From assembly GCF_000411155.1 (NCBI RefSeq), contig NZ_KE150266.1:1364001-1428000 (forward strand): a DNA stretch of 64,000 bases. Reading direction: 5' to 3'. Made by a program: the position numbers and the translations under genes. This document shows positions 1 to 64,000 of this stretch, piece after piece. Origin of the DNA: Gleimia europaea ACS-120-V-Col10b. Lineage in GTDB: Bacteria; Actinomycetota; Actinomycetes; Actinomycetales; Actinomycetaceae. Under the pieces are notes generated by a model. That model ran no database searches and was not told the origin of the DNA. It saw nothing but the letters and a program-made list of their open reading frames with translations. Position 1 is the first letter of the stretch. Each line of letters starts with the position of its first letter.

Positions 1-1250
1 AGTTTTATTACGCACAAATTGAGGCGGGCACCACGATTGCACAACTCAAAGAGCGATATAACATAGGCTCGCGCCTCAAGCGCCTGTTACAAACCGCATC
101 GTTTTCTCATCTAGTTGAAGAGCTCACGCGACGTATGGATGCAGAATCGATCAAACGATTAAAAACGATTAAGCCATCCCCACTCGAATACGCCTTAAAG
201 GTAGATGAAATACGCACCATAGTCGGAATAGAGTTCGCTCCAAGCGGGCTTCTATCCCCAGAGGGAACAACAGCAGAGATAGCTAACACACTCACTGATA
301 ATAATCTGAAAGCGCTCCTGCGATTAGCAACGCTGATGACAGATGCAGATCCGAAGCTAAACACGCGACACCCAGCGTTAAACGGAGATAGAAACGCCCT
401 AGAGGACGTTTTGCAATATCTCGAATGCGACGAGAAGCCTATCGGAACTGGCAAGGCTCACACAGGTGAGTCAAGCGCGGTCATCAATGAACCGGCTCCA
501 CATCATCCCGCTCCTGTTTCCACTTCTAACGTGTCATCGCTTACTGAAGTCCCGCAACCGCAGACGCGCGTACAACAATCCGATGACCACAATAGTGACA
601 TCGCAGACCATGAAGAGCTCCACAACGTTACTCCCGAAGATGCCGATGCAGACTTGCAACAGCAATTAAAACAAAGCCTGAAGGGTGCAAAACGCGACGA
701 CGCCAACCATGTTGGAAATAAATTCGCACATCTAGAACTGCGAATCGACGATAGCAATAATTTTATGGACGCCAATGCCCTAGTCCTCGGGATCCTTGAA
801 CACGGGGACCTTCCACAGCGGGGATCTTCTAGCAGACAGACAAAGCTCTACGTCCTAGCCCCAGCACTTAGACCAATCTTCGAACTTACTATGGCCGGTC
901 TGAGAGCGTCCAATATTGAAGGATTGCACCTGGAACAACAGGGTGGCTCAGGACTTAAAGAAGATGTTCAGCAGGTTACAGACAGGCTCTGTGATAGCGA
1001 GTTTATAAGGTACCTATCCGAGCAGTTTCCAAAACTAGGAGGGTTCCATTCAGCCAAGTCGACCATCACGAACTGCAACTTTGTCAGGTCCGCAACAATA
1101 GTCGGCAACACAGCTTCTCATGGTTCTTACCGCAATCTATCTGAAGATACGTTGAAGAGCGCATTTAATGATGCCGTGCTCTTTGCGCTTTTGTGTCAAC
1201 AATACGCTGTATACAAGAGGGGTAGTAGTTTGGTGAGACCTGGCAGCTAA
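1..1250 (+). CDS. C-terminal part of a possible ParB-like protein (5' end outside window)
   Basis: The reading frame is open from the window edge (codons in phase from base 3), so the first in-frame ATG at 135 is probably internal and the gene is truncated by the window. About 416 residues are visible. The first ~130 resemble the region after the nuclease domain in ParB-like proteins of accessory loci: a short helical stretch, then a segment around SPLEYAL...GIEFAPSG. This assignment is from memory of family pattern and is weak. A polar, probably disordered linker rich in D, E, H, Q and N follows (roughly ATG-numbered residues 115-190). A helical C-terminal domain of ~170 residues follows that and is not recognised. 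The gene converges on a Dam-family methylase with stop codons overlapping by 4 bp. A link to DNA modification or defence is inference from the neighbour. Confidence 0.45.
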   Translation, partial: FYYAQIEAGTTIAQLKERYNIGSRLKRLLQTASFSHLVEELTRRMDAESIKRLKTIKPSPLEYALKVDEIRTIVGIEFAPSGLLSPEGTTAEIANTLTDNNLKALLRLATLMTDADPKLNTRHPALNGDRNALEDVLQYLECDEKPIGTGKAHTGESSAVINEPAPHHPAPVSTSNVSSLTEVPQPQTRVQQSDDHNSDIADHEELHNVTPEDADADLQQQLKQSLKGAKRDDANHVGNKFAHLELRIDDSNNFMDANALVLGILEHGDLPQRGSSSRQTKLYVLAPALRPIFELTMAGLRASNIEGLHLEQQGGSGLKEDVQQVTDRLCDSEFIRYLSEQFPKLGGFHSAKSTITNCNFVRSATIVGNTASHGSYRNLSEDTLKSAFNDAVLFALLCQQYAVYKRGSSLVRPGS

Positions 1251-2173
1251 GTTACAGTATTGCGGCCAATCTCCTTTACTACCGGCGCCAGGTTCGCTGA
1301 TGCGACCAAGATCTCTTTCGCTTTTGTTTTCTTGTGCGCGGAATAATTGATGGACAAGGGGATGCAATAATCCCCCTCGTACAATTCACGCACCAATGGG
1401 TGGTTGTCGTAAGTCAAGATCCAGTTCCCATCAGGGTGATCATGAATTGTGGCTGCTAACCCTTTGTGGTCATAATCTTCAAAAGCATTCAAATACAAGC
1501 GTTTCCCAGCCTGAACGTAAGGGGGGTCAACATACAACAAGGTCTGCTTGTCATTTCCATAGTCGTTGATCACGCTACGGCCGTCTTCATTTGTGACAGT
1601 TATTCTTCCTAAATAGGGAATCAACGCTTCCACACGTCTCACAAGAGTATCCCGGTTGAATCGGGCATCCATCTTGTAATTGCCTGTTTGGGTCTTCCCT
1701 CCAATCACGCCCGCGTTTAATATTCCTGACCGATTTGTCCTATTTAAGTAAAAAAACGCTAAACCCAATTCAGCAGAAGGCGAGGAGCCAGCCTTGTAAA
1801 TCGCTCGCTGACAATGCCACTCTTGCACGGTTAGAGGGACAGAATCAATGAAGTCAACGATCCGTTGTGGGTCCGTTACTAGCAAGCGCCAAAACGAATA
1901 TACGGCCGGGTCGAGATCGTTTATATGTAGATGGGTAATCTGTCCTGTCAACAAGAGAGCTAGGCCAGCTCCCGCACCACCGGCGTAAGGCTCGACATAT
2001 CGGCTAATATGCCGGTTGTGAGCGAGGATGTCGGCGAAAAATCCGGTGAGTTTTGCCTTCCCCCCAGGGTAACGTAATGGAGCAAACACTGAATGCGCGT
2101 GCCTTGCCACAATACGCAGTGGTTCTGTAGAAGAAGGATCTTCTACGTGCGTATCCACTTTGCTTAAAATCAT
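1247..2173 (-). CDS. Dam-family (D12 class) DNA adenine methyltransferase
   Basis: This is an N6-adenine DNA methyltransferase that transfers a methyl group from SAM to adenine in a short target. The 308-residue product has the SAM-binding motif RYPGGK near residues 34-39, the glycine-rich segment EPYAGGAGAG near 61-70, and the catalytic DPPY at 216-219, the order expected for the D12 class. Length fits stand-alone Dam enzymes. An in-frame TTG at 2188 would add five residues. The ATG at 2173 is preferred because AGGAG lies 6 nt upstream of it and would fall inside the longer version. No restriction nuclease with a recognisable fold sits next to it; the convergent partner is the possible ParB-like gene. 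Target sequence is unknown. It could be a solitary methylase or part of a defence pair. Confidence 0.9.
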   Translation of the reverse strand: MILSKVDTHVEDPSSTEPLRIVARHAHSVFAPLRYPGGKAKLTGFFADILAHNRHISRYVEPYAGGAGAGLALLLTGQITHLHINDLDPAVYSFWRLLVTDPQRIVDFIDSVPLTVQEWHCQRAIYKAGSSPSAELGLAFFYLNRTNRSGILNAGVIGGKTQTGNYKMDARFNRDTLVRRVEALIPYLGRITVTNEDGRSVINDYGNDKQTLLYVDPPYVQAGKRLYLNAFEDYDHKGLAATIHDHPDGNWILTYDNHPLVRELYEGDYCIPLSINYSAHKKTKAKEILVASANLAPVVKEIGRNTVT

Positions 2174-2666
2174 GTGCTCTCCTTTCAATCAATGATAAAC
2201 AAGGCAACAGCAGTAGTCTTATATTCGCGTTCGTTTATATGCTGAATGTGATGGGGAAACGCTCAAGTATTTGGTGGTTGGTCGACGAAAATAGTTGTAG
2301 CGATGTCTATAACGTGTGGTGCCTAGAAGACATGTATGTCGACGTTAGCATTTGCGTTCGGTGGGAGGTTCGATAGTAGTGGCGCTTGACAACGATACTT
2401 CCATCGGGGAGTTCAGTACTCGAACTTCTGGCGTAGTCAATAAAGATAAACCTCTCGAGACCATCTCTGACGGATTAGGGCTAAATAAACTTAGCAAGTT
2501 CACTTTGTGCCTGGGTGCCACTGTAGTGATGCCGGTTGCAATTAGTGAGGTCTCGTGAGCCGCGTGGATCAATTTGTATTACTACCTGGCCAGGTACCGA
2601 GCCTTAGTGGTGCTCGTTTCTAATTAGCGCGCAGATTGCATTATAAATGAGAAGGGCGATCAATCT
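2174..2666. other. 493-base gap, no confident gene
   Basis: The gap separates the methylase from a rightward membrane-protein gene. A 68-codon frame at 2352-2558 (TTG start, or GTG at 2379 after a distant GGGAGG) is present. It has no family resemblance that I recognise and is kept only as a weak possibility. A TATAAA hexamer at 2642-2647, followed by GAGAAGGG, may be the -10 and ribosome site of the gene at 2667. Base composition is richer in A and T than the core part of the window, as in the rest of this accessory region. Confidence 0.3.
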
Positions 2667-3323
2667 ATGAGCGAAGAAGTCATGTCGGAAAAACCGAATA
2701 ATAAAGATGCAGCACAGCTCGAGGAAGAACTTGGGACGATTCGATGGGTGAGTGTTGGCGAGTCCGCAATGAAGATCTCTGAGCTGGCGCACAAGTACAA
2801 GAAGAGTTGCCTGTATATCCTGAGAATCGCGGAGGAAACGCTACTTCAAAAGATTGAGAATACGAATAAACGGGCAACGAACAAAGTCGACCTGTTCGTC
2901 TTTCTCTTCTTCCCATTTACTCTCCTAATTTCTTCGTGTGAATTTATAGGTAGTCAACCGGGCTTGTTCGTGGCCTGTTTGATCGCGGCAATCATTCTGA
3001 CCATGCCTGTGGTTTTCTACTGGAAGACTCCCCCAGTCGAGTGGCAATCATTCCATGCAGGATTGTGGAAGCTTGCTGGAGGATTGATAACGATAGTTAC
3101 AGGTTCAGCTACAATGGTGTTCGGTGGTACGGATATAAAATTTTTCCATTATGCCTATCAAGTATCTTCTCTAGCAGTTGTGGCAGCTGGAATCGTATTA
3201 CTGTTTAGCTGGATATTGAATGTTTCGCGGGGCGGAGAGGTTCGTCGTGAGGTGGCAGACTGCAAACGTCAGCTTGAAGTAGTACGAACGGCAGGCACTA
3301 TGCTGGGATCACACGGCTACTAA
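2667..3323 (+). CDS. Four-helix membrane protein of unknown function
   Basis: Not recognised. The 218-residue product begins with a charged cytoplasmic segment of ~70 residues that looks helical. Four hydrophobic stretches follow at about residues 75-92, 97-114, 135-152 and 165-185, and then a basic, charged tail of ~30 residues. No signal peptide or catalytic motif is visible. The start ATG follows GAGAAGGG by about 10 nt and lies ~20 nt after a TATAAA hexamer, so the gene may have its own promoter. It sits between a DNA methylase and an IS256 element, so it belongs to the accessory part of the window. Small membrane proteins in such settings are sometimes effectors of defence or toxin systems, but nothing in the sequence shows this. 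Confidence 0.6.
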   Translation: MSEEVMSEKPNNKDAAQLEEELGTIRWVSVGESAMKISELAHKYKKSCLYILRIAEETLLQKIENTNKRATNKVDLFVFLFFPFTLLISSCEFIGSQPGLFVACLIAAIILTMPVVFYWKTPPVEWQSFHAGLWKLAGGLITIVTGSATMVFGGTDIKFFHYAYQVSSLAVVAAGIVLLFSWILNVSRGGEVRREVADCKRQLEVVRTAGTMLGSHGY

Positions 3324-3541
3324 ATGATATGCATACGTTTGTCCGGAAATGTGAAATTGTTTAAGCAATGAGATTTCGAGAAAGTCAAGGATCGCTTCCT
3401 AATTCGTTGCGAAACAATTTTGAGTGATATTCACAAGGGGCACTAAGCCTCGTTTATTGAGTTACTGGCCAAAATTGTATATCGTGGGCGTGCCGCGTGT
3501 GGTCTCTAAAGCTTGGTTCGCCTGCTCACCCCTTTCTGATT
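3324..3541. other. Non-coding sequence before the IS256 element
   Basis: AT-rich sequence between the membrane-protein gene and the left end of the insertion sequence. I see no open frame with a ribosome site, no strong hairpin and no clear target duplication matching the right flank of the element. Confidence 0.4.
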
Positions 3542-5057
3542 GAGAGTCTCTATTCCCTTGTGTTGGCTGAAGCGTTTGGCGGTGTTACTTAGACGTGGAG
3601 TTTAGTTTGGTATTTGAGGGTGTCGAAGTTTTGTTTGTGGTGATGTTGTTGTGGTGGTGGGGTTTTGCTGTTAATGCCTGTGGTGTCACTGCAGAATAAC
3701 TATGGCCAGGACAAGGTCAATGAGATCAGTGCAAAGCTGATGGATAACCCTGAAATCGCCAAGCTTATTGGCGAGCTGTCTGCTTCTACTAGCGATGCTA
3801 GTGATTTGGTCAAGGGCTTGTTGCAGGTCTCGATTAACGCTGGTTTGCAGGCAGAGATGAATGCTCATTTGGGCTATGAGCATTCTGATCGGAAGGGTAA
3901 AGCCCAGATGGGTTCTGCCGGTGCGGTGAGCTACCGTAATGGGTCGTATACCAAAACTGTTGGTTGTGCTTATGGCATGGTGGATATCACCGTGCCTAGG
4001 GATCGTGCTGGTACGTTTCGCCCGCAGATGGTGTCTAAAGGCGCTCGCAGGCTTAGCGAGCTTGATGACATGATTATCTCGTTGTATGCCGGCGGGATGA
4101 CACTGCGTGATATCCAACACCACTTGGCCACCACACTGGGGGTGGATATGAGCCCGGACACGATCAGCACGATTACTGATGCTGTGTTAGAAGAGGTTCT
4201 GGTCTGGCAAAACCGCCAGCTAGAGCAGTTCTATCCGGTGATCTTCCTTGATGCGATGCGCGTTAAGATACGCGAGGGCAACCGTGTGGTTAACAAGGCT
4301 TGCTACATGGCTGTTGGCGTGGATATGGACGGCATCAAACACATTCTGGGATTGTGGATTGCAGGTAGTGAAGGAGCCGCGTTTTGGGCCTCTGTCTGCG
4401 CTGATTTGGCTAACCGGGGTGTGGAGGATGTGTTCATCGTCTGCTGTGATGGTCTTAAAGGCCTGCCTGAAGCGGTAGAGGCGACTTGGCCAAGCTCGAT
4501 GGTGCAAACCTGTATTGTCCACTTGATCCGAGCGGCTAACAGGTGGGTGTCCTACCAAGACCGCAAACCTGTCTCTAGCGCTTTGCGTAAGGTCTACACC
4601 GCGCCGAATGAGGAAACCGCCCGCGCGGCACTCGATGCGTTCGAAGCCTGTGAACTGGGCTGTAAGTACCCGCAGTCAGTCAAGGTATGGCGTGATGCGT
4701 GGGAGCGGTTCATACCGTTTTTACAGTTCCCGCCAGCAGCAAGACGGGTGCTCTACACCACTAACTCGATCGAGTCGCTCAACGCTGAGCTACGTAAAGC
4801 TACCCGCAACCGGGGTCAGTTCCCTAACGATACGGCAGCATTGAAAACATTGTGGCTAATGATTTGCAACATCGAAGATAAACGCGCGGCCCAACGCGCG
4901 AAGAAAGCCAAGCGCGATATTGAGTGCAACGGCTATATTGAAGGAGCGAAAGCCAACGGCTGGAAACAAGCTATCAACCAACTAGCTGTGGCATACCCAA
5001 CCGATTCTCGCAGTACTTATAAACCAAGCCCCCACACACAAACAAACAGACACTCTC
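3542..5057 (+). mobile_element. IS256-family insertion sequence
   Basis: A complete IS256 (Mutator-like) transposase is bounded by imperfect inverted ends. The left end starts GAGAGTCTCT at 3542. The right end, read from the other strand, starts GAGAGTGTCT at 5057. Over the first ~25 bases about 18 match, including a shared internal TTGTGT/TTTGTGT block. The outer limits are approximate: a further weak similarity (runs of C) extends outward on both sides. No 8-9 bp target duplication was found, which fits an old insertion or a rearranged flank. The element lies between a membrane-protein gene and a toxin-antitoxin pair and disrupts no recognisable gene. Confidence 0.65.
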
Positions 5058-5083
5058 CGAAAGTGGGGGTTTCGCATATCTAG
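3674..5083 (+). CDS. IS256-family transposase, C-terminus frameshifted
   Basis: DDE transposase of the IS256/Mutator family, catalysing cut or copy transposition of its own element. Counting from the ATG at 3674, the catalytic triad is D193 (FLDAMRV), D259 (CCDGLKG) and E367 (TNSIESLN), with the family's C/H-rich VQTCIVHLIR segment between the second D and the E. A TTG three codons upstream is an alternative start. Catalytic domains are intact. After the conserved AVAYP near base 4998 the frame departs from the family ending. One frame over the DNA reads NRFSQYL then TAA at 5020-5022, the usual terminus. The present frame instead runs ~28 residues through the right inverted repeat to 5083. 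This points to a single-base deletion near 4996-5002. Function may survive, since the change is at the extreme C-terminus. Confidence 0.9.
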   Translation: MPVVSLQNNYGQDKVNEISAKLMDNPEIAKLIGELSASTSDASDLVKGLLQVSINAGLQAEMNAHLGYEHSDRKGKAQMGSAGAVSYRNGSYTKTVGCAYGMVDITVPRDRAGTFRPQMVSKGARRLSELDDMIISLYAGGMTLRDIQHHLATTLGVDMSPDTISTITDAVLEEVLVWQNRQLEQFYPVIFLDAMRVKIREGNRVVNKACYMAVGVDMDGIKHILGLWIAGSEGAAFWASVCADLANRGVEDVFIVCCDGLKGLPEAVEATWPSSMVQTCIVHLIRAANRWVSYQDRKPVSSALRKVYTAPNEETARAALDAFEACELGCKYPQSVKVWRDAWERFIPFLQFPPAARRVLYTTNSIESLNAELRKATRNRGQFPNDTAALKTLWLMICNIEDKRAAQRAKKAKRDIECNGYIEGAKANGWKQAINQLAVAYPTDSRSTYKPSPHTQTNRHSPKVGVSHI

Positions 5084-5106
5084 GCATTGCACGTCCGCTC
5101 ATTCGC

Positions 5107-5124
5107 GTAATACAATTGCATTAC
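5107..5124. promoter_or_regulatory. Palindromic operator of the toxin-antitoxin operon
   Basis: An 18-base near-perfect palindrome, GTAATACAATTGCATTAC, pairs at 16 of 18 positions (two symmetric mismatches). It lies directly before the ribosome site of the antitoxin gene. Ribbon-helix-helix antitoxins of the RelB type repress their own operon by binding such sites, so this is the expected autoregulatory operator. The function is inferred from position and symmetry. Confidence 0.6.
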
Positions 5125-5138
5125 ACATGGAGGTGGGT

Positions 5139-5363
5139 ATGGGGACGATTAGTTTGAGGGTTCCGCAGGAGGAACTACAAATCTTTAGGGCTTATGCAAA
5201 GCTCAATAACACCACGGTTTCTGGCATGCTACGCTCGACCATGCTTGAACGGATCGAGAATGAATATGACCTGAAGGCCTTTGCAGAGTACGAGGCCGAA
5301 AAAACTAACGGCGAATTGTCTGCCCGTCCCATTAGCGAGTTGTGGGATGAACTTGGATTATGA
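5139..5363 (+). CDS. RelB/DinJ-type antitoxin
   Basis: Antitoxin of a type II toxin-antitoxin pair: it neutralises the downstream toxin and represses the operon. The 74-residue product opens with GTISLRV, the beta strand of a ribbon-helix-helix DNA-binding fold. An amphipathic helical region and an acidic C-terminal tail (ISELWDELGL) follow; the tail is the part expected to wrap the toxin. An ATG at 5127 would add four residues. The ATG at 5139 is preferred because GGAGGTGG precedes it by a few bases and would be coding in the longer form. The stop overlaps the toxin start by 4 bp (ATGA), indicating translational coupling. The operator palindrome lies just upstream. The subfamily (RelB versus DUF6290-like) is not certain. 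Confidence 0.85.
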   Translation: MGTISLRVPQEELQIFRAYAKLNNTTVSGMLRSTMLERIENEYDLKAFAEYEAEKTNGELSARPISELWDELGL

Positions 5364-5623
5364 CTTACCAGGTCTGTACCACCGCTAAGTTTGACAAGGC
5401 GTTTAGGAAGCTAGACCGGCACACCCAGCGCATACTCAAATCGTGGATTGAAAAGAACCTGGTTAATGCAAGAGATCCGCGGGCACACGGTAAGGCTCTG
5501 ACCGCTGATAGGCGCGGGCAGTGGCGCTATCGTGTGGGCGACTACCGGATTTTGGCAGATATACAAGACACTCAGTTGGTTCTGATACTCATAAGTGTCG
5601 GTCACAGAAGCAAAATCTACTAA
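5360..5623 (+). CDS. RelE/ParE-superfamily toxin
   Basis: Toxin partner of the preceding antitoxin. The 87-residue product has the layout of RelE-like ribosome-dependent mRNA interferases: an N-terminal strand, two helices (residues ~10-35), then the core GQWRYRVGDYRILADI near 55-70 and the C-terminal VGHRSKIY. The basic and aromatic residues of that core and tail (R, H and Y) fit RelE rather than the gyrase-directed ParE branch. This is inference from sequence feel, not a test. Length is typical. The gene overlaps the antitoxin by 4 bp. It lies just outside the right end of the IS256 element, which places the pair in the accessory region. Confidence 0.87.
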   Translation: MTYQVCTTAKFDKAFRKLDRHTQRILKSWIEKNLVNARDPRAHGKALTADRRGQWRYRVGDYRILADIQDTQLVLILISVGHRSKIY

Positions 5624-5769
5624 GTCTGACGGGCGTATTTATAGCGTCTTTAACACATCGCGGTGCGCTATCCACTGGGGTGACCGGACTGTGACGGCCC
5701 CGAACTCGTTCCTCCTGAAATTGTTATCTTAGAAAGCACCATCGTCGATTTACTGTTGAAGGAGGAAAG

Positions 5770-6966
5770 ATGGCGATTCGTACCACCCATGTCGGCTCCC
5801 TGCCGCGTACCGAAGAACTGCTCAACGCAAATTTGAGGAGAAAGGAGATGGGAGAGGCCATGTTCGCCCAGATTCTTCAGTCTTCGGTAAATGATGTTGT
5901 TGCAAGGCAACAAGAGATCGGAATTGACTGGGTTAATGACGGTGAGTACGGCCACGTAATGACTGAAAAACTCGATTTCGGTCCGTGGTGGTACTACTCG
6001 TTCTCGCGTTTTGCGGGGCTCGAAATGACTGACAAAGAGTATCCGCTTGCGCCGCCCGCACCTGGATCAAACATCCATTTGGTGGAGTTCGAGCAGCGTC
6101 GAGATTGGGTGAAGTTCAAAGACGTTTATTCCGATCCGGAAGCTGCGGTAATGCCAGGCGTGAAACAGCTCTCTGAAGAGGAACAGACAAAGCAAAATTT
6201 CCCCGTTATTACAGGTCCGATCGAGTACATCGGTCATGACGCTGTGAAGCAGGATATTGATGCGCTGGTCAGTGCTCTTGAGGCTAACGGAATTGATCGC
6301 AAAGACGGGTTTATAGCTGCGGTTTCTCCCGGCTCGGCAGCCCGTCTGTCTAACGCCTACTACGACAATGATGAAGAGGTCGTGCAGGCGTGGGCGCAAG
6401 CCCTTCGCGAAGAATACCGCGCCATTACGGATGCGGGCCTCACCGTGCAGATCGATGATCCGTCACTGGCGGAGTCGTGGGATCAAATCAATCCTGCGCC
6501 TAGTTTTGACGACTACAGACGTTACATCCAGGTGCGTGTTGATGCGATTAATACCGCGCTGGAAGGGATTGATCCTGATCTGGTGCGCCTGCATCTTTGC
6601 TGGGGTTCTTGGCACGGGCCGCACACCACGGATATCCCATTGAAGGAAATCGTGGACAACGTTTTGACTGTAAACGCTAACTACATTTCGTTCGAGGGGG
6701 CCAATGCGCGCCACGAACATGAGTGGACGGTGTGGCGTGAAGTCGACTTGCCTTCGAACCTGGTTTTGATTCCTGGCATTGTCAGTCACTCTACAAACGT
6801 TGTGGAACACCCAGAGCTGGTAGCGCAACGCATTTCCAGATTTGTGGACATCGTTGGCCCAGATCGGGTGGTGGCTTCCACGGACTGCGGCTTCGGGGGA
6901 CGTATCCATCCCTCGATCGCGTGGGCAAAGTTGAAGTCATTGGCTGAGGGCGCGCGACTAGTTTGA
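5770..6966 (+). CDS. MetE-like cobalamin-independent methyltransferase (single-domain)
   Basis: Member of the UROD/MetE-like family that resembles the C-terminal catalytic half of cobalamin-independent methionine synthase. Such short proteins are thought to methylate homocysteine or a related thiol. Over 398 residues it keeps the zinc ligand pattern H275, C277 (RLHLCWGSWHG), E309 (SFEGANARHEHE) and C373 (STDCGFG), and begins with the typical TTHVGSLPR. The N-terminal domain of full MetE is missing, as usual in this subfamily. The start follows GGAGGAAAG by a few bases. The gene stands alone, downstream of the toxin-antitoxin pair and followed by a strong hairpin. The exact methyl donor and acceptor cannot be read from the sequence. 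Confidence 0.85.
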   Translation: MAIRTTHVGSLPRTEELLNANLRRKEMGEAMFAQILQSSVNDVVARQQEIGIDWVNDGEYGHVMTEKLDFGPWWYYSFSRFAGLEMTDKEYPLAPPAPGSNIHLVEFEQRRDWVKFKDVYSDPEAAVMPGVKQLSEEEQTKQNFPVITGPIEYIGHDAVKQDIDALVSALEANGIDRKDGFIAAVSPGSAARLSNAYYDNDEEVVQAWAQALREEYRAITDAGLTVQIDDPSLAESWDQINPAPSFDDYRRYIQVRVDAINTALEGIDPDLVRLHLCWGSWHGPHTTDIPLKEIVDNVLTVNANYISFEGANARHEHEWTVWREVDLPSNLVLIPGIVSHSTNVVEHPELVAQRISRFVDIVGPDRVVASTDCGFGGRIHPSIAWAKLKSLAEGARLV

Positions 6967-6979
6967 GTCCGCTTATAAA

Positions 6980-7007
6980 CGAAACCTCCGCGAAAGCGGA
7001 GGTTTCG
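6980..7007 (+). terminator. Terminator hairpin after the MetE-like gene
   Basis: Perfect 12-bp stem (CGAAACCTCCGC / GCGGAGGTTTCG) closed by a GAAA tetraloop, 13 nt after the stop codon. There is no long T run, so it may act as a stabilising or factor-assisted terminator. Confidence 0.75.
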
Positions 7008-7039
7008 TCATGTAACGGCGGATTTTTCAAAATAGAAAA

Positions 7040-7097
7040 TGAAAGTGTCGGCTAGGAATGCGTGAAAGTGTCGGATAAAAGCGCTTGAAAATGGCGG
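7040..7097 (+). repeat. Three 12-base direct repeats at 23-base spacing
   Basis: TGAAAGTGTCGG occurs at 7040-7051 and 7063-7074, and a variant TGAAAATGGCGG at 7086-7097. The starts are exactly 23 bases apart, about two helical turns. They lie between the MetE-like terminator and the surviving start of the DUF3427 helicase. They could be operator repeats of a regulator or the leftover multiple end-repeats of an insertion sequence (IS21-type ends look like this). No transposase is nearby. Confidence 0.6.
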
Positions 7098-7300
7098 ATA
7101 GTTGTTTGGAGTGTGGCCGAATCACTATCTAACCTGGACGCGAAACTGCGCGCCGTGATGCGAAACGAAACCGCTCTGTAAACCAGCATTTTGCATCTGC
7201 CGGTGTGAGTACACCCAGAAGAATAACCGACAGAAAATTTGCGCCGCGCTTCGTAATATAAAAGCAAAGAAAAAGCTGCGTAGTTTTCTGGAAGTATTTG

Positions 7301-7399
7301 ATGGACGAGCCTTTCGACCTGCCGCCCGGTCTATACGAAACGATTATCGACGCCGGGCTCGAAGCCGCCCTCCAAAGGTACGGGCAGCGTGTACTTTAA
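7301..7399 (+). pseudogene. N-terminal fragment of a DUF3427 helicase
   Basis: A 32-codon frame starting at an ATG encodes DEPFDLPPGLYETIIDAGLE and a few more residues before TAA. The pattern LPPGLYE plus a following helix is the usual beginning of DUF3427-domain DEAD/DEAH helicases, which are ~1000 residues long. The C-terminal part of such a helicase lies on the same strand from ~9463. Between them sits a restriction-modification pair on the other strand. This is read as the stump left when the middle of the helicase gene was replaced. The short length makes the match by itself modest; the downstream fragment makes it convincing. Confidence 0.6.
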
Positions 7400-7403
7400 C
7401 CCA

Positions 7404-8021
7404 TCATGGCTTGAGTGATCGTGACCTCAAATATTCGATCGCTTCTTGTTCAATGTCGGATGCCGACTCGGTTCGCGCTTGCAATTTATCGGCCCATTTT
7501 CTCCCTGGATGAATTGTGTCCCAACGCGGGCGCATCCCTGCATAACGACCGGAACCAGGATCGTGATTACCCAGCCCGTCGACGATCACATTCCAGACCG
7601 GATTGTGAAGACGTATAGCTACCACTTCGGCCAGTGGAATCCAGGTAGGGGCAATCGTAAGAGCGCGCACTTGAAAATCTCTCACGTCTAAATTAGTTGC
7701 CGCTTCAATAGAGCGTTTGTGACCCCTTATTCTATTAAATAGCTTTGGGCCGACCGCGAGATGAGCCTGATCAGGATCGCCTTTTCTCGCGTTTTCAGCT
7801 TCGGCTTTTCCGATATAAATTGCCCAGGTGCCGGCGACCAATGAATTCTGACGTGAAAGAGGTTCATAAGCTACGTGTGAACCAGTGTAATAGAGGGCGT
7901 ATATCCCGGCACCGTCGAAAGGTTCGATATGTGCCAAAGACATGATTGGGCGTTCTTCTAACGCGCGGGCGATCGAAGCACCCAGATTTTCGTAACTTAG
8001 AGGATCAAAATAATCAACCAC
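7404..8021 (-). CDS. Eco29kI-family type II restriction endonuclease (GIY-YIG)
   Basis: Restriction enzyme of the GIY-YIG nuclease superfamily, Eco29kI group; characterised members cut CCGCGG. The 205-residue product shows GIY at 39-41 and YIG at 69-71, the conserved arginine and histidine in FNRIRGHKRS (~96-103), the metal-binding glutamate E132 (LAEVVAIRL), and the family-specific NPVWN and GNHDPGSGR segments. All expected catalytic positions are present, so it should be active. It overlaps the 3' end of the methyltransferase gene by 8 bp and is translated after it, so protection is made first. Its 3' end abuts the helicase stump at 7399. Target identity is inferred from the family. Confidence 0.88.
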   Translation of the reverse strand: MVDYFDPLSYENLGASIARALEERPIMSLAHIEPFDGAGIYALYYTGSHVAYEPLSRQNSLVAGTWAIYIGKAEAENARKGDPDQAHLAVGPKLFNRIRGHKRSIEAATNLDVRDFQVRALTIAPTWIPLAEVVAIRLHNPVWNVIVDGLGNHDPGSGRYAGMRPRWDTIHPGRKWADKLQARTESASDIEQEAIEYLRSRSLKP

Positions 8022-9234
8022 GGCTTAGCACCTCTTGCCTGGAAATTAACGAGAGCTGTTCGCGTTGTTTTAGTGCCGAAACCCTGTGTAGAGCTGTGTC
8101 GAGCTCGAGATGTTCCACGACACTAGACACAACCGTTTCAGCGAGGAGAACTGGAACTGCGTTACCAAGCTGTCTCATGATCTCCGACCAAGCTCCGTGA
8201 AGCTGGTAACGATCTGGAAAAGTTTGGATTCGGGCTGCTTCGCGGGCAGAGTAATATCGCACTGTTCCGTCTGAAAAACTTATCATGTTCTCCCCGCCCG
8301 GAACGCCATGTACGCCAGCTTTTAAGGCTTTTGAAGGCGCATCCAGCGGAGATCCAGTATGTCCAGGATATGACTTGGCGCCGGGTTGGAAACGATGATC
8401 TAACCACTTATCGTCGCACTCTGAAGGAAACGGCAGATCGGAAATCGCATCTCTTACGGTACGCCACGGTCTTAAGTCACACTCTAGCTTGAGGCGGGTC
8501 TGAACAACGCTCCGGTCTTTAACAGGTACTTCATATTTCTCCCAATACTCCCCCGACTCTTGAATCTGTCGCAAGGCAGGCCCTGAATGGGTCTTCGCTG
8601 GAAAACTCCATCCAGCGTCAACGTCGCTACGAAATCCAATCATAAAAACTCTGTGCCGACGCTGCGGTACCCCGTAATCCGCCGCATCAACAACTGTTGT
8701 AACCAATTTATATTGCAGATCTGCCAGAACAGACGTGTGCTCCTTTTGGAGCCTGCCGAAATGATCCACCCAGCTCTCATCTTCGCGAGCGCGTAATTCA
8801 GGGTGTTGGAGTCTAAGTTTGATGTATTCAAAATAGTCAGAAAACGCCGGCCTAGTGAGGCCCTTCACGTTCTCGATCACGAATGCGCGCGGCCTAAGTT
8901 GAGCAATTACGCTCGTAGCTGCTGGAAACATGTCGCGGGGGTCATCGGCATTTCTTGCTTTTCCGGCCAAGGAGAAAGGTTGGCATGGGGGCCCGGCAGT
9001 TATCAGGTCAACGGTTTCAGCACCTATTGTTTCCCCCCACTCTACTGAGCGCACGTCACCTTCAAGGACACTTACATCCCGGACCAGCGGATAATCGTTT
9101 TCCTTGTTTTCCCTAATAGTAGCGCAGGCCCATTTGTTCCATTCAGCTGCCACCAGATGGTTCACACCCGCAAGGGCAGACCCCAGTAATAGACCACCGC
9201 CGCCAGCAAACAATTCAACGCCGTTGACTGCCAT
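8014..9234 (-). CDS. C5-cytosine DNA methyltransferase of the Eco29kI-type system
   Basis: Protective methyltransferase of the R-M pair; it methylates a cytosine at C5 using SAM. The 406-residue protein has all the main Dcm-type motifs in order: motif I LFAGGGG (8-14), the catalytic PPCQPFS with C84, ENVKG (121-125), QRRHRVFMIG (191-200), a variable target-recognition region (~210-330), then RYYSAREAARIQTFP and the motif X segment QLGNAV. AGGAG lies a few bases before the ATG. It forms a two-gene operon with the endonuclease. The operon runs opposite to the helicase remains on both sides, supporting arrival as a unit. Confidence 0.93.
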   Translation of the reverse strand: MAVNGVELFAGGGGLLLGSALAGVNHLVAAEWNKWACATIRENKENDYPLVRDVSVLEGDVRSVEWGETIGAETVDLITAGPPCQPFSLAGKARNADDPRDMFPAATSVIAQLRPRAFVIENVKGLTRPAFSDYFEYIKLRLQHPELRAREDESWVDHFGRLQKEHTSVLADLQYKLVTTVVDAADYGVPQRRHRVFMIGFRSDVDAGWSFPAKTHSGPALRQIQESGEYWEKYEVPVKDRSVVQTRLKLECDLRPWRTVRDAISDLPFPSECDDKWLDHRFQPGAKSYPGHTGSPLDAPSKALKAGVHGVPGGENMISFSDGTVRYYSAREAARIQTFPDRYQLHGAWSEIMRQLGNAVPVLLAETVVSSVVEHLELDTALHRVSALKQREQLSLISRQEVLSRG

Positions 9235-9462
9235 TGTCTACTCCTTCCTGAGCCCTTGGCTGCTTATTCTCACCTTTAGACCAATCTTGTCATACCGGAC
9301 ACCTAATCGGCGCAATCCAGGTAAACAGATGACAAATCACTGCGAGTATGAGGCTGAACGGATTTGCAACCTAACCAGAATAACCATAAGCATAGTGATC
9401 GGCTAAAGCCCGACTTTGCATCTGTTTGCAAGCTAGCGAAATACAACTACCGACTCAGATAA

Positions 9463-10692
9463 CATCTCTCCATTCAATCGCGTCGAGCTCCTGATTCACA
9501 CCCATGTCAGCTCGAATTAACAATGCGTTTCGACTTCAAGTTACAAGCACTCAAGGGTATGCCGCGCAGCAACCTTATGACAGCTGTGGAGAAGGGCTTT
9601 AGCCATCTGCCTGCCGGATCGCAGATTTTCCTCGAAGAAAAATCACAGAAGGTAATCCTCAAATCCATCAAAAACAATCTAACCGTATATGCGGAAAAAC
9701 TACCGGCCGAAATCAGAAGCGCGGCCCTTGCCGCGCGGGTTGACGTGCAGGACTACCAACTCACGGATTATTTGAAAGACTCTCACCGCGACATTGCAGA
9801 CATTTATAGCCGAAAAGAGTTCAAAAATAGGCCGATCTCGTGGAAGCGTTTACTTCACATGGCGGCCACGGGCAACGATCTTGCAGCGGACGCTTACGAG
9901 GACATCCACCGCAGGCTTCGCGCTTTCGCGCACGTGTCTGACCCGGAGCGGATCGAAACCTACCTCAAGATTCTTTCCACGCCACACTACCGTTACGAGG
10001 CAACGTCAGCGCGTGAAAAGTTCTACGCACACATGCTCATGTACTCGTTTTGGCCCCAAGGTAAACGTGATTAGAAGAAGATCGCTTCCATCGACTATGC
10101 CATGCAAGTTTTGAGATCCACGCCGAACCTCGTAGATGAACTGAGGCAAATATTCGTAGCTGTTAGCGATCGTACGAAGAAGTTATACCAGCATCCCGCT
10201 GGCGAAATGGGGCTGTGGACGCCGCTTAAAGTGGGAGCTGCGTACACGCGTGAAGAACTGCTGGCTGGCATCGGCGTTGGATACGAGTTTCAAGGCCAGG
10301 CGCCCGGCGGCGTGCGTGAGGGAGTTAAGTACTGCGAGTACACCAACACGGAAGCGCTGCTGGTGACACTCGTAAAGTCGAAGGCTGACTATTCACCTAA
10401 CACTCTGTACCGCGATTTCGCGCTCACGCCCACGCTATTTCACTGGGAATCGCAGTCTAACGCGGGGCCGCATACCAAAGCGGGCATGCGCTACCTGAAG
10501 GAGGATTCCAACATCGCCCTCTTCACCAGAGAACACAAGAAAGACGCGCTGGGGGAGGGCGCAGCGTACACATTCGCCGGTCCCGCGCATCTGGTTGAAG
10601 CCAAAGGTTCGCGTCCGATGCAGATAACGTGGGAGCTTGACCACCCGCTGCCCCCAGACCTTTACATGTCCGCGAGGGCGGTAGCTTCCTAA
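9463..10692 (+). pseudogene. C-terminal remnant of a DUF3427 helicase with an in-frame stop
   Basis: The frame is open from 9463 (first ATG at 9523) and matches the region after the helicase core of DUF3427 proteins, for example LPAGSQIFLEE near 9613-9645. From ~10230 it matches the DUF3427 domain itself: TREELLAGIGVGYEF, REGVKYCEYTNTEALLVTL, YSPNTLYRDFALTPTLFHWE, and the end ITWELDHPLPPDLYM. A TAG at 10072-10074 interrupts the frame, which then continues in the same phase through 10075-10101 into the ATG at 10102. It is a single nonsense change, not a frameshift. The helicase motifs are absent. It is almost certainly non-functional, though the two halves could be expressed as small proteins. 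Confidence 0.85.
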
Positions 10693-10768
10693 CCCAGCGC
10701 CGCAAACCGGGTAGGCTACTCAAACCCGCATGTAATCTGGAAGGCGCACGTGACAGGGAGGAGGCGGG

Positions 10769-11467
10769 GTGAGCAGCAGATTTGAAACCCAGCAGCGACT
10801 CATTGATGCAACGCGCGAGATCATAATTCTCGAGGGCGTAGAGGGCTTCACGCTCGACAACGTGTGCCGTCGTGCGGGCTTTACCCGAGGCGCCTTCTAC
10901 TCCAACTTTTCCACCAAGGAATCACTACTCGCCGCGCTCGCGGAGGACGAGTACGCGGATCTGATTGAGCGCCTCAACGCACAAGTTGAAAAATGGCGAA
11001 ACGCTGACGCGGCAATGCCGGCACAAATCGACTCCCTGTTGTTTGACGCGATGGATGCGATTGGGGTTAATCGCACTCTTTACGCCCTCCACACCGAAAT
11101 GCAGGCGAGGTCGGTGCGAGATCAGGAATGGGGAGCGCGCCTGGCGGACCTCAACGAGGAGTTTCTAACCGCGTTGAGCGGAGTTCTTGAGACCATTCTT
11201 GCGGCCGCAAATCGCACCCCGGAAACATCGATGCGCGTGATCGCTCACGCGGTGATCGGGATTGTGATGAGGGCGGCTGCGGTTGACGCCCTGGTGGAGA
11301 GCTACAAGGAACACCGTAGCCGCACTCAAAACCGAGTGGTTGGCTCGGCCTCGCCACCACGGGTAGAGCGCACGGTGCCAAAACACCTACCTATTGCGAA
11401 GTCGCCTTCCAAGCCGATTGTTGAAACGATCATTCCGCTTCTGTACGCGATGTCGAAGCCTGCTTGA
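10769..11467 (+). CDS. TetR-family transcriptional regulator
   Basis: DNA-binding repressor of the TetR family. The 232-residue protein has the N-terminal helix-turn-helix region in its usual form: TREIIILEGVEGFTLDNV, then AGFTRGAFYSNFSTKESLL at about residues 30-50. A helical ligand-binding domain follows (~60-190), then a basic, proline-containing tail. The GTG start follows GGAGG. No transporter or enzyme that it might control is adjacent: the DUF3427 remnant is upstream and gpmA downstream with its own start signals. The target is therefore unknown. The C-terminal ~40 residues are unusual in composition and may be disordered. Confidence 0.88.
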   Translation: MSSRFETQQRLIDATREIIILEGVEGFTLDNVCRRAGFTRGAFYSNFSTKESLLAALAEDEYADLIERLNAQVEKWRNADAAMPAQIDSLLFDAMDAIGVNRTLYALHTEMQARSVRDQEWGARLADLNEEFLTALSGVLETILAAANRTPETSMRVIAHAVIGIVMRAAAVDALVESYKEHRSRTQNRVVGSASPPRVERTVPKHLPIAKSPSKPIVETIIPLLYAMSKPA

Positions 11468-11605
11468 ACAAATCTCCGCATCTGAAAATCCGCGCCAAAG
11501 TAAAACTTGCGATAAACGGCGGAAAATAAGGGAAAATACGCTGCGAGTTGAAAGTTTGTTGACCAAAACCGGGTCTAACCTAAAGACATTGCTAGTCATA
11601 CATGG

Positions 11606-11611
11606 GATAAT
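11606..11611 (+). promoter_or_regulatory. -10 hexamer of a probable leaderless gpmA mRNA
   Basis: GATAAT ends exactly 6 nt before the gpmA ATG, so transcription would begin at or next to the start codon. No normally spaced Shine-Dalgarno sequence is present. The -35 region (AAGACA at 11583-11588) is weak. Confidence 0.5.
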
Positions 11612-11617
11612 GAGGCC

Positions 11618-12355
11618 ATGGCTTTTAAATTGATTCTGCTCCGTCATGGGCAAAGCGATTGGAACGAAAAGAACCTGTTCACCGGATGGGTTGACGTTCC
11701 GTTGACAGAACTAGGTAAGGAAGAGGCCGTTCATGGCGGCGAGCTTCTTAAGCAGGAAGGTGTCCTGCCGGACATCCTCTACACGTCCCTACTTCGCCGC
11801 GCAATCTACACGGCAAACCTGGCGCTTGACGCTGCTGACCGCCATTGGATTCCGGTTAAGCGTTCGTGGCGTCTAAACGAGCGTCACTACGGTGCGCTTC
11901 AGGGCAAGAACAAGAAAGAAATCCGCGACGAGTACGGCGAAGATCAGTTCATGCAGTGGCGCCGCTCCTACGACGTGCCGCCACCGGCAATCGAGGCTGG
12001 TTCGGAGTTTGCCCAGGATGGCGATCCGCGTTACGCGGGCGAGCCGATTCCGGCAACCGAGTGCCTAAAGGACGTCCTCGAGCGTCTGCTTCCGTACTGG
12101 GATGAGCAGATCGTTCCGGATATCAAGAGCGGTAAGACCGTTCTGATTGCAGCGCACGGCAACTCGCTACGCGCAATCGTGAAGCACCTTGACGATGTTT
12201 CCGACGAGGACATCTCGGCAGTGAACATCCCCACCGGCGTTCCGCTACTTTACGAGCTTGACGAAGAAACGCTCAAGCCCATCAAGAAGGGCGGCACCTA
12301 CCTTGATCCTGAGGCCGAGGCGAAGATCGCCGCCGTAGCCGCACAGGGCAAGTAA
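11618..12355 (+). CDS. gpmA: 2,3-bisphosphoglycerate-dependent phosphoglycerate mutase
   Basis: Glycolytic enzyme interconverting 3- and 2-phosphoglycerate in the cytoplasm. The 245-residue sequence is typical: the phosphohistidine motif [18 protein letters not shown] with H10, the substrate loop [15 protein letters not shown] (~87-100), and the second catalytic histidine in [11 protein letters not shown] (~180). Length matches the family. It appears leaderless. It lies next to the phoU-senX3-regX3 locus, an arrangement common in actinobacteria, and ends at a strong terminator shared with phoU from the other side. Confidence 0.97.
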
Positions 12356-12369
12356 ACAAACTACAAGAA

Positions 12370-12402
12370 GGGGCGATGACCAATACGGTCATCGCCCCTT
12401 TT
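12370..12402. terminator. Terminator between convergent gpmA and phoU
   Basis: 12-bp perfect stem GGGGCGATGACC / GGTCATCGCCCC with a 5-nt loop, followed by TTTT on the gpmA side. Position between convergent genes suggests it serves both. Confidence 0.85.
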
Positions 12403-12450
12403 CGCGCTTAAAACAGTAGGCAGGTAGCCTCGAAATCTGCGGTGCGCCGC

Positions 12451-13101
12451 TTATTCAGCGAGAAACCGCTCGCCCTCAATCAAGTACATGACGTTGCGAC
12501 CAACATTGGTGGCGTGGTCACCAAAACGCTCGTAATAACGGCCAACCAACGTCAGATTAATGATCTGAGTGGGGGTCAGCACAAGGTCTGGATCCAAAAG
12601 CATACGGTGGAGCTGCACGTGCAGGTCATCCATCACGTCATCATCGGTCTGCATCTGATTTGCGAGGTCGGTGTTGGGATCCTCCATAAGTTTCGCGGTG
12701 TTCTCGCCCGCGATACGCGCCTGTACGCCCATCTTCTTAACAATCCCCACAATCTCAGGCGGGAGCGCGTCGGTGTGTGCCTGCTGACGGGCAATGATCG
12801 CAATGTTGCGCGCCAGATCGCCCATGCGCTCTAGCGTCTTGGTCATGCGCAGGCCGGTAACGATCAGTCGCAGGTCACGGGCAACAGGAGCTTGCAACGC
12901 CAGAAGCTGCGTGCACATCTCATCGATAATGTAGGCGAGGTCGTCAATGCGCTCATCCGCATCGATCGTCTGTTCCGCCAGTGCGCTGTCATTCTCATCG
13001 AGTGAGCGTGAGGCGCGACTAACCGCCCTTGAAACTTGCGCTGCCATGCGTGAAAGTTGGTTGCCGAGCTGAGTGAGCTCCTGGGTGTACATCTCCCGCA
13101 T
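12451..13101 (-). CDS. phoU: Phosphate signalling regulator PhoU
   Basis: PhoU links the state of the phosphate importer to the SenX3-RegX3 two-component system, acting as a negative regulator under phosphate-rich conditions. The 216-residue product shows the two PhoU three-helix repeats, each with its metal-binding E/D-rich helix (DADERIDDLAYIIDE and TLERMGDLARNI in the first, ERFGDHATNVGRNV in the second). Two ATGs are possible. The one at 13101 is chosen because GGAGG ends 7 nt upstream, whereas for the ATG at 13107 only one base separates them. It is divergent from senX3-regX3, across a region with a pho-box-like repeat. No pst genes are in the window. Confidence 0.95.
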   Translation of the reverse strand: MREMYTQELTQLGNQLSRMAAQVSRAVSRASRSLDENDSALAEQTIDADERIDDLAYIIDEMCTQLLALQAPVARDLRLIVTGLRMTKTLERMGDLARNIAIIARQQAHTDALPPEIVGIVKKMGVQARIAGENTAKLMEDPNTDLANQMQTDDDVMDDLHVQLHRMLLDPDLVLTPTQIINLTLVGRYYERFGDHATNVGRNVMYLIEGERFLAE

Positions 13102-13199
13102 TCTCATTCCTCCAATGTGGTGCTTGAGGCCCTTAGGATGGGCCTACTTATAGCCGAAAGTAATAACACCATGCGCGGGTGTCACGGCTGGATGCAACA

Positions 13200-13221
13200 G
13201 GTTAACGATTGGTTAACGGAT
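13200..13221 (+). promoter_or_regulatory. Pho-box-like tandem 11-base repeat
   Basis: GGTTAACGATT followed directly by GGTTAACGGAT: two 11-base units with 9 identical positions, in the phoU-senX3 divergent region. Tandem 11-base units are the arrangement bound by PhoP/RegX3-type regulators in actinobacteria. Autoregulation by RegX3 is inferred. Confidence 0.5.
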
Positions 13222-13265
13222 GTCGGATGTTTGGTTTAATCGCGACAATCAACGGGTTTTCGCCC

Positions 13266-13271
13266 TATTGT
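13266..13271 (+). promoter_or_regulatory. -10 hexamer of a probable leaderless senX3 mRNA
   Basis: TATTGT ends 7 nt before the GTG start of senX3 and no ribosome site is visible, which fits a leaderless transcript. Confidence 0.35.
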
Positions 13272-13278
13272 CTATATT

Positions 13279-14463
13279 GTGAGTGGTGTGGAGACGAGTT
13301 TGTTAATTTTGGTGGCCCTCGTTGGTCTATTCGTAGGGGCCGGAGCAGGGTTGGCATTTCGCGTATCCCAATCCCAGATCCATGAATCCCCCCAAGAAGA
13401 AGAATTCGAGCCGCCGGTGAACCCGGAGCTTAAATCCGCCCTCACCGCTATGGCCTCAAGCTCGGTCATTGTGGACAGTGAAAACCGTATTGTGAGGGCA
13501 GACGCGCAGGCGTACACGCTCGGCCTCGTTCGCGATGAAGTGATCGTGCACAAGCAGGTGCTTGAAATGGTTGAGGATGTGCGTAAAAACGGGGTGACAC
13601 TGCGCAAGAAGATGCAGCTACCTCGATCGCGATACTCGTCAGATTCTCCCATTTACTTAGATGTTCGCGTAGCTGCGCTACTTGGTGGGCGCGTCCTGAT
13701 TTTGATCGACGATGAGACGAAGCAAAAACGTGTTGACGCGGTTCGCCGCGATTTCACGGTGAATGTTTCCCACGAGCTGAAAACCCCAATCGGCGCTATT
13801 GGACTCATCGCGGAAACTCTGCAAGACAGTGACTACGACCCCGAAGTGGTTCGCATGTTCACTCCCAAGATGGCCTCAGAAGCGGCGCGTCTTTCCACCC
13901 TCGTGCAGGATCTGATTGAGCTTTCGCGCCTCGAAACCGGCGACCCCTTGATGCGGGCCCAGCGGATTAACATTGACGAGGTTGTGTGGGAAGCCGTGCA
14001 GTTGGAGAGCAACCGGGCGGCTGCCTCGAATATCGAAATCGAGGTGGGCGAGCCCTCCGGCGGCATCGTTTGGGGTGATCACAACCTGCTCGTCACCGCA
14101 GTTCGCAACCTGGTGGATAACGCAATTCGCTACTCAGATCCGCACACGCGCGTGAGCGTAAAGAGTTCGGTTGTGGATGACCTGGTGCGCGTTGCGGTTG
14201 TAGACACCGGAATCGGCATGGATGAGGCAGAAAAAGAACGCGTTTTTGAACGGTTCTACCGCGTGGATCCGGGTCGGTCGCGAAACACTGGTGGATCGGG
14301 CCTGGGCCTATCTATCGTGAAACACGTTGCGGCAGATCATGGTGGAACTGTTTCCGTGTGGTCAAAGAAGGGCCACGGTTCCACGTTTACGCTAGTGATT
14401 CCGCAAGCCGAGGGCGAACGAGATGCGGATTTTGCGGATTTGGAAGAAAGCGAGGAGCGTTAA
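13279..14463 (+). CDS. senX3: Sensor histidine kinase SenX3
   Basis: Membrane sensor kinase of the phosphate-responsive SenX3-RegX3 system. The 394-residue protein has one N-terminal membrane segment (~5-27), a PAS-like domain (~60-145), and the dimerisation/phosphoacceptor domain with H165 in NVSHELKTPIGA. The ATP-binding domain has N277 and N281 (VRNLVDNAIRYSD), the G1 box DTGIGM (~316) and the G2 box GGSGLGLSI (~345). There is no large extracellular loop, as in other SenX3 proteins, which are controlled through PhoU rather than by an external ligand. The GTG start has no ribosome site. The stop is immediately followed by the regX3 ATG with no gap. Confidence 0.92.
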   Translation: MSGVETSLLILVALVGLFVGAGAGLAFRVSQSQIHESPQEEEFEPPVNPELKSALTAMASSSVIVDSENRIVRADAQAYTLGLVRDEVIVHKQVLEMVEDVRKNGVTLRKKMQLPRSRYSSDSPIYLDVRVAALLGGRVLILIDDETKQKRVDAVRRDFTVNVSHELKTPIGAIGLIAETLQDSDYDPEVVRMFTPKMASEAARLSTLVQDLIELSRLETGDPLMRAQRINIDEVVWEAVQLESNRAAASNIEIEVGEPSGGIVWGDHNLLVTAVRNLVDNAIRYSDPHTRVSVKSSVVDDLVRVAVVDTGIGMDEAEKERVFERFYRVDPGRSRNTGGSGLGLSIVKHVAADHGGTVSVWSKKGHGSTFTLVIPQAEGERDADFADLEESEER

Positions 14464-15159
14464 ATGAAAACGATTTTAGTTGTTGAGGATGAGGAATCAC
14501 TACGCACGCCTCTTGCTTTCAGTCTGCGCAGAGATGGGTACGAGGTGCTAGAGGCGGAAAGCGGCGAGGTTGCTCTCGCAATGCTGGAGGCGGCCACTCC
14601 TGACCTGGTTTTGCTTGACCTGATGCTTCCGGGAATCTCCGGCACGGAGGTGTGCCGTCAGGTGCGCCGCACGTCGAAGGTGCCAATCATTATGGTTACG
14701 GCAAAAGATGACGTGGTGGATCGCGTGGTGGGCCTAGAGCTCGGGGCGGATGATTACGTGACAAAGCCGTACTCCTACCGCGAACTGCTTGCACGTATTC
14801 GCGCGGTGTTGCGCCGGCGCGTGCCGGAGATCGAAAGCGCGGATGAGGAAGATATCCTCACTGTCGGTAACGTGCTGGTGCGCGTGGATCGGCATGAAGT
14901 TGAGGTTGATGGCGAACCGGTTCACCTGCCGCTTCGCGAGTTTGAACTGCTTGAGCTTTTGATGCGCAACGTGAATCGCGTGCTTACGAGGACGCAGATT
15001 ATCAACATCGTGTGGGGCCCGGATTACGTGGGGGACACGAAGACGTTGGACGTGCATGTAAAGCGCTTGCGTTCACGCATTGAAGAAGATCCTTCTAATC
15101 CACAACTGTTGCAGACTGTGCGTGGGCTGGGTTACAAGATGGTGGACCCTCTCGAGTAA
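14464..15159 (+). CDS. regX3: Response regulator RegX3 (OmpR family)
   Basis: Transcription factor activated by SenX3; it controls phosphate-starvation genes. The 231-residue protein has an N-terminal receiver domain with the acidic pair E8-D9, phosphoacceptor D52 (LVLLDLMLP), T79 and K101 (YVTKPYS). A C-terminal winged helix follows, with the recognition region DTKTLDVHVKRLRSRIEED and the terminal RGLGYKM. The ATG directly abuts the senX3 stop, so translation is coupled. The gene is followed 58 bp later by carD, which has its own start signals. Confidence 0.94.
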   Translation: MKTILVVEDEESLRTPLAFSLRRDGYEVLEAESGEVALAMLEAATPDLVLLDLMLPGISGTEVCRQVRRTSKVPIIMVTAKDDVVDRVVGLELGADDYVTKPYSYRELLARIRAVLRRRVPEIESADEEDILTVGNVLVRVDRHEVEVDGEPVHLPLREFELLELLMRNVNRVLTRTQIINIVWGPDYVGDTKTLDVHVKRLRSRIEEDPSNPQLLQTVRGLGYKMVDPLE

Positions 15160-15217
15160 GCGCGCGGAATTGCTGGTAAAATAGGGACGTTGAGCTAACA
15201 GCAGGAGTTTTACAGCA

Positions 15218-15721
15218 ATGACATTCAAAGTGGGCGAAACCGTTGTGTACCCACATCACGGCGCTGCCACAATCGAAGAGATTTCTACGCGCAAATTTGC
15301 TGGCAAGGAAAGAACTTATCTTACGCTTCGCGTGACTACGGGCGATCTAACGATTCAGGTTCCCGCAGAGAACGTGGAACTCGTTGGGGTTCGTGACGTC
15401 GTTGACGAAGAGGGCTTCGAAGAGGTCATGGACACGCTCCGTGAGGAGAACACGGAAGAACCTTCAAACTGGTCGCGCCGCTACAAGGCAAACCAGGAAA
15501 AGATTGCGACGGGCGATATTGTTCGCGTTGCCGAGGTGGTTCGCGACCTGTCTCGCCGTGACGCCCTGAAGGGACTGTCTGCCGGGGAGAAGCGCATGCT
15601 CTCTAAGGCCCGTCAGATTCTGACTTCCGAGTTGGCTCTCTCCCGAGAGGTTGATGAGGATGTAGCTAGCGATCGCCTTGATGAGATCCTCGCGGAGGGG
15701 ATTGAAGAGGTGGAAGAGTAA
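15218..15721 (+). CDS. carD: CarD-family RNA polymerase-binding regulator
   Basis: CarD binds the RNA polymerase beta subunit and stabilises open promoter complexes, with broad effects on rRNA and growth genes. The 167-residue protein has the N-terminal Tudor-like RNAP-interacting domain ([17 protein letters not shown], ~5-60). The helical C-terminal DNA-binding domain follows, with the RANQEKI-like segment [12 protein letters not shown] and a conserved tryptophan in [15 protein letters not shown] hexamer and GCAGGAG precede the ATG. The order carD-ispD is classical for actinobacteria. Confidence 0.95.
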
Positions 15722-15734
15722 ACAGATCCTCCTA

Positions 15735-15766
15735 TTTTGAGGCCGCACCTGCGGCCTCAAAATTTA
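15735..15766 (+). terminator. Terminator after carD
   Basis: 12-bp stem TTTTGAGGCCGC / GCGGCCTCAAAA around a 4-nt loop, 13 nt after the carD stop. Confidence 0.8.
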
Positions 15767-15857
15767 TGCGCGGCCGGTGTGAGCAGCGGCGGGGGATCAA
15801 AATTGGGCATGGTGTTTTTCGGGAGCGCGCAGTGTTGCGCCGGCGCGAGGAGGCGTG

Positions 15858-16622
15858 ATGAGTAGGTCGGTTTTCGCAGTTGTTACAGCCGCAGGTTCAG
15901 GGTCGCGGCTGGGCCATGACATGCCGAAGGCACTGGTACAGCTAGCTGGCGTGCCCCTCGTGCGCCGCGCCGTGGACGGTATTCGCGATGCTGGTGCGGA
16001 TGGGGTGGTGGTGACCGCCCCGCCTAGTCACCTGAGCGAGTTCGAAAAGATGTTTGTTGCGGAACCAGAAGTTGCTGTGGTTCCCGGTGGTAGCATTCGT
16101 CAAGATTCGGTGTACAACGGACTGCTCGAAATTCCGCGTCTCGCCAAACAGATTGGCAAGGAGCTAGATGATCGCACGCCCGTGCTCATTCACGACGCTG
16201 CCCGCTGCCTCACCCCCGAGCGGGCCATTAGAGACGTCATTGAGGCGCTCGAGGGCGGGCTGAGGGCCGTTATTCCAGTGGTTCCCGTTACCGACACGCA
16301 AAAGGTTGTGGAGCCGGTTCCGGCTTCCTCGAAAATCGAAAAAGTCATTGGGCAGGTTGATCGCGCGCAGTTGCGCGGAGTGCAAACCCCGCAAGGCTTC
16401 CACTGGGAAACCGCGATGCGTGCACATGAGGCAGGCCGCGAACTCCTAGCAAAAGGTGTGGAACTAACCGACGACGCGGGACTTGTGGAAGCCCTTGGTG
16501 AGGACGTGCACGTGACGCCTGGAAGCGCGCTGTCTATGAAGATTACGACCAAACTAGACCTAATCGTTGCCGGCGCAATTCTCGCCCGGCCAGACCAGTA
16601 TCAAAGCCTGCTGGACGAATAG
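15858..16622 (+). CDS. ispD: 2-C-methyl-D-erythritol 4-phosphate cytidylyltransferase
   Basis: Third step of the non-mevalonate isoprenoid pathway: joins MEP to CTP to give CDP-methylerythritol. The ~254-residue protein has the nucleotide-binding AAGSGSRLGHDMPKAL near the N-terminus (~10-26), PGGSIRQDSVYNGL (~75-90), the catalytic IHDAARCLT and the late GVQTPQGF and ELTDDAGL segments, all in family order. GAGGAGG ends 4 nt before the ATG at 15858; a GTG at 15855 is less likely. ispF, the partner usually next to it, is ~1.5 kb away on the other strand behind a transporter gene. Confidence 0.95.
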   Translation: MSRSVFAVVTAAGSGSRLGHDMPKALVQLAGVPLVRRAVDGIRDAGADGVVVTAPPSHLSEFEKMFVAEPEVAVVPGGSIRQDSVYNGLLEIPRLAKQIGKELDDRTPVLIHDAARCLTPERAIRDVIEALEGGLRAVIPVVPVTDTQKVVEPVPASSKIEKVIGQVDRAQLRGVQTPQGFHWETAMRAHEAGRELLAKGVELTDDAGLVEALGEDVHVTPGSALSMKITTKLDLIVAGAILARPDQYQSLLDE

Positions 16623-16679
16623 CGCGCGTCGCAAACGTTACTAAATGGGATTTGCATCCATATTTTTCTGTTTTCGGGT

Positions 16680-16685
16680 TAAAGT
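16680..16685 (+). promoter_or_regulatory. -10 hexamer before the UMF1-type transporter
   Basis: TAAAGT ends 7 nt before the GTG at 16693, consistent with a leaderless or near-leaderless transcript and supporting that start. Confidence 0.35.
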
Positions 16686-16692
16686 CAGAGGC

Positions 16693-18078
16693 GTGAGTAC
16701 ATCATCAACCAATCACAGTTTTGGCAACGAAGCTCCCGCTAAAAAAGAAAGCATCCTAAATAAGACCGTTCTTGCATGGTCGCTTTGGGACTGGGGCTCG
16801 GCCGCATTTAACGCGGTTGCCACCACTTTCGTATTCTCCGTTTACCTGACTTCCGGCATGTTTGCCGATACGGATAAGGCATCGGAGTCGTTGAGCCTTG
16901 GCCTCACGATCGCGGGGTTCGTGATCGCGCTACTCGCGCCGATTACCGGCCAGCGTGCGGACAGGCGCGGTAAGGGCACTTTCTGGCTGGGCTTCAACAC
17001 TTACGTGGTGGTGATGCTGACCGGCATGATGTTCTTTGTCCATCCTGAGTCTGCGCTTGGCCCGCTGGGCGCAATGTGGCTTGGCATTGCGTTACTTGGC
17101 TTTGGCAACATCTTCTTCGAGTTCGCGTCCGTGAACTACAACGCGATGCTCGCGCGCGTGTCCACACCTAAGACGATGGGCCGCGTGTCGGGCCTCGGCT
17201 GGGGTCTGGGTTACGTGGGCGGCATCATTTTGTTGCTGATTCTCTACTTCGGCTTCATCGCTCCCGAGGTCGGTTGGTTTGGCGTAACCGCCGACAACGG
17301 TCTTAACATTCGCGTGTCCATGTTGATTTCTGCCCTCTGGTTCGGACTATCTACAATCCCCGTCCTCATCGCGGTTCCTGGCCGCAAGGTGGCGGGCGCA
17401 GACGAGGCTGGACGCGAATCGATTATCGAGTCCTACAAGCTTTTGTTTAAGACCATTAAAGACCTGTGGAACACGTCGCCGCACACGATTTTCTTCCTGA
17501 TTGCGTCCGCAATCTTCCGTGACGGACTCGCGGGCGTGTTCACGTTCGGCGCTATCATCGCGGCCGGCACGTTCGGATTCAGCGCGGGTGACGTGTTGAT
17601 TTTCGGTATCGTGGCAAACGTTGTTGCGGGTATTGCGACCATCGGATTTGGCGCGTTGGACGACAAAGTCGGGCCAAAGGCCGTCATTTTGATCTCGCTG
17701 ATAGCAATGGTGATAGACGGCATTTTGATCTTCATCCTCCACGACGCCGGCTCCGGCACGTTCTGGGTGCTTGGCCTGATTCTCACCGTGTTTGTTGGCC
17801 CCTGCCAGTCGGCTTCGCGCACCTTCCTCGCCCGTCTCATTCCCGAAGGGCGTGAGGGCGAGGTGTTTGGCCTGTACGCCACAACCGGCCGCGCCGTGTC
17901 TTTCCTGGCGCCGCTGTGCTTCGGCCTATCTGTGCGGCTGGGATCGAACTTCGTTCCCGAGGGCGCCTCGTCGCAGTACTGGGGAATCCTCGGTATCGTC
18001 CTCATCCTCTTTGTGGGGCTCATGCTGATCTTGCCGGTCAAGGCAGAACAGGCGCACCTGGGAGCTTTTGAGGACTGA
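16693..18078 (+). CDS. UMF1-family (Atg22-like) MFS transporter
   Basis: Integral membrane transporter of the major facilitator superfamily, UMF1 branch, with substrate unknown. The family is related to vacuolar amino-acid exporters of fungi. From the GTG at 16693 the protein has ~461 residues with about 12 hydrophobic segments. It opens with the family signature AWSLWDWGSAAFNAVATTF, has the loop GQRADRRGKG between helices 2 and 3, and FFEFASVNYNAML in helix 4-5. An ATG at 16645 would add 16 residues before it, but these look non-coding and overlap a likely -10 region. It sits between ispD and the inverted ispF, which are neighbours in most relatives. Confidence 0.88.
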   Translation: MSTSSTNHSFGNEAPAKKESILNKTVLAWSLWDWGSAAFNAVATTFVFSVYLTSGMFADTDKASESLSLGLTIAGFVIALLAPITGQRADRRGKGTFWLGFNTYVVVMLTGMMFFVHPESALGPLGAMWLGIALLGFGNIFFEFASVNYNAMLARVSTPKTMGRVSGLGWGLGYVGGIILLLILYFGFIAPEVGWFGVTADNGLNIRVSMLISALWFGLSTIPVLIAVPGRKVAGADEAGRESIIESYKLLFKTIKDLWNTSPHTIFFLIASAIFRDGLAGVFTFGAIIAAGTFGFSAGDVLIFGIVANVVAGIATIGFGALDDKVGPKAVILISLIAMVIDGILIFILHDAGSGTFWVLGLILTVFVGPCQSASRTFLARLIPEGREGEVFGLYATTGRAVSFLAPLCFGLSVRLGSNFVPEGASSQYWGILGIVLILFVGLMLILPVKAEQAHLGAFED

Positions 18079-18139
18079 TCTCAATGTCCGGGGCCGTAGC
18101 GGCCCGGGTAGAACAGGCGCGTCAACCACTTGGGGCCAG

Positions 18140-18634
18140 CTAGCCTATCCGCTGCACCAGTGCGGACGCAATGCCCGCAACTCCCTCGCTCCGTCCGGCA
18201 AAACCAAGCTTATCGGTGGTTGAAGCAGCAAAACTTACCGGAGCTCCAACAACCTCGCTCATGCGTTGTTCCGCCTCAGCCCTGCGCTCCCCGATGCGCG
18301 GGCGCTCCCCGATGATTTGCACGGACACGTTCACAATCGCGTAACCGGCCTGCTCCACCAGGCGTACTGTTTCGCGCAGGAGAGCCTCGCCACTCGCGCC
18401 CGACCATTCTGGCCTTGACGTGCCAAAGTTTGTTCCCAAATCCCCCAGGCTCGCCGCCGCAAGTAGAGCATCGCAGCACGCGTGCGCCGCAACATCAGCA
18501 TCGGAATGCCCCTCCAAGCCCACCTCGCCGGGCCACTCAAGGCACGCCATCATCATCTTCCGCCCCGAATCTGCGGGCGCAAAAGCGTGCGTGTCAAAAC
18601 CAATACCGGTGCGAATAGGCAAAAGCGCAGTCAT
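18140..18634 (-). CDS. ispF: 2-C-methyl-D-erythritol 2,4-cyclodiphosphate synthase
   Basis: Fifth step of the non-mevalonate isoprenoid pathway: cyclises CDP-ME 2-phosphate to MEcPP. The 164-residue enzyme has GIGFDTHAF with zinc ligands D14 and H16, the active-site [12 protein letters not shown] with H43 and the third ligand H51, and the C-terminal [16 protein letters not shown]. Length is typical. It appears leaderless and is divergent from cysS, with only 68 bases between the two start codons. In most actinobacteria ispD, ispF and cysS point the same way; here ispF is flipped. Confidence 0.95.
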
Positions 18635-18640
18635 GGGGCC

Positions 18641-18646
18641 AGTTTA
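18641..18646 (-). promoter_or_regulatory. -10 hexamer of a probable leaderless ispF mRNA
   Basis: On the minus strand TAAACT ends 6 nt before the ispF ATG; no ribosome site is present. Confidence 0.45.
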
Positions 18647-18690
18647 ACGCCGCGCGTAGAAAACGTTATGCCCCATGCGCGCCAGCTGGG

Positions 18691-18696
18691 TAGGCT
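18691..18696 (+). promoter_or_regulatory. -10 hexamer of a probable leaderless cysS mRNA
   Basis: TAGGCT ends 6 nt before the cysS GTG; the sequence between has no usable ribosome site spacing. Confidence 0.45.
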
Positions 18697-18702
18697 AGGG
18701 GC

Positions 18703-20133
18703 GTGAATCTTCATCTTTACGACACCAAAAGCCGTTCCCTCCAGCCACTAAAGCCCGTTCACGAGGGCGAGGTTGGCATCTACCTGTGTGGAGCCACCGT
18801 GCAGGGTAGCCCCCACATCGGGCACTTGCGGTCCGCGGTAGCGTTTGACACGCTGATCCGCTGGCTAAAGAAGAACGGCATGAAGGTCACCTACATCCGA
18901 AACATTACGGATATTGACGACAAAATCTTGAACAAATCCGCCGAGGCCGGCCAGCCGTGGTGGGCGTGGGCATCCAAGTTTGAGCGCGAGTTCGCGCAGG
19001 CTTACGATGCTCTTGGGCTTCTTCCGCCTACGTTTGAGCCGCGCGCAACCGCACACATCCTGGACCAGGTGCAGTTAGTGGAGCGCCTGATTGAGCGCGG
19101 ACACGCATACCCGGATGGGGCCGGCAACGTTTATTTCGACGTACATTCGCTAGATGACTACGGTTCGTTAACCCACCAGGATTTAGCGCAGATGCGCACT
19201 ACGGAAGACGAGTCGCAGATCGATTCCAGCGTCGAGGCGGGGAAGCGCGACCCGCGTGACTTCGCCCTATGGAAGGCCGCTAAGCCGACTGAGCCGAGTA
19301 CTGCTTCCTGGCAGTCCCCGTGGGGGCCGGGCCGTCCCGGCTGGCACTTGGAGTGTTCCGCAATGTCGCGCCGCTACCTGGGGGAGGCGTTCGATATTCA
19401 CGGAGGCGGCATCGACCTGCGTTTCCCCCACCACGAGAACGAGCAGGCGCAGTCTCATGGCGCTGGCTGGCCGTTTGCAAGCCTGTGGGTGCACAACGCG
19501 TGGGTGACGATGAAGGGGGAGAAGATGTCGAAGTCGCTCGGCAACTCCCTGGTGGTTGCAGACATTTTGCAACGCGTGCCCGCACCGGTGTTGCGTTTCG
19601 CTCTGGGCACGGTGCACCACCGCTCTACCGTGGATTATTCCGAAGAAACGATTCACGCTGCTGCTGCCGCCTGGGAGCGCATTTCCGGATTCGTCCAGCG
19701 CGCCGGTGAGGTAGCGGGCGTGACCGAGAGTGAGGTCGCCGAGCGAGCTGTACCGCAAGCCTTCGCAGACGCCCTCGACAATGATCTGAACGTGGCGGGC
19801 GGCTTGGCCGTGGTTTATGAGCGTATGAAGGCCGGTAACCAGGCCCTCGCGGATGGCTCTGAGGGGGAGGTACGCGAGGCGCTACTGGATGTGCGCGCAA
19901 TGCTCGACATCCTTGGCTTGGATCCGGCATCGCCGCAGTGGGTCAGTGAAGAGGGGGACGTGAGTGGGAAAGACAAGGCCCTGGACGTCCTCGTAAATCA
20001 CCTGATTGAACAGCGCGAGCAGGCACGCGCCGCGAAAGACTGGTCTACGGCCGATTCGATCCGAGACGGTTTAGCTGCGGCTGGTGTTGTTGTTGAGGAT
20101 GGAGCTGACGGAGCCCGATGGCATATCGGATAG
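18703..20133 (+). CDS. cysS: Cysteinyl-tRNA synthetase
   Basis: Class I synthetase charging tRNA-Cys. The 476-residue protein has the zinc and substrate cysteine C29 in YLCGATVQG, the HIGH-type PHIGHLR (~37-43), WHLECSAM with a second zinc cysteine, FPHHENE with the remaining ligands, and KMSKS at 274-278 followed by LGN. A C-terminal tRNA-binding helical region is present, so it is full-length CysS rather than the shorter mycothiol enzyme MshC. Its 3' end overlaps the rhomboid gene by 16 bp. Confidence 0.96.
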   Translation: MNLHLYDTKSRSLQPLKPVHEGEVGIYLCGATVQGSPHIGHLRSAVAFDTLIRWLKKNGMKVTYIRNITDIDDKILNKSAEAGQPWWAWASKFEREFAQAYDALGLLPPTFEPRATAHILDQVQLVERLIERGHAYPDGAGNVYFDVHSLDDYGSLTHQDLAQMRTTEDESQIDSSVEAGKRDPRDFALWKAAKPTEPSTASWQSPWGPGRPGWHLECSAMSRRYLGEAFDIHGGGIDLRFPHHENEQAQSHGAGWPFASLWVHNAWVTMKGEKMSKSLGNSLVVADILQRVPAPVLRFALGTVHHRSTVDYSEETIHAAAAAWERISGFVQRAGEVAGVTESEVAERAVPQAFADALDNDLNVAGGLAVVYERMKAGNQALADGSEGEVREALLDVRAMLDILGLDPASPQWVSEEGDVSGKDKALDVLVNHLIEQREQARAAKDWSTADSIRDGLAAAGVVVEDGADGARWHIG

Positions 20134-20771
20134 ATCCACGCGTGCAAGAGGTTATGCCGCGCGGGCGCGGCACCATTATGGAGCGCCTTGCCGGCCCGCT
20201 GGGCGTGGTCCTGCTCGTATGGGTGGTATTCCTCCTCCAACCCCTGGGCGGGCGAGAGCTACTACTCAACTTTGGCGTTCCCGCCCATGACTTTTCGCGG
20301 CCCTGGACGTACTTCACGTCCATATTCCTGCACGGATCCGTGGCGCACGTAAGCGGTAACACGACATTTCTCGCCCTGCTGGGGGTCACAATCGGGTTGG
20401 AGGGGAAGCGGCGCTGGCTGGCCGTGTTCGCGGGCTCTGCAATCGGTGCGGGCCTGTTTATCAGCGCGTTCACTCCGGCGGGCCTAACTATTGGGGCGTC
20501 TGGAATCGTATTTGGCTACTTTGGATATATTCTTGCTGCCGCACTGGTAGAGCGAACGCCCAGGGTCAAATTAGTGAGGATTGTGGTGGCGATCGCGCTT
20601 CTTAGTGCCTATAGTGCCACGATTATCGTTGGCTTCCTCCCATCTGGGGGAGTGTCATGGCAGGCTCACGTGGGCGGATTTGTGGGTGGCATCGTTGTTG
20701 CGGTTATAGCGGAGAAGGTTGTTGAACCCAGGTCTGAAAACGCCGCGCGGCGCCCGCCCAATCCTTATTAA
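20118..20771 (+). CDS. Rhomboid-family intramembrane serine protease
   Basis: Membrane protease that cuts substrates within or near the bilayer. The 217-residue protein has about six membrane segments. The catalytic dyad is visible as S128 in GASGIVFGYFG and H184 in WQAHVGGFVGG, and HVSGN (77-81) gives the conserved H and N of helix 2. The first ATG overlaps the end of cysS by 16 bp. A later ATG at 20154 follows a weak purine stretch and is possible. The gene fills the usual space between cysS and rlmB, where small rhomboids are often found. Substrate is unknown. Confidence 0.85.
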   Translation: MAYRIDPRVQEVMPRGRGTIMERLAGPLGVVLLVWVVFLLQPLGGRELLLNFGVPAHDFSRPWTYFTSIFLHGSVAHVSGNTTFLALLGVTIGLEGKRRWLAVFAGSAIGAGLFISAFTPAGLTIGASGIVFGYFGYILAAALVERTPRVKLVRIVVAIALLSAYSATIIVGFLPSGGVSWQAHVGGFVGGIVVAVIAEKVVEPRSENAARRPPNPY

Positions 20772-20830
20772 GTCGCGGCTCGGATGTTCGCTACAATAGG
20801 CGCCAGTAAATTAAGCAAAGGCAGGTAATC

Positions 20831-21802
20831 ATGGCGGTTGATGGCGGCGCGCGCGGACGCAAGCGTGCAGGCAAAGGTCCAACCAAGGGAAGTGGCGGTC
20901 AGCGTCGGCGCGGCCTGCGCGGCAAAGGCCCAACCCCGAGGGCAGAAGACCGCGAATACCACGTAGCCTACAAACGCAAGCAGGAGCGCGAGGTTGAGCT
21001 GGCTAAGCAACGCCAGCGCGAAGCCCACCGCAATCGCACCTCCATAAAGATCGCGCGCGGCCACGAACTCATCGTGGGCCGCAACCCTGTGTGGGAGGCC
21101 GTCGAATCCGGTATTGAAATCATCCGCGTATTCATTGCCGGTGACCCCACCGATGAGCGCGTCGCCAGCGTTCTGCGCGCCGCCTCCACACAGGGCGCAA
21201 CCATCATGGAGTGCACGCGCCGCGACCTCGAGAATGCGTCCGGCGAAACCGCGCATCAGGGCATTGGCATTGAAGTTCCCGAATACGAATATGTGGCCGT
21301 AGCTGATCTTCTTCAGATTGCTCAGGACGAGTTCAAAACCCCGCTTATCATTGCTCTTGATCAGGTAACCGATCCGCACAACCTGGGTGCCGTGCTGCGT
21401 TCGGGCGGCGCATTTGGCGCTACCGGAGTACTGATCACCGAAAGGCGTAGCGCCTCTGTTAACGCAACCGTGTGGAAAGTGTCTGCCGGCGCCGTTTCTC
21501 GAGTGCCCGTTGCGCGTGAAACAAACCTCGTGCAGTCGCTGCGCGCACTAAAAGAGGCAGGATGCTTCGTCATCGGCCTTGATGGTGGGGCAGACGTCAG
21601 CCTGCGTGACCTTGAATTAGCCAATGAACCACTCGTTGTAGTTACCGGTGCGGAAGGAAAAGGACTCTCCCGCCTGGTGCGCGAAACCTGCGATCAAATC
21701 GTGTCCATCCCGATCAGCTCCGCAGTTGAATCCCTCAACGCCGCTGTCGCTACCGGCATCGCCCTCTACGAGATTTCACAAAAACGCGCCGCACAGAGCT
21801 AA
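20831..21802 (+). CDS. rlmB: 23S rRNA (guanosine-2251-2'-O)-methyltransferase
   Basis: SpoU/TrmH-class enzyme methylating G2251 in the ribosomal P-loop. The 323-residue protein has a basic, low-complexity N-terminal extension (~60 residues, rich in G, R and K, typical of actinobacterial versions) and a substrate-binding domain beginning HELIVGRNPVWEA. The knotted catalytic domain follows with DQVTDPHNLGAVLRS, VVTGAEGKGLS and the final IPISSAVESLNAAVA. A TACAAT hexamer at 20792-20797 and AAAGGCAGG precede the start. Confidence 0.92.
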   Translation: MAVDGGARGRKRAGKGPTKGSGGQRRRGLRGKGPTPRAEDREYHVAYKRKQEREVELAKQRQREAHRNRTSIKIARGHELIVGRNPVWEAVESGIEIIRVFIAGDPTDERVASVLRAASTQGATIMECTRRDLENASGETAHQGIGIEVPEYEYVAVADLLQIAQDEFKTPLIIALDQVTDPHNLGAVLRSGGAFGATGVLITERRSASVNATVWKVSAGAVSRVPVARETNLVQSLRALKEAGCFVIGLDGGADVSLRDLELANEPLVVVTGAEGKGLSRLVRETCDQIVSIPISSAVESLNAAVATGIALYEISQKRAAQS

Positions 21803-21829
21803 TCACAGTTTGCAATCCGAGTGCGGCCG

Positions 21830-22666
21830 CTAAATGAACGGATTGTAGAACCGTCCTCCATTGACGCTAATGAGCCAGGCAGCCAGAGCAAGTAAAGCTA
21901 CCGAAAGTGCAATGGCCACCCAGTCGCGGGCAAGTAGCGGTCGAGAGGTGTACCACGTGCGCGTCTTGTGCTTACCAAATCCGCGTAGCTCCATTGCAGT
22001 AGAAATCGTTTCAATACGTTCCAGGGAGGACAGCAATAGGGGGAACAGGATGGACGCGCTGTTTTTGACGCGCGTGCCAAACGAAACATCTTTGGATGTG
22101 TCTATCCCGCGAGCTTGCTGCGCTTGAGAAATCTCACGGTATTCGCGCTGCACGTCCGGAATGTAACGCAGCGCTAATGCAACCGAGTAGGAAGCCCGGT
22201 AGGGAACCCCAATCCGGTTGAGCGAAGACGCGAACTCGGATGGGGACGTGGTGACAATGAATAGGAGGGCTACAGGCAGTACCGCAAAATACTTCAGCGT
22301 CACGTTCAACTGGTAGAACAGCTGCTCTGCCGTGAACGTGTAGCGGTTAGTCAAATGCCAAAGCGGCGTGCTGGTTCCATAAATCTCGGTGCCGTACTGC
22401 GGGGCGAAGACGAAAATCATGATGTTGTTCAAAATCATGAGGACAAAAATGAACCACAGCACGACCTTCAGTTTTGACAGCTCAATTTTTGAAGAGATCG
22501 ACAAGAACACGGACACGAACACTATGAGCACCAAGAAGCGCGTATCAAAGCCCAGCATTGCCGCGATGGACGCGTTGATCATCATGATGAGCTTTGTAGT
22601 CCCCGTTAGCGAATGCATAAACGATTCACGGGGAATATAGCCTAAAACGGCAGTTCTTTCAGCCAC
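21830..22666 (-). CDS. ECF transporter transmembrane T component
   Basis: EcfT couples ATP hydrolysis by the A subunits to movement of the S component in energy-coupling-factor vitamin importers. The 278-residue protein has about five membrane segments. The cytoplasmic helices carry the characteristic short motifs around QAQQARGID (~165) and AMELRGFGKHKTRT (~225), which contact the ATPases. It is the last gene of a leftward operon: SAM hydrolase-like protein, S component, fused A-A', T. Only 2 bp separate it from the ATPase gene. Confidence 0.9.
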   Translation of the reverse strand: MAERTAVLGYIPRESFMHSLTGTTKLIMMINASIAAMLGFDTRFLVLIVFVSVFLSISSKIELSKLKVVLWFIFVLMILNNIMIFVFAPQYGTEIYGTSTPLWHLTNRYTFTAEQLFYQLNVTLKYFAVLPVALLFIVTTSPSEFASSLNRIGVPYRASYSVALALRYIPDVQREYREISQAQQARGIDTSKDVSFGTRVKNSASILFPLLLSSLERIETISTAMELRGFGKHKTRTWYTSRPLLARDWVAIALSVALLALAAWLISVNGGRFYNPFI

Positions 22667-22668
22667 TG

Positions 22669-24627
22669 TTATCGCCCCGTTCCCAAGTGTTTAGCCAGGA
22701 CGTCCTCGCGCCACTCGTTTTCACGTGCGATGAACTGCTCAATGAACGCGGTTGGGTCAAGCGAGTTTTCTGCCTGCGCATGGGAGCGGTCATTGGCGTT
22801 GTCGAGCGGGCCCGGCTGCGGGTTGATTCGAAGAGCCAGGTCATACAGCGAGGTGGTTCTTAGCGAAGCCGCCTTGGCTAGCTCGGGGTCTGCGAGTACG
22901 GAGGCGGAAGAGCGAGCGGCAATCACCTTGCCATCAGACATGACGAGTGTGCGTTCGGTATATTCGAGTGCCAGGTGCATGTCGTGGGTAATCAGCACAA
23001 CCGTGATACCAGAGTTGTTCAAACCCTTTAGGAACTCCATGATTTCGGTGTAGTGCGCCCAGTCTTGCCCGGCCGTGGGCTCATCCAAAATGATGATGTC
23101 TGGCGTGGTAACCATGACTGACGCGATAGTGACGCGCTTGCGCTGCCCGTAAGACAGTGCAGAGATTGGCCATTCCCGATACACCCACAGGCCGCACGTG
23201 CGAAGCGCTTGCTCAATGCGCCCGTTCTTCTCTTCGGCAGAAATGTCGAGGCCTTGCAGGGCCAGGGAAACCTCTTCAATAATCAGGGTCTTCGAAATCA
23301 TCTGATTGGGGTTTTGAATGACAAACCCGATTCGGCGGCCGCGTCGCGCAATAGGAGCGTCAGTGATGTCCTCGCCATCTAGGTAGATGCGACCAGAATC
23401 TGGTTTTTCAAAACCGCAAATGAGTTTGGCTAAAGTAGACTTTCCCGCCCCGTTGGTGCCACAGATAGCAACTACCTCGCCGCGATAAATCTCGGTTGAA
23501 ACACCCTTGATGATTTCGACTTCGTTAATCCCGAAATTCGCGTCCTCTAGCTTCAAAATCGGGTCAGGCTTGCGCGCAGTCTGACGCGGTTCACGCGCCC
23601 ACTTTGCCAGCTCGGCCCGCGCATTATCTGGAATGTGGACGGAGTGTACCGACGCGGGTTCGTCCGCAGCGGTGACGTTGTGGCCGGCCATGCGCAGAGC
23701 CGTAATGTAGAGCGGTTCGCGAATCCCATGATCGGTTAATACTCGCGAAGCAATAATTTCGTTCGGCGTGCCGTCCGCTACGATCTGGCCGCGATCTACA
23801 ACGATTATGCGATCCACGTGTCGGTGCAAGACGTCTTCTAAACGGTGTTCGATGATGATGACGGTTGTGCCCTGGGGTGGGCGCTGGTGCAACGCGGCAA
23901 TCGTCTCAATAGCCTGCTGTCCAGAAGCGGGGTCAAGGGAAGCCAGTGGCTCGTCAAAAAGCAGAATCTGCACGTCGTCTACGAGCACGCCAGCCATGGA
24001 CACGCGCTGTTTTTGACCGCCCGACAAGTCTTGTGGGGAGGCCTTTAGGAGGTTCTCAATACCAACGACGGAGGCGGCCTGTTGCGCTCGCGAATGCATC
24101 TGGCTTTGCTCCACCAGATCGTTTTCGAGCGAGAAAGCAATATCTTCTGCAACTGTCAGCCCAATGAACTGGCCATCTGGATCCTGCATTACTGTGCCCA
24201 CGATTTTAGAAAGCTCATGCAGGGGAGTTTGGGTTGGGTCAATACCGGCAACCCTCACCGTGCCGGAATGTTCTCCGGGGAAGCGGTAGGGGATGAGCCC
24301 GTTGATTACGTGTGCCAGTGTGGACTTACCAGAACCAGACTGGCCTACAATCGCAACTTTCTCGCCACGGTTGATCGTCAGATTGATACCCCGAAGAGTG
24401 GGAGAGGATTGCGCGCGATATTGAAAAGTGAAATTGCAAAACTCAATGATGGGTTCAGGTGCAGCACCTGACGAGTTCGGTTGGTCCTGTGGCAAGGCGG
24501 CTTCCGAACCCGAGCGAGGTACAGTGCCCGGGTTGGGAGCATCATTCGCGGGGCGGGCCTGCCCGCTCGCAGCGCTTGCAACGTCGCGTGCGGTTGGGCT
24601 CGCCCCATTCGAATGAGACTCAGTCAC
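22669..24627 (-). CDS. ECF transporter ATPase, two A domains fused
   Basis: Both nucleotide-binding subunits of an ECF importer in one 652-residue chain. The first domain has GQSGSGKST, LSGGQKQRVSM and LLFDEPLASLD. The second has GTNGAGKST, LSYGQRKRVTI and IILDEPTAGQD, each with its own H-loop. A proline-, alanine- and serine-rich segment of ~50 residues precedes the first domain and a linker of ~60 joins the two. An upstream start at 24693 would overlap the S-component gene. The GTG at 24627, 7 nt after that gene's stop and downstream of AAAAGGA, is preferred. Fused A-A' proteins are common for YkoD-type systems. Confidence 0.92.
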   Translation of the reverse strand: MTESHSNGASPTARDVASAASGQARPANDAPNPGTVPRSGSEAALPQDQPNSSGAAPEPIIEFCNFTFQYRAQSSPTLRGINLTINRGEKVAIVGQSGSGKSTLAHVINGLIPYRFPGEHSGTVRVAGIDPTQTPLHELSKIVGTVMQDPDGQFIGLTVAEDIAFSLENDLVEQSQMHSRAQQAASVVGIENLLKASPQDLSGGQKQRVSMAGVLVDDVQILLFDEPLASLDPASGQQAIETIAALHQRPPQGTTVIIIEHRLEDVLHRHVDRIIVVDRGQIVADGTPNEIIASRVLTDHGIREPLYITALRMAGHNVTAADEPASVHSVHIPDNARAELAKWAREPRQTARKPDPILKLEDANFGINEVEIIKGVSTEIYRGEVVAICGTNGAGKSTLAKLICGFEKPDSGRIYLDGEDITDAPIARRGRRIGFVIQNPNQMISKTLIIEEVSLALQGLDISAEEKNGRIEQALRTCGLWVYREWPISALSYGQRKRVTIASVMVTTPDIIILDEPTAGQDWAHYTEIMEFLKGLNNSGITVVLITHDMHLALEYTERTLVMSDGKVIAARSSASVLADPELAKAASLRTTSLYDLALRINPQPGPLDNANDRSHAQAENSLDPTAFIEQFIARENEWREDVLAKHLGTGR

Positions 24628-24634
24628 AGCCGGC

Positions 24635-25189
24635 TTATTCCTTTTCCGCAAGCGAGCCAGCGGACGTGCGGGTCTTCGCGTAGGCAACCACAATTAGGGA
24701 ACCGATGATAGCGGTGGTGAGGATGTTAGAAACACCAGCGACCGCGCCCTGAGTGAACACCTTCGAAGCGGGCTCAGAGTAGAACAAAATATCGAGAAGC
24801 GGCGCCAAGATGGCCCACGACACTGCGTGCGCTACCACCACGGCAACGTTGAAACGCACCAGGCCGCCTCGGTTGATCGGGCCGTCCTGCACGTTGTCTT
24901 TCAGCATCATTAGGCCCATGATTAGGCCGGCAATAGCCGATGCTACGATCCAAGACCACCAGGGTCCGTACGAGGTGGCGTCAATCAGGAAGTGACCAAT
25001 CAGCCCCATCAGGCCGGCAACCACCGGGCCGTAAAGCAGAGCGAACACGGCTAGTAGCGCGTACTGGATGTTAATGGTCGTGTTCGGAATCGGCGTGGGA
25101 ATTACAAGAAAACGGCCGAGCACGAAAAAGAGGGCCGCGCCAATACCCGTAGCTACCACAGCAGTGGTTGGCGAAGTCTTATTCATCAT
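24635..25189 (-). CDS. ECF transporter S component (UPF0397 type)
   Basis: Substrate-binding membrane subunit of the ECF importer. The ~184-residue protein has about six membrane segments and the conserved block VVATGIGAALFFVLGRF...PIPNTTINIQYALLA...GFIGH-like GLIGHFLID of UPF0397 proteins. These are often labelled riboflavin transporters without experimental support. The start is placed at the tandem ATGs (25189/25186); the longer TTG-type frame to 25246 would overlap the upstream gene. It lies between a SAM hydrolase-like gene and the ATPases, which suggests a substrate connected with adenosine, methionine or SAM breakdown rather than riboflavin. That is inference. Confidence 0.85.
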   Translation of the reverse strand: MMNKTSPTTAVVATGIGAALFFVLGRFLVIPTPIPNTTINIQYALLAVFALLYGPVVAGLMGLIGHFLIDATSYGPWWSWIVASAIAGLIMGLMMLKDNVQDGPINRGGLVRFNVAVVVAHAVSWAILAPLLDILFYSEPASKVFTQGAVAGVSNILTTAIIGSLIVVAYAKTRTSAGSLAEKE

Positions 25190-25226
25190 TGTTTTCTTTC
25201 TACTTGTATTGAAAGGGATTAGCAGA

Positions 25227-26084
25227 TTAAACGAGGGGAGAGTCATCTAGTGGATACTCAAAATCCACCTTCCACTGTGTTCCTTGCCCAACGGAATAAG
25301 CCATCGCAAATGAGCCTCGGTTAATCGCGATAGCCATGTTGTCCAAAGAGTTCGTGTAAATGAGCGGTTCGCCAACCGACACGTCCGCAAACGAGCGCAC
25401 GTACTTCAGAGGAGCCGAATAGACGTCTCCTAGCTGGTTTTCTATGTGTACGCGAACGTACTCGCCCATTTTGGCCCCCAGGTCAAGGAACAGTTCGCGG
25501 GGGATATTCGTCCACAGCGACCCGTATCGAACATCGTGCGTGTCGATGGTGCCAAAAGCTTTGCCGCCCTCAATCCTTGGTTTCATGACCGGCAACATGA
25601 TGGCCTTTTCAGTTTCGAGGGCGGGGCCTACCTGCGCGAACGTGATCTTGCCGGACGCCAGGCGCGCACCCGTGTACGCGTAAATATCACGCCCGTGAAA
25701 CGTGTAGGAGTGGTTCGAGCCGGGCAGACGGTTAACGGATTCGTCAATCTCGCGTAGCTCGTCCAAACCGTAGGTGACAGCAATGTGGGTCAGTGTTCCG
25801 TTGTCTGGCGTCACGACGAAATGCCCGGACTTAGTTTTTGCCACGACGGAAAGCCGATCCGAGCCCACTCCCGGGTCCACAACCGAAACAAACACCGAAC
25901 CTGCGGGCCAGTACGCGAGGGTTTGTGCGAGCCTACAAGATCCCTCCCAAACGTCGTAAGGCGGAATGTTGTGGGTGAGGTCTTCAATCGGAAGATCTGA
26001 GTCCACGCCGTATGCCACACCGTGCATTGCCGACACGGCGCCATCTGAATATCCGAAATCAGACTGCATAATCAAGGGCTTCAT
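25227..26084 (-). CDS. SAM hydroxide adenosyltransferase / DUF62-family protein
   Basis: Member of the DUF62 family, related to fluorinase and chlorinase, whose characterised prokaryotic members use hydroxide to split S-adenosylmethionine into adenosine and methionine. The 285-residue protein shows QSDFGYSDG at the N-terminus (~7-15), the VDPGVGS loop (~70), TPDNGTLT (~92), HGRDIYAYTGA (~132) and a C-terminal beta-rich domain, all family features. No halide-specific insertion was recognised, but the sequence alone cannot rule one out. It is the first gene of the ECF operon and is divergent from putP. Confidence 0.85.
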   Translation of the reverse strand: MKPLIMQSDFGYSDGAVSAMHGVAYGVDSDLPIEDLTHNIPPYDVWEGSCRLAQTLAYWPAGSVFVSVVDPGVGSDRLSVVAKTKSGHFVVTPDNGTLTHIAVTYGLDELREIDESVNRLPGSNHSYTFHGRDIYAYTGARLASGKITFAQVGPALETEKAIMLPVMKPRIEGGKAFGTIDTHDVRYGSLWTNIPRELFLDLGAKMGEYVRVHIENQLGDVYSAPLKYVRSFADVSVGEPLIYTNSLDNMAIAINRGSFAMAYSVGQGTQWKVDFEYPLDDSPLV

Positions 26085-26364
26085 GGGTTTCCTGAGCGTA
26101 GGGATCTGGGAACGCGTCCATCATACGTGCATATATGATCTGCAAGTTCACGAAGTCTCATAATTGGGTTGAAGCGCCTCGCCGCGCTCCCGGGAGCGCA
26201 TTTGCACGCAAATGTCCTGTTATAAAGCCAATTTCTTAAAAATGACCGAAACGTGAGACCAACTGGGAGTCAAGCATCACGAAAAGATAACGAGCCTTGA
26301 CATCGAGGATCTTTGTCGCTGATCGTTATGTTCACTGAAATCTGCCCAAAAGGAGGGTACCCGC
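26085..26364. other. Divergent promoter region of the ECF operon and putP
   Basis: 280 bases with no gene. TTGACA at 26297-26302 is a good -35 for putP but no -10 at standard spacing is evident. AAAGGAGGG before the putP ATG is a strong ribosome site. On the minus strand TATGAT and CATATAT stretches near 26120-26145 could serve the ECF operon. I see no conserved riboswitch fold. Confidence 0.4.
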
Positions 26365-27855
26365 ATGTCTACTACGACATACCAGGCAATCGCCATGATC
26401 ATCTACCTGGTAGTCATGGTCATGATTGGCCTGCTTGCCTACAACCGAACGAGTGACTTTGACGATTACATGCTCGGCGGTCGCAAGCTTGGCCCAACGG
26501 CCGCGGCTCTATCCGCCGGCGCGTCCGACATGTCCGGCTGGCTCCTCATGGGCCTTCCTGGAGCAATCTACCTAAACGGCCTCATCGAAGGGTGGATCGC
26601 AGTTGGTTTAACCATTGGCGCCTGGCTCAACTGGAAGTTCGTAGCGCCGAGATTGCGCTCCTACTCGCATGTAGCGGCTGACTCCATCACCGTCCCCTCC
26701 TTCCTCGGCCAGCGTCTGCGCGACCGTTCGCACCTTATCCGCATCGTTGCGGGCATCATTATCTTTATCTTCTTCACGTTCTACGTTTCGTCCGGCATGG
26801 TAGCTGGCGGCGCATTCTTCGAAGCGTCGTTCGGCATGAACTACCACCTTGGCCTCGTCATCGTTTCCGCAATCGTTGTGCTCTACACGCTCATCGGTGG
26901 CTTCCTTGCCGTGTCGTGGACGGACGTGGTGCAGGGCCTCATGATGGTTACCGCCCTCGCTCTCGTTCCTCTCGTTGGCATTGTGCACGTGGGCGGTTTT
27001 TCAAACATGGTCAGCGCCATTAACGAGGTAGATCCCACCATCTTCTCCCTTTCCGGTGGTGCCGCTGCGGGGGTGGCCGCGATGGGCATTATTTCTGCGC
27101 TCGCCTGGGGCCTGGGCTATTTCGGCCAGCCCCACATCATCGTGCGCTTCATGGCGCTACGATCCGCGAAGGAATCCGTTGCCGCTCGCCGCATCGGCAT
27201 CGGCTGGATGCTACTCGCGGTGATCGGAGCCGGCATGACCGCCCTCGTAGGCGTAGCCGTTTACAAGCACGACGAGGCGCAGCTCGCCAACCCAGAGTCG
27301 GTATTCATCTCACTCGGCCAGCTCCTCATGCACCCCCTCGTTGCCGGTTTCATGCTGGCCGCTATTCTCGCAGCCATCATGTCTACTATTTCCTCACAGC
27401 TACTGGTCACGTCTTCTGCAGTTGTTGAGGACATTTACCGCGCGTTCACTAGGCGCGACCTGTCGGGTAATGACGGTGTGCTCGCGGGTCGCGTCGTTGT
27501 AGCGGCCGTCGCGGTACTCGCTACCGCCCTCGCGTGGCCCCGCTCGGATACAATCCTCGCCCTCGTCGCATTCGCGTGGGCCGGCTTTGGCGCCTCTTTT
27601 GGCCCCACCGTTATCCTCTCGCTCTACTGGCGCAAGTTCACCTACCAGGGAGCTATTGCCGGCATGATCGCCGGAGCGGTTACGGTTGGTATCTGGGGCA
27701 ACGTGTCCGGTGGCGTTTTCGACCTGTACGAAATCCTGCCCGGATTCCTCCTAAACCTGTTGTTCGCAGTAGTCGTTTCTAACATGACCTACAAGCCGAA
27801 CGAAGATATCGATAAGGAGTTTGACGAGGCCCTTTGGGGAGTCTCGGCAGACTAA
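26365..27855 (+). CDS. putP: Sodium/proline symporter
   Basis: Sodium-coupled proline importer of the solute:sodium symporter family. The 496-residue protein has ~13 membrane helices and the family's N-terminal block: DFDDYMLGGRKLGPTAAALSAGASDMSGWLLMG in overlapping stretches, where the S/D residues build the sodium and proline sites. VSWTDVVQG follows near 190 and GYFGQPHIIVRFMA near 250. It has a strong ribosome site and is followed 200 bp later by putA, so uptake and breakdown of proline are encoded together. Confidence 0.93.
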   Translation: MSTTTYQAIAMIIYLVVMVMIGLLAYNRTSDFDDYMLGGRKLGPTAAALSAGASDMSGWLLMGLPGAIYLNGLIEGWIAVGLTIGAWLNWKFVAPRLRSYSHVAADSITVPSFLGQRLRDRSHLIRIVAGIIIFIFFTFYVSSGMVAGGAFFEASFGMNYHLGLVIVSAIVVLYTLIGGFLAVSWTDVVQGLMMVTALALVPLVGIVHVGGFSNMVSAINEVDPTIFSLSGGAAAGVAAMGIISALAWGLGYFGQPHIIVRFMALRSAKESVAARRIGIGWMLLAVIGAGMTALVGVAVYKHDEAQLANPESVFISLGQLLMHPLVAGFMLAAILAAIMSTISSQLLVTSSAVVEDIYRAFTRRDLSGNDGVLAGRVVVAAVAVLATALAWPRSDTILALVAFAWAGFGASFGPTVILSLYWRKFTYQGAIAGMIAGAVTVGIWGNVSGGVFDLYEILPGFLLNLLFAVVVSNMTYKPNEDIDKEFDEALWGVSAD

Positions 27856-27868
27856 CCCACATGCGTAA

Positions 27869-27897
27869 CGCAGCTCTTGCTAAGTGCAAGGGCTGCG
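27869..27897 (+). terminator. Hairpin between putP and putA
   Basis: 12-bp stem CGCAGCTCTTGC / GCAAGGGCTGCG with one G-T pair and a 5-nt loop. There is no T run. It may attenuate read-through from putP to putA or protect the putP message end. Confidence 0.45.
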
Positions 27898-28055
27898 CTG
27901 GCGTGTACGCCAGGTATCGCCCGCGAAAACGGATAAAAGTATCTGCGCAGAAGATATAAATTGCTTTACCTGTGCACCAGAAGAAATCCCCAATATAGTT
28001 AGAGCAAAGCACTTCGCATAGCCTCGCATGCGGAAGGTCAATCAAAGGAGATCAA

Positions 28056-31000
28056 ATGACCGCGCCGGAAGCAACGGACTTTTCCCAAATCGCAGAACGG
28101 GCCCTCAATCGGGCGCGCAAATGGGCAGACGAATCAACCAAGTGCCCCATTGATCCGGCCGCAAAACTCCTAGCCGACGTCCTCGAAGATGAGGGCGGCC
28201 TTGACTACACCGTCTCATTTGTTGACGGCGTCGTCAGGCCCGAAGACCAGCAGGTAGCGGCAAACCACCTAGCTGAAACCGGCAAGAAGAACCCGGATTT
28301 CCTCCCGTGGTACCTGCGCACCCCCGCCCTCATTGGCGGAACCGTTGGCAAGTTTGTTCCAGAGGTTTCCGTGCCGGCCGCGCGCCGCGTATTCCGCCAG
28401 TTGGTGGGAGACCTCGTTGTCGATGTAACTGACGACAAGCTCGGCCCCGCAATCCAACGCCTCAAGGCAGGCGGCGCCTCGCTGAACGTAAACCTGCTTG
28501 GCGAGGCCGTATTGGGCGACAAGGAAGCCGCGAAACGCCTTGCCGACACCAAACGGTTGCTCGAGCGCGATGACATCGACTACGTTTCACTAAAAGTTTC
28601 AGCCGTCACTGGCCCGCACAACCCGTGGGGTTACGACGACGTGGTAGATCACGCGTTCACCGAACTGCTGCCGTTGTACAAGTACGCGGCGGCACACCCC
28701 GCCCGCAAGTTCATCAACCTGGACATGGAAGAGTACCGCGACCTGCACCTCACCATTGACGTGTTCAAGCGCCTGCTCGACCAACCTGAAATGAAGAACT
28801 ACTCGGCTGGTATCGTGCTCCAGGCGTACCTCCCCGACACGCTCAACGCTATGAAAGACCTGCAAGAATGGGCAGCTAAGCGCGTTGCAAACGGGGGAGC
28901 CCCCATCAAAGTGCGCGTGGTGAAAGGCGCGAACCTCGCAATGGAACGCGTCGATGCCGCGATGCGCGGATGGGAATTGACCACCTGGGAATCTAAACAG
29001 GCCACCGATGCGAACTACCTGCGCATCATCAACTGGGCGATGACTCCGCAGCGCCTAAAAAACGTGAAACTCGGCGTTGCCGGCCACAACCTCTTCACCA
29101 TCGCAGCGGCGTGGGAGCTCGCTCTTGAGCGCGGCGTACAAGACGAAATCGAAATCGAAATGCTCTCGGGCATGGCCACCCAGCAGGCTTCCGCGGTTCG
29201 CGAGGACGTAGGCAACCTCCTGCTGTACGTCCCGGTTGTCAGCCCAGACGAGTACGACGTGGCAATCTCTTACCTGGTGCGCCGGTTGGAGGAAAACTCG
29301 GCGGATGAAAATTTCATGGCTTCGATCTTCGACATCGGTACCGACCCCGGCGCATTCGACAAGGAGAAGAAGCGCTTCCTGGCTGCCGTTGAGCAGATGG
29401 AGCGCGAAGGTGACCGCCGCGTGGGTGCAAACCGTCATCAGGATCGCAGCACGGAAACGGTTGAAGACATTGCGAAGCCTGTGACCACTCCCGCTGGAGG
29501 CTGGACGTTCAAGAACACGCCGGACTCCGACCCGTCGCTACCCGAAAACCTGCAGTGGGCGCGCGAAATCGCAGCCCGTATCAAGGACTCCAAGCTCGGT
29601 AACGAAACCATCGAAGCCGCAGTAATCGACAGCGAAGACGCGCTAAACGACATGCTCGAACGCGCTGTCGAAGGAGGCCGCGAATGGGCGAGGCGCAGCG
29701 CCAGGGAACGCTCCGACCTCCTCCACAAAGTTGGTGTGGAACTGGGTAAGCGCCGGGGTGAACTCATCGAGGTAGTCGCATCCGAACTGGGCAAATCGCT
29801 CCAGCAGGCCGACGTTGAAGTCTCTGAAGCCATCGACTTCGCCCACTACTACGCAGAACGCGCTCTCGACCTCGAAAACCTCCAGGGTGCTAAGTTCGAA
29901 CCGGTAGACGTCACCCTTGTGACCCCGCCGTGGAACTTCCCCATCGCTATCCCCGCGGGCGGCACGCTTGCGGCGCTCGCGGCCGGATCTGCAGCTATCT
30001 TGAAGCCGGCCTCTATTGCGCGTCGCACCGGTGCGGTGTTGGCCGAATGCATCTGGACTGCCGGCGTTCCCGACACCGCGTGCATCCTCGCCTCCGTTGG
30101 CGAACGCCAGCTGGGCCGCGAGCTAGTAACTGACAAGCGCGTTGGCCGCGTAGTTTTGACCGGTGGTGTGGAGACGGCGCAAATGTTCCGCTCTTGGGAT
30201 CCCACCTTGCGAATCATGGCGGAAACTTCGGGCAAGAACGCTATTGTGATCACTCCGTCAGCCGACCTTGACCTTGCTGTGAAGGATGTCATTGACTCCG
30301 CTTTCAGTCACGCAGGTCAGAAGTGTTCGGCAGCTTCGTATGTGATTCTCGTGGGATCAACCGGCTTCTCCAAGCGCGTGCACAATCAGCTGGTCGACGC
30401 CGCGAAGTCTCTGCACATTGGTTGGGGAGACGACCTCTCGGCAGAAATGGGGCCGCTGTCGTCCGAGCCGGGCGAGAAACTCTTCGCCGGCCTCACCACC
30501 CTTGATGAAGGTCAAAAGTGGGTGCTTAAGCCGCGTCGCCTAGACGATACAAACAGACTGTGGAGCCCCGGTGTGCGCGTGGGCGTGGAACCGGGCTCCG
30601 AGTACCACCTGGTTGAATACTTCGGCCCGATCCTTGGCGTCATGCGCGTTGACACGCTGGAAGAGGCCATCGCAGCACAGAACATGGTTGATTTTGGCCT
30701 CACGGCTGGCCTGCACTCGCTGGACCCCGATGAGATCAACTACTGGCTCAACAACGTCGAAGCCGGCAACGTGTATGTAAACCGTGGTATTACTGGCGCA
30801 ATCGTGCAACGTCAGCCGTTTGGTGGCTGGAAGCGCTCCGCAGTGGGGGAAACCACCAAGGCGGGAGGCCCAAACTACCTGTACGGATTTGGCGATATCA
30901 AACCCGTTGCGCCGGTTGTCGAAGGTGAGCGTGATTCCGCCTACCCGCCGGCTGTTGAACACGAAGCTAACGTGAAGGCCCCGCAGCTGCGCGAGCTCCT

Positions 31001-31652
31001 CGAATCTGCAAAGCGCCTGCTGTCACAAGAGGACTACGCGCGCCTTGCGATTGCCGTGGAGTCTGACCAGCACGCGATCGACACCGAGTTTGGCCGTCTT
31101 CATGACCCCTCGCAGGTTGACGTGGAACGCAACATCTTGCGTTATCTGCCCGTGGGCGCGCAGATCCGCGTCGGTAAGGACGCTTCACTTTACGAAGTAT
31201 TCCGCGCGGTCAGCGCAGGTATTGCCCTCGGTGAGATTGTGAAGGTAGATCCAGATGACGAGACCTCGTTCATCCGCGAACTTCCCGCCGGCGCCTACAC
31301 GGGCATGGATTTGACGGTGTCAACGGAAACATTCTTGCCAACCGATCCGTCGATTATGTTGGGCAACCTTGGCGTCGACATCCTCGTGGAGAACAAGCGC
31401 CAGTTTGCCGAACGCATTCAGACGGAGGTGGAAGTGGGCGAGAACCTCGACATTCGTATCCGTATGATTGGCGAAGACGGTGACGATCTGCGCCGCGCGG
31501 TAGACGGATCGATTGATGTTGCCATTTGGGATGGTCCGGTCACCACGTGCGGTCGCGTTGAAATCCTGCCGTTCGTGCGCGAGCAGGCAGTTTCTATCAC
31601 CAACCACAGGTTCGGTAACAAGACTCCGCTCTCAACCCAGGTGCTGGTTTAG
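28056..31652 (+). CDS. putA: Bifunctional proline dehydrogenase / glutamate-semialdehyde dehydrogenase
   Basis: Oxidises proline to glutamate in two steps: a flavin-dependent proline dehydrogenase domain, then an NAD-dependent aldehyde dehydrogenase. The 1198-residue protein has the PRODH barrel in roughly residues 80-470 (for example RVVKGANLAMERVDA and YLRIINWAM). The ALDH domain follows from ~530 to 970, with TPPWNFPIAIPAGG, the general base in MAETSGKNA (~723) and the nucleophile C757 in GQKCSAAS. A C-terminal ~200-residue region of unclear role follows. There is no N-terminal ribbon-helix-helix, so it is not a self-repressing trifunctional PutA. AAAGGAG precedes the ATG. Confidence 0.95.
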   Translation: MTAPEATDFSQIAERALNRARKWADESTKCPIDPAAKLLADVLEDEGGLDYTVSFVDGVVRPEDQQVAANHLAETGKKNPDFLPWYLRTPALIGGTVGKFVPEVSVPAARRVFRQLVGDLVVDVTDDKLGPAIQRLKAGGASLNVNLLGEAVLGDKEAAKRLADTKRLLERDDIDYVSLKVSAVTGPHNPWGYDDVVDHAFTELLPLYKYAAAHPARKFINLDMEEYRDLHLTIDVFKRLLDQPEMKNYSAGIVLQAYLPDTLNAMKDLQEWAAKRVANGGAPIKVRVVKGANLAMERVDAAMRGWELTTWESKQATDANYLRIINWAMTPQRLKNVKLGVAGHNLFTIAAAWELALERGVQDEIEIEMLSGMATQQASAVREDVGNLLLYVPVVSPDEYDVAISYLVRRLEENSADENFMASIFDIGTDPGAFDKEKKRFLAAVEQMEREGDRRVGANRHQDRSTETVEDIAKPVTTPAGGWTFKNTPDSDPSLPENLQWAREIAARIKDSKLGNETIEAAVIDSEDALNDMLERAVEGGREWARRSARERSDLLHKVGVELGKRRGELIEVVASELGKSLQQADVEVSEAIDFAHYYAERALDLENLQGAKFEPVDVTLVTPPWNFPIAIPAGGTLAALAAGSAAILKPASIARRTGAVLAECIWTAGVPDTACILASVGERQLGRELVTDKRVGRVVLTGGVETAQMFRSWDPTLRIMAETSGKNAIVITPSADLDLAVKDVIDSAFSHAGQKCSAASYVILVGSTGFSKRVHNQLVDAAKSLHIGWGDDLSAEMGPLSSEPGEKLFAGLTTLDEGQKWVLKPRRLDDTNRLWSPGVRVGVEPGSEYHLVEYFGPILGVMRVDTLEEAIAAQNMVDFGLTAGLHSLDPDEINYWLNNVEAGNVYVNRGITGAIVQRQPFGGWKRSAVGETTKAGGPNYLYGFGDIKPVAPVVEGERDSAYPPAVEHEANVKAPQLRELLESAKRLLSQEDYARLAIAVESDQHAIDTEFGRLHDPSQVDVERNILRYLPVGAQIRVGKDASLYEVFRAVSAGIALGEIVKVDPDDETSFIRELPAGAYTGMDLTVSTETFLPTDPSIMLGNLGVDILVENKRQFAERIQTEVEVGENLDIRIRMIGEDGDDLRRAVDGSIDVAIWDGPVTTCGRVEILPFVREQAVSITNHRFGNKTPLSTQVLV

Positions 31653-31673
31653 TAGGCGAGCGGTTTAGCTAGA

Positions 31674-31711
31674 AGTTTGGGCGGCCACCTTTTGGGGTAG
31701 CCGCCCAAACT
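31674..31711. terminator. Terminator between convergent putA and the GH13 gene
   Basis: 12-bp perfect stem AGTTTGGGCGGC / GCCGCCCAAACT around a 14-nt loop, between two convergent stop codons. Confidence 0.8.
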
Positions 31712-31735
31712 GTTGGTTTGATTCGAAGCGATTGC

Positions 31736-33424
31736 CTACAGCGTGTACCAAACCGTCGAGTTTGGCGCGGCCTCGTTGTTGCAAGCCTGTGCGGGCGCAA
31801 CCTCGTCAGTAGATAGCAGGATGCGAGCGCCCTCGGGTAGCGCCACGGCCTCGTCAAACGCCGTGACGATGTGTACGTCGGCGCGGCCAGGAAGCCTTGA
31901 CACGTAGTGCAAATGGGCCTCCTGCGCGTCCAGAAGCTCGGCCCGGCCAAACCCTAGATCTTTGCGCAGGCGGTACATTTTCTTGAAGAAATTCAGGGAC
32001 GAGGACGCCTCGGCTTCCTGTACGTCCACGGCAAGTGTGTTCCACTCCTCAGGCTGGGGGAGCCACGTGGATCCGCTAGGAGAGAATCCAAAGCCCGGGG
32101 CGTTCGCTTCCCACGGCAGAGGCACGCGACAGCCGTCACGGCCGGCCTCGCGTCCCTGCGTGCGGTAGAAGGCGGGGTCCTCGCGCAGCTCGTCAGGAAC
32201 AGCCATGTGTTCGGGTAGTGACAGCTCTTCGCCCTGGTAGATGTAGATGGAGCCGGGCAATGCCGCTTGTAGGGCGTGGGTGGCAAGGGCGCGGCGCCGG
32301 CCCAGTACGGGGTCCGGTTGCTCTTCAAATGGGCGGATGCCATTAGGCCCCTTGCCAGTCCTGGATAGACCAAACCGGGAGGCGGCACGCACCACGTCGT
32401 GGTTTGAAAGCACCCAAGTGGTTGGCGCGCCTACGCTGTCCATCTCCTGTAAAGAGCGGGCGATGACCTCGCGGTAAGATTCGGCGTCTACGGGTGAAGT
32501 GAGAAAGTCGAAGTTGAATGCCTGGTTCATCTCGTCCGCACGTACGTAGAGCTTCGCGTCCTCGAGTCTGTTCAGCCAGGCCTCGGCAACCAGTGCCCGG
32601 TCACCCTCGTACTCGTCTAGCACCCGCCGCCATTCGCGGTAAATGTCATGTACGCCAGGCTGATTCCACTGCGGTGGTTCAGGAACATCCTCGGGTAGCA
32701 TGTTTCCACCCGAAACCATGTCCCAGTGGTACTGGTAGTTTGGCAGATCAGGATCTTTCACGAGGCCGTGCGCCACGTCTACGCGAAAGCCGTCTACTCC
32801 CAGATCTAGCCAGAACCGCAGGATACTACAAAACTCTTCGCGCACCTGTGGGTTGTCCCAGTTCAGATCCGGCTGGGAGGAATCGAATAGGTGCAAGTAC
32901 CAAGATTCGTCGTTCTCCCAAGCGGAGCCAGGAGCGTCCGCGCGATCTTTCACGCGCGTCCACGCCTTCCCGCCAAAAATGGAAAGCCAGTCGTTGGGCG
33001 CCTGAGCGGCCTCGCGGAACCAATAGAGGTCGCGTTCTGGCGCGCCTGGCCCTCCCGCCAGGGCATTTTGAAACCACTCGTGTTGGTCCGAGGTGTGGTT
33101 CGGTACGAGGTCTACGATTACGCGAAGCCCGAGGTTGTGGGCACGTGAAATGAGCGCGCGCACATCGCCGAGATTGCCAAACAGCGGGTCGATGGCCTGG
33201 TAATCAGATACGTCGTAGCCGCCATCTTTTTGCGGGGAGGCATAGAACGGGGAAATCCAGATGGCGTCGGCTCCCAGGTTGGCGATGTGATCCAGCCGCG
33301 ACGTGATTCCCGCCAGGTCTCCGATAGGCCCGCTACTGGAGGCAAAAGAACGGGGGTAGATCTGGTATATGACGGCGTCGCGCCACCATTCGTTTGAAGT
33401 ATTTTCCGAGTGAAGAATCTGCAT
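31736..33424 (-). CDS. GH13 alpha-glucosidase
   Basis: Cytoplasmic retaining alpha-glucosidase of glycoside hydrolase family 13, probably acting on maltose, maltooligosaccharides or related alpha-glucosides brought in by the divergent ABC importer. The ~562-residue protein has the four GH13 regions: VDLVPNHTS, the nucleophile in GFRVDVAHG, the acid/base in LVAEAWL, and the third carboxylate in VLSNHD. It starts typically with WWRDAVIYQIYPRSF. The start is placed at the ATG at 33424; a longer frame to 33487 would overlap the lacI-type gene. It follows that regulator by 22 bp in one operon. Confidence 0.93.
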   Translation of the reverse strand: MQILHSENTSNEWWRDAVIYQIYPRSFASSSGPIGDLAGITSRLDHIANLGADAIWISPFYASPQKDGGYDVSDYQAIDPLFGNLGDVRALISRAHNLGLRVIVDLVPNHTSDQHEWFQNALAGGPGAPERDLYWFREAAQAPNDWLSIFGGKAWTRVKDRADAPGSAWENDESWYLHLFDSSQPDLNWDNPQVREEFCSILRFWLDLGVDGFRVDVAHGLVKDPDLPNYQYHWDMVSGGNMLPEDVPEPPQWNQPGVHDIYREWRRVLDEYEGDRALVAEAWLNRLEDAKLYVRADEMNQAFNFDFLTSPVDAESYREVIARSLQEMDSVGAPTTWVLSNHDVVRAASRFGLSRTGKGPNGIRPFEEQPDPVLGRRRALATHALQAALPGSIYIYQGEELSLPEHMAVPDELREDPAFYRTQGREAGRDGCRVPLPWEANAPGFGFSPSGSTWLPQPEEWNTLAVDVQEAEASSSLNFFKKMYRLRKDLGFGRAELLDAQEAHLHYVSRLPGRADVHIVTAFDEAVALPEGARILLSTDEVAPAQACNNEAAPNSTVWYTL

Positions 33425-33446
33425 GAAGTTGCGGGCTTCTATTCGT

Positions 33447-34469
33447 TTACGAGGATGCGGTCTGCTTGGCCGGAGCGGTGGTTTCACGCACCACTAGTTC
33501 GGGTTTGAAGGTTGTGAGCGTCATTTCGTTGGGCGCTTGTTTGATGCGGGAGACGAGGGTGGTTACTGCGGCCTCGCTAATGGCGCGTACGGGTTGGCGA
33601 ACGGTGGTGAGTGCGGGGGAGAGGAACGGCATCATTGCGGAGTCGTCGAAGCCGATGATCGATACGTCCTCGGGAACGCTCATTCCTTGATCCACAATGT
33701 AACGCATGGTTCCCAACGCCATAATGTCGGAGGTGCAAATGATCGCGGTTGCGCCCTGGTCAAGGACGGCCTTAGCCGAGACCTGTCCACCCTCTACGGT
33801 GAAGAGGGTTTCGGAATGGATGGGAGCAGAGTCGGGGAGCATCTGCTTTACACATTCGAGGTAGCGTTCGAACTTGGTTTGTGCCGGGCTGAAGCGTAGC
33901 GGGCCAGAAACGAATCCGATCCGTTTGTGTCCCAGGCCCACCAGATGACGCATGGCTTGGGTGATGGCGTCCGCGTCATCGGTAGAAAAATCGGGCGCAT
34001 CAATCTTGGCGTTGGCGCCATTTATCGTGACAAACGGGACGCGGTTGTCAATCAGGTCTTGGTAGCGCTGCGTGTTGGCGGTGAGGTCGGCGTGCAGACC
34101 GGAAACGAATACGAGGCCGGCAACGCCTTGGCTCATGATGCCTTCCACGAGGGAGTCTTCGGTTGAGCCAGCTGCAAACTGGGTTCCAAATAGCGGGGTG
34201 TAGCCTTGCCGGAGCATCTCGGTGGATAGGTGTTGCACGAACTGCGGGAAGATGGGGTTGGTGAGCTCGGGAACGATAAGTCCGATGAGGCCGCCGGAGC
34301 GGGCGCGAAGCTTTTCTGGGCGTTCATATCCGAGCAGGTCGAGGGCGCGGAGAACCGCTTGGCGAGTGTCTTCGGCAACTTCCGATTTTCCGTTGAGCAC
34401 TCTTGAGACCGTTGCGGTGGATACACCGGCTTGCTGCGCAAGGTCGGATAGGCGCACTCGCTCAGCCAT
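33447..34469 (-). CDS. LacI-family regulator of the alpha-glucoside locus
   Basis: Sugar-responsive repressor. From the ATG at 34469 (preceded by AAAGGAG) the protein has 340 residues: a helix-turn-helix starting RLSDLAQQAGVSTATVSRVLNGK, the hinge helix, then a periplasmic-binding-protein-like sensor domain beginning GLIGLIVPELTNPIF. An upstream start at 34565 would add 32 residues that precede the normal N-terminus and are rejected. Location between the glucosidase and the divergent malEFG genes, with palindromes in the shared upstream region, makes it the likely regulator of both units. The inducer is presumably a maltose-type sugar, by inference. Confidence 0.92.
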   Translation of the reverse strand: MAERVRLSDLAQQAGVSTATVSRVLNGKSEVAEDTRQAVLRALDLLGYERPEKLRARSGGLIGLIVPELTNPIFPQFVQHLSTEMLRQGYTPLFGTQFAAGSTEDSLVEGIMSQGVAGLVFVSGLHADLTANTQRYQDLIDNRVPFVTINGANAKIDAPDFSTDDADAITQAMRHLVGLGHKRIGFVSGPLRFSPAQTKFERYLECVKQMLPDSAPIHSETLFTVEGGQVSAKAVLDQGATAIICTSDIMALGTMRYIVDQGMSVPEDVSIIGFDDSAMMPFLSPALTTVRQPVRAISEAAVTTLVSRIKQAPNEMTLTTFKPELVVRETTAPAKQTASS

Positions 34470-34513
34470 CGCCACTCCTTTGTAGGCTGCTTTTACAGGG
34501 GAATGTGAAAACT

Positions 34514-34533
34514 TTGTGCAAAGCTTTACAGAA
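34514..34533. promoter_or_regulatory. Palindrome, candidate LacI-type operator 1
   Basis: TTGTGCAAAGCTTTACAGAA pairs at 8 of 10 positions around an AAGCTT centre, just upstream of the regulator gene. Size and symmetry suit a LacI-family dimer. Inferred. Confidence 0.45.
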
Positions 34534-34629
34534 CTACCTGAAAGATTACATGAGGTGCGGCACAAATGGGAAAAGATCGACTATTTCCGCCAAAAACAGC
34601 TAGTTTCGAGCGTTCTTTATAAACATCTG

Positions 34630-34643
34630 GTTACGATCGTTAC
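34630..34643. promoter_or_regulatory. Palindrome, candidate LacI-type operator 2
   Basis: GTTACGATCGTTAC is symmetric apart from one base in each arm. It lies ~20 bp upstream of the -35 element of malE. Which of the two palindromes the regulator binds cannot be decided from sequence. Confidence 0.4.
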
Positions 34644-34661
34644 AGAAATCTGTGAAAACTC

Positions 34662-34689
34662 TTGCAAAAACCTGAAAGGTCGTTACAAT
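34662..34689 (+). promoter_or_regulatory. malE promoter
   Basis: TTGCAA (34662-34667) and TACAAT (34684-34689) with a 16-base spacer, giving a leader of about 60 nt before the malE ATG. Confidence 0.6.
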
Positions 34690-34757
34690 CGGAAGTGTCT
34701 AGATCGCTTGTGTGACAATGACGAACACAGTTTAGGTTGAATCTCAAGGAGAAAAGA

Positions 34758-35984
34758 ATGCGAAGGGGCATTGCACTAGCAACAATTGGCGCTCTGTCTG
34801 TTCTTGGGCTTTCCGCATGTGGCGGCGGCTCTGGCACTACAGAGGTAGAAACCGACGGGTCGGCGGCGCAGTCCACTGGTCAGGGCTTAACCGTATGGGT
34901 TGACGCCAACCGCGAGGCCGCGTTCAAGAAGGCCGCAGAAGCATACAAGAATGCTACTGGAAACGATGTTGAGCTCGTTGTTAAAGACAACGACCAGATG
35001 CGTACCGAGTTCTCTACGCAAGTTCCAACCGGTCAGGGCCCGGACATTGCGTTTGGTGCTAACGACTGGATTGGCGAGTTCGTAAACAACGGTCTCGTAG
35101 CTCCCGTTGAGCTTGGCGACAAGGCCGGGGACTTCTCGGAAGGCTCCGTTGCCGCATTCACGTTTGACGGCCAGGTTTACGGCGTGCCGTACGCGGTTGA
35201 AAACCTTGCAATCATTCGCAACGCCGACCTCGTTGATGCAACGCCGGCTACCTTCGACGAAATGATCGAGAAGGGTAAGGCTGCTGGCACCGAGTACCCG
35301 TTCGTGATCCAGGTTGGTGACGAGGGTGACCCGTACACCATGTACCCGTTCCAGTCCTCCTTCACCGGCCCGGTGTTTGAGCAGAAGACTGACGGTTCTT
35401 ACACCTCGAATCTCTCCATTGGCGGCGCGGAGGGTGAAGCCTTCGCGAAGTGGTTGCAGGAAAAGGGCAACGAGGGTGTTATCAGCCCCTCCATTTCCTA
35501 CGACGTTGCTGTGGATGCGTTCAAGAATGGCAAGTCGCCTTACATTCTGGGCGGTCCGTGGATGCTTGCTGATTTTGAGGGCATGAACATTGCGGTTGAT
35601 CCGATTCCGTCCGCTGGTCCCAACAAGGGCGTGCCGTTCCTGGGCGTCCAGGGTGGCTTCATTTCTGCTAAGTCGGAAAACGCTCTGCTTGCTAACGACT
35701 TCCTGGTGAACTACGTAGGCTCGCAGGAAGTTCAAGATGAGCTGTTCGCTATTGGTAACCGCCTCCCGGCTTTGACCGCTTCGGCTGACAAGGCTGCTTC
35801 AGATCCGCTAATGGCTGGATTCAAGGCTGCTTCTGAGGGCGGCTTCCCGATGCCGAACATTCCGGAAATGGGCGCCGTGTGGACCTTCTGGGGCAAGACT
35901 GAAGCTCAGATCCTGAACGGTTCCGATCCGGCTGAGACCTGGAACAAGATGATTTCTGACATCCAGGCCGAGCTGGGCAAGTAG
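34758..35984 (+). CDS. malE: Maltose-type ABC transporter substrate-binding lipoprotein
   Basis: Extracellular sugar-binding protein of a maltose/maltodextrin importer, anchored by lipid. From the ATG at 34758 (AGGAG upstream) the 408-residue protein has a type II signal peptide with lipobox LSAC, C21 being the lipidated residue. It then has the MalE fold: LTVWVDANREAAFKKAAEAY, GPDIAFGANDWIGEF, YGVPYAVENLAIIRN, and the late MPNIPEMGAVWTFWG. A TTG at 34737 is discounted. A strong hairpin follows before malF, which normally leaves more binding protein than permease. Confidence 0.93.
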   Translation: MRRGIALATIGALSVLGLSACGGGSGTTEVETDGSAAQSTGQGLTVWVDANREAAFKKAAEAYKNATGNDVELVVKDNDQMRTEFSTQVPTGQGPDIAFGANDWIGEFVNNGLVAPVELGDKAGDFSEGSVAAFTFDGQVYGVPYAVENLAIIRNADLVDATPATFDEMIEKGKAAGTEYPFVIQVGDEGDPYTMYPFQSSFTGPVFEQKTDGSYTSNLSIGGAEGEAFAKWLQEKGNEGVISPSISYDVAVDAFKNGKSPYILGGPWMLADFEGMNIAVDPIPSAGPNKGVPFLGVQGGFISAKSENALLANDFLVNYVGSQEVQDELFAIGNRLPALTASADKAASDPLMAGFKAASEGGFPMPNIPEMGAVWTFWGKTEAQILNGSDPAETWNKMISDIQAELGK

Positions 35985-35990
35985 TTCACC

Positions 35991-36027
35991 AAAAAGGTGC
36001 GGCTGATCATCCCGGCCGCACCTTTTT
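35991..36027 (+). terminator. Intercistronic terminator/attenuator between malE and malF
   Basis: 13-bp stem AAAAAGGTGCGGC / GCCGCACCTTTTT with an 11-nt loop and a T run within the stem. It lies inside the operon and probably reduces malF and malG transcription relative to malE. Confidence 0.75.
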
Positions 36028-36049
36028 AGTAACGGGAACCGATGCTGAT

Positions 36050-37669
36050 ATGTCACAAATGTTGAAAGAAACCGACGCGACACGTCGGAGGATAGAGCGC
36101 CGCGCTGAGCGCCGTAAGCGCGATTCTGTGGCGACCTCGTGGGGCCCGGGCTCCATTGTGAAGCTCATCCTCATGGCGCTTGTTAACGCGCTTGGCATTT
36201 ACATTGCCGCAACCGCATTGAGTGGCGGATCCAAGGTGCTCGGCATCGGAATGGTGCTCTTGCTTGCCGCCGTGGATTGGATCTACTTCTCCAAGCGAGA
36301 CAGCCTTATCCCCGCGAAGTACCTGGCCCCCGGCCTCGTCTTCCTAATCATTTTCCAAGCGTTCACGATCGTTTACACCGGTTACATTGCGTTCACTAAC
36401 TACGGTCACGGTCATATCCTCACAAAGGAAGCGGCGATCGAGTCGATCCTTCTGCAAAACAACACGAAGCGAGTGGAGGGCTCGCCCGAGTACCCCCTCG
36501 CCATTGTGGAGCAGGGCAACGAACTCGGTTTCGCTGTTTTTGATGGGACGGAAGTAAAGGTTGGTAGCGCCGAGCAGCCCCTGAAGAAGGTAGGTGCCAA
36601 AGTCTCCAACGGGCGCATCACCGAGGTTGACGGTTGGAAGGTTCTTTCCATCGCAGAACTGGGTGCACGCCAAAGCGAAGTGACGCAGCTTCGCGTGCCG
36701 CTCTCTGAAGACTTGAACCAGGGCGCGCTCGGCACTCAAAACGGTATGACGGGCTTCCAGTTCACTTCGACCATCCGGTACGACGAACAGACCGACACGA
36801 TGGTAAACACCGAGGACGGCACTGTATATAAGGCTGACGACACGGTGGGTTCGTTCATTTCTGAGGACGGTAACGCGCTGGGCGTGGGTTGGCGTGTTGG
36901 CGTTGGATTTAAGAACTTCGTCGATGGGTTCTCGGACGCGCGTTACGCGCAACCGTTCTTCAACGTGCTGGTGTGGAACGTGATCTTCGCGTTCATGTCC
37001 GTTCTGACCACGTTCTTGCTGGGCATGTTCCTCGCGATCGTGATGAACGATGATCGCATGCGCGGACGCAAGGTTTACCGAACCATCATGCTACTGCCGT
37101 ACGCATTCCCCTCGTTCATGACCGCATTCTTGTTTGCGGGCATGATGAACGAAAAGTACGGGTTCTTCAACCAGCTACTCGGAGCATCTATCCCGTGGCT
37201 TACCGACCCGACGATGGCTAAAGTTTCGGTGCTCCTCGTGAACCTGTGGATGGGTTTCCCCTACATGTTCCTCATCGTTACGGGCGCGCTCCAGTCGATT
37301 CCTCACGACCTCATCGAGGCAGCGGAGATCGACGGCGCAAGCTCGATGGAAGTGTGGCGTCATGTGACGCTCCCGCAGCTCATGATCGCCCTCACTCCGC
37401 TTTTGATCTCATCGTTTGCGTTCAACTTCAACAACTTCAACTTGATTTACATGTTGAATGGCGGCGGCCCCGCAATGTCGGACGCGTCCGTCCCAGTTGG
37501 GCATACGGACATTTTGATTTCGATGGTCTACAAGATTGCTGGCCTAACCGGCGAGGCGCTTCCAAACTACGGCTTGGCAGCCGCCATGTCGCTAGTGATC
37601 TTCCTGATCGTTGGCACGGTGTCCATGTACTCCTTTAAGAAGTCAAATGCCATGGAAGGAGTGGCGTGA
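36050..37669 (+). CDS. malF: Maltose-type ABC transporter permease MalF
   Basis: First permease subunit. The 539-residue protein is long like enterobacterial MalF. After a cytoplasmic start and three membrane segments (~30-115) it has a large extracellular insertion (~115-290) corresponding to the MalF P2 loop that touches the binding protein. The conserved transport core follows, with the EAA loop EAAEIDGASSMEVWRHVTLP (~423-442) for docking the ATPase. It ends KKSNAMEGVA and its stop overlaps the malG ATG. The hairpin upstream sits between it and malE. Confidence 0.92.
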   Translation: MSQMLKETDATRRRIERRAERRKRDSVATSWGPGSIVKLILMALVNALGIYIAATALSGGSKVLGIGMVLLLAAVDWIYFSKRDSLIPAKYLAPGLVFLIIFQAFTIVYTGYIAFTNYGHGHILTKEAAIESILLQNNTKRVEGSPEYPLAIVEQGNELGFAVFDGTEVKVGSAEQPLKKVGAKVSNGRITEVDGWKVLSIAELGARQSEVTQLRVPLSEDLNQGALGTQNGMTGFQFTSTIRYDEQTDTMVNTEDGTVYKADDTVGSFISEDGNALGVGWRVGVGFKNFVDGFSDARYAQPFFNVLVWNVIFAFMSVLTTFLLGMFLAIVMNDDRMRGRKVYRTIMLLPYAFPSFMTAFLFAGMMNEKYGFFNQLLGASIPWLTDPTMAKVSVLLVNLWMGFPYMFLIVTGALQSIPHDLIEAAEIDGASSMEVWRHVTLPQLMIALTPLLISSFAFNFNNFNLIYMLNGGGPAMSDASVPVGHTDILISMVYKIAGLTGEALPNYGLAAAMSLVIFLIVGTVSMYSFKKSNAMEGVA

Positions 37670-38574
37670 TGAGTGCTCAAACAGTTACTGCAAGTGCAAA
37701 GCCTGCCGCAACGAAGAATCGGATGCCGTTTGGCAAGTGGTTCCGCGGCATTGGTTTCCGTCACGTCGTGGGTATCCTCGCAGCGATCTACGCGGCGTTC
37801 CCCATCCTGTACGTGATTTCGGCGGCGTTTAACCCCAACGTTAAGACAACGCTAACGGGTGCTAACTCGTTGTTCTCGGCGGTTTCAACCGAGAACTTCG
37901 CGGAGCTTTCCGACACGATGTTCTGGACCTGGTTTGGCAACACGATCATCATCGGTGTGGCCACTTCGATTGGAACGGTGCTGATGGGTGCCGCAGCGGC
38001 CTACGCGTTCTCGCGCTACCGCTTCTCTGGTCGCAAGGTTTCGCTCCAGGCGCTCCTGATTATCCAGATGTTCCCGCAGCTGCTGACGTTCGTGGCTATC
38101 TTCCTGCTCCTAACCACGCTGGGTGAGGTGATTCCAGCTCTCGGCATCAACTCGAAGATGGCGTTGATCTGCGTGTACTGGGGTGGCGCTCTAGGCGCCA
38201 ACACGTTCCTCATGTACGGCTTCTTCAACTCGATTCCGATGGATCTGGACGAAGCGGCGAAGATCGACGGAGCTTCGCACGCCCAGGTTTACTGGACCAT
38301 TGTTCTGCCTCTGGTTATCCCCATCCTCGCGGTGGTTGGTCTGCTGTCCTTCATCTCGGCGTTCAATGACTTCGTGCTCGCGCGCACGATCTTGACCTCG
38401 CAAGAGAACTGGACGCTGGCGATCGGCATGAACATTTGGGTTGGTGGCAATGAGAAGAACTGGGATTGGTTTGCGTCCGGCGCTGTCATTGCGGCCATCC
38501 CAATCTTGCTTCTGTTCCTGTTCTTGCAAAAGTACATCGTTGCCGGCCTGACCGGTGGCGCTGTGAAGGGCTAG
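37669..38574 (+). CDS. malG: Maltose-type ABC transporter permease MalG
   Basis: Second permease subunit, ~301 residues with six membrane segments and the EAA loop DEAAKIDGASHAQVYWTIVLP (~190-210). The ATG at 37669 shares bases with the malF stop (TGATG) and is 7 nt after AGGAG. The GTG at 37666 is the alternative start. It ends LTGGAVKG as in the family. No gene for the ATPase follows; a terminator does. The importer must use a shared MsmX/UgpC-type ATPase encoded elsewhere, which is usual in Gram-positive bacteria. Confidence 0.92.
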   Translation: MSAQTVTASAKPAATKNRMPFGKWFRGIGFRHVVGILAAIYAAFPILYVISAAFNPNVKTTLTGANSLFSAVSTENFAELSDTMFWTWFGNTIIIGVATSIGTVLMGAAAAYAFSRYRFSGRKVSLQALLIIQMFPQLLTFVAIFLLLTTLGEVIPALGINSKMALICVYWGGALGANTFLMYGFFNSIPMDLDEAAKIDGASHAQVYWTIVLPLVIPILAVVGLLSFISAFNDFVLARTILTSQENWTLAIGMNIWVGGNEKNWDWFASGAVIAAIPILLLFLFLQKYIVAGLTGGAVKG

Positions 38575-38585
38575 AAGTCTCCTGG

Positions 38586-38625
38586 TGGTGGGGCGCTCAT
38601 TCGGTTGGGCGCCCCACCATCTTTT
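38586..38625 (+). terminator. Terminator after malG
   Basis: 11-bp stem TGGTGGGGCGC / GCGCCCCACCA, 12-nt loop, then TCTTTT. Confidence 0.85.
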
Positions 38626-38759
38626 GCTGGGTCGTATGGGAGTGCCAGGCGGGTTATGTGCAGATGGGACTCCGTCCTCAAATGTGGGACGAACTGTGGG
38701 CAAAGTATCGCCCCCGCCACACTTCGCGTAGACTCTGGGAGGTAGAAGCTCCATTCTGC

Positions 38760-40120
<1,361 letters not shown>

Positions 40121-40138
40121 GGTAAAAATGCCTTTGCT

Positions 40139-40168
40139 TTTACGCCGGCCTCAACGGGCCGGCGTAAA
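40139..40168 (+). terminator. Terminator hairpin after purA
   Basis: 12-bp stem TTTACGCCGGCC / GGCCGGCGTAAA with a 6-nt loop; no strong T run follows. Confidence 0.7.
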
Positions 40169-40388
40169 TCATATTCAACAAATATTGGGGACCCGCAAAA
40201 ACCGCTATATTGCACGAATATGCGTCTGTATGCACCTATTTCGGACATATTTGGCTCATCCAGAACGTGCAAAATCTTGTTAAATAAGCCATAATTAGAG
40301 GCAGTGGCCAAGATCCCAAAATGGGGTCTAGTCGATATCTTTGGGTGCATACGGCACCCAGGAAGTACAACGCCCAGGAGGCTTAGGT

Positions 40389-42218
40389 ATGACCGTAACG
40401 ATTGAGGATATTAAGTCGGTTGCCCCGGCTAATGTTCCCGAAGATGTTATTAAGTGGGTTGCTGAGATCGCTGAGCTCACCACCCCGAAGTCAGTTTATT
40501 TCTGTGATGGATCCGAGGAAGAGTGGGATCGCCTCACTTCCGAGATGGTTGAGTCCGGAATGTTCACGAAGCTGAACGAAGAGAAGCGTCCGAACTCCTT
40601 CCTTGCTCGTTCCAAACCGTCCGACGTGGCTCGCGTTGAGTCCCGTACCTTCATTTGCTCCGAGAAGGAAGAGGATGCAGGCCCCACCAACAACTGGGCT
40701 GATCCGAAGGAAATGAAGGAAACCCTGAAGCGCGTATTCACTGGCGCTATGAAGGGCCGCACCCTTTACGTAATCCCGTTCTCGATGGGTCCGATCGGTG
40801 GCCCGATCTCCCAGCTGGGTATTGAGGTTACGGACTCCCCGTACGTTGTTGTGAACATGCGCATCATGACCCGCATGGGCAAGGCAGCTATGGATCTCAT
40901 TGCTGAAGGCAAGCCTTGGGTTCCGGCTGTTCACTCCGTTGGCGTACCGCTAGAGGAAGGCCAGGCAGATGACTCCTGGCCGTGCAACGACGAGAAGTAC
41001 ATCACCCACTTCCCGGAGACCAATGAGATCTGGTCCTTCGGCTCGGGCTACGGCGGCAACGCTCTGCTTGGTAAGAAGTGCTTCGCTCTTCGTATTGCTT
41101 CGACCATGGCACGCCGTGACGGCTGGATGGCTGAGCACATGCTCATCCTGCGCCTCACCCGTGAAGAGACTGGCAAGCAGTACCACATCACCGCAGCATT
41201 CCCGTCGGCTTGTGGTAAGACCAACCTCGCTATGCTCCAGCCGACGATCGACGGCTACAAGGTCGAGACCGTCGGTGACGACATCGCTTGGATGCGCCCC
41301 GGCCCGGATGGCACGCTTCGCGCCATCAACCCGGAGGCAGGCTTCTTCGGTGTTGCACCGGGCACGTCATACAAGACGAACCCGATGGCTATGGACACCA
41401 TGCGTGCGAACTCGATCTTCACGAACGTTGCGCTCACCGATGACGGCGACGTTTGGTGGGAGGGCATCGACGGTGACGTTCCCGCACACCTGATTGACTG
41501 GCACGGCAATGACTGGACGCCGGAGAGCGGCGAAAAGGCTGCACACCCGAACTCGCGTTTCACCACGCCCGCTTCGCAGTGCCCGATCGTTTGCCCCGAC
41601 TGGGAGGCTCCGGAGGGTGTTCCGGTAGACGCAGTCCTCTTTGGTGGCCGTCGCGCTTCCAACGTTCCGCTGGTTGCCGAGCAGTTCTCGCCTGAGCACG
41701 GCGTGTTCATCGGCGCAACGGTTGCTTCCGAGCAGACCGCTGCAGCTGAGGGCGCTGTTGGCTCGCTGCGTCACGACCCGTTCGCAATGCTCCCGTTCTG
41801 CGGCTACAACATGGCTGACTACTGGGGCCACTGGCTCAAGATGCAGAAGGAGCTTGGCGACAAGTTCCCGAAGGTATACCAGGTAAACTGGTTCCGTAAG
41901 GACAAGGACGGCAACTTCATGTGGCCGGGCTTCGGTGATAACGCTCGCGTTCTCGACTGGATCGTCCGTCGTCGTGCAGGCGAGGTTGACGCGGTTGAGG
42001 GCCTCACCGGCTTCTACCCGAAGTTTGAGGACTTCAACCTCAAGGGCCTCGACATCGACGAGGACGTTTGGGCACAGCTGTTCGAGACCGATCCGGTAGC
42101 TTGGGAAGCTGAGCTTGCCGACACGGAGAAGTACTTCGAGCAGTTCGGCGACAAGGTTCCCGCACCGGTTGTTGCGGAGCTCAAGAAGTTCCACGATCGT
42201 ATCGAAGCTGCTAAGTAA
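40389..42218 (+). CDS. pckG: Phosphoenolpyruvate carboxykinase (GTP)
   Basis: Interconverts oxaloacetate and PEP with GTP, linking the TCA cycle to gluconeogenesis. From the ATG at 40389 (AGGAGG upstream) the 609-residue enzyme has the GTP-type hallmarks: the substrate arginine region [19 protein letters not shown] (~65-85), [15 protein letters not shown] (~217-231), the P-loop [12 protein letters not shown] with the hyper-reactive C275, and [12 protein letters not shown] (~418). An ATG at 40341 would add 16 residues and is discounted. It stands between purA and purD with its own terminator. Confidence 0.96.
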
Positions 42219-42230
42219 ACCACTTAGTTA

Positions 42231-42264
42231 AACGTGGGCCTGCGCGAAAGCGCAGGCCCACGTT
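42231..42264 (+). terminator. Terminator after pckG
   Basis: 15-bp perfect stem AACGTGGGCCTGCGC / GCGCAGGCCCACGTT with a GAAA loop. Confidence 0.8.
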
Positions 42265-42366
42265 CATGCTTGCGCGCACTGGTGGCCGTCTTTTGGGCGC
42301 CCACCCATTTCGGCTGCAAAATTGGCAGAATGGAAGAGACCTACACCGCAACATTGAGGGCGAAAC

Positions 42367-43629
42367 ATGAACATCTTGCTGCTTGGATCCGGCGGACGCG
42401 AACACGCACTGGCACTCGGACTTGCGCGGAACAATACCTTGTTTATTGCTCCGGGAAATCCCGGCACCAAGCTCGTTGGCACAAACATTGCCGTAAATCC
42501 CAATGACCCGGTCGAAGTCACCAAATGGGCAACCGACAACGACATTGACCTGGTGGTGATCGGTCCGGAAGCGCCCCTGGTAGCGGGAGTAGCTGACGCG
42601 GTGGCGGCGGCACGTATTCCTGTTTTTGGCCCGTCGCAAGCCGCATCCATGCTGGAAGGGTCAAAAGCTTTTGCCAAGGACGTTATGGAAAGCGCGGGTG
42701 TTGACACCGCCGCATCGGTAGCCTGCAAGACAATGAGCGAGGTTGAGGCCGCACTGGCTCGCTTCGAACCCCCGTACGTGGTGAAGAACGACGGGCTGGC
42801 GGCAGGAAAGGGGGTCATCGTCACCCGTGAGCTCGACGCCGCCCGAGCGCATGCCCGAGCCTGCCTGGAAGCTCCTGGGGGAGCGATCCTGATAGAAGAG
42901 TTCATGGACGGCCCCGAGGTGTCCCTGTTCTGCGTAACCGACGGTAAGACCGTGGTGCCACTTTTGCCCGCGCAAGATTTCAAACGTGCCCTCGACAATG
43001 ATGAAGGGTTAAACACGGGCGGAATGGGAGCTTACTGTCCACTCCCTTGGCTACCCGAAGGATTTGCCGACGAGGTAGTGGCAAAGGTAGCGCAACCGGT
43101 GGTTGATGAGATGGCTCGGCGGGGCACACCTTTTGTAGGTTTGCTGTATTGCGGCCTGGTAGTGACTAGGCGCGGCATTCGCGTCATCGAGTTCAACGCG
43201 CGTTTTGGGGATCCTGAAACGCAGGTGGTGCTATCTCTTTTGGAAACAGACCTAGCAGATTTACTTTTTGCCGCCGCAACCGGTACTTTGGCGGACTTTG
43301 CGCCGCTGCAATGGAGTGAGGCGGCGGGAGTAGGTGTAGTTGTCAGCGCCGAAAACTATCCGGCAACGCCCGTTCTAGGGGACCGGGTGGAAGGAATCGA
43401 AGAGGCTGAAACGGAGCCGAACACGCGCGTTTACATAGCGGGTGTGAGCGAGGGGGAAGCCTGTCCGGTTACTAGCGGTGGCCGCGTGCTCATGGTCAGC
43501 GCCACGGGAAAGACGCTCGCGCAGGCTCGCCAACGAGCGTATGCGGGCGTAGCGAAAATCTCGATCCGAGGATCACACCACCGCACCGACATCGCAACTC
43601 GCGCCGACCAAATCCGTATTCCCTGCTGA
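42367..43629 (+). CDS. purD: Phosphoribosylamine-glycine ligase
   Basis: Second step of de novo purine synthesis: ATP-dependent joining of phosphoribosylamine and glycine. The 420-residue ATP-grasp enzyme starts MNILLLGSGGREHALA and has GPEAPLVAGVAD (~72-83), the grasp core VVKNDGLAAGKGVIV (~138-152), DGPEVSLF, then LNTGGMGAYCP (~215) and IEFNARFGDPE (~275-285). It is followed by an unrecognised gene and purC, probably one transcription unit. Confidence 0.96.
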   Translation: MNILLLGSGGREHALALGLARNNTLFIAPGNPGTKLVGTNIAVNPNDPVEVTKWATDNDIDLVVIGPEAPLVAGVADAVAAARIPVFGPSQAASMLEGSKAFAKDVMESAGVDTAASVACKTMSEVEAALARFEPPYVVKNDGLAAGKGVIVTRELDAARAHARACLEAPGGAILIEEFMDGPEVSLFCVTDGKTVVPLLPAQDFKRALDNDEGLNTGGMGAYCPLPWLPEGFADEVVAKVAQPVVDEMARRGTPFVGLLYCGLVVTRRGIRVIEFNARFGDPETQVVLSLLETDLADLLFAAATGTLADFAPLQWSEAAGVGVVVSAENYPATPVLGDRVEGIEEAETEPNTRVYIAGVSEGEACPVTSGGRVLMVSATGKTLAQARQRAYAGVAKISIRGSHHRTDIATRADQIRIPC

Positions 43630-43688
43630 GCTTAAGCACGTGCGCGCAGGCGGTATGCTAAATGAGTTCGGGGAAAGGGAGCGCCCAG

Positions 43689-44681
43689 ATGACATGGAAT
43701 GGCTCTGGCGAGCAGAGCGAGAAGGCAGAGAATGCGTCGCGTAACTTGGATAAGTTGTTGCGGGACACGCGGCGCCGGCTTTACGCGGCGGCAGCAAGCG
43801 CGGATGCCGAGGTGTTCGGGGAGGTGCAAGCACTTCCTAACTCTGAGGTTGAAGCCATGGAACGGCGTTTGCGTGGCGGCTTGCGCTCAGCCGAGCTTGA
43901 CCACCGTCGGGCAGTGGCTCGCCTTGCCAGCCCCGAAACGCCCCTGCCGTTTGCCGATGCGGCCTCGGAATTTGAAACCTCGGGACGGATACAAGGCCGG
44001 GCTGGTACTCAGTATTCGCGCGAAGCCAGTGTGAATGAAGGGGAGCGTTCGCAGCTAATGGGAGCGAGCCTTGGCAAGCTCGGCCTTTCCGAACTGGGAT
44101 TCACAAAGGGTTTGCCGGTGGGTGAACTGCCGCGTTTCAGTGTGAAACCAGGCCAGGCGATAGTGGTGATCGGTCAAAACGGCCGGCCCGAGGACGCGTT
44201 GGATGTGGCAAGTCGCCTCGGCGTGCGTATAAATGCTCCCTATGAGATTGTTTTGGCCGGTGCGCGCACGGTTAACCCCGGAGCGGGGCCGCGCGCTCGT
44301 TCCGCCGAGGAATTCGCGCAGATTCGGGAAGAAAACCCGCATGCCGTAGTGATCCTCTCGGTGGTTAATTCGGCTGTGGAATCGCACCAGCGCAACGCGG
44401 CCCGCATTATTTCTTCCACTGATTTCGCCGCCGTGTGGGTGGTCGTGGATGCTCGCTGCGACATGGGCATCATTACGCGGGCAGTTAATGACTTGCCGGG
44501 CGAGGTGGAGGCGAGCATGATCGCCCTCACTCACGTTTGGGAGGCGGCGAAACCGGGGCAGGTGCTCGAGTGTGGAATCCCAGTGGGGCTCATTGACGGC
44601 GCGCCTGCCTCAACGCCGCTTTGGTCGCTGGTTGCAGACGACGCTTACATTCGGATGGTTTCTAGGAACAAGGAGCAGTAG
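43689..44681 (+). CDS. Conserved actinobacterial protein of unknown function within the pur cluster
   Basis: Not firmly recognised. From the ATG at 43689 (GGGAG 7 nt upstream) the protein has 330 residues. The first ~140 are charged and helical and look like a coiled or disordered region. From ~145 there is an alpha/beta domain (QAIVVIGQNGRPEDALDVA, HAVVILSVVNSAVE, AAVWVVVDARCDMG, VLECGIPVGLIDG). Its strand order recalls the SRP54/FlhF GTPase fold, but no GxxxxGK(S/T) loop is present. The 1-bp overlap with purC and position after purD suggest co-expression with purine genes. A pseudo-GTPase or scaffold role is speculation. Confidence 0.6.
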   Translation: MTWNGSGEQSEKAENASRNLDKLLRDTRRRLYAAAASADAEVFGEVQALPNSEVEAMERRLRGGLRSAELDHRRAVARLASPETPLPFADAASEFETSGRIQGRAGTQYSREASVNEGERSQLMGASLGKLGLSELGFTKGLPVGELPRFSVKPGQAIVVIGQNGRPEDALDVASRLGVRINAPYEIVLAGARTVNPGAGPRARSAEEFAQIREENPHAVVILSVVNSAVESHQRNAARIISSTDFAAVWVVVDARCDMGIITRAVNDLPGEVEASMIALTHVWEAAKPGQVLECGIPVGLIDGAPASTPLWSLVADDAYIRMVSRNKEQ

Positions 44682-45547
44682 TGCAAAACATTGCGGGGTT
44701 TAAACACGTTTCGTCGGGTAAGGTGCGTGACCTGTACGTGAGTGAGGTCAACGAGAATCAGCTGCTCGTGGTTGCCTCTGACCGCATTAGCGCCTACGAT
44801 TACGTGCTCTCCACGCCGATACCGGACAAGGGCAAGATTTTAACGCAGCTTTCCGCGTGGTGGTTTGAGCAGTTGGGCTTTGACAACCACATGATTTCGA
44901 TGGATGTTCCTGCGGAGGTTGCGGGCCGAGCGATGCTATGCGAGCGCCTCGCCATGTTCCCGGTGGAGTGCGTTGCGCGCGGGTACTTGACTGGCTCGGG
45001 CCTCGCTGAATATCGCGAAACCGGTGAAGTAACAGGGATTGCGCTTCCCGAGGGGCTTACCGAGGCTTCTAAACTACCTTCACCTATCTTCACCCCGGCT
45101 GCAAAAGCGGAGCTGGGCGAGCACGATGAGAATGTCCCGTTTGCGCGGGTGGTGGAAATGGTGGGCGAGGACGTAGCGGCGGCGCTTCGCGACGCAACGC
45201 TGATGATTTACTCGCGTGCAGCCAAGATCGCGGCGGAGCGCGGCATTATTTTGGCTGATACGAAGTTTGAGTTCGGGGCTCGAAATGACGGTTCCCTGGT
45301 GCTTGCCGATGAGGTTCTCACCCCGGATTCTTCCCGTTTTTGGCCGGCTGACCAGTGGGTGGAAGGCCGGGTAACACCGTCGTTCGATAAACAGTACGTG
45401 CGCGATTGGCTGACTTCCGAGGCTTCTGGTTGGGATCGGGCGAGCGGCGCGGAGCCTCCCGCGTTGCCAGGTGAAGTTGTGGAACGTACGCGCGAACGTT
45501 ACATTGAGGCGTTTGAAATGCTGACCGGCACGAAGTTCAACGCGTAA
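44681..45547 (+). CDS. purC: SAICAR synthetase
   Basis: Phosphoribosylaminoimidazole-succinocarboxamide synthase, joining CAIR and aspartate with ATP. The 288-residue protein has GKVRDLYVS (~13-21), DRISAYDYVLSTPIPDKG (~34-51), VECVARGYLTGSGL (~89-102), the acidic DTKFEFG (~192-198) and LADEVLTPDSSRFW (~207-220), as expected for the monofunctional enzyme. The GTG start overlaps the preceding stop by one base and follows AAGGAG. A strong terminator follows, so purSQL is transcribed separately or by read-through. Confidence 0.96.
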   Translation: MQNIAGFKHVSSGKVRDLYVSEVNENQLLVVASDRISAYDYVLSTPIPDKGKILTQLSAWWFEQLGFDNHMISMDVPAEVAGRAMLCERLAMFPVECVARGYLTGSGLAEYRETGEVTGIALPEGLTEASKLPSPIFTPAAKAELGEHDENVPFARVVEMVGEDVAAALRDATLMIYSRAAKIAAERGIILADTKFEFGARNDGSLVLADEVLTPDSSRFWPADQWVEGRVTPSFDKQYVRDWLTSEASGWDRASGAEPPALPGEVVERTRERYIEAFEMLTGTKFNA

Positions 45548-45566
45548 GCGTTCCTATGTGACGAAG

Positions 45567-45608
45567 AAGTGGCTCTGCTAGCCCTGTTGGCGGCGGAGCC
45601 ACTTTTGT
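45567..45608 (+). terminator. Terminator after purC
   Basis: 12-bp stem AAGTGGCTCTGC / GCGGAGCCACTT (one G-T pair), 14-nt loop, then TTTGTTC. Confidence 0.8.
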
Positions 45609-45750
45609 TCTAATTACAAGATTTTGCCGCAAAACTCGGCCGCTTCAAAATGGCGTCCAAATACCGCTCGGCCCCTGTTTTTCAAGTGCGGCGCTTGTAG
45701 CATTATTTTGTAAGTCAACCGCTTCGACTTACGTCGGGAAGGAAGAAGTG

Positions 45751-46008
45751 ATGGGACGCATCAAAGTCGAAATTTTGCCGAAATTCGAGATTCTAGATCG
45801 TCAGGGTAAGGCCGTGATTGCCGCGCTTACGCGCGCTAACGTCACGGCCTTTAAATCTGTCCGGCAGGGCAAGACGTTCTACCTTGAAACTGAAGGCCCT
45901 GTAACCGAGGCTGATCTGGAAGCTGCACGAGAAGTTGCAGCTTCTGTTTTGTCTAATCCGAATATAGAGGACGTCGTGAGTGTTGAGGCGTTGGAGGACG
46001 AGCGGTGA
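45751..46008 (+). CDS. purS: FGAM synthase subunit PurS
   Basis: Small subunit that joins PurQ and PurL in the multi-chain phosphoribosylformylglycinamidine synthase and is thought to carry ammonia between them. The ~85-residue protein has the usual single alpha/beta fold: RIKVEILPKFEILDRQGKA at the start, VRQGKTFYLE in the middle and the C-terminal SNPNIEDVVSVE. A GTG three bases earlier is possible; GGAAGGAAG lies upstream. Its stop overlaps the purQ start by 4 bp, so the two are translationally coupled. Confidence 0.94.
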   Translation: MGRIKVEILPKFEILDRQGKAVIAALTRANVTAFKSVRQGKTFYLETEGPVTEADLEAAREVAASVLSNPNIEDVVSVEALEDER

Positions 46009-46682
46009 AGGTTGGTGTTGTAACTTTCCCAGGCACGCTCGACTCGGCGGCTGCAACTCGCGCCGTGGAATTGGCGGGCGGGGAGCCGGTAGAACTGTGG
46101 CATGAAGACAGCGACTTGCACGGTGCGGATGCCGTGATTTTGCCGGGTGGCGCAACGTATGGAAACTATGTTCGCCCCGGTGGTCTCGCCGCACTATCGC
46201 CCATCATGGCCACTATTGCGGCGGCCGCGAAGCAGGGGCTGCCCGTCATCGGGATTGGAAATGGGTTCCAAATTCTTTGCGAAGCCGGCATTTTGCCAGG
46301 CGGTTTTGTGAACAACGAGGACGGCCGCTACATCTGTCGTGACGAGTCATTCAAGGTAAGTGCAGATTCTGCTTGGACGTCTAAGTACGAGCAGGGCGAG
46401 GAAATCACGCTTCCGCTTCGCACGGCGACAGCTCTCTACGTTGCTTCTGACGAGGTTTTGGAACAGCTGGAAGAGAAGAACTTGGTTGTGCTCCGTTTTG
46501 TCCACAACCCCACTGGTTCTGCCGCTGACATTGCGGGTATTCGTAGCGAGGCGGGGAACGTGGTTGGTGTGATTGCCAGCCCCGAGAATGCGGTTGAGGC
46601 CGGTTTTGGTCCAGAAACCGCTACTGGGCCGGGCGCTGGCACGGATGGGTTGCGGATTTTCACTTCGGTTATCGCGAAGTAG
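46005..46682 (+). CDS. purQ: PurQ homologue lacking the glutaminase catalytic Cys and His
   Basis: By position and overall similarity this is the glutamine amidotransferase subunit of FGAM synthase, expected to release ammonia from glutamine. The 225-residue protein aligns end to end with normal PurQ from memory: VVTFPGTLD, LWHEDSDLHGADAVILPGG, GNGFQILCEAGILPGG, FICRD-like YICRDESFKV, AWTSKYE and the closing TDGLRIFTSV. However, the nucleophile motif GxCNGFQ reads GIGNGFQ: residue 85 is glycine (codon GGA at 46257-46259). The catalytic histidine of MPHPE is S192 in IASPEN (codon AGC at 46578-46580). Only E194 of the triad remains. The oxyanion segment GGFSYGDYLRxGA is GGATYGNYVRPGG. The frame is intact with coupled purS, so it looks like a maintained, non-catalytic subunit. 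Confidence 0.9.
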   Translation: MKVGVVTFPGTLDSAAATRAVELAGGEPVELWHEDSDLHGADAVILPGGATYGNYVRPGGLAALSPIMATIAAAAKQGLPVIGIGNGFQILCEAGILPGGFVNNEDGRYICRDESFKVSADSAWTSKYEQGEEITLPLRTATALYVASDEVLEQLEEKNLVVLRFVHNPTGSAADIAGIRSEAGNVVGVIASPENAVEAGFGPETATGPGAGTDGLRIFTSVIAK

Positions 46683-47003
46683 CCCAATCTCAAAGAGTTA
46701 CACGCGGGGGATTCAAGTCGGGAAGATTTTGCTTCTGCGGGCTGTGAAAAACTCGCTTTCTTAACAACTCCAAAACCAGGTTATCCACAAGCTCGTGGAA
46801 ACCTTGAAAACTCAATACACAGGTGTGGACAACTTGGTGGATAACCTGTGGATCAACGCCGTGAACGCATTTGAACACGCAGAAAAATCGCCAGGAAATA
46901 ACAGCAAACACGTTAAACAGTGGTGGATATCACGAGGCGTGTTTGGTTTGTTCACACGTGTAATAGGCAAGACGGAATGGCAATGGTGAACAAGGAAGAG
47001 AAT
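46683..47003. other. purQ-purL gap with a cluster of DnaA-box-like sites
   Basis: 321 bases with no plausible gene. They hold TTATCCACA (46781-46789, plus), and on the minus strand TTGTCCACA (46824-46832), TTATCCACC (46836-46844) and TGATCCACA (46847-46855). Two are exact DnaA boxes and two have one mismatch, all within 75 bases. GGTTATCCAC at 46779 and its complement at 46837-46846 form an inverted repeat. Flanks are A/T-rich. No dnaA or dnaN gene is nearby. Confidence 0.6.
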
Positions 47004-49457
47004 ATGGGCGCGCAGACCATCTCTAACGTCATTTTTGAAAACCCTCGCCCAAGTGGGGTGCCCGACACGGTGGAGAACGCGAAAGCGACTCCGAATGAGG
47101 AAATGCCGTGGCACTCGCTTGGTCTTAAAGAAGATGAGTACAACAAGATCGTCGAGTTGCTTGGGCGCCGCCCCACGATCGCGGAGCTTTCCATGTATTC
47201 GGTCATGTGGTCCGAACACTGCTCCTACAAGTCCTCGAAGAAACATTTGAAAGAGCAGTTTGGGTCTAAGACCACCGAGGAGATGGGTAAGAACCTCCTG
47301 GTTGGGATTGGACAGAACGCCGGCGTTGTCGATGTTGGCGACGGTTGGGCTGTCACATTCAAGGTTGAGTCCCACAACCACCCGTCCTATGTTGAGCCCT
47401 ACGAGGGCGCGGCAACGGGCATCGGTGGCTGTGTTCGAGACATTATTTCGATGGGTGCTCGCCCGATCGCGGTGATGGACGGCCTTAACGTTGGTGATCC
47501 CAACCATCCCGACACTGCTCGCGTGGTGCGCGGCGCGGTTGATGGCCTGGCTGGCTACGGCAACGTCTTGGGTGTGCCCGCCATCGGTGGTGAGACCACG
47601 TTTGACCCGTCCTACCAGGGCAATCCGCTGGTAAACGCCGTTTGTGCGGGTGCGGTGCGCCACGAGCATGTGCGTTTGGCCGATGCGAAGACGCCGGGCA
47701 ACATGGTGGTTCTCTTTGGCGCCCGCACGGGTGGTGACGGCATTGGCGGTGCCTCGATCCTCGCCTCTGAATCGTTTGAAGACGACGAGTCGATTGCCCG
47801 GCCCACCGTGCAAGTTGGCGACCCGTACATGGAAAAGCAGATCATCGAGTGCCTCATGGAACTGTTTGACGAGGGCGTGATTGAAGCTATCCAGGATCTT
47901 GGTGCTGCGGGAGTTTCCTGCGCCACCTCGGAACTGTCTTCAAATGGGGGGACGGGTATGCACATTCATCTGGAGAACGTGCTGCTGCGTGACCCCACGT
48001 TGACGGCCGGTGAAATCCTCATGTCGGAATCGCAAGAGCGCATGATGGCAACTGTTGCTCCAGAAAATATGGATGAGTTTTGGCGCATTGCAACCAAGTG
48101 GGGTGTGGAAGGCTCGGTAATTGGTGAGGTCACTGACACGGGCCGCCTCATCATCGACCACTTCGGACACCGCATTGTCGATGTGGATCCGAAGACGGTT
48201 GCCCACGACAGCCCGGTTTACGACCGTCCATACGCCAGGCCCAAGTGGCAGGACGCGCTGCAGACGGACACGTCTGAAAAGCTGGCTCGCCCGGCCTCGG
48301 GTGAGGAAATCGGCGAGCAAATCAAGACGATCATCACCTCTGCCAATGGTGCTTCCAAGAAGTGGATGACCGACCAGTTTGACCACTACACGCTGGGTAA
48401 CACCGCGATGACCGCGCCCGATGACGCGGGCGTTGTGCGTGTAGACGCAAGTACGGATCGCGGTATCGCAATGGCGATCGACTCCAACGGTTGGTTTACT
48501 AAGCTTGATCCGTACGAGGGAGCGAAGCTCGCGCTGGCGGCGGCCTACCGCAACGTGGCGGCCGTGGGAGCGAATCCAATCGCAATCTCGGACGGCCTTA
48601 ACTTCGGTAATCCGGAGGATCCGGACGCGATGTGGCAACTCGTGCAGGCCATGACCGGCCTTGCCGATGGGTGTAAGCAGATGGGCATTCCGGTGACCGG
48701 CGGTAACGTGTCGCTCTACAACTCCTCTGGCACGCAGATGAGCCAACCCGACTCGTCAATCAACCCCACGCCGATGGTTGTCATGCTGGGCGTAATCGAC
48801 GATGTGAAGCGCGCTCGCCCGTCCGGCTGGTTTGAGCAGGGCATGGCAATCTACTTGCTGGGCGACACTGCGGAAGAGTTGGACGCTTCGGCGTGGGCAC
48901 GCGACGTGCACGGCCATTTCGGCGGCCTTCCCCCCAAGGTGGACTTGGACGCAGAAATGGCGCTTGGCCGCGTCATCCACGCCCTCGTGAACACTGATGG
49001 CCCGGATGGTCAGCCGCTGATTCACGCCGCACACGACGTGGCAGAAGGAGGCCTTGCGCAGGCGCTTGTGGAGATGGCAACGCGTCGCGGGATCGGTGCC
49101 AACATCGACCTGTCCGCGTATGTCAAGGCGCAGAAGATCAGCGACTTCGTGGCGCTGTTCTCCGAATCCACTGGCCGCATGGTGGTTGCACTTCCCGAGG
49201 GCGCAGTTCCAGCTCTCACCGCCGCTGCGCAAGCCGAGGGAGTCAGCTGCACACGCATCGGCCTTTCGGGAGGCACGTTGCTTACCATCTCGGGCTTTGA
49301 CCAGCTGGGGGATGCGGGCGGTTTTGATGCACAGGTGCTTGCTGAGGTTTCGGGCGAGAGTATTCCCGAGGGCGCCTGCCAGTCCCGTCCACTCGTGTTC
49401 CGGGTGCGTGAGCTTGCCGAGCAGATGGGCGCGGTGATCCCGGGTCTATTCGCCTAA
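47004..49457 (+). CDS. purL: FGAM synthase subunit PurL (small type)
   Basis: Synthase subunit that uses ATP and ammonia to convert FGAR to FGAM. From the ATG at 47004 (AAGGAAG upstream) the protein has ~817 residues, somewhat longer than the ~750 usual for the small PurL that works with separate PurQ and PurS. It lacks the fused glutaminase of the large form. Motifs include MYSVMWSEHCSYKSSK (~64-79), FKVESHNHPSYVEPYEGAATG, GARPIAVMD, the P-loop-like GARTGGDGIGGAS, GDPYMEKQ and HDVAEGGLAQAL. Upstream in-frame starts exist at 46920, 46977 and 46983 but are less supported. Confidence 0.95.
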   Translation: MGAQTISNVIFENPRPSGVPDTVENAKATPNEEMPWHSLGLKEDEYNKIVELLGRRPTIAELSMYSVMWSEHCSYKSSKKHLKEQFGSKTTEEMGKNLLVGIGQNAGVVDVGDGWAVTFKVESHNHPSYVEPYEGAATGIGGCVRDIISMGARPIAVMDGLNVGDPNHPDTARVVRGAVDGLAGYGNVLGVPAIGGETTFDPSYQGNPLVNAVCAGAVRHEHVRLADAKTPGNMVVLFGARTGGDGIGGASILASESFEDDESIARPTVQVGDPYMEKQIIECLMELFDEGVIEAIQDLGAAGVSCATSELSSNGGTGMHIHLENVLLRDPTLTAGEILMSESQERMMATVAPENMDEFWRIATKWGVEGSVIGEVTDTGRLIIDHFGHRIVDVDPKTVAHDSPVYDRPYARPKWQDALQTDTSEKLARPASGEEIGEQIKTIITSANGASKKWMTDQFDHYTLGNTAMTAPDDAGVVRVDASTDRGIAMAIDSNGWFTKLDPYEGAKLALAAAYRNVAAVGANPIAISDGLNFGNPEDPDAMWQLVQAMTGLADGCKQMGIPVTGGNVSLYNSSGTQMSQPDSSINPTPMVVMLGVIDDVKRARPSGWFEQGMAIYLLGDTAEELDASAWARDVHGHFGGLPPKVDLDAEMALGRVIHALVNTDGPDGQPLIHAAHDVAEGGLAQALVEMATRRGIGANIDLSAYVKAQKISDFVALFSESTGRMVVALPEGAVPALTAAAQAEGVSCTRIGLSGGTLLTISGFDQLGDAGGFDAQVLAEVSGESIPEGACQSRPLVFRVRELAEQMGAVIPGLFA

Positions 49458-49476
49458 CCGGTTGAACCTACAAGAG

Positions 49477-49508
49477 AGGGGGTCTGTGGCTTTTGCCGCA
49501 GGCCCCCT
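49477..49508 (+). terminator. Terminator after purL
   Basis: 14-bp stem AGGGGGTCTGTGGC / GCCGCAGGCCCCCT with two G-T pairs and a TTTT loop. Confidence 0.75.
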
Positions 49509-49682
49509 TAGGTCGACCGGTTCCGCAGAACTAAGCTGACAACTTTTCTTCGCGGCGGCCCGAACCTAGAACCAGTATTTATGACTGCGCCGCCGAGTGC
49601 AAAATTTTTCGCAGTTTTTGGGTGCTTTCACCCGGGTGCATTATCAACGCGGGTTTGCAAACTATCTGCGGGTGCCCGGCGA

Positions 49683-49688
49683 TACTAT
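49683..49688 (+). promoter_or_regulatory. -10 hexamer of a probable leaderless DUF853 mRNA
   Basis: TACTAT ends exactly 6 nt before the ATG at 49695 and no ribosome site is present, supporting that start over the longer frame from 49581. Confidence 0.45.
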
Positions 49689-49694
49689 GAACGC

Positions 49695-51440
49695 ATGAGT
49701 GACATGCCAGATCTTGAAGCATTGAAGAAGGCGGCCGAGGCCGCCGCTGAGCAGGCCGCTGCCGCCCAAGCGGAGCTTGAAGCCGCGATGATAGCCGCTG
49801 TTGCGGATGATTCCGTCATCGGCCAGATTGCCAGTGGTTACCGGTTTGAGGGCGAAACCTTGCCGCTTGGTGTTGCGCTAGACGAGGGGCAGGCGGTGCC
49901 GGCCGCCAAAGTGGGATTGCCGTTGGAGATGATGAACCGGCACGGCCTCGTTGCTGGAGCTACAGGAACGGGCAAGACGCGAACGTTGCAGCTGATGGCG
50001 GAAGGGCTGTCTGATGCGGGCGTGCCCTCGTTCGTGATGGACATTAAGGGGGATCTGACGGGTTTGCTGGAACCGGGCGCCTCGTCAGAAAAACTCCTTG
50101 AACGCACGGAGGCGCTGGGTCAAGAATGGAAGGCAAAATCATTCCCCGTGGAGCTTTACAAGCTTGGTGAGGGCGGGGTTGGTATACCGATCCGCACGTC
50201 GTTGTCAGATTTTGGGCCGCTGTTACTCGCCCGCGTGCTGGATCTGAATGAGACGCAAGAGTCTGCCCTGCAACTGATTTTCCACTGGGCGGACACACAA
50301 CGCCTGGCCCTCATTGACATGAAAGATCTGCGCTCTGTTGTGGGCTACCTAACGGGGGAGGGCAAGGAAGAACTCAAGACGATTGGCGGTATTTCTCCAG
50401 CAACAGCCGGAGTGATCCTGCGTAAGGTTGCTGCCCTGGAGGCTCAGGGCGGTGATGTGTTCTTTGGCGAGCCGGCTTTCGACACCTCAGACTTACTTGA
50501 AACCAGGGGAGGGGCAGGCGTCATTTCTGTGCTGGAGCTTCCTAACGTGCACGACCAGCCGGCGCTGTTCTCCACGTTCGTGATGTGGTTGCTCGCCTCC
50601 TTGTTCCAGACTTTGCCGGAGGTGGGGGATCAAGAGAAACCAAAGCTCGTGTTCTTCTTTGACGAGGCTCACCTGCTGTTTAACGGGGCTTCAAAAGCCT
50701 TCCTGGCCGAGGTTGTGAAAACCGTTCGGTTGGTGCGCTCAAAGGGCGTGGGTATCTTTTTCGTTACGCAAACCCCCAAGGACGTTCCCGAGGACGTCCT
50801 GGCTCAACTGGGGGCCCGCGTGCAGCACGCGTTGCGCGCGTTCACGCCTACGGATGCGAAGAAGTTGAAAGAGACGGTTTCTACGTTCCCAACTTCCCCA
50901 TTTGATCTGGGGCAGATCCTCACTTCGTTAGGAACTGGCGAGGCCGTGGTGACGGTGTTGGATCGGAAGGGGCGGCCAACTCCGGTTGCTCCCACGCGCT
51001 TGTACGCGCCGGCGGCGAATATGGGGGAGGCGAGCCCCGCTTTGGTGCAGCAGAATGTGGCGTCTTCGCCAAATCTGGCTAAGTACCAGGATGCGGTGGA
51101 TCCCGAATCTGCTTTCGAGCTACTTGAAGAACGTTTGGAGGCCGAAGCGCGAGCCCGTGAGGAAGAGGAACAAAGGGCGGAAGAGCAAAAGGCGCTCGAC
51201 GCCAAGGCGAAGGAGCTGGAAAAGGAGCTTGCTCGCCAGGCAAAAGAGCGAGAGAAAGAGTTGGAGCGCGAAGCGAAAGCGCGAGAGCGAGAATATGAGA
51301 AGGCCCAGCGTGAAGCGGAGCGAGCGGCACGGGCAGAGCAGGCGCGGCGCGAGCGTTTTGCTGACGACCTCATGCGCACGGCCGGCCGCACCCTAACCAG
51401 GGAAATCACCCGCACTCTTTTTGGCACGCGCAGACGCTAA
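49695..51440 (+). CDS. HerA-like ATPase (DUF853)
   Basis: Member of the HerA/FtsK-like P-loop ATPases of the DUF853 group; members are presumed DNA translocases or helicase-like motors, with no firm role known. From the ATG at 49695 the protein has ~581 residues. It has an N-terminal short coiled coil (~5-35), Walker A GATGTGKTRT (~88-97), FVMDIKGDLTGLL (~112-124), Walker B VFFFDEAHLLF (~317-327), and the arginine-finger region with FVTQTPKDVPEDVLAQLG. A long, highly charged C-terminal coiled coil (~465-560, E/K/R/A-rich) ends in a basic tail. The longer frame starting at 49581 is discounted. Confidence 0.88.
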   Translation: MSDMPDLEALKKAAEAAAEQAAAAQAELEAAMIAAVADDSVIGQIASGYRFEGETLPLGVALDEGQAVPAAKVGLPLEMMNRHGLVAGATGTGKTRTLQLMAEGLSDAGVPSFVMDIKGDLTGLLEPGASSEKLLERTEALGQEWKAKSFPVELYKLGEGGVGIPIRTSLSDFGPLLLARVLDLNETQESALQLIFHWADTQRLALIDMKDLRSVVGYLTGEGKEELKTIGGISPATAGVILRKVAALEAQGGDVFFGEPAFDTSDLLETRGGAGVISVLELPNVHDQPALFSTFVMWLLASLFQTLPEVGDQEKPKLVFFFDEAHLLFNGASKAFLAEVVKTVRLVRSKGVGIFFVTQTPKDVPEDVLAQLGARVQHALRAFTPTDAKKLKETVSTFPTSPFDLGQILTSLGTGEAVVTVLDRKGRPTPVAPTRLYAPAANMGEASPALVQQNVASSPNLAKYQDAVDPESAFELLEERLEAEARAREEEEQRAEEQKALDAKAKELEKELARQAKEREKELEREAKAREREYEKAQREAERAARAEQARRERFADDLMRTAGRTLTREITRTLFGTRRR

Positions 51441-51625
51441 CCTGGAGGCGCGGACGGCGGATTAGTGTTTGGATTGACGCTGAAGTCGGTGACCTGGCCA
51501 ATCACAATAATGTTGTCACCGTCGTCGTAGGTTGCCCACGGCGTGCCCGTGAAGTAGGAAGATTTGTGCGCAGGGGTAACGCATACCACTATCGGAAAAT
51601 GAGAAGAGGAGCGCAGAAGTTTCTA
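51437..51625 (-). pseudogene. Possible remnant of a protein-coding gene, minus strand
   Basis: A frame without a start codon is open for ~60 codons on the minus strand and ends in a stop overlapping the DUF853 stop. Its translation includes FPIVVCVTPAH, YFTGTPWATYDDGDNIIVIG and QVTDFSVNP, which reads like the end of a folded protein rather than random sequence. The family is not recognised; a flavin-reductase-like or secreted protein tail is possible. A TAG lies just upstream of it, and no start with a ribosome site is visible. Confidence 0.3.
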
Positions 51626-51630
51626 AGTGA

Positions 51631-53064
<1,434 letters not shown>

Positions 53065-53089
53065 GTAATCGAACAAATTCGATAAGCTG

Positions 53090-53116
53090 AAAAGCGTGGC
53101 CTTGGCCACGCTTTTT
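53090..53116 (+). terminator. Terminator after gdhA
   Basis: 12-bp perfect stem AAAAGCGTGGCC / GGCCACGCTTTT with a TT loop and a T run. Confidence 0.88.
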
Positions 53117-53130
53117 ACTTTGGAGGAAGC

Positions 53131-53484
53131 ATGCGCCAAATCGATGACGCGAAAGGCCTGGAGGCAGTGAACCAGTGGAGCGAGGGCGAAGCTGCGCGTC
53201 CCGTGGTTGCACTGGCAACCCGTTGGAGCCTGGGCAAACTAGAGAAGCTGCTTCCCGGCCACGCCGTGGAGGTGCGCGTGCCCCCGTTTGGGGCGGTGCA
53301 AATCCTGGGTGGAACCACGCATCGGCGCGGCACCCCGCCGGCGGTAGTGGAAATGAATGCCCACACCTGGCTTGAGCTAGTGACGGGAAGTGTGCAGTGG
53401 AGCGACGCCTGCGAAAATGGGGATATCACGGCTTCTGGACAACGCGCAGACCTGTCTGAACACTTCCCCCTTATCGGCTTCTAA
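53131..53484 (+). CDS. Sterol-carrier-family protein of actinobacteria
   Basis: Small cytoplasmic protein (117 residues) of an actinobacterial family annotated as sterol carrier-like; function unknown. The family pattern is clear: ARPVVALATRWSLGKLEKLLPG, then VEVRVPPFGAVQILGG, HRRGTPPAVVEMNAHTWLELVTG, and the closing SGQRADLSEHFPL. This recalls the SCP-2 fold with a hydrophobic cavity. It often lies near purine genes in relatives, which fits its place soon after purL. GGAGG precedes the ATG. Confidence 0.8.
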   Translation: MRQIDDAKGLEAVNQWSEGEAARPVVALATRWSLGKLEKLLPGHAVEVRVPPFGAVQILGGTTHRRGTPPAVVEMNAHTWLELVTGSVQWSDACENGDITASGQRADLSEHFPLIGF

Positions 53485-53590
53485 TGCCGGCAGACGCGGT
53501 GAATGCGCTCGCGGCGTAAGCCACGGATAGGCCCGCGCAAACCTGCTCACGCGTTTAGCGGGGCGCACCTTAGTTGGAGGTTGGAGTCGG

Positions 53591-55264
53591 CTAACCGTTA
53601 ATGTCTAGCGCCTTGCGCACGCGGTAGCGCGCATCGCCCTGATCCCACGCGCCCAGCACGGCTACAGCGGCCGCCTGACACTGCTCCAGGGTGAACTGTG
53701 AAAGCTGCGCGCCAACAGCCTGCAATGCCGAGGGAGATATGGAAAGCGACGTGACGCCCATGCCGATCAGTACAACCGCAAGCAGTGGGTCAGCAGCGGC
53801 CTCGCCGCAAACACTCACGGGCGTGCCCGTCTGCTTGCCTGCCTGCGCAATCTGATTGATGAGGGCGAGTGCGGCGGGCTGCCACGGATCCGAATACTCA
53901 GCGAGGTCGGGCGATAGCCGGTCGGCCGCCATCGTGTACTGCGTGAGGTCGTTTGTGCCAATGGAGACGAAATCGACGAGCTCCATGAACTGCTGCGCCA
54001 GGATCGCGGTGGAGGGAACTTCTACCATAATGCCAGGAATCATGCCGCGCTCACGCACCAGGCTTGCAAACCATTCCGCTTCGGGCAGAGTGGAGACCAT
54101 GGGTGCCATGACCCACGTTTTGTCATGCCCGTGAATCTTTGCCGCTGCTGCGATGGCATCAAGCTGGTGAGGAAGCAGGTCGGGGTAGTGACCGGATGTG
54201 CGCAAGCCGCGCACGCCGAGCGCAGGGTTTGCCTCCTCATGCAAAGTCGCGTAGGGGACGGGCTTATCCGAACCCGCGTCCAGCGTGCGAACAACAACCT
54301 TGCTGGTTGGGAATGCAGCAAATGCGGGCTCGTAAACCTGGCGTTGCGCCTCAATGGAAGGTTCGGACTGCGAGTCCAGGAAGCATAGTTCGGTGCGAAG
54401 CAAGCCAATACCTTGGGCTCCCACGCTGGCGGCCTCCTGCGCGCTCTCCCCATCGCGCACATTTGCGAGCAGCTCAATGCGGGTGCCGTCTGCAAGCCGT
54501 CCCGGGCCTTCCCACTGTTCAATCAGCTCACGTCGCTTGTGGTCTTCCTCCAGCTGGCCTTTAGCTTCTTCGGCGGTAACGCCAACCTGGATGGTGCCGG
54601 CGCGCCCGTCTATCAGCACGTATTCGTCCTCGGCAATGTTGGAAATATGACGGGCTGCAACGATGCAGGGAATGCCGAGTTGGCGGGCAATGATTGACGT
54701 GTGCGAGGTGGGTCCGCCCAGTTCGGTGACAAGGGCGAGGAACATGTCCGGGTCAAGTCCGGCGGTGTCTGCGGGGCTGAGGTCGTCAGCGAAGAGGACT
54801 ACGGGGTGATCCGGCTTGGGAACGCCTGGTTCGGGCCGGCCTTCCAGGTGTGCGATCACGCGGTCACGCACGTCGCGCAAATCCGTGGTGCGTTGCGCCA
54901 TGATGCCGCCCTGGCGTTCGAAGATGGTGACGAATTCTTCGGTTGCCTCCGTGGTGGCCTGAACGGGTGGAATACCGCGCGCAATGCGCTTCTTGACGCC
55001 CTTGCGCCAGGCCGGGTCGCTTGCCATGGACGCGCTCACTTCAAGCAGGGCGCAGGCATGGCCGGTAGCTTTCGAAGCGCGCGTGCGCAGGCTATTGACT
55101 ACCGCATCTGCGGCGTCGTCAAACTGGGTCATTGCCGCTGGGCGTTCATGTTCGGGAAGGTCGGGTGCGTTGAGGGCAGGAATACTCGGCCTGCGCGTCC
55201 ACGCCACAGGAGCATACGCGATGCCGTCCACAACGGGCGTTCCATATACAATTGACTGTTCCAC
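53591..55264 (-). CDS. ptsI: PTS enzyme I (PEP-protein phosphotransferase)
   Basis: First protein of the sugar phosphotransferase system: takes phosphate from PEP and gives it to HPr. From the GTG at 55264 it has 557 residues and the phosphohistidine in GGPTSHTSIIARQLGIPC is H188, matching the usual numbering (H189 in E. coli) and supporting this start over the longer frame from 55339. The C-terminal PEP-binding barrel has GIGLLRTELCFL, VRTLDAGSDKP, FVSIGTNDLTQYTMAADR and the final SVCGEAAADP with the catalytic cysteine. AAAGG precedes the GTG. It is divergent from ptsH. Confidence 0.95.
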   Translation of the reverse strand: MEQSIVYGTPVVDGIAYAPVAWTRRPSIPALNAPDLPEHERPAAMTQFDDAADAVVNSLRTRASKATGHACALLEVSASMASDPAWRKGVKKRIARGIPPVQATTEATEEFVTIFERQGGIMAQRTTDLRDVRDRVIAHLEGRPEPGVPKPDHPVVLFADDLSPADTAGLDPDMFLALVTELGGPTSHTSIIARQLGIPCIVAARHISNIAEDEYVLIDGRAGTIQVGVTAEEAKGQLEEDHKRRELIEQWEGPGRLADGTRIELLANVRDGESAQEAASVGAQGIGLLRTELCFLDSQSEPSIEAQRQVYEPAFAAFPTSKVVVRTLDAGSDKPVPYATLHEEANPALGVRGLRTSGHYPDLLPHQLDAIAAAAKIHGHDKTWVMAPMVSTLPEAEWFASLVRERGMIPGIMVEVPSTAILAQQFMELVDFVSIGTNDLTQYTMAADRLSPDLAEYSDPWQPAALALINQIAQAGKQTGTPVSVCGEAAADPLLAVVLIGMGVTSLSISPSALQAVGAQLSQFTLEQCQAAAVAVLGAWDQGDARYRVRKALDING

Positions 55265-55435
55265 GAGGGTCACCTTTGTTAAATCTCCGCAATATTTTAA
55301 CAATACTCGAGTGGCGCTCATCCGGCGACGATCCTTCATGCACGCAGTCTTTTGTTATCAATCGCACTGAGTTGAGCGGGTAGTAACGGCTGGTTTTGTG
55401 AGAATGTAGAGGGGGCGAGCTCGCAAGGAGGCGAA

Positions 55436-55693
55436 ATGTATACGCAGACAGTACGGGTAGGTTCCGAAGTGGGGCTACATGCCCGTCCAGCGGCTCTGAT
55501 CGCTCGCAAAGCTCAAGAGTTTGAGGCCGCAGTTTTTGTAACTCTCGGTGATGAAACAGTCGAGGCTACATCCGGACTAATGATCATGACTTTGGGGGCT
55601 CAATATGGTGACGAAGTCGTGATCTCTTCTGAGGAGGAAGATGCTGTAAGGCAGGTTTCGAAACTTGTTGCGCAGGCGATAACGCCGCTGTAG
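55436..55693 (+). CDS. ptsH: Phosphocarrier protein HPr
   Basis: Small PTS phosphocarrier between enzyme I and the sugar-specific enzymes. The 85-residue protein has the active H15 in GLHARPAA and S46 in EATSGLMIMTLGA, at the position phosphorylated by HPr kinase in firmicutes; whether such a kinase exists here is unknown. AAGGAGG precedes the ATG. Unlike the common ptsHI operon, the genes are divergent. No EII component lies in the window. Confidence 0.94.
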   Translation: MYTQTVRVGSEVGLHARPAALIARKAQEFEAAVFVTLGDETVEATSGLMIMTLGAQYGDEVVISSEEEDAVRQVSKLVAQAITPL

Positions 55694-55710
55694 TCGGATG
55701 CTGGAATGGT

Positions 55711-55737
55711 AAAAAGCCCGCAGACGCGGGCTTTTTT
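55711..55737 (+). terminator. Terminator after ptsH
   Basis: 11-bp stem AAAAAGCCCGC / GCGGGCTTTTT with an AGAC loop and T run. Confidence 0.9.
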
Positions 55738-55775
55738 GGTGCCTTGGTAAGGCAGGTTGGTATCTGAGTTGAACC

Positions 55776-56027
55776 CTACGCTTCGCTGATGCGCGGGCCG
55801 AAGAATTTCTTGGTGCCTTTCAGCGCGTAGCGGCGCGTAACGGCAACGAGTACGCCGGAGATGACGGCAAACGCGATGAGCTCAGCGAACCTTGCCTGGT
55901 CTTCGTCCTCGCCCTGCGGGGAGGGGTGCCCGGTGACGAGCTTCCAGCCCTGGTCAACTACCTTGTTTGCTACGAGTCCGGATAGCGCTAGCGCGCCAGC
56001 GCTTGCGAGCTTGTATGGAACGTCCAC
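55776..56027 (-). CDS. DUF4235 membrane protein
   Basis: Small actinobacterial membrane protein of unknown function, 83 residues. The family layout is visible: a first hydrophobic helix containing ALALSGLVANKVVDQGWKLVTG (~8-33, read in overlapping parts), a short polar loop rich in D and E (~36-46), and a second membrane helix (AVISGVLVAVTRRYALKG, ~54-72) ending in basic residues. The GTG start follows GGGGTAAC. It converges on ptsH across a terminator. Confidence 0.75.
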   Translation of the reverse strand: MDVPYKLASAGALALSGLVANKVVDQGWKLVTGHPSPQGEDEDQARFAELIAFAVISGVLVAVTRRYALKGTKKFFGPRISEA

Positions 56028-56163
56028 GGATTGTTACCCCAATCTTGAAAGTAATGGCTTTTGTATCCATCATGCCTAGTTTTTGCCTGCCCCGCCAGAT
56101 TTTGAGCTCATTGGGTGGGCAAGAATTAGATTGGATACGGCAGACAAGGTAGGCTCGTAACTG

Positions 56164-56246
56164 CGACAGGGGAGCGGTATTCCGCTGAGAGTGCGCGTTG
56201 CGCAGACCCTCGAACCTGACGGTTAGCACCGGCGTAGGAAGTCGAG
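56164..56246 (+). promoter_or_regulatory. TPP (thiamine pyrophosphate) riboswitch
   Basis: The conserved THI-element blocks are present in order: an outer strand GGGGAGCGG, then CCGCTGAGAG with the CUGAGA core, a short variable hairpin (TGCGCGTTGCGCA), ACCCTCGAACCTGA, and the second arm CGGTTAGCACCGGCGTAGGAAG. It lies ~70 nt upstream of the thiamine-binding protein gene. TPP binding is expected to shut down the importer operon; whether it acts on transcription or translation cannot be decided from the sequence. Confidence 0.93.
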
Positions 56247-56318
56247 TTCTCTAAACGCACTATAGGTGCGATTCTCCTGCACGCGACTGAACCGTACACG
56301 ATTTGTGAGGAGAAGTTA

Positions 56319-57380
56319 ATGAGGCGTGTTTGGGCTGGCGCGGCAGTTGCCGCAGCATTGGTTTTGGCCGGATGCTCGTCATCTACGGGCGGATCGGCGG
56401 AGGAATCTTCGCAGGTCCCTCAGGCCGACGCGGGCAAGGTCACGGTCGTGTCCTACGACTCGCTGGATCTGCCGGAAGACATGTTCACGAAGTTTAAGGA
56501 AGAAACGGGTTACGACCTGGAGATCTCCCAGGTTGGTTCGGGCGGCGAAATGGCAAACCAACTAGTGCTCACCAAGGACGAGCCGCTTGGTGACGTAGCG
56601 TTCGGCGTTGACAACATTTCGGCTTACCGTGCGGTCGTAGCGGGCGTGTTCTCCGACGACGGTGGCGAGGTACCCGCGTGGGCCGCGCAGCAACAGATCG
56701 AGGGAGCCCCGGGCTTGGTGCCGTTTGACCAGGGCGATGTGTGCGTGAACATTGACCACGAGTGGTTCAAAGAAAAGGGCCTGGAAGAGCCTACGACTTT
56801 TGAGGACCTTACAGACCCGAAGTACAAGGATCTGTTTGTGACGATGAACCCCGCCTCGTCCTCGGCAGGCATGGCCCTATTTGCCGCAACGATTGGCGCG
56901 TTTGGAGACGACTGGAAAGATTATTGGACGAAGCTGCGCGATAACGGCGTGAAGATAACCAAGGGATGGTCGGACGCATTCGGCGTGGATTATTCGGCAG
57001 GCGAGGGCGCGGGGCCGCGTCCTTTGATGACATCGTACTCGTCGTCGCCGGCCTACACGGCTAACGACGACCTAACCGAGTCCACCACGGGCGCGCTACT
57101 TAACACGTGTTTCCACCAGGTGGAGTACATGGGCGTGCTGAACGGGGCGAAGAACGTCCAGGGCGCGAAGGCGTTTATCGATTTCATGCTCCAAGTCCCG
57201 CAACAGGAAGTCATTTCTGAGTCGAACTACATGCACCCGATCAACCCGGAAGCAAAGACTCCGGAGGCGCTGGCGAAGTTCGGCAAGATGGCGGACAAGC
57301 CGTACCAGGTGGATGCGAAGACGATTGCAGAAAACCAACAGGAGTGGCTGCGCGAGTGGTCTGACCTGATGGGCCAGTAA
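56319..57380 (+). CDS. thiB: Thiamine ABC transporter substrate-binding lipoprotein
   Basis: Extracellular thiamine-binding protein of the ThiBPQ importer. The 353-residue protein has a lipoprotein signal with lipobox LAGC (C19), then a periplasmic-binding fold similar to iron and thiamine binders: KVTVVSYDSLDLPEDMF, GDVAFGVDNISAYRAV, LVPFDQGDVCVNID and SYSSSPAYTANDDLTES. The TPP riboswitch upstream makes thiamine the substrate with good confidence. GAGGAG precedes the ATG. thiP follows after 19 bp. Confidence 0.93.
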   Translation: MRRVWAGAAVAAALVLAGCSSSTGGSAEESSQVPQADAGKVTVVSYDSLDLPEDMFTKFKEETGYDLEISQVGSGGEMANQLVLTKDEPLGDVAFGVDNISAYRAVVAGVFSDDGGEVPAWAAQQQIEGAPGLVPFDQGDVCVNIDHEWFKEKGLEEPTTFEDLTDPKYKDLFVTMNPASSSAGMALFAATIGAFGDDWKDYWTKLRDNGVKITKGWSDAFGVDYSAGEGAGPRPLMTSYSSSPAYTANDDLTESTTGALLNTCFHQVEYMGVLNGAKNVQGAKAFIDFMLQVPQQEVISESNYMHPINPEAKTPEALAKFGKMADKPYQVDAKTIAENQQEWLREWSDLMGQ

Positions 57381-57399
57381 CCCCGGATTCCGGCTAAAC

Positions 57400-59103
57400 A
57401 TGGCTGATTTGAGGCGGGCACTCCCGGACCGCGCCCTACCACTGGCACTCACAGTGGTGGCGGTGGGAGTGCCCGTCATCTTTTTAGCGATATTTTTCCT
57501 GGCGCCCACGGCAAACCTGGTGGGGCGAGGATTCTTAGATTCGACAGGATCGCTGGATCTGAGCGGTTTTGTGCAGGTGTTGGGGCGGCCACGCACGTGG
57601 CGAGTGGTGTGGCAAACCGTGTGGATGGCCGTGGTGGCCACCGTTTTATCTGTGGCGCTGAGCGTGCCCGCCGCGTGGATATTGTACCGGCGGGCGTTCC
57701 CGCTACGCGGCGCGATTCGCGGGATTGTGGCTGTCCCGTTTGTACTGCCGTCAGTGGTTGTGGGCGTGGCTTTCCGGTCTTTGTTCATCGAGTCGGGGCC
57801 GCTTGGCTCGTGGGGTTTGGACGGTACCCACACGGCAATTATCATCGGCATGGTGTTTTTCAACTACTCGCTGGCGGTGCGCACAATCGGAAACATGTGG
57901 GTGCGTTTGGATCCGAAGATGGAGGAGGCGGCAGCGGCCCTCGGGGCGGGACCCGTGCGAGTGTTCTTCACCGTGACACTGCCTCGCCTCATGCCCGCAT
58001 TCGCCTCAGCGGCCGCAGTGATTTTCCTGTTTTGTGCAACCTCCTTTGGCCTCGTCCTCATTCTGGGTGGTACACGCACGCAAACTGTGGAAACAGAGAT
58101 TTACTTCCTCACCAGTGGACTACTTGATCTGCGATCCGCGTCGGTGCTGTCAGTTGTGCAACTGATCGTGATCGCGCTTGCCCTGTGGATGGGTTCGCTT
58201 GCTCGCGGGGCGGGAGCGGCCACGCAAAAAATGCGTACGGACCTGGCCCCGCAGCCGCTTAGACGAGCGGATATTCCCGCTCTAGTCGCAACTTTGGTGC
58301 CCGTGCTAGTGCTACTGGTGGCGCCCATGGGCTTGCTGGTGTGGAGGTCCTTGCACCGCTCTGGCCAATTCACGTTCGTTAACTATCAAGACCTATTCAA
58401 CGCGGATGCCACCAAGTTCTTGCAAACCTCGGTGGTGACTGCAACCGTGCGCTCTATCGAAATTGCGCTGATTGCAATGGTGACCGCCGTGGTGATTGGC
58501 GGCCTGGTATCGATTGTGATTACTCGCCGGCCGAAAACCCGCGCAGGAAAAGGAGCATTAAAGTTCCTTGATTCCCTGTTCATGCTTCCCCTGGGCGTGT
58601 CCGCCGTGACCGTCGGATTTGGCTTCCTAATCACGTTGAACCGCCCGCCACTGGACTTGCGGGGTTCGTTCTGGCTGATCCCAATGGCGCAGGCGATGGT
58701 GGCCATTCCGCTAGTTGTGCGGGTAGTCAGCCCCGTCCTTGCCTCTATTGATCCGCGCCAAAAAGAGGTGGCGGGCGTGCTGGGCGCCGGCCCGCTTCGC
58801 ACCCTGTTTGCAGTTGAAGGACCGTACGCCATCCGATCCCTGGCAATCGCGGCGGCGTTCGCGTTCTCAATGTCTCTTGGCGAGTTTGGCGCCACCAGCT
58901 TCCTAGCTCGCCCGGCTAACCCGACGCTTCCAGTGGCAATCTTCCGGCTGATCTCGCAGCCGGGCGCAACCGAGCAGGGCATGGCGCTCGCGGCATCGGT
59001 CTTGCTGGCACTGCTATCCGGCTCGGTGATGGCGATTGTGGAGGCCGTAGTGGATCGCTCGTCTCGAACCGGCCCCAGCGTCAAGCTTGTAAAAAGCGTG
59101 TAG
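57400..59103 (+). CDS. thiP: Thiamine ABC transporter permease
   Basis: Membrane subunit of the importer. The 567-residue protein is a tandem duplication of a six-helix permease unit (about residues 15-275 and 285-560), as in ThiP and FbpB. Each half has its EAA-type loop contacting the ATPase: EEAAAALGAGPVRVFFTVTLP (~184-204) in the first, and KEVAGVLGAGPLRTLF (~457-472) in the second. It is followed by thiQ after 13 bp, in one operon. Confidence 0.92.
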   Translation: MADLRRALPDRALPLALTVVAVGVPVIFLAIFFLAPTANLVGRGFLDSTGSLDLSGFVQVLGRPRTWRVVWQTVWMAVVATVLSVALSVPAAWILYRRAFPLRGAIRGIVAVPFVLPSVVVGVAFRSLFIESGPLGSWGLDGTHTAIIIGMVFFNYSLAVRTIGNMWVRLDPKMEEAAAALGAGPVRVFFTVTLPRLMPAFASAAAVIFLFCATSFGLVLILGGTRTQTVETEIYFLTSGLLDLRSASVLSVVQLIVIALALWMGSLARGAGAATQKMRTDLAPQPLRRADIPALVATLVPVLVLLVAPMGLLVWRSLHRSGQFTFVNYQDLFNADATKFLQTSVVTATVRSIEIALIAMVTAVVIGGLVSIVITRRPKTRAGKGALKFLDSLFMLPLGVSAVTVGFGFLITLNRPPLDLRGSFWLIPMAQAMVAIPLVVRVVSPVLASIDPRQKEVAGVLGAGPLRTLFAVEGPYAIRSLAIAAAFAFSMSLGEFGATSFLARPANPTLPVAIFRLISQPGATEQGMALAASVLLALLSGSVMAIVEAVVDRSSRTGPSVKLVKSV

Positions 59104-59116
59104 GGAAGGGAAAACA

Positions 59117-60118
59117 ATGGGTTTGAGCCTGGAAAACATAGACGTGTTCTACGGGAATGTACACGCGGTGAAAGACGTGTCCTTGCAGTTGGAGGCGGGA
59201 CAGATTCTGGCGCTACTGGGCGCCTCGGGTTCAGGTAAGTCTTCGCTTTTGCGGGCCATTGCGGGGCTAGAGGCGTCCTCGGGGCAAATCCTGTTTGACG
59301 GTGAGGACGTCGCGCGCCTGCCCGTACACAGGCGCGGGTTTGGCCTCATGTTCCAAGATGGGCAGCTGTTCCCGCACCAAAACGTGGGGCAAAACGTGGC
59401 GTTTGGGTTGCGTGGCCGCATTCCGCGCGGGCAGTGGGATGGGCGCGCAAAGGAGCTCCTGGCCACGGTTGGTTTGCCGGGAACGGCCAGCCGCCTGGTG
59501 ACTACGCTTTCGGGTGGTCAGCAGCAGCGAGTGGCGTTGGCACGGGCGTTGGCGCCGCGACCTCGCCTGCTCCTTCTTGACGAGCCTCTGTCCGCGCTGG
59601 ATCGTGCTCTGCGCGAACAGCTTTCGGTGGAAATCCGCCGCATTGTGAAGGAAACGGGCACAACCGCAGTTTATGTGACGCACGATCAGGACGAGGCGTT
59701 CACCGTGGCGGATCAGGTGGCGATCATGGAGGACGGCGTGATCGCCCGCATGGGGACGCCGGCGCAAGTGTGGGCAGATCCGGGTACGAGGTCGGTGGCT
59801 AGTTTCTTGGGTTACAGCCCGATTTTGCAGGCCGAGGAAGCCGCCGCTTTCGGCGTGGATGTGCCAGCGGGTTTGGAGCTTGCTTGCGGCCCGGGGGCGT
59901 GGAGTATGGCCGATACTGCAGGTGAAGCCGCCGCAGTGCAGGTGGTGGAAAGCCACGCGGTACGAGGAGCCAAGCAGGTAACTGTACAGCTAGATTCAGG
60001 CAAGGTCGCCCGGGTGAATCTGCCGATCAATGCGTTCGTGAGCGAACCTCGCATGCCCGTTAAACTAGACGCGGAAAAGTGCGCGCTGGTTGCCCGGGAC
60101 GAGCTTCAACTAACCTAG
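59117..60118 (+). CDS. thiQ: Thiamine ABC transporter ATPase
   Basis: ATPase subunit driving thiamine import. The 333-residue protein has Walker A GASGSGKSS (~34-42), the Q-loop LMFQDGQLFPHQNV, the signature LSGGQQQRVALARAL (~132-146), Walker B LLLLDEPLSALD (~151-162) and the H-loop TAVYVTHDQDEAF. After ~230 residues a C-terminal domain of ~100 residues, TOBE-like in place, is present, so the protein is longer than enterobacterial ThiQ and resembles FbpC-type ATPases. AAGGGAAAAC precedes the ATG. Confidence 0.93.
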   Translation: MGLSLENIDVFYGNVHAVKDVSLQLEAGQILALLGASGSGKSSLLRAIAGLEASSGQILFDGEDVARLPVHRRGFGLMFQDGQLFPHQNVGQNVAFGLRGRIPRGQWDGRAKELLATVGLPGTASRLVTTLSGGQQQRVALARALAPRPRLLLLDEPLSALDRALREQLSVEIRRIVKETGTTAVYVTHDQDEAFTVADQVAIMEDGVIARMGTPAQVWADPGTRSVASFLGYSPILQAEEAAAFGVDVPAGLELACGPGAWSMADTAGEAAAVQVVESHAVRGAKQVTVQLDSGKVARVNLPINAFVSEPRMPVKLDAEKCALVARDELQLT

Positions 60119-60197
60119 CGGCCGCAAGCCGCTTCCCAGATCGAAAGGCTACAGAAGTCGCCAAACCGGTTCTTCGGCTACAGCAAGAGCGCCGCGT

Positions 60198-61514
60198 TTA
60201 CGCGTCTAGCGCGGCGATGTCCACCTTGCACTCGTCACCGATTTTCATGGGGGCGATCTTACCGGCCTCGCGCAGTTCGAACAGTTTAGGTAGCACGCGG
60301 TCGCGCACGCCCCACGGGTCGATGGTGTTGAGGTAGATGCGCGTGCCGCCCTCAAAGCCGGCCAGAGTAGATATGCGCCACTTCAATAGCAGGCGCCAAC
60401 GCATGGGGGAGGGCACATCAATAGGGCGGTGGTACCACTCCTCGTTGCAGGGAACTTCCGCTCCGGTGGCGGCGTGCATTGCGTGCAGGAGGCCGGAGAC
60501 GCCGCGCAGTTTCTCGGGGCTTGCCTCCCAGGGATTGTGCGCTTTGCCGAGCGGCCAGATTGCGATGGACGGGTAGCGGTGTCCGATGCCGGCGAGAGCA
60601 ATCGCATGCTCATTTTGAGCCAAAAGCAGGCCGCGCGTGATGGCAGTGTGCAGGATCTTCTTGTAAAGGTCAGGGTCGCGGCGCAGCCGTCCCAACTCGG
60701 CTTCGGTTTGTACCGAATGCTCATCGATCGCAACGAGCTGCTTGTGCAGGTGGTCGAAAGAGGCACCCGCAGGCTTCAGCCAGTTCTGGAAGCACGCCAC
60801 GTATGCCACGTGTTCGTTGAGCTGGTACAAGTCCTCCATCGCTTCGGTGGTCAGTTTCATGTACTGGTAGTGCTTTTCAGGGCTGAGCGTGCCAGAAGAC
60901 GCCAGTTGCGTGTCCATGGTTGCGCCCGGCGTGTAGTGCCGTCTCGCGACAATGAGGTCGTGGCCGCCGCTAAAGAACCCGGAGGCTTCGGGTAGCAGTT
61001 GCGAATCGTCAAGGCTCGCAACCCCATCCGCTGTTTGGCCCGAAGCCATGAGGCGGGCTTTAACCACTCGCATAACGTGGTCGTAGCCGGTGGGGCTTGC
61101 CAGGTAGTCTGCCATCCGGCGGTGCTGCGCTTCGGAGGGGACGTGGCCGTAGTTTAGGTGCCAGTACTTGTAAGAGACAATCTCAAACAGGTTGGGGACG
61201 CGGCGGAATTCCGCAACGGTTTCGCCCAAATCTTCAGCGCGCAGGTTTTCAAGCTTTTTCCAAGTGCCGTCTTCGTTCCGCACCACGCGGGCCTTCTCCG
61301 GCGGAGTTTCAAGGTAGCGATGCTCGCAAAACGCGCAGTATTGCCCGTGGCGTTCTAAATCGATCGGGGCTTCCTCTTTTGTGGGGACCGTGAGGGGGCG
61401 ATGTCCGCGTCCGGGAACGGTCCACACTTCCGTCCCGGTGAGCATATTGGTTTGTTTAACAGTTCCATCGGCTAGGCGCTCGATTGCTTTTAGATCAGAT
61501 TGCTCTTTGGACAT
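60198..61514 (-). CDS. DUF4921 family, galactose-1-phosphate uridylyltransferase-like protein
   Basis: Actinobacterial protein of unknown substrate, related to GalT of the HIT superfamily. From the ATG at 61514 it has 438 residues. CAFCEHRY (~40-47) looks like half of a zinc site. GASFDHLHKQLVAID (~232-246) is the HxHxQ-type active-site motif with H-L-H-K-Q. Large aromatic-rich segments lie between them. These features suggest nucleotidyl transfer or hydrolysis through a histidine. An upstream start at 61640 would add 42 residues of unlikely composition. On the minus strand TACGCT ends 6 nt before the ATG, so it may be leaderless. It converges with thiQ. Confidence 0.78.
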   Translation of the reverse strand: MSKEQSDLKAIERLADGTVKQTNMLTGTEVWTVPGRGHRPLTVPTKEEAPIDLERHGQYCAFCEHRYLETPPEKARVVRNEDGTWKKLENLRAEDLGETVAEFRRVPNLFEIVSYKYWHLNYGHVPSEAQHRRMADYLASPTGYDHVMRVVKARLMASGQTADGVASLDDSQLLPEASGFFSGGHDLIVARRHYTPGATMDTQLASSGTLSPEKHYQYMKLTTEAMEDLYQLNEHVAYVACFQNWLKPAGASFDHLHKQLVAIDEHSVQTEAELGRLRRDPDLYKKILHTAITRGLLLAQNEHAIALAGIGHRYPSIAIWPLGKAHNPWEASPEKLRGVSGLLHAMHAATGAEVPCNEEWYHRPIDVPSPMRWRLLLKWRISTLAGFEGGTRIYLNTIDPWGVRDRVLPKLFELREAGKIAPMKIGDECKVDIAALDA

Positions 61515-61520
61515 ACTCCC

Positions 61521-61526
61521 AGCGTA
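61521..61526 (-). promoter_or_regulatory. -10 hexamer before the DUF4921 gene
   Basis: On the minus strand TACGCT ends 6 nt before the start ATG; the intervening GGGAGT is too close to act as a normal ribosome site. Confidence 0.35.
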
Positions 61527-61685
61527 GTAGATTGAGGGCGCCGCGGTGGCTGGAGGGAGCCGATTGAGGAATAAAGAATGTGCCCACGCCAGGCGCGGGC
61601 ACAGCTGTGAATCTTGAAAATGTCGGGTAAAACGCGGCATTTGATGCGCTACGTTGCGCGACCGATACCGCCAGAGCCAGTTGGA

Positions 61686-62093
61686 TTATTTAGGCAACCA
61701 GCCCTTAGCCTGCTCTTTGAGATCATGGAGAATCTCAAGGGCCTCGTCAGCCTTGTCTACCTGAACAAACAGGTGGTCGCGGTGGAAACCGGCAAGTGAG
61801 TTACAAGTGATAGACCGAGACGCAAGAATCTGCGCGATCGTTGCCGTAATGCCGATAGTTTCGAGGGAGGAGGGCACGTCGAGCGAAATCCGCGTGAAGC
61901 GCTTTTCCGTGGGGAGCCCAGCCTCGATTGCGCGATCTTCAGAAATGACGATTGTTTGGCCCTCGTATTCGCGTACGGTTGCGAAAGGCTCAACGCCTTC
62001 TGGAACCTCGTCGAGCGCTACAAAAACGTAGATTCCCTGCGGCTTCAACTCCATGTTCGCAAGGATGTGATCCAAAGAAAGTGAACTTGTCAT
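61686..62093 (-). CDS. ACT-domain protein
   Basis: Small cytoplasmic protein (135 residues) made of two ACT-like modules, a fold that usually binds amino acids. The first half holds GIYVFVALDEVPEGVEPFA and EYEGQTIVISEDRAIEAGL. The second begins RFTRISLDVPSSLETIGITA and ends FHRDHLFVQVDKADEALEIL, the classic ACT beta-alpha pattern. No enzymatic domain is attached, so a sensing or regulatory role is likely; the ligand is unknown. The ATG at 62093 is preferred to a TTG at 62111. A TATATT hexamer lies 18 nt upstream. Confidence 0.8.
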   Translation of the reverse strand: MTSSLSLDHILANMELKPQGIYVFVALDEVPEGVEPFATVREYEGQTIVISEDRAIEAGLPTEKRFTRISLDVPSSLETIGITATIAQILASRSITCNSLAGFHRDHLFVQVDKADEALEILHDLKEQAKGWLPK

Positions 62094-62185
62094 GTAGGCA
62101 CCGTAACGCAAAATATATGCTCATGCGTGACCGTCTCATGTCTTGATTCTCATTAAGAGATCTTCAGTTTTCGCAGGCATTTGAT

Positions 62186-62218
62186 CCGGGCCGGCGCACC
62201 AGAAGAAAACCGGCCCGG
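62186..62218 (-). terminator. Terminator after the ABC exporter gene
   Basis: 9-bp stem CCGGGCCGG / CCGGCCCGG with a 15-nt loop, 20 nt downstream of the exporter stop on the minus strand. Confidence 0.6.
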
Positions 62219-62238
62219 GGTCTCAAACTGCGCGCAGG

Positions 62239-64000
62239 TTATTGCTCAAACTGTAACGCGTACAACTTCGCGTAGGCGCCTCCAGCTGCAAGTAGCTCCT
62301 TGTGGCTACCCTGCTCAACCACGTCACCGTCTTCAAGAACCAAAATCACGTCAGCCGAGCGGATCGTGGACAGGCGGTGGGCAATCACAAACGAAGTGCG
62401 CCCCTTGCGTAGTCGCTCCATGGCCTCTTGAATCACAACCTCCGTGCGAGTGTCAACGGAAGACGTGGCTTCATCCAAAATGAGAATGTCGGGGTGAGAG
62501 ATGAACGCCCTCGCGATGGTAAGCAGCTGGCGTTCACCCTGTGAAAGGTTGGAACCCTCGGCCTTCACCACCGTGTCGTAGCCCTGCGGCAAGTGCCTGA
62601 TAAACGAGTGTGCCTGTGCCTTCTTCGCGGCAGCCACTACCTCTTCCATCTCCACGTCGCGGCCAGCACCGTAAGCGATGTTTTCGGCAATAGTACCCTC
62701 AAACAGCCACGTGTCTTGCAAAACCATGCCAATTCCCGCGCGCAAATCATCCTTATTAATATCGGCAATGGAACGGCCATTAATCGCGATCCTGCCCGCA
62801 TCAATCTCATAGAAACGCATCAACAGGTTCACAAGCGTGGTTTTGCCGGCGCCCGTGGGCCCCACGATAGCAACCATGTGGCCGGGCTCCACCGTCAAAC
62901 TGAGGTCGTGAATAACCGGTTTTTCCGGGTCGTAACCAAACCGTACATGCTCGAACGTAATCAACGCCTCGCGCAGATCTACCGGGCCTTCCTTCGCGGC
63001 GTCCTCATCCATCTCCTTTGCATCCAGGAACTCGAAAATGCGTTCGGCGGAAGCAACCATGGATTGAGCCAGGGTAGCCAGTGACGCGAGGGCGGAGATA
63101 GGGTGTCCAATCTGGCGTGAATACTGGATGAACGCCTGCACGCCGCCCAGGGAAATCGCACCGGCCGCCACCTGTAAGCCGCCCGCAACCGCAACCAGAA
63201 TGTAGGAGACGTTAGAGGTGAGCATCATCGCCGGCTGCATGAGTGAAGAAATTGCCTGCGCCCGCACCGCAGAGTTGTACAGGCTCTCATTGGCCTCATC
63301 GAACTGGCCCCGGAACTCCTCGCTCATTGAGAACGCCTGCATAACTTCGTGGCCCGTGTAGGCCTCCTCCACGATGCCGCCCAGCTGTCCCGTGGCTTGC
63401 CACTGCTGGCGGAAGTAAGGCTGCGCCTTCTTCGCAATCATGCCGGCTACGCCAGCTCCCAACGGGATCGCAATAATCGCGAGGATCGCCAGGCGCCACG
63501 AAATCCAAAACATCATGAACAAAATGCCAATTATGGTGAGGAGACTTTCAAGCACCTGCTGAATTATCTGCGTGAGCGACTGCGTAACGTTATCCACGTC
63601 GTTCGTTACCCGCGACATGAGGTCTCCGCGCCTGCGTGAATCCATGTAGGAAAGCGGCAGCTTATCGATCTTGTCCTGCACCTTCTTACGCAGTGCAAAG
63701 CCCGTGTTTTGTACGATCTTGCGCACAATCATGCCGACGGTGAAGTAGGCCAAAGAAGCACATGCGTACACCGCGAAAGCAAGCAGGAGGACGCGGGCAA
63801 GCGCCTCGAAATCCACGCTTGAGCCGGGCGTGAGAGTCATTGACTCCAGCATTTGCGCCAGCTGATTATTGCCCTCGGCGCGCAACTGGGTCACGTACTC
63901 GGACTTCGTCATGCCCTCGGGAATGAAGCTAGAGGCCACGCCGTTGAAGATGATGTTCGTGCCATCACCCAGTAACTTTGGGCCGGCAACCGTGAGCGCC
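62239..64000 (-). CDS. ABC exporter, fused permease-ATPase (5' end outside window)
   Basis: Half-transporter of the multidrug/lipid exporter type; it would pair with itself or a partner encoded beyond the window edge. The frame stays open to base 64000, so the N-terminus is missing; about 587 residues are visible. The first visible residues (TVAGPKLLGDGTN) are the usual start of the first membrane helix. A ~110-residue extracellular/helix region and the remaining membrane domain follow. The ATPase has Walker A GPTGAGKTT, LSQGERQLLTIARA, Walker B ILILDEATSSVD and the H-loop AHRLSTI. Substrate cannot be told from the sequence. Confidence 0.93.
   Translation of the reverse strand, partial: ALTVAGPKLLGDGTNIIFNGVASSFIPEGMTKSEYVTQLRAEGNNQLAQMLESMTLTPGSSVDFEALARVLLLAFAVYACASLAYFTVGMIVRKIVQNTGFALRKKVQDKIDKLPLSYMDSRRRGDLMSRVTNDVDNVTQSLTQIIQQVLESLLTIIGILFMMFWISWRLAILAIIAIPLGAGVAGMIAKKAQPYFRQQWQATGQLGGIVEEAYTGHEVMQAFSMSEEFRGQFDEANESLYNSAVRAQAISSLMQPAMMLTSNVSYILVAVAGGLQVAAGAISLGGVQAFIQYSRQIGHPISALASLATLAQSMVASAERIFEFLDAKEMDEDAAKEGPVDLREALITFEHVRFGYDPEKPVIHDLSLTVEPGHMVAIVGPTGAGKTTLVNLLMRFYEIDAGRIAINGRSIADINKDDLRAGIGMVLQDTWLFEGTIAENIAYGAGRDVEMEEVVAAAKKAQAHSFIRHLPQGYDTVVKAEGSNLSQGERQLLTIARAFISHPDILILDEATSSVDTRTEVVIQEAMERLRKGRTSFVIAHRLSTIRSADVILVLEDGDVVEQGSHKELLAAGGAYAKLYALQFEQ

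Follow-up and report, generated by a model that had tools for sequence, protein, structure and literature searches.

Analysis of the purine genes of Gleimia europaea ACS-120-V-Col10b revealed a PurQ-family subunit in which the nucleophilic cysteine and the catalytic histidine are both replaced. Loss of these two residues is a trait of a clade of five Actinomycetaceae genomes: Gleimia europaea (G001), Actinomyces urinae (G002), G115, G117 and G118. The first-pass annotation of this DNA had described the loss in PurQ, and this part of its account held; the change is wider, however, as GuaA and PurF are altered too and glutamine synthetase is missing in four of the five genomes. Overall, our analysis suggests that this PurQ is likely a dead structural or regulatory subunit of an FGAM synthase that would work on free ammonia, within a lineage-wide switch of PurF, PurQ and GuaA after which the synthetase would have been deleted at least twice.

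The window, i.e. the whole stretch of 64,000 nucleotides that was analysed, carries the following features.

38822..40120, plus strand: purA-like frame, adenylosuccinate synthase; named from reading the translation, same place in the clade loci
42367..43629, plus strand: purD; TIGR00877 449 bits, cut-off 288
44681..45547, plus strand: purC, control gene of the column comparison, 0 of 112 invariant columns replaced in the clade
45748..46008, plus strand: purS, overlapping purQ by 4 bases (purS stop over purQ start); Pfam PurS 57.1 bits, cut-off 22.2
46005..46682, plus strand: purQ, PurQ-family putative pseudo-glutaminase subunit, 225 amino acids from a GTG start; NF002957 226.9 bits, fold matched by the model
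46137..46175, plus strand: altered oxyanion-hole loop of PurQ, ILPGGATYGNYVR; from alignment, model pLDDT below 50 at residues 51-56
46257..46259, plus strand: purQ codon 85, gga, Gly replacing the nucleophile Cys in the motif GIGNGFQ; from residue reading and alignment with relatives
46578..46580, plus strand: purQ codon 192, agc, Ser replacing the catalytic His in the motif IASPEN; from residue reading and alignment with relatives
47004..49457, plus strand: purL, small FGAM synthase, 817 amino acids from the ATG at 47004; NF002290 927.4 bits, cut-off 648, scored from an earlier GTG at 46920
47388..47882, plus strand: PurL residues 129-293, holding 23 of 33 clade-specific replacements; from column comparison
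51730..53064, plus strand: gdhA, glutamate dehydrogenase; Pfam ELFV_dehydrog 311 bits

The order purS-purQ-purL is that of a PurSQL-type FGAM synthase. PurS falls below the NCBIfam PurS cut-offs, and PurL, which was aligned to solved PurL, possesses the synthetase motifs MWSEHC and ESHNHPS. A frame of 339 amino acids between purD and purC (43662-44681) matched nothing in Pfam at E<=0.01 or in NCBIfam at E<=0.001; its place is conserved in the clade and in G121, at 56-91% identity. This frame was rejected as a replacement because it matches no family and also occurs in G121, whose PurQ is intact. A Mutator-family transposase frame is found elsewhere in the window (3665-5083).

The purQ frame is uninterrupted, with 225 codons and no internal stop, and its product passes both PurQ equivalog cut-offs of NCBIfam (NF002957, 226.9 against 212; TIGR01737, 193.8 against 177.8). 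Residues 4-204 align to the solved PurQ of T. maritima, in which the cysteine and histidine are present. Structure prediction fed by 19 sequences gave a class I amidotransferase fold with a mean pLDDT of 88.8, and the closest solved structure in the PDB is T. maritima PurQ (3d54_D, TM 0.84/0.89). Instead of the Cys-His-Glu triad of class I amidotransferases, the window PurQ has Gly85, Ser192 and Glu194. The oxyanion segment reads LPGGATYGNYVR in the window PurQ against LPGGFSYGDYLR in intact relatives, and Phe50 in this loop is replaced by alanine in all six clade sequences. Both codons in the intact frame, the altered oxyanion segment and the coupling to purS through overlapping stop and start had been claimed in the first-pass annotation, and all were found as described. 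From these residues we infer that the window PurQ would be without glutaminase activity. Hydrolysis of glutamine in another way, with a replacement nucleophile, appears very improbable: the triad glutamate position does remain acidic (Glu or Asp) in every clade member, but nucleophile, base and oxyanion loop are altered together, glycine is incapable of acting as nucleophile, and the same double loss is found in a different protein, GuaA.

Glycine at position 85 and serine at position 192 also occur in the nearest named genomes found, Gleimia europaea UMB0652 (L001, 91-92% identity) and Actinomyces urinae Marseille-P2225 (L002, 89-90%), and the same residues appear in database proteins at 91-99% identity. 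Both catalytic residues are likewise gone in PurQ relatives at 62-69% identity. A sequencing or assembly error, for which no supporting point was found, is thus scarcely credible, since the same residues are present in independent assemblies, two of them from named isolates, and both are lost in the more distant relatives. The first-pass annotation had argued against a single sequencing error, and these sequences bear it out.

A census of 121 PurQ sequences (the window protein and the best 120 of 7058 matches) found the cysteine, histidine and glutamate in 108; the cysteine and histidine are both missing in 11, the cysteine alone is replaced in P0010 and the histidine alone in P0102. P0010, P0102 and P0023, the last with both residues lost, are PurQ proteins at 50-55% identity and represent possible further losses. 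Among 213 Actinomycetaceae genomes, a PurQ domain was detected in 189 and none, at the threshold used, in 24. The cysteine position was read in 159 of the 189, and cysteine is kept in 153 of these. Glycine at the cysteine together with serine at the histidine occurs in five (G001, G002, G115, G117 and G118). The remaining genome, G198, has alanine at the cysteine (GIANGFQ) with the histidine kept, in a large fused PurL (L128), and is probably a case separate from the clade. An apparent dead PurQ motif in G130 was a match in an unrelated frame, and this genome was counted as intact.

A single PurQ domain above the cut-off is present in every one of the five clade genomes, and the domain search found no large PurL in any of them. 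The sole other match at E<=1 in the clade, a candidate second PurQ in G115, was rejected (23 positions, E 0.127). The first-pass annotation had proposed a comparison with close relatives, and the loss is indeed conserved in a clade; in the five clade genomes neither a second purQ nor a large PurL was found. Its proposal that PurQ is probably a structural subunit, with FGAM synthase using free ammonia or borrowing a glutaminase, fits these findings.

Analysis of other glutamine amidotransferases revealed parallel changes. GuaA scores low in the clade in a Pfam GATase search of nine genomes. In this search GuaA was found in four clade genomes and lacks both catalytic residues in all four, with the motifs GISYGFQ/QWRPEE in G115, GISTGFQ/QWMPEI in G118 and AISSGFH/EWLPEI in G001 and G002, compared with GICYGFQ/QWHPE in four comparators. 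The search gave no GuaA match in G117, a genome with no GATase matches at all, whose assembly may be incomplete. The guaA of G118 is used with caution, as its contig is less like G115 than other G118 contigs are and may be mis-binned. Among 128 GuaA sequences (eight loci and the best 120 database matches), 119 are intact and nine lack cysteine and histidine; the nine comprise the four clade loci and five of the seven best database matches, the other two of the seven being intact.

PurF is altered in a different manner. Its catalytic cysteine is kept in all 129 sequences examined, the best 120 database matches included. In nine of the 129, the aspartic acid that corresponds to B. subtilis residue 127 in the alignment, which we take to bind the amino group of glutamine, is replaced by glycine, and the histidine before the conserved NGN is replaced by asparagine. 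The nine come from the five clade genomes and the top four database matches; the other 120 are intact at both positions. None of the five clade genomes has a GATase_6 match other than PurF. A dead glutaminase part together with a conserved acceptor part is found for PurQ/PurL and for GuaA, and in PurF the loss is confined to residues of the glutamine pocket.

In GuaA and PurF, conservation is lower in the GATase domain than in the acceptor domain, both in the clade and in the comparators, so the faster change in these domains is not evidence by itself. Columns invariant in the comparators and replaced in the clade number 6 of 98 in the GATase domain of GuaA, among them the catalytic cysteine and histidine, and 4 of 215 in the rest of the protein; the corresponding counts for PurF are 11 of 124 and 9 of 244.

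Within the clade, HisH was detected in G118 and G115 only. It is intact in G118, which keeps glutamine synthetase; in G115, which has no synthetase, asparagine replaces the cysteine and the histidine is kept (L087). CTP synthase (PF06418) was not found in 12 of the 13 genomes searched (G001, G002, G115, G117, G118, G114, G116, G119, G121, G194, G195 and G198), and CTP in these 12 may come from imported cytidine. Absence of PyrG was rejected as part of the trait because the 12 include comparators.

A separate glutaminase could in principle supply ammonia to PurSQL, GuaA and PurF, and one candidate is a stand-alone class I amidotransferase of the NF005743 type. G001, G002, G115 and G118 have its cysteine and QFHPE motifs intact, the G001 protein scores above the NF005743 cut-off (292.1 bits against 264), and in G001 and G002 it is the only intact class I amidotransferase under the Pfam models used. 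Such an arrangement is nevertheless rather improbable. Similar stand-alone amidotransferases, judged by eye, occur in G121, G193 and G197, genomes with intact GuaA or PurQ, so the protein does not look clade-specific. Three different enzymes would all have to depend on its ammonia. Furthermore, glutamine synthetase is missing from four of the five clade genomes, and a GlsA-type glutaminase was found in none of the five. The alterations of GuaA and PurF, combined with synthetase loss in four of five genomes, favour use of free ammonia rather than the borrowing of a glutaminase.

Glutamate dehydrogenase could either fix ammonia in glutamate or release it, and the first-pass annotation had pointed to the proximity of gdhA as a clue. 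This clue did not survive comparison, since gdhA lies similarly close to purL in G114, G116, G119 and G121, all with intact PurQ. The window also contains putP (sodium/proline symporter) followed by a PutA-like frame that falls below the PutA cut-offs (26365-31652); together these could convert proline to glutamate, a possible source of ammonia through GdhA.

A glutamine synthetase match was obtained in 205 of the 213 family genomes (in G140 only at E 2.8e-10). The eight genomes without a match are G001, G002, G115, G117, G189, G194, G195 and G198. In G118 two glnA genes are kept in spite of the dead PurQ. In G118, G114 and G121, one glnA adjoins fadD in the vicinity of uvrA, with ogt on either side of it; the second glnA, together with glnE, is enclosed by an SPFH gene and a phosphoglycerate-mutase-like gene. 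The glnA2-glnE pair is missing in G001, G002, G117 and G115, where 31 to 133 bases separate the SPFH match from the mutase match. At the other site glnA1 is missing in G001, G002 and G117, with fadD and ogt about 180-205 bases apart; the G117 contig ends soon after this site and the G115 contig falls short of it. The missing synthetase in these four genomes is not an assembly gap. An adjoining amino-acid ABC transporter is kept in all four, its nearest family being GlnQ at 336 bits, below the cut-off of 379.

A five-gene tree, with some genes missing, placed G115 and G118 as sisters and joined G117 to the window, G001 and G002 (support 1.0). This topology implies at least two losses of the synthetase later than the PurQ change. 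A regain in G118 would be the exception, but is unlikely because of its shared gene order. As the tree places the window beside G117, G001 and G002, we infer that its source genome lacks glutamine synthetase too. Among the 159 genomes read, a dead PurQ domain is present in 5 of 5 genomes without synthetase, these being every synthetase-lacking genome with a PurQ domain, and in 1 of 154 with it (Fisher p 8e-9), a value that ignores kinship, as four of the five represent one clade and G198 is not on the tree. G115, G117, G118 and G198 are assemblies of unstated completeness.

Class I amidotransferases were also compared between the four other genomes without synthetase and four genomes with synthetase. 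CTP synthase with glycine for the catalytic cysteine (GIGLGAQ) was found in G189, which lacks glutamine synthetase, and in G186, which has one copy of it (L163, L164); the G186 protein has arginine for the histidine as well. The GMP synthetase of G186 (L181) has kept the synthetase part but lacks most of the GATase domain. G195, without synthetase, has a HisH (L178) with glycine for cysteine and the histidine kept, and in G198 the missing synthetase is paired with the Cys to Ala change of the fused PurL. Counter-cases are the intact GuaA of G194, also without synthetase, and the intact HisH of G198. Other class I proteins that keep the cysteine occur in G189, in G194 and in G195, and the proteins seen in G193, G197 and G199 keep it too. 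No GuaA match was found in G189, G195 and G198. The pairing of a missing synthetase with a dead amidotransferase is a tendency and not a rule; the PurL of G198, the CTP synthases of G186 and G189, the GMP synthetase of G186 and the HisH of G195 may partly follow the same path independently.

Comparison of substitution rates gave dN/dS values of 0.089-0.161 for purQ within the clade (six pairs). For intact purQ from G114, G116 and G119, two pairs gave 0.045 and 0.056 and the third was saturated. The values for purL are 0.021-0.133 in the clade against 0.025-0.037 in the controls. Constraint on purQ is weaker than in intact relatives yet strong, as would be expected of a non-catalytic subunit; with both intact values lower than those of the clade, a degree of decay may nonetheless have occurred.

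PurL itself has changed. Ten intact relatives share 426 invariant columns, and at 33 of these every one of the six clade sequences carries a replacement; their clustering in residues 129-293 has a hypergeometric p of 3e-6, for an interval picked after viewing the data. Two other three-genome groups taken as foreground gave 7 of 439 and 5 of 441 replaced columns in PurL, and 2 of 115 and 1 of 112 in PurQ. Clade-replaced invariant columns in the other proteins, for genome sets that differ between proteins, number 17 of 106 in PurQ, 3 of 39 in PurS, 0 of 112 in PurC, 1 of 238 in GdhA, 4 of 178 in PurD and 12 of 449 in PckG. With the same four comparators, the counts are 56 of 605 for PurL against 5 of 344 for GdhA (GdhA from four clade members).

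These results bear on the alternative that purines are salvaged and the pathway is decaying, with the amidotransferase parts drifting to pseudogenes. The higher dN/dS of clade purQ and the 24 family genomes in which no PurQ domain was detected are in line with decay. We consider decay improbable, however, because the frames are open, every pair gives a dN/dS far below 1, all five clade genomes keep purD, purC, purS, purL and purF, and the PurL changes fall at particular invariant positions and are clustered rather than spread.

The preferred reading, dead PurQ within a free-ammonia purine pathway, can be laid out as follows. An ammonia-rich habitat would have made the glutaminase halves dispensable, and the acceptor halves would take free ammonia directly. 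PurQ would be retained because PurL depends on it, either to assemble or to give the ammonia path its shape. With glutamine needed for little but protein synthesis, the synthetase would become dispensable and glutamine would be imported. PurF, PurSQL and GuaA would thus use NH3 drawn from the medium or from amino-acid breakdown, and the glutamine of proteins would be imported. We consider it moderately likely that this is a lineage without glutamine as a metabolic nitrogen donor, in which all purine nitrogen otherwise derived from glutamine comes from free ammonia and glutamine serves for protein only. That reading includes an order of events, in which the PurF, PurQ and GuaA glutaminases would have been disabled first, alongside matching PurL changes, and the synthetase deleted afterwards. 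Points against the preferred reading are the synthetase kept in G118, the intact GuaA of G194 and the PurF cysteine present in every sequence examined.

Purine synthesis is usually described as glutamine-dependent, and a channelled glutaminase lets the enzymes work at low ammonia. The clade would constitute a natural experiment on which parts of PurQ, GuaA and PurF matter beyond glutamine hydrolysis. If the preferred reading is true, it would show how acceptor enzymes adapt to free ammonia and in which order glutaminases and synthetase are lost. Family-based names would then mislead for these organisms, the opportunist Gleimia europaea included; P0122, a dead GuaA, is annotated in a source as a glutamine-hydrolyzing GMP synthase.

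Amidotransferase relics that work on ammonia are already known singly (vertebrate carbamoyl phosphate synthetase I and, as proposed in the available part of PMC3261824, archaeal PurF'). What is unusual here is the breadth, with three purine steps and glutamine synthetase together. Our literature search, with subscription papers and preprints outside it, returned no report of a three-step purine amidotransferase loss combined with synthetase loss, and the genome announcement of Gleimia europaea (PMC12697155) mentions neither dead amidotransferases nor synthetase loss.

According to the available part of PMC3261824, archaeal PurF' is without the catalytic cysteine and was suggested to be ammonia-dependent, E. 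coli PurF without its cysteine still uses ammonia, and the PurQ cysteine is fully conserved in the archaea studied. PurF' resembles the clade enzymes in being related to a purine amidotransferase and in its proposed use of ammonia; in the clade, by contrast, PurQ, GuaA and PurF are affected together and the PurF cysteine is kept. For the GMP synthetase of Plasmodium falciparum, the accessible portions of the sources report that the Cys to Ala change abolished glutamine activity and kept ammonia activity, with a Km for NH4Cl of 8 versus 19 mM (PMC4673825), and that the C89A enzyme keeps ammonia-dependent synthesis with a lower ammonium Km (PMC4673825, PMC9312489). The cysteine is gone from GMP synthetase in both cases, C89A being engineered and the clade losses natural. 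The available part of PMC10526850 gives NH4+ Km or K0.5 values of 26-174 mM for the GMP synthetases of M. tuberculosis, E. coli and human; ammonia is thus a poor substrate of ordinary GMP synthetases, which counts against the ammonia explanation. Endomicrobiellum endosymbionts are without GlnA, and supply of glutamine by the host was deduced for them (PMC11257099, in part). They likewise represent a host-associated lineage that lost glutamine synthetase; dead amidotransferases are a feature of the clade and receive no mention in the accessible part of that paper.

The T. maritima PurSQL complex (3d54) is similar to the clade system in its separate PurS, PurQ and PurL, the fold of PurQ and the synthetase motifs of PurL. 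It differs in that the clade PurQ is without the cysteine, the histidine and the usual oxyanion loop, and that the clade PurL is altered at the 33 positions invariant in ten relatives. Vertebrate carbamoyl phosphate synthetase I retains a dead glutaminase part and uses free ammonia. A dead glutaminase part is retained in the clade as well, where use of free ammonia is suggested by sequence. The vertebrate case concerns one enzyme in one pathway, whereas the clade combines changes in three purine enzymes with loss of glutamine synthetase.
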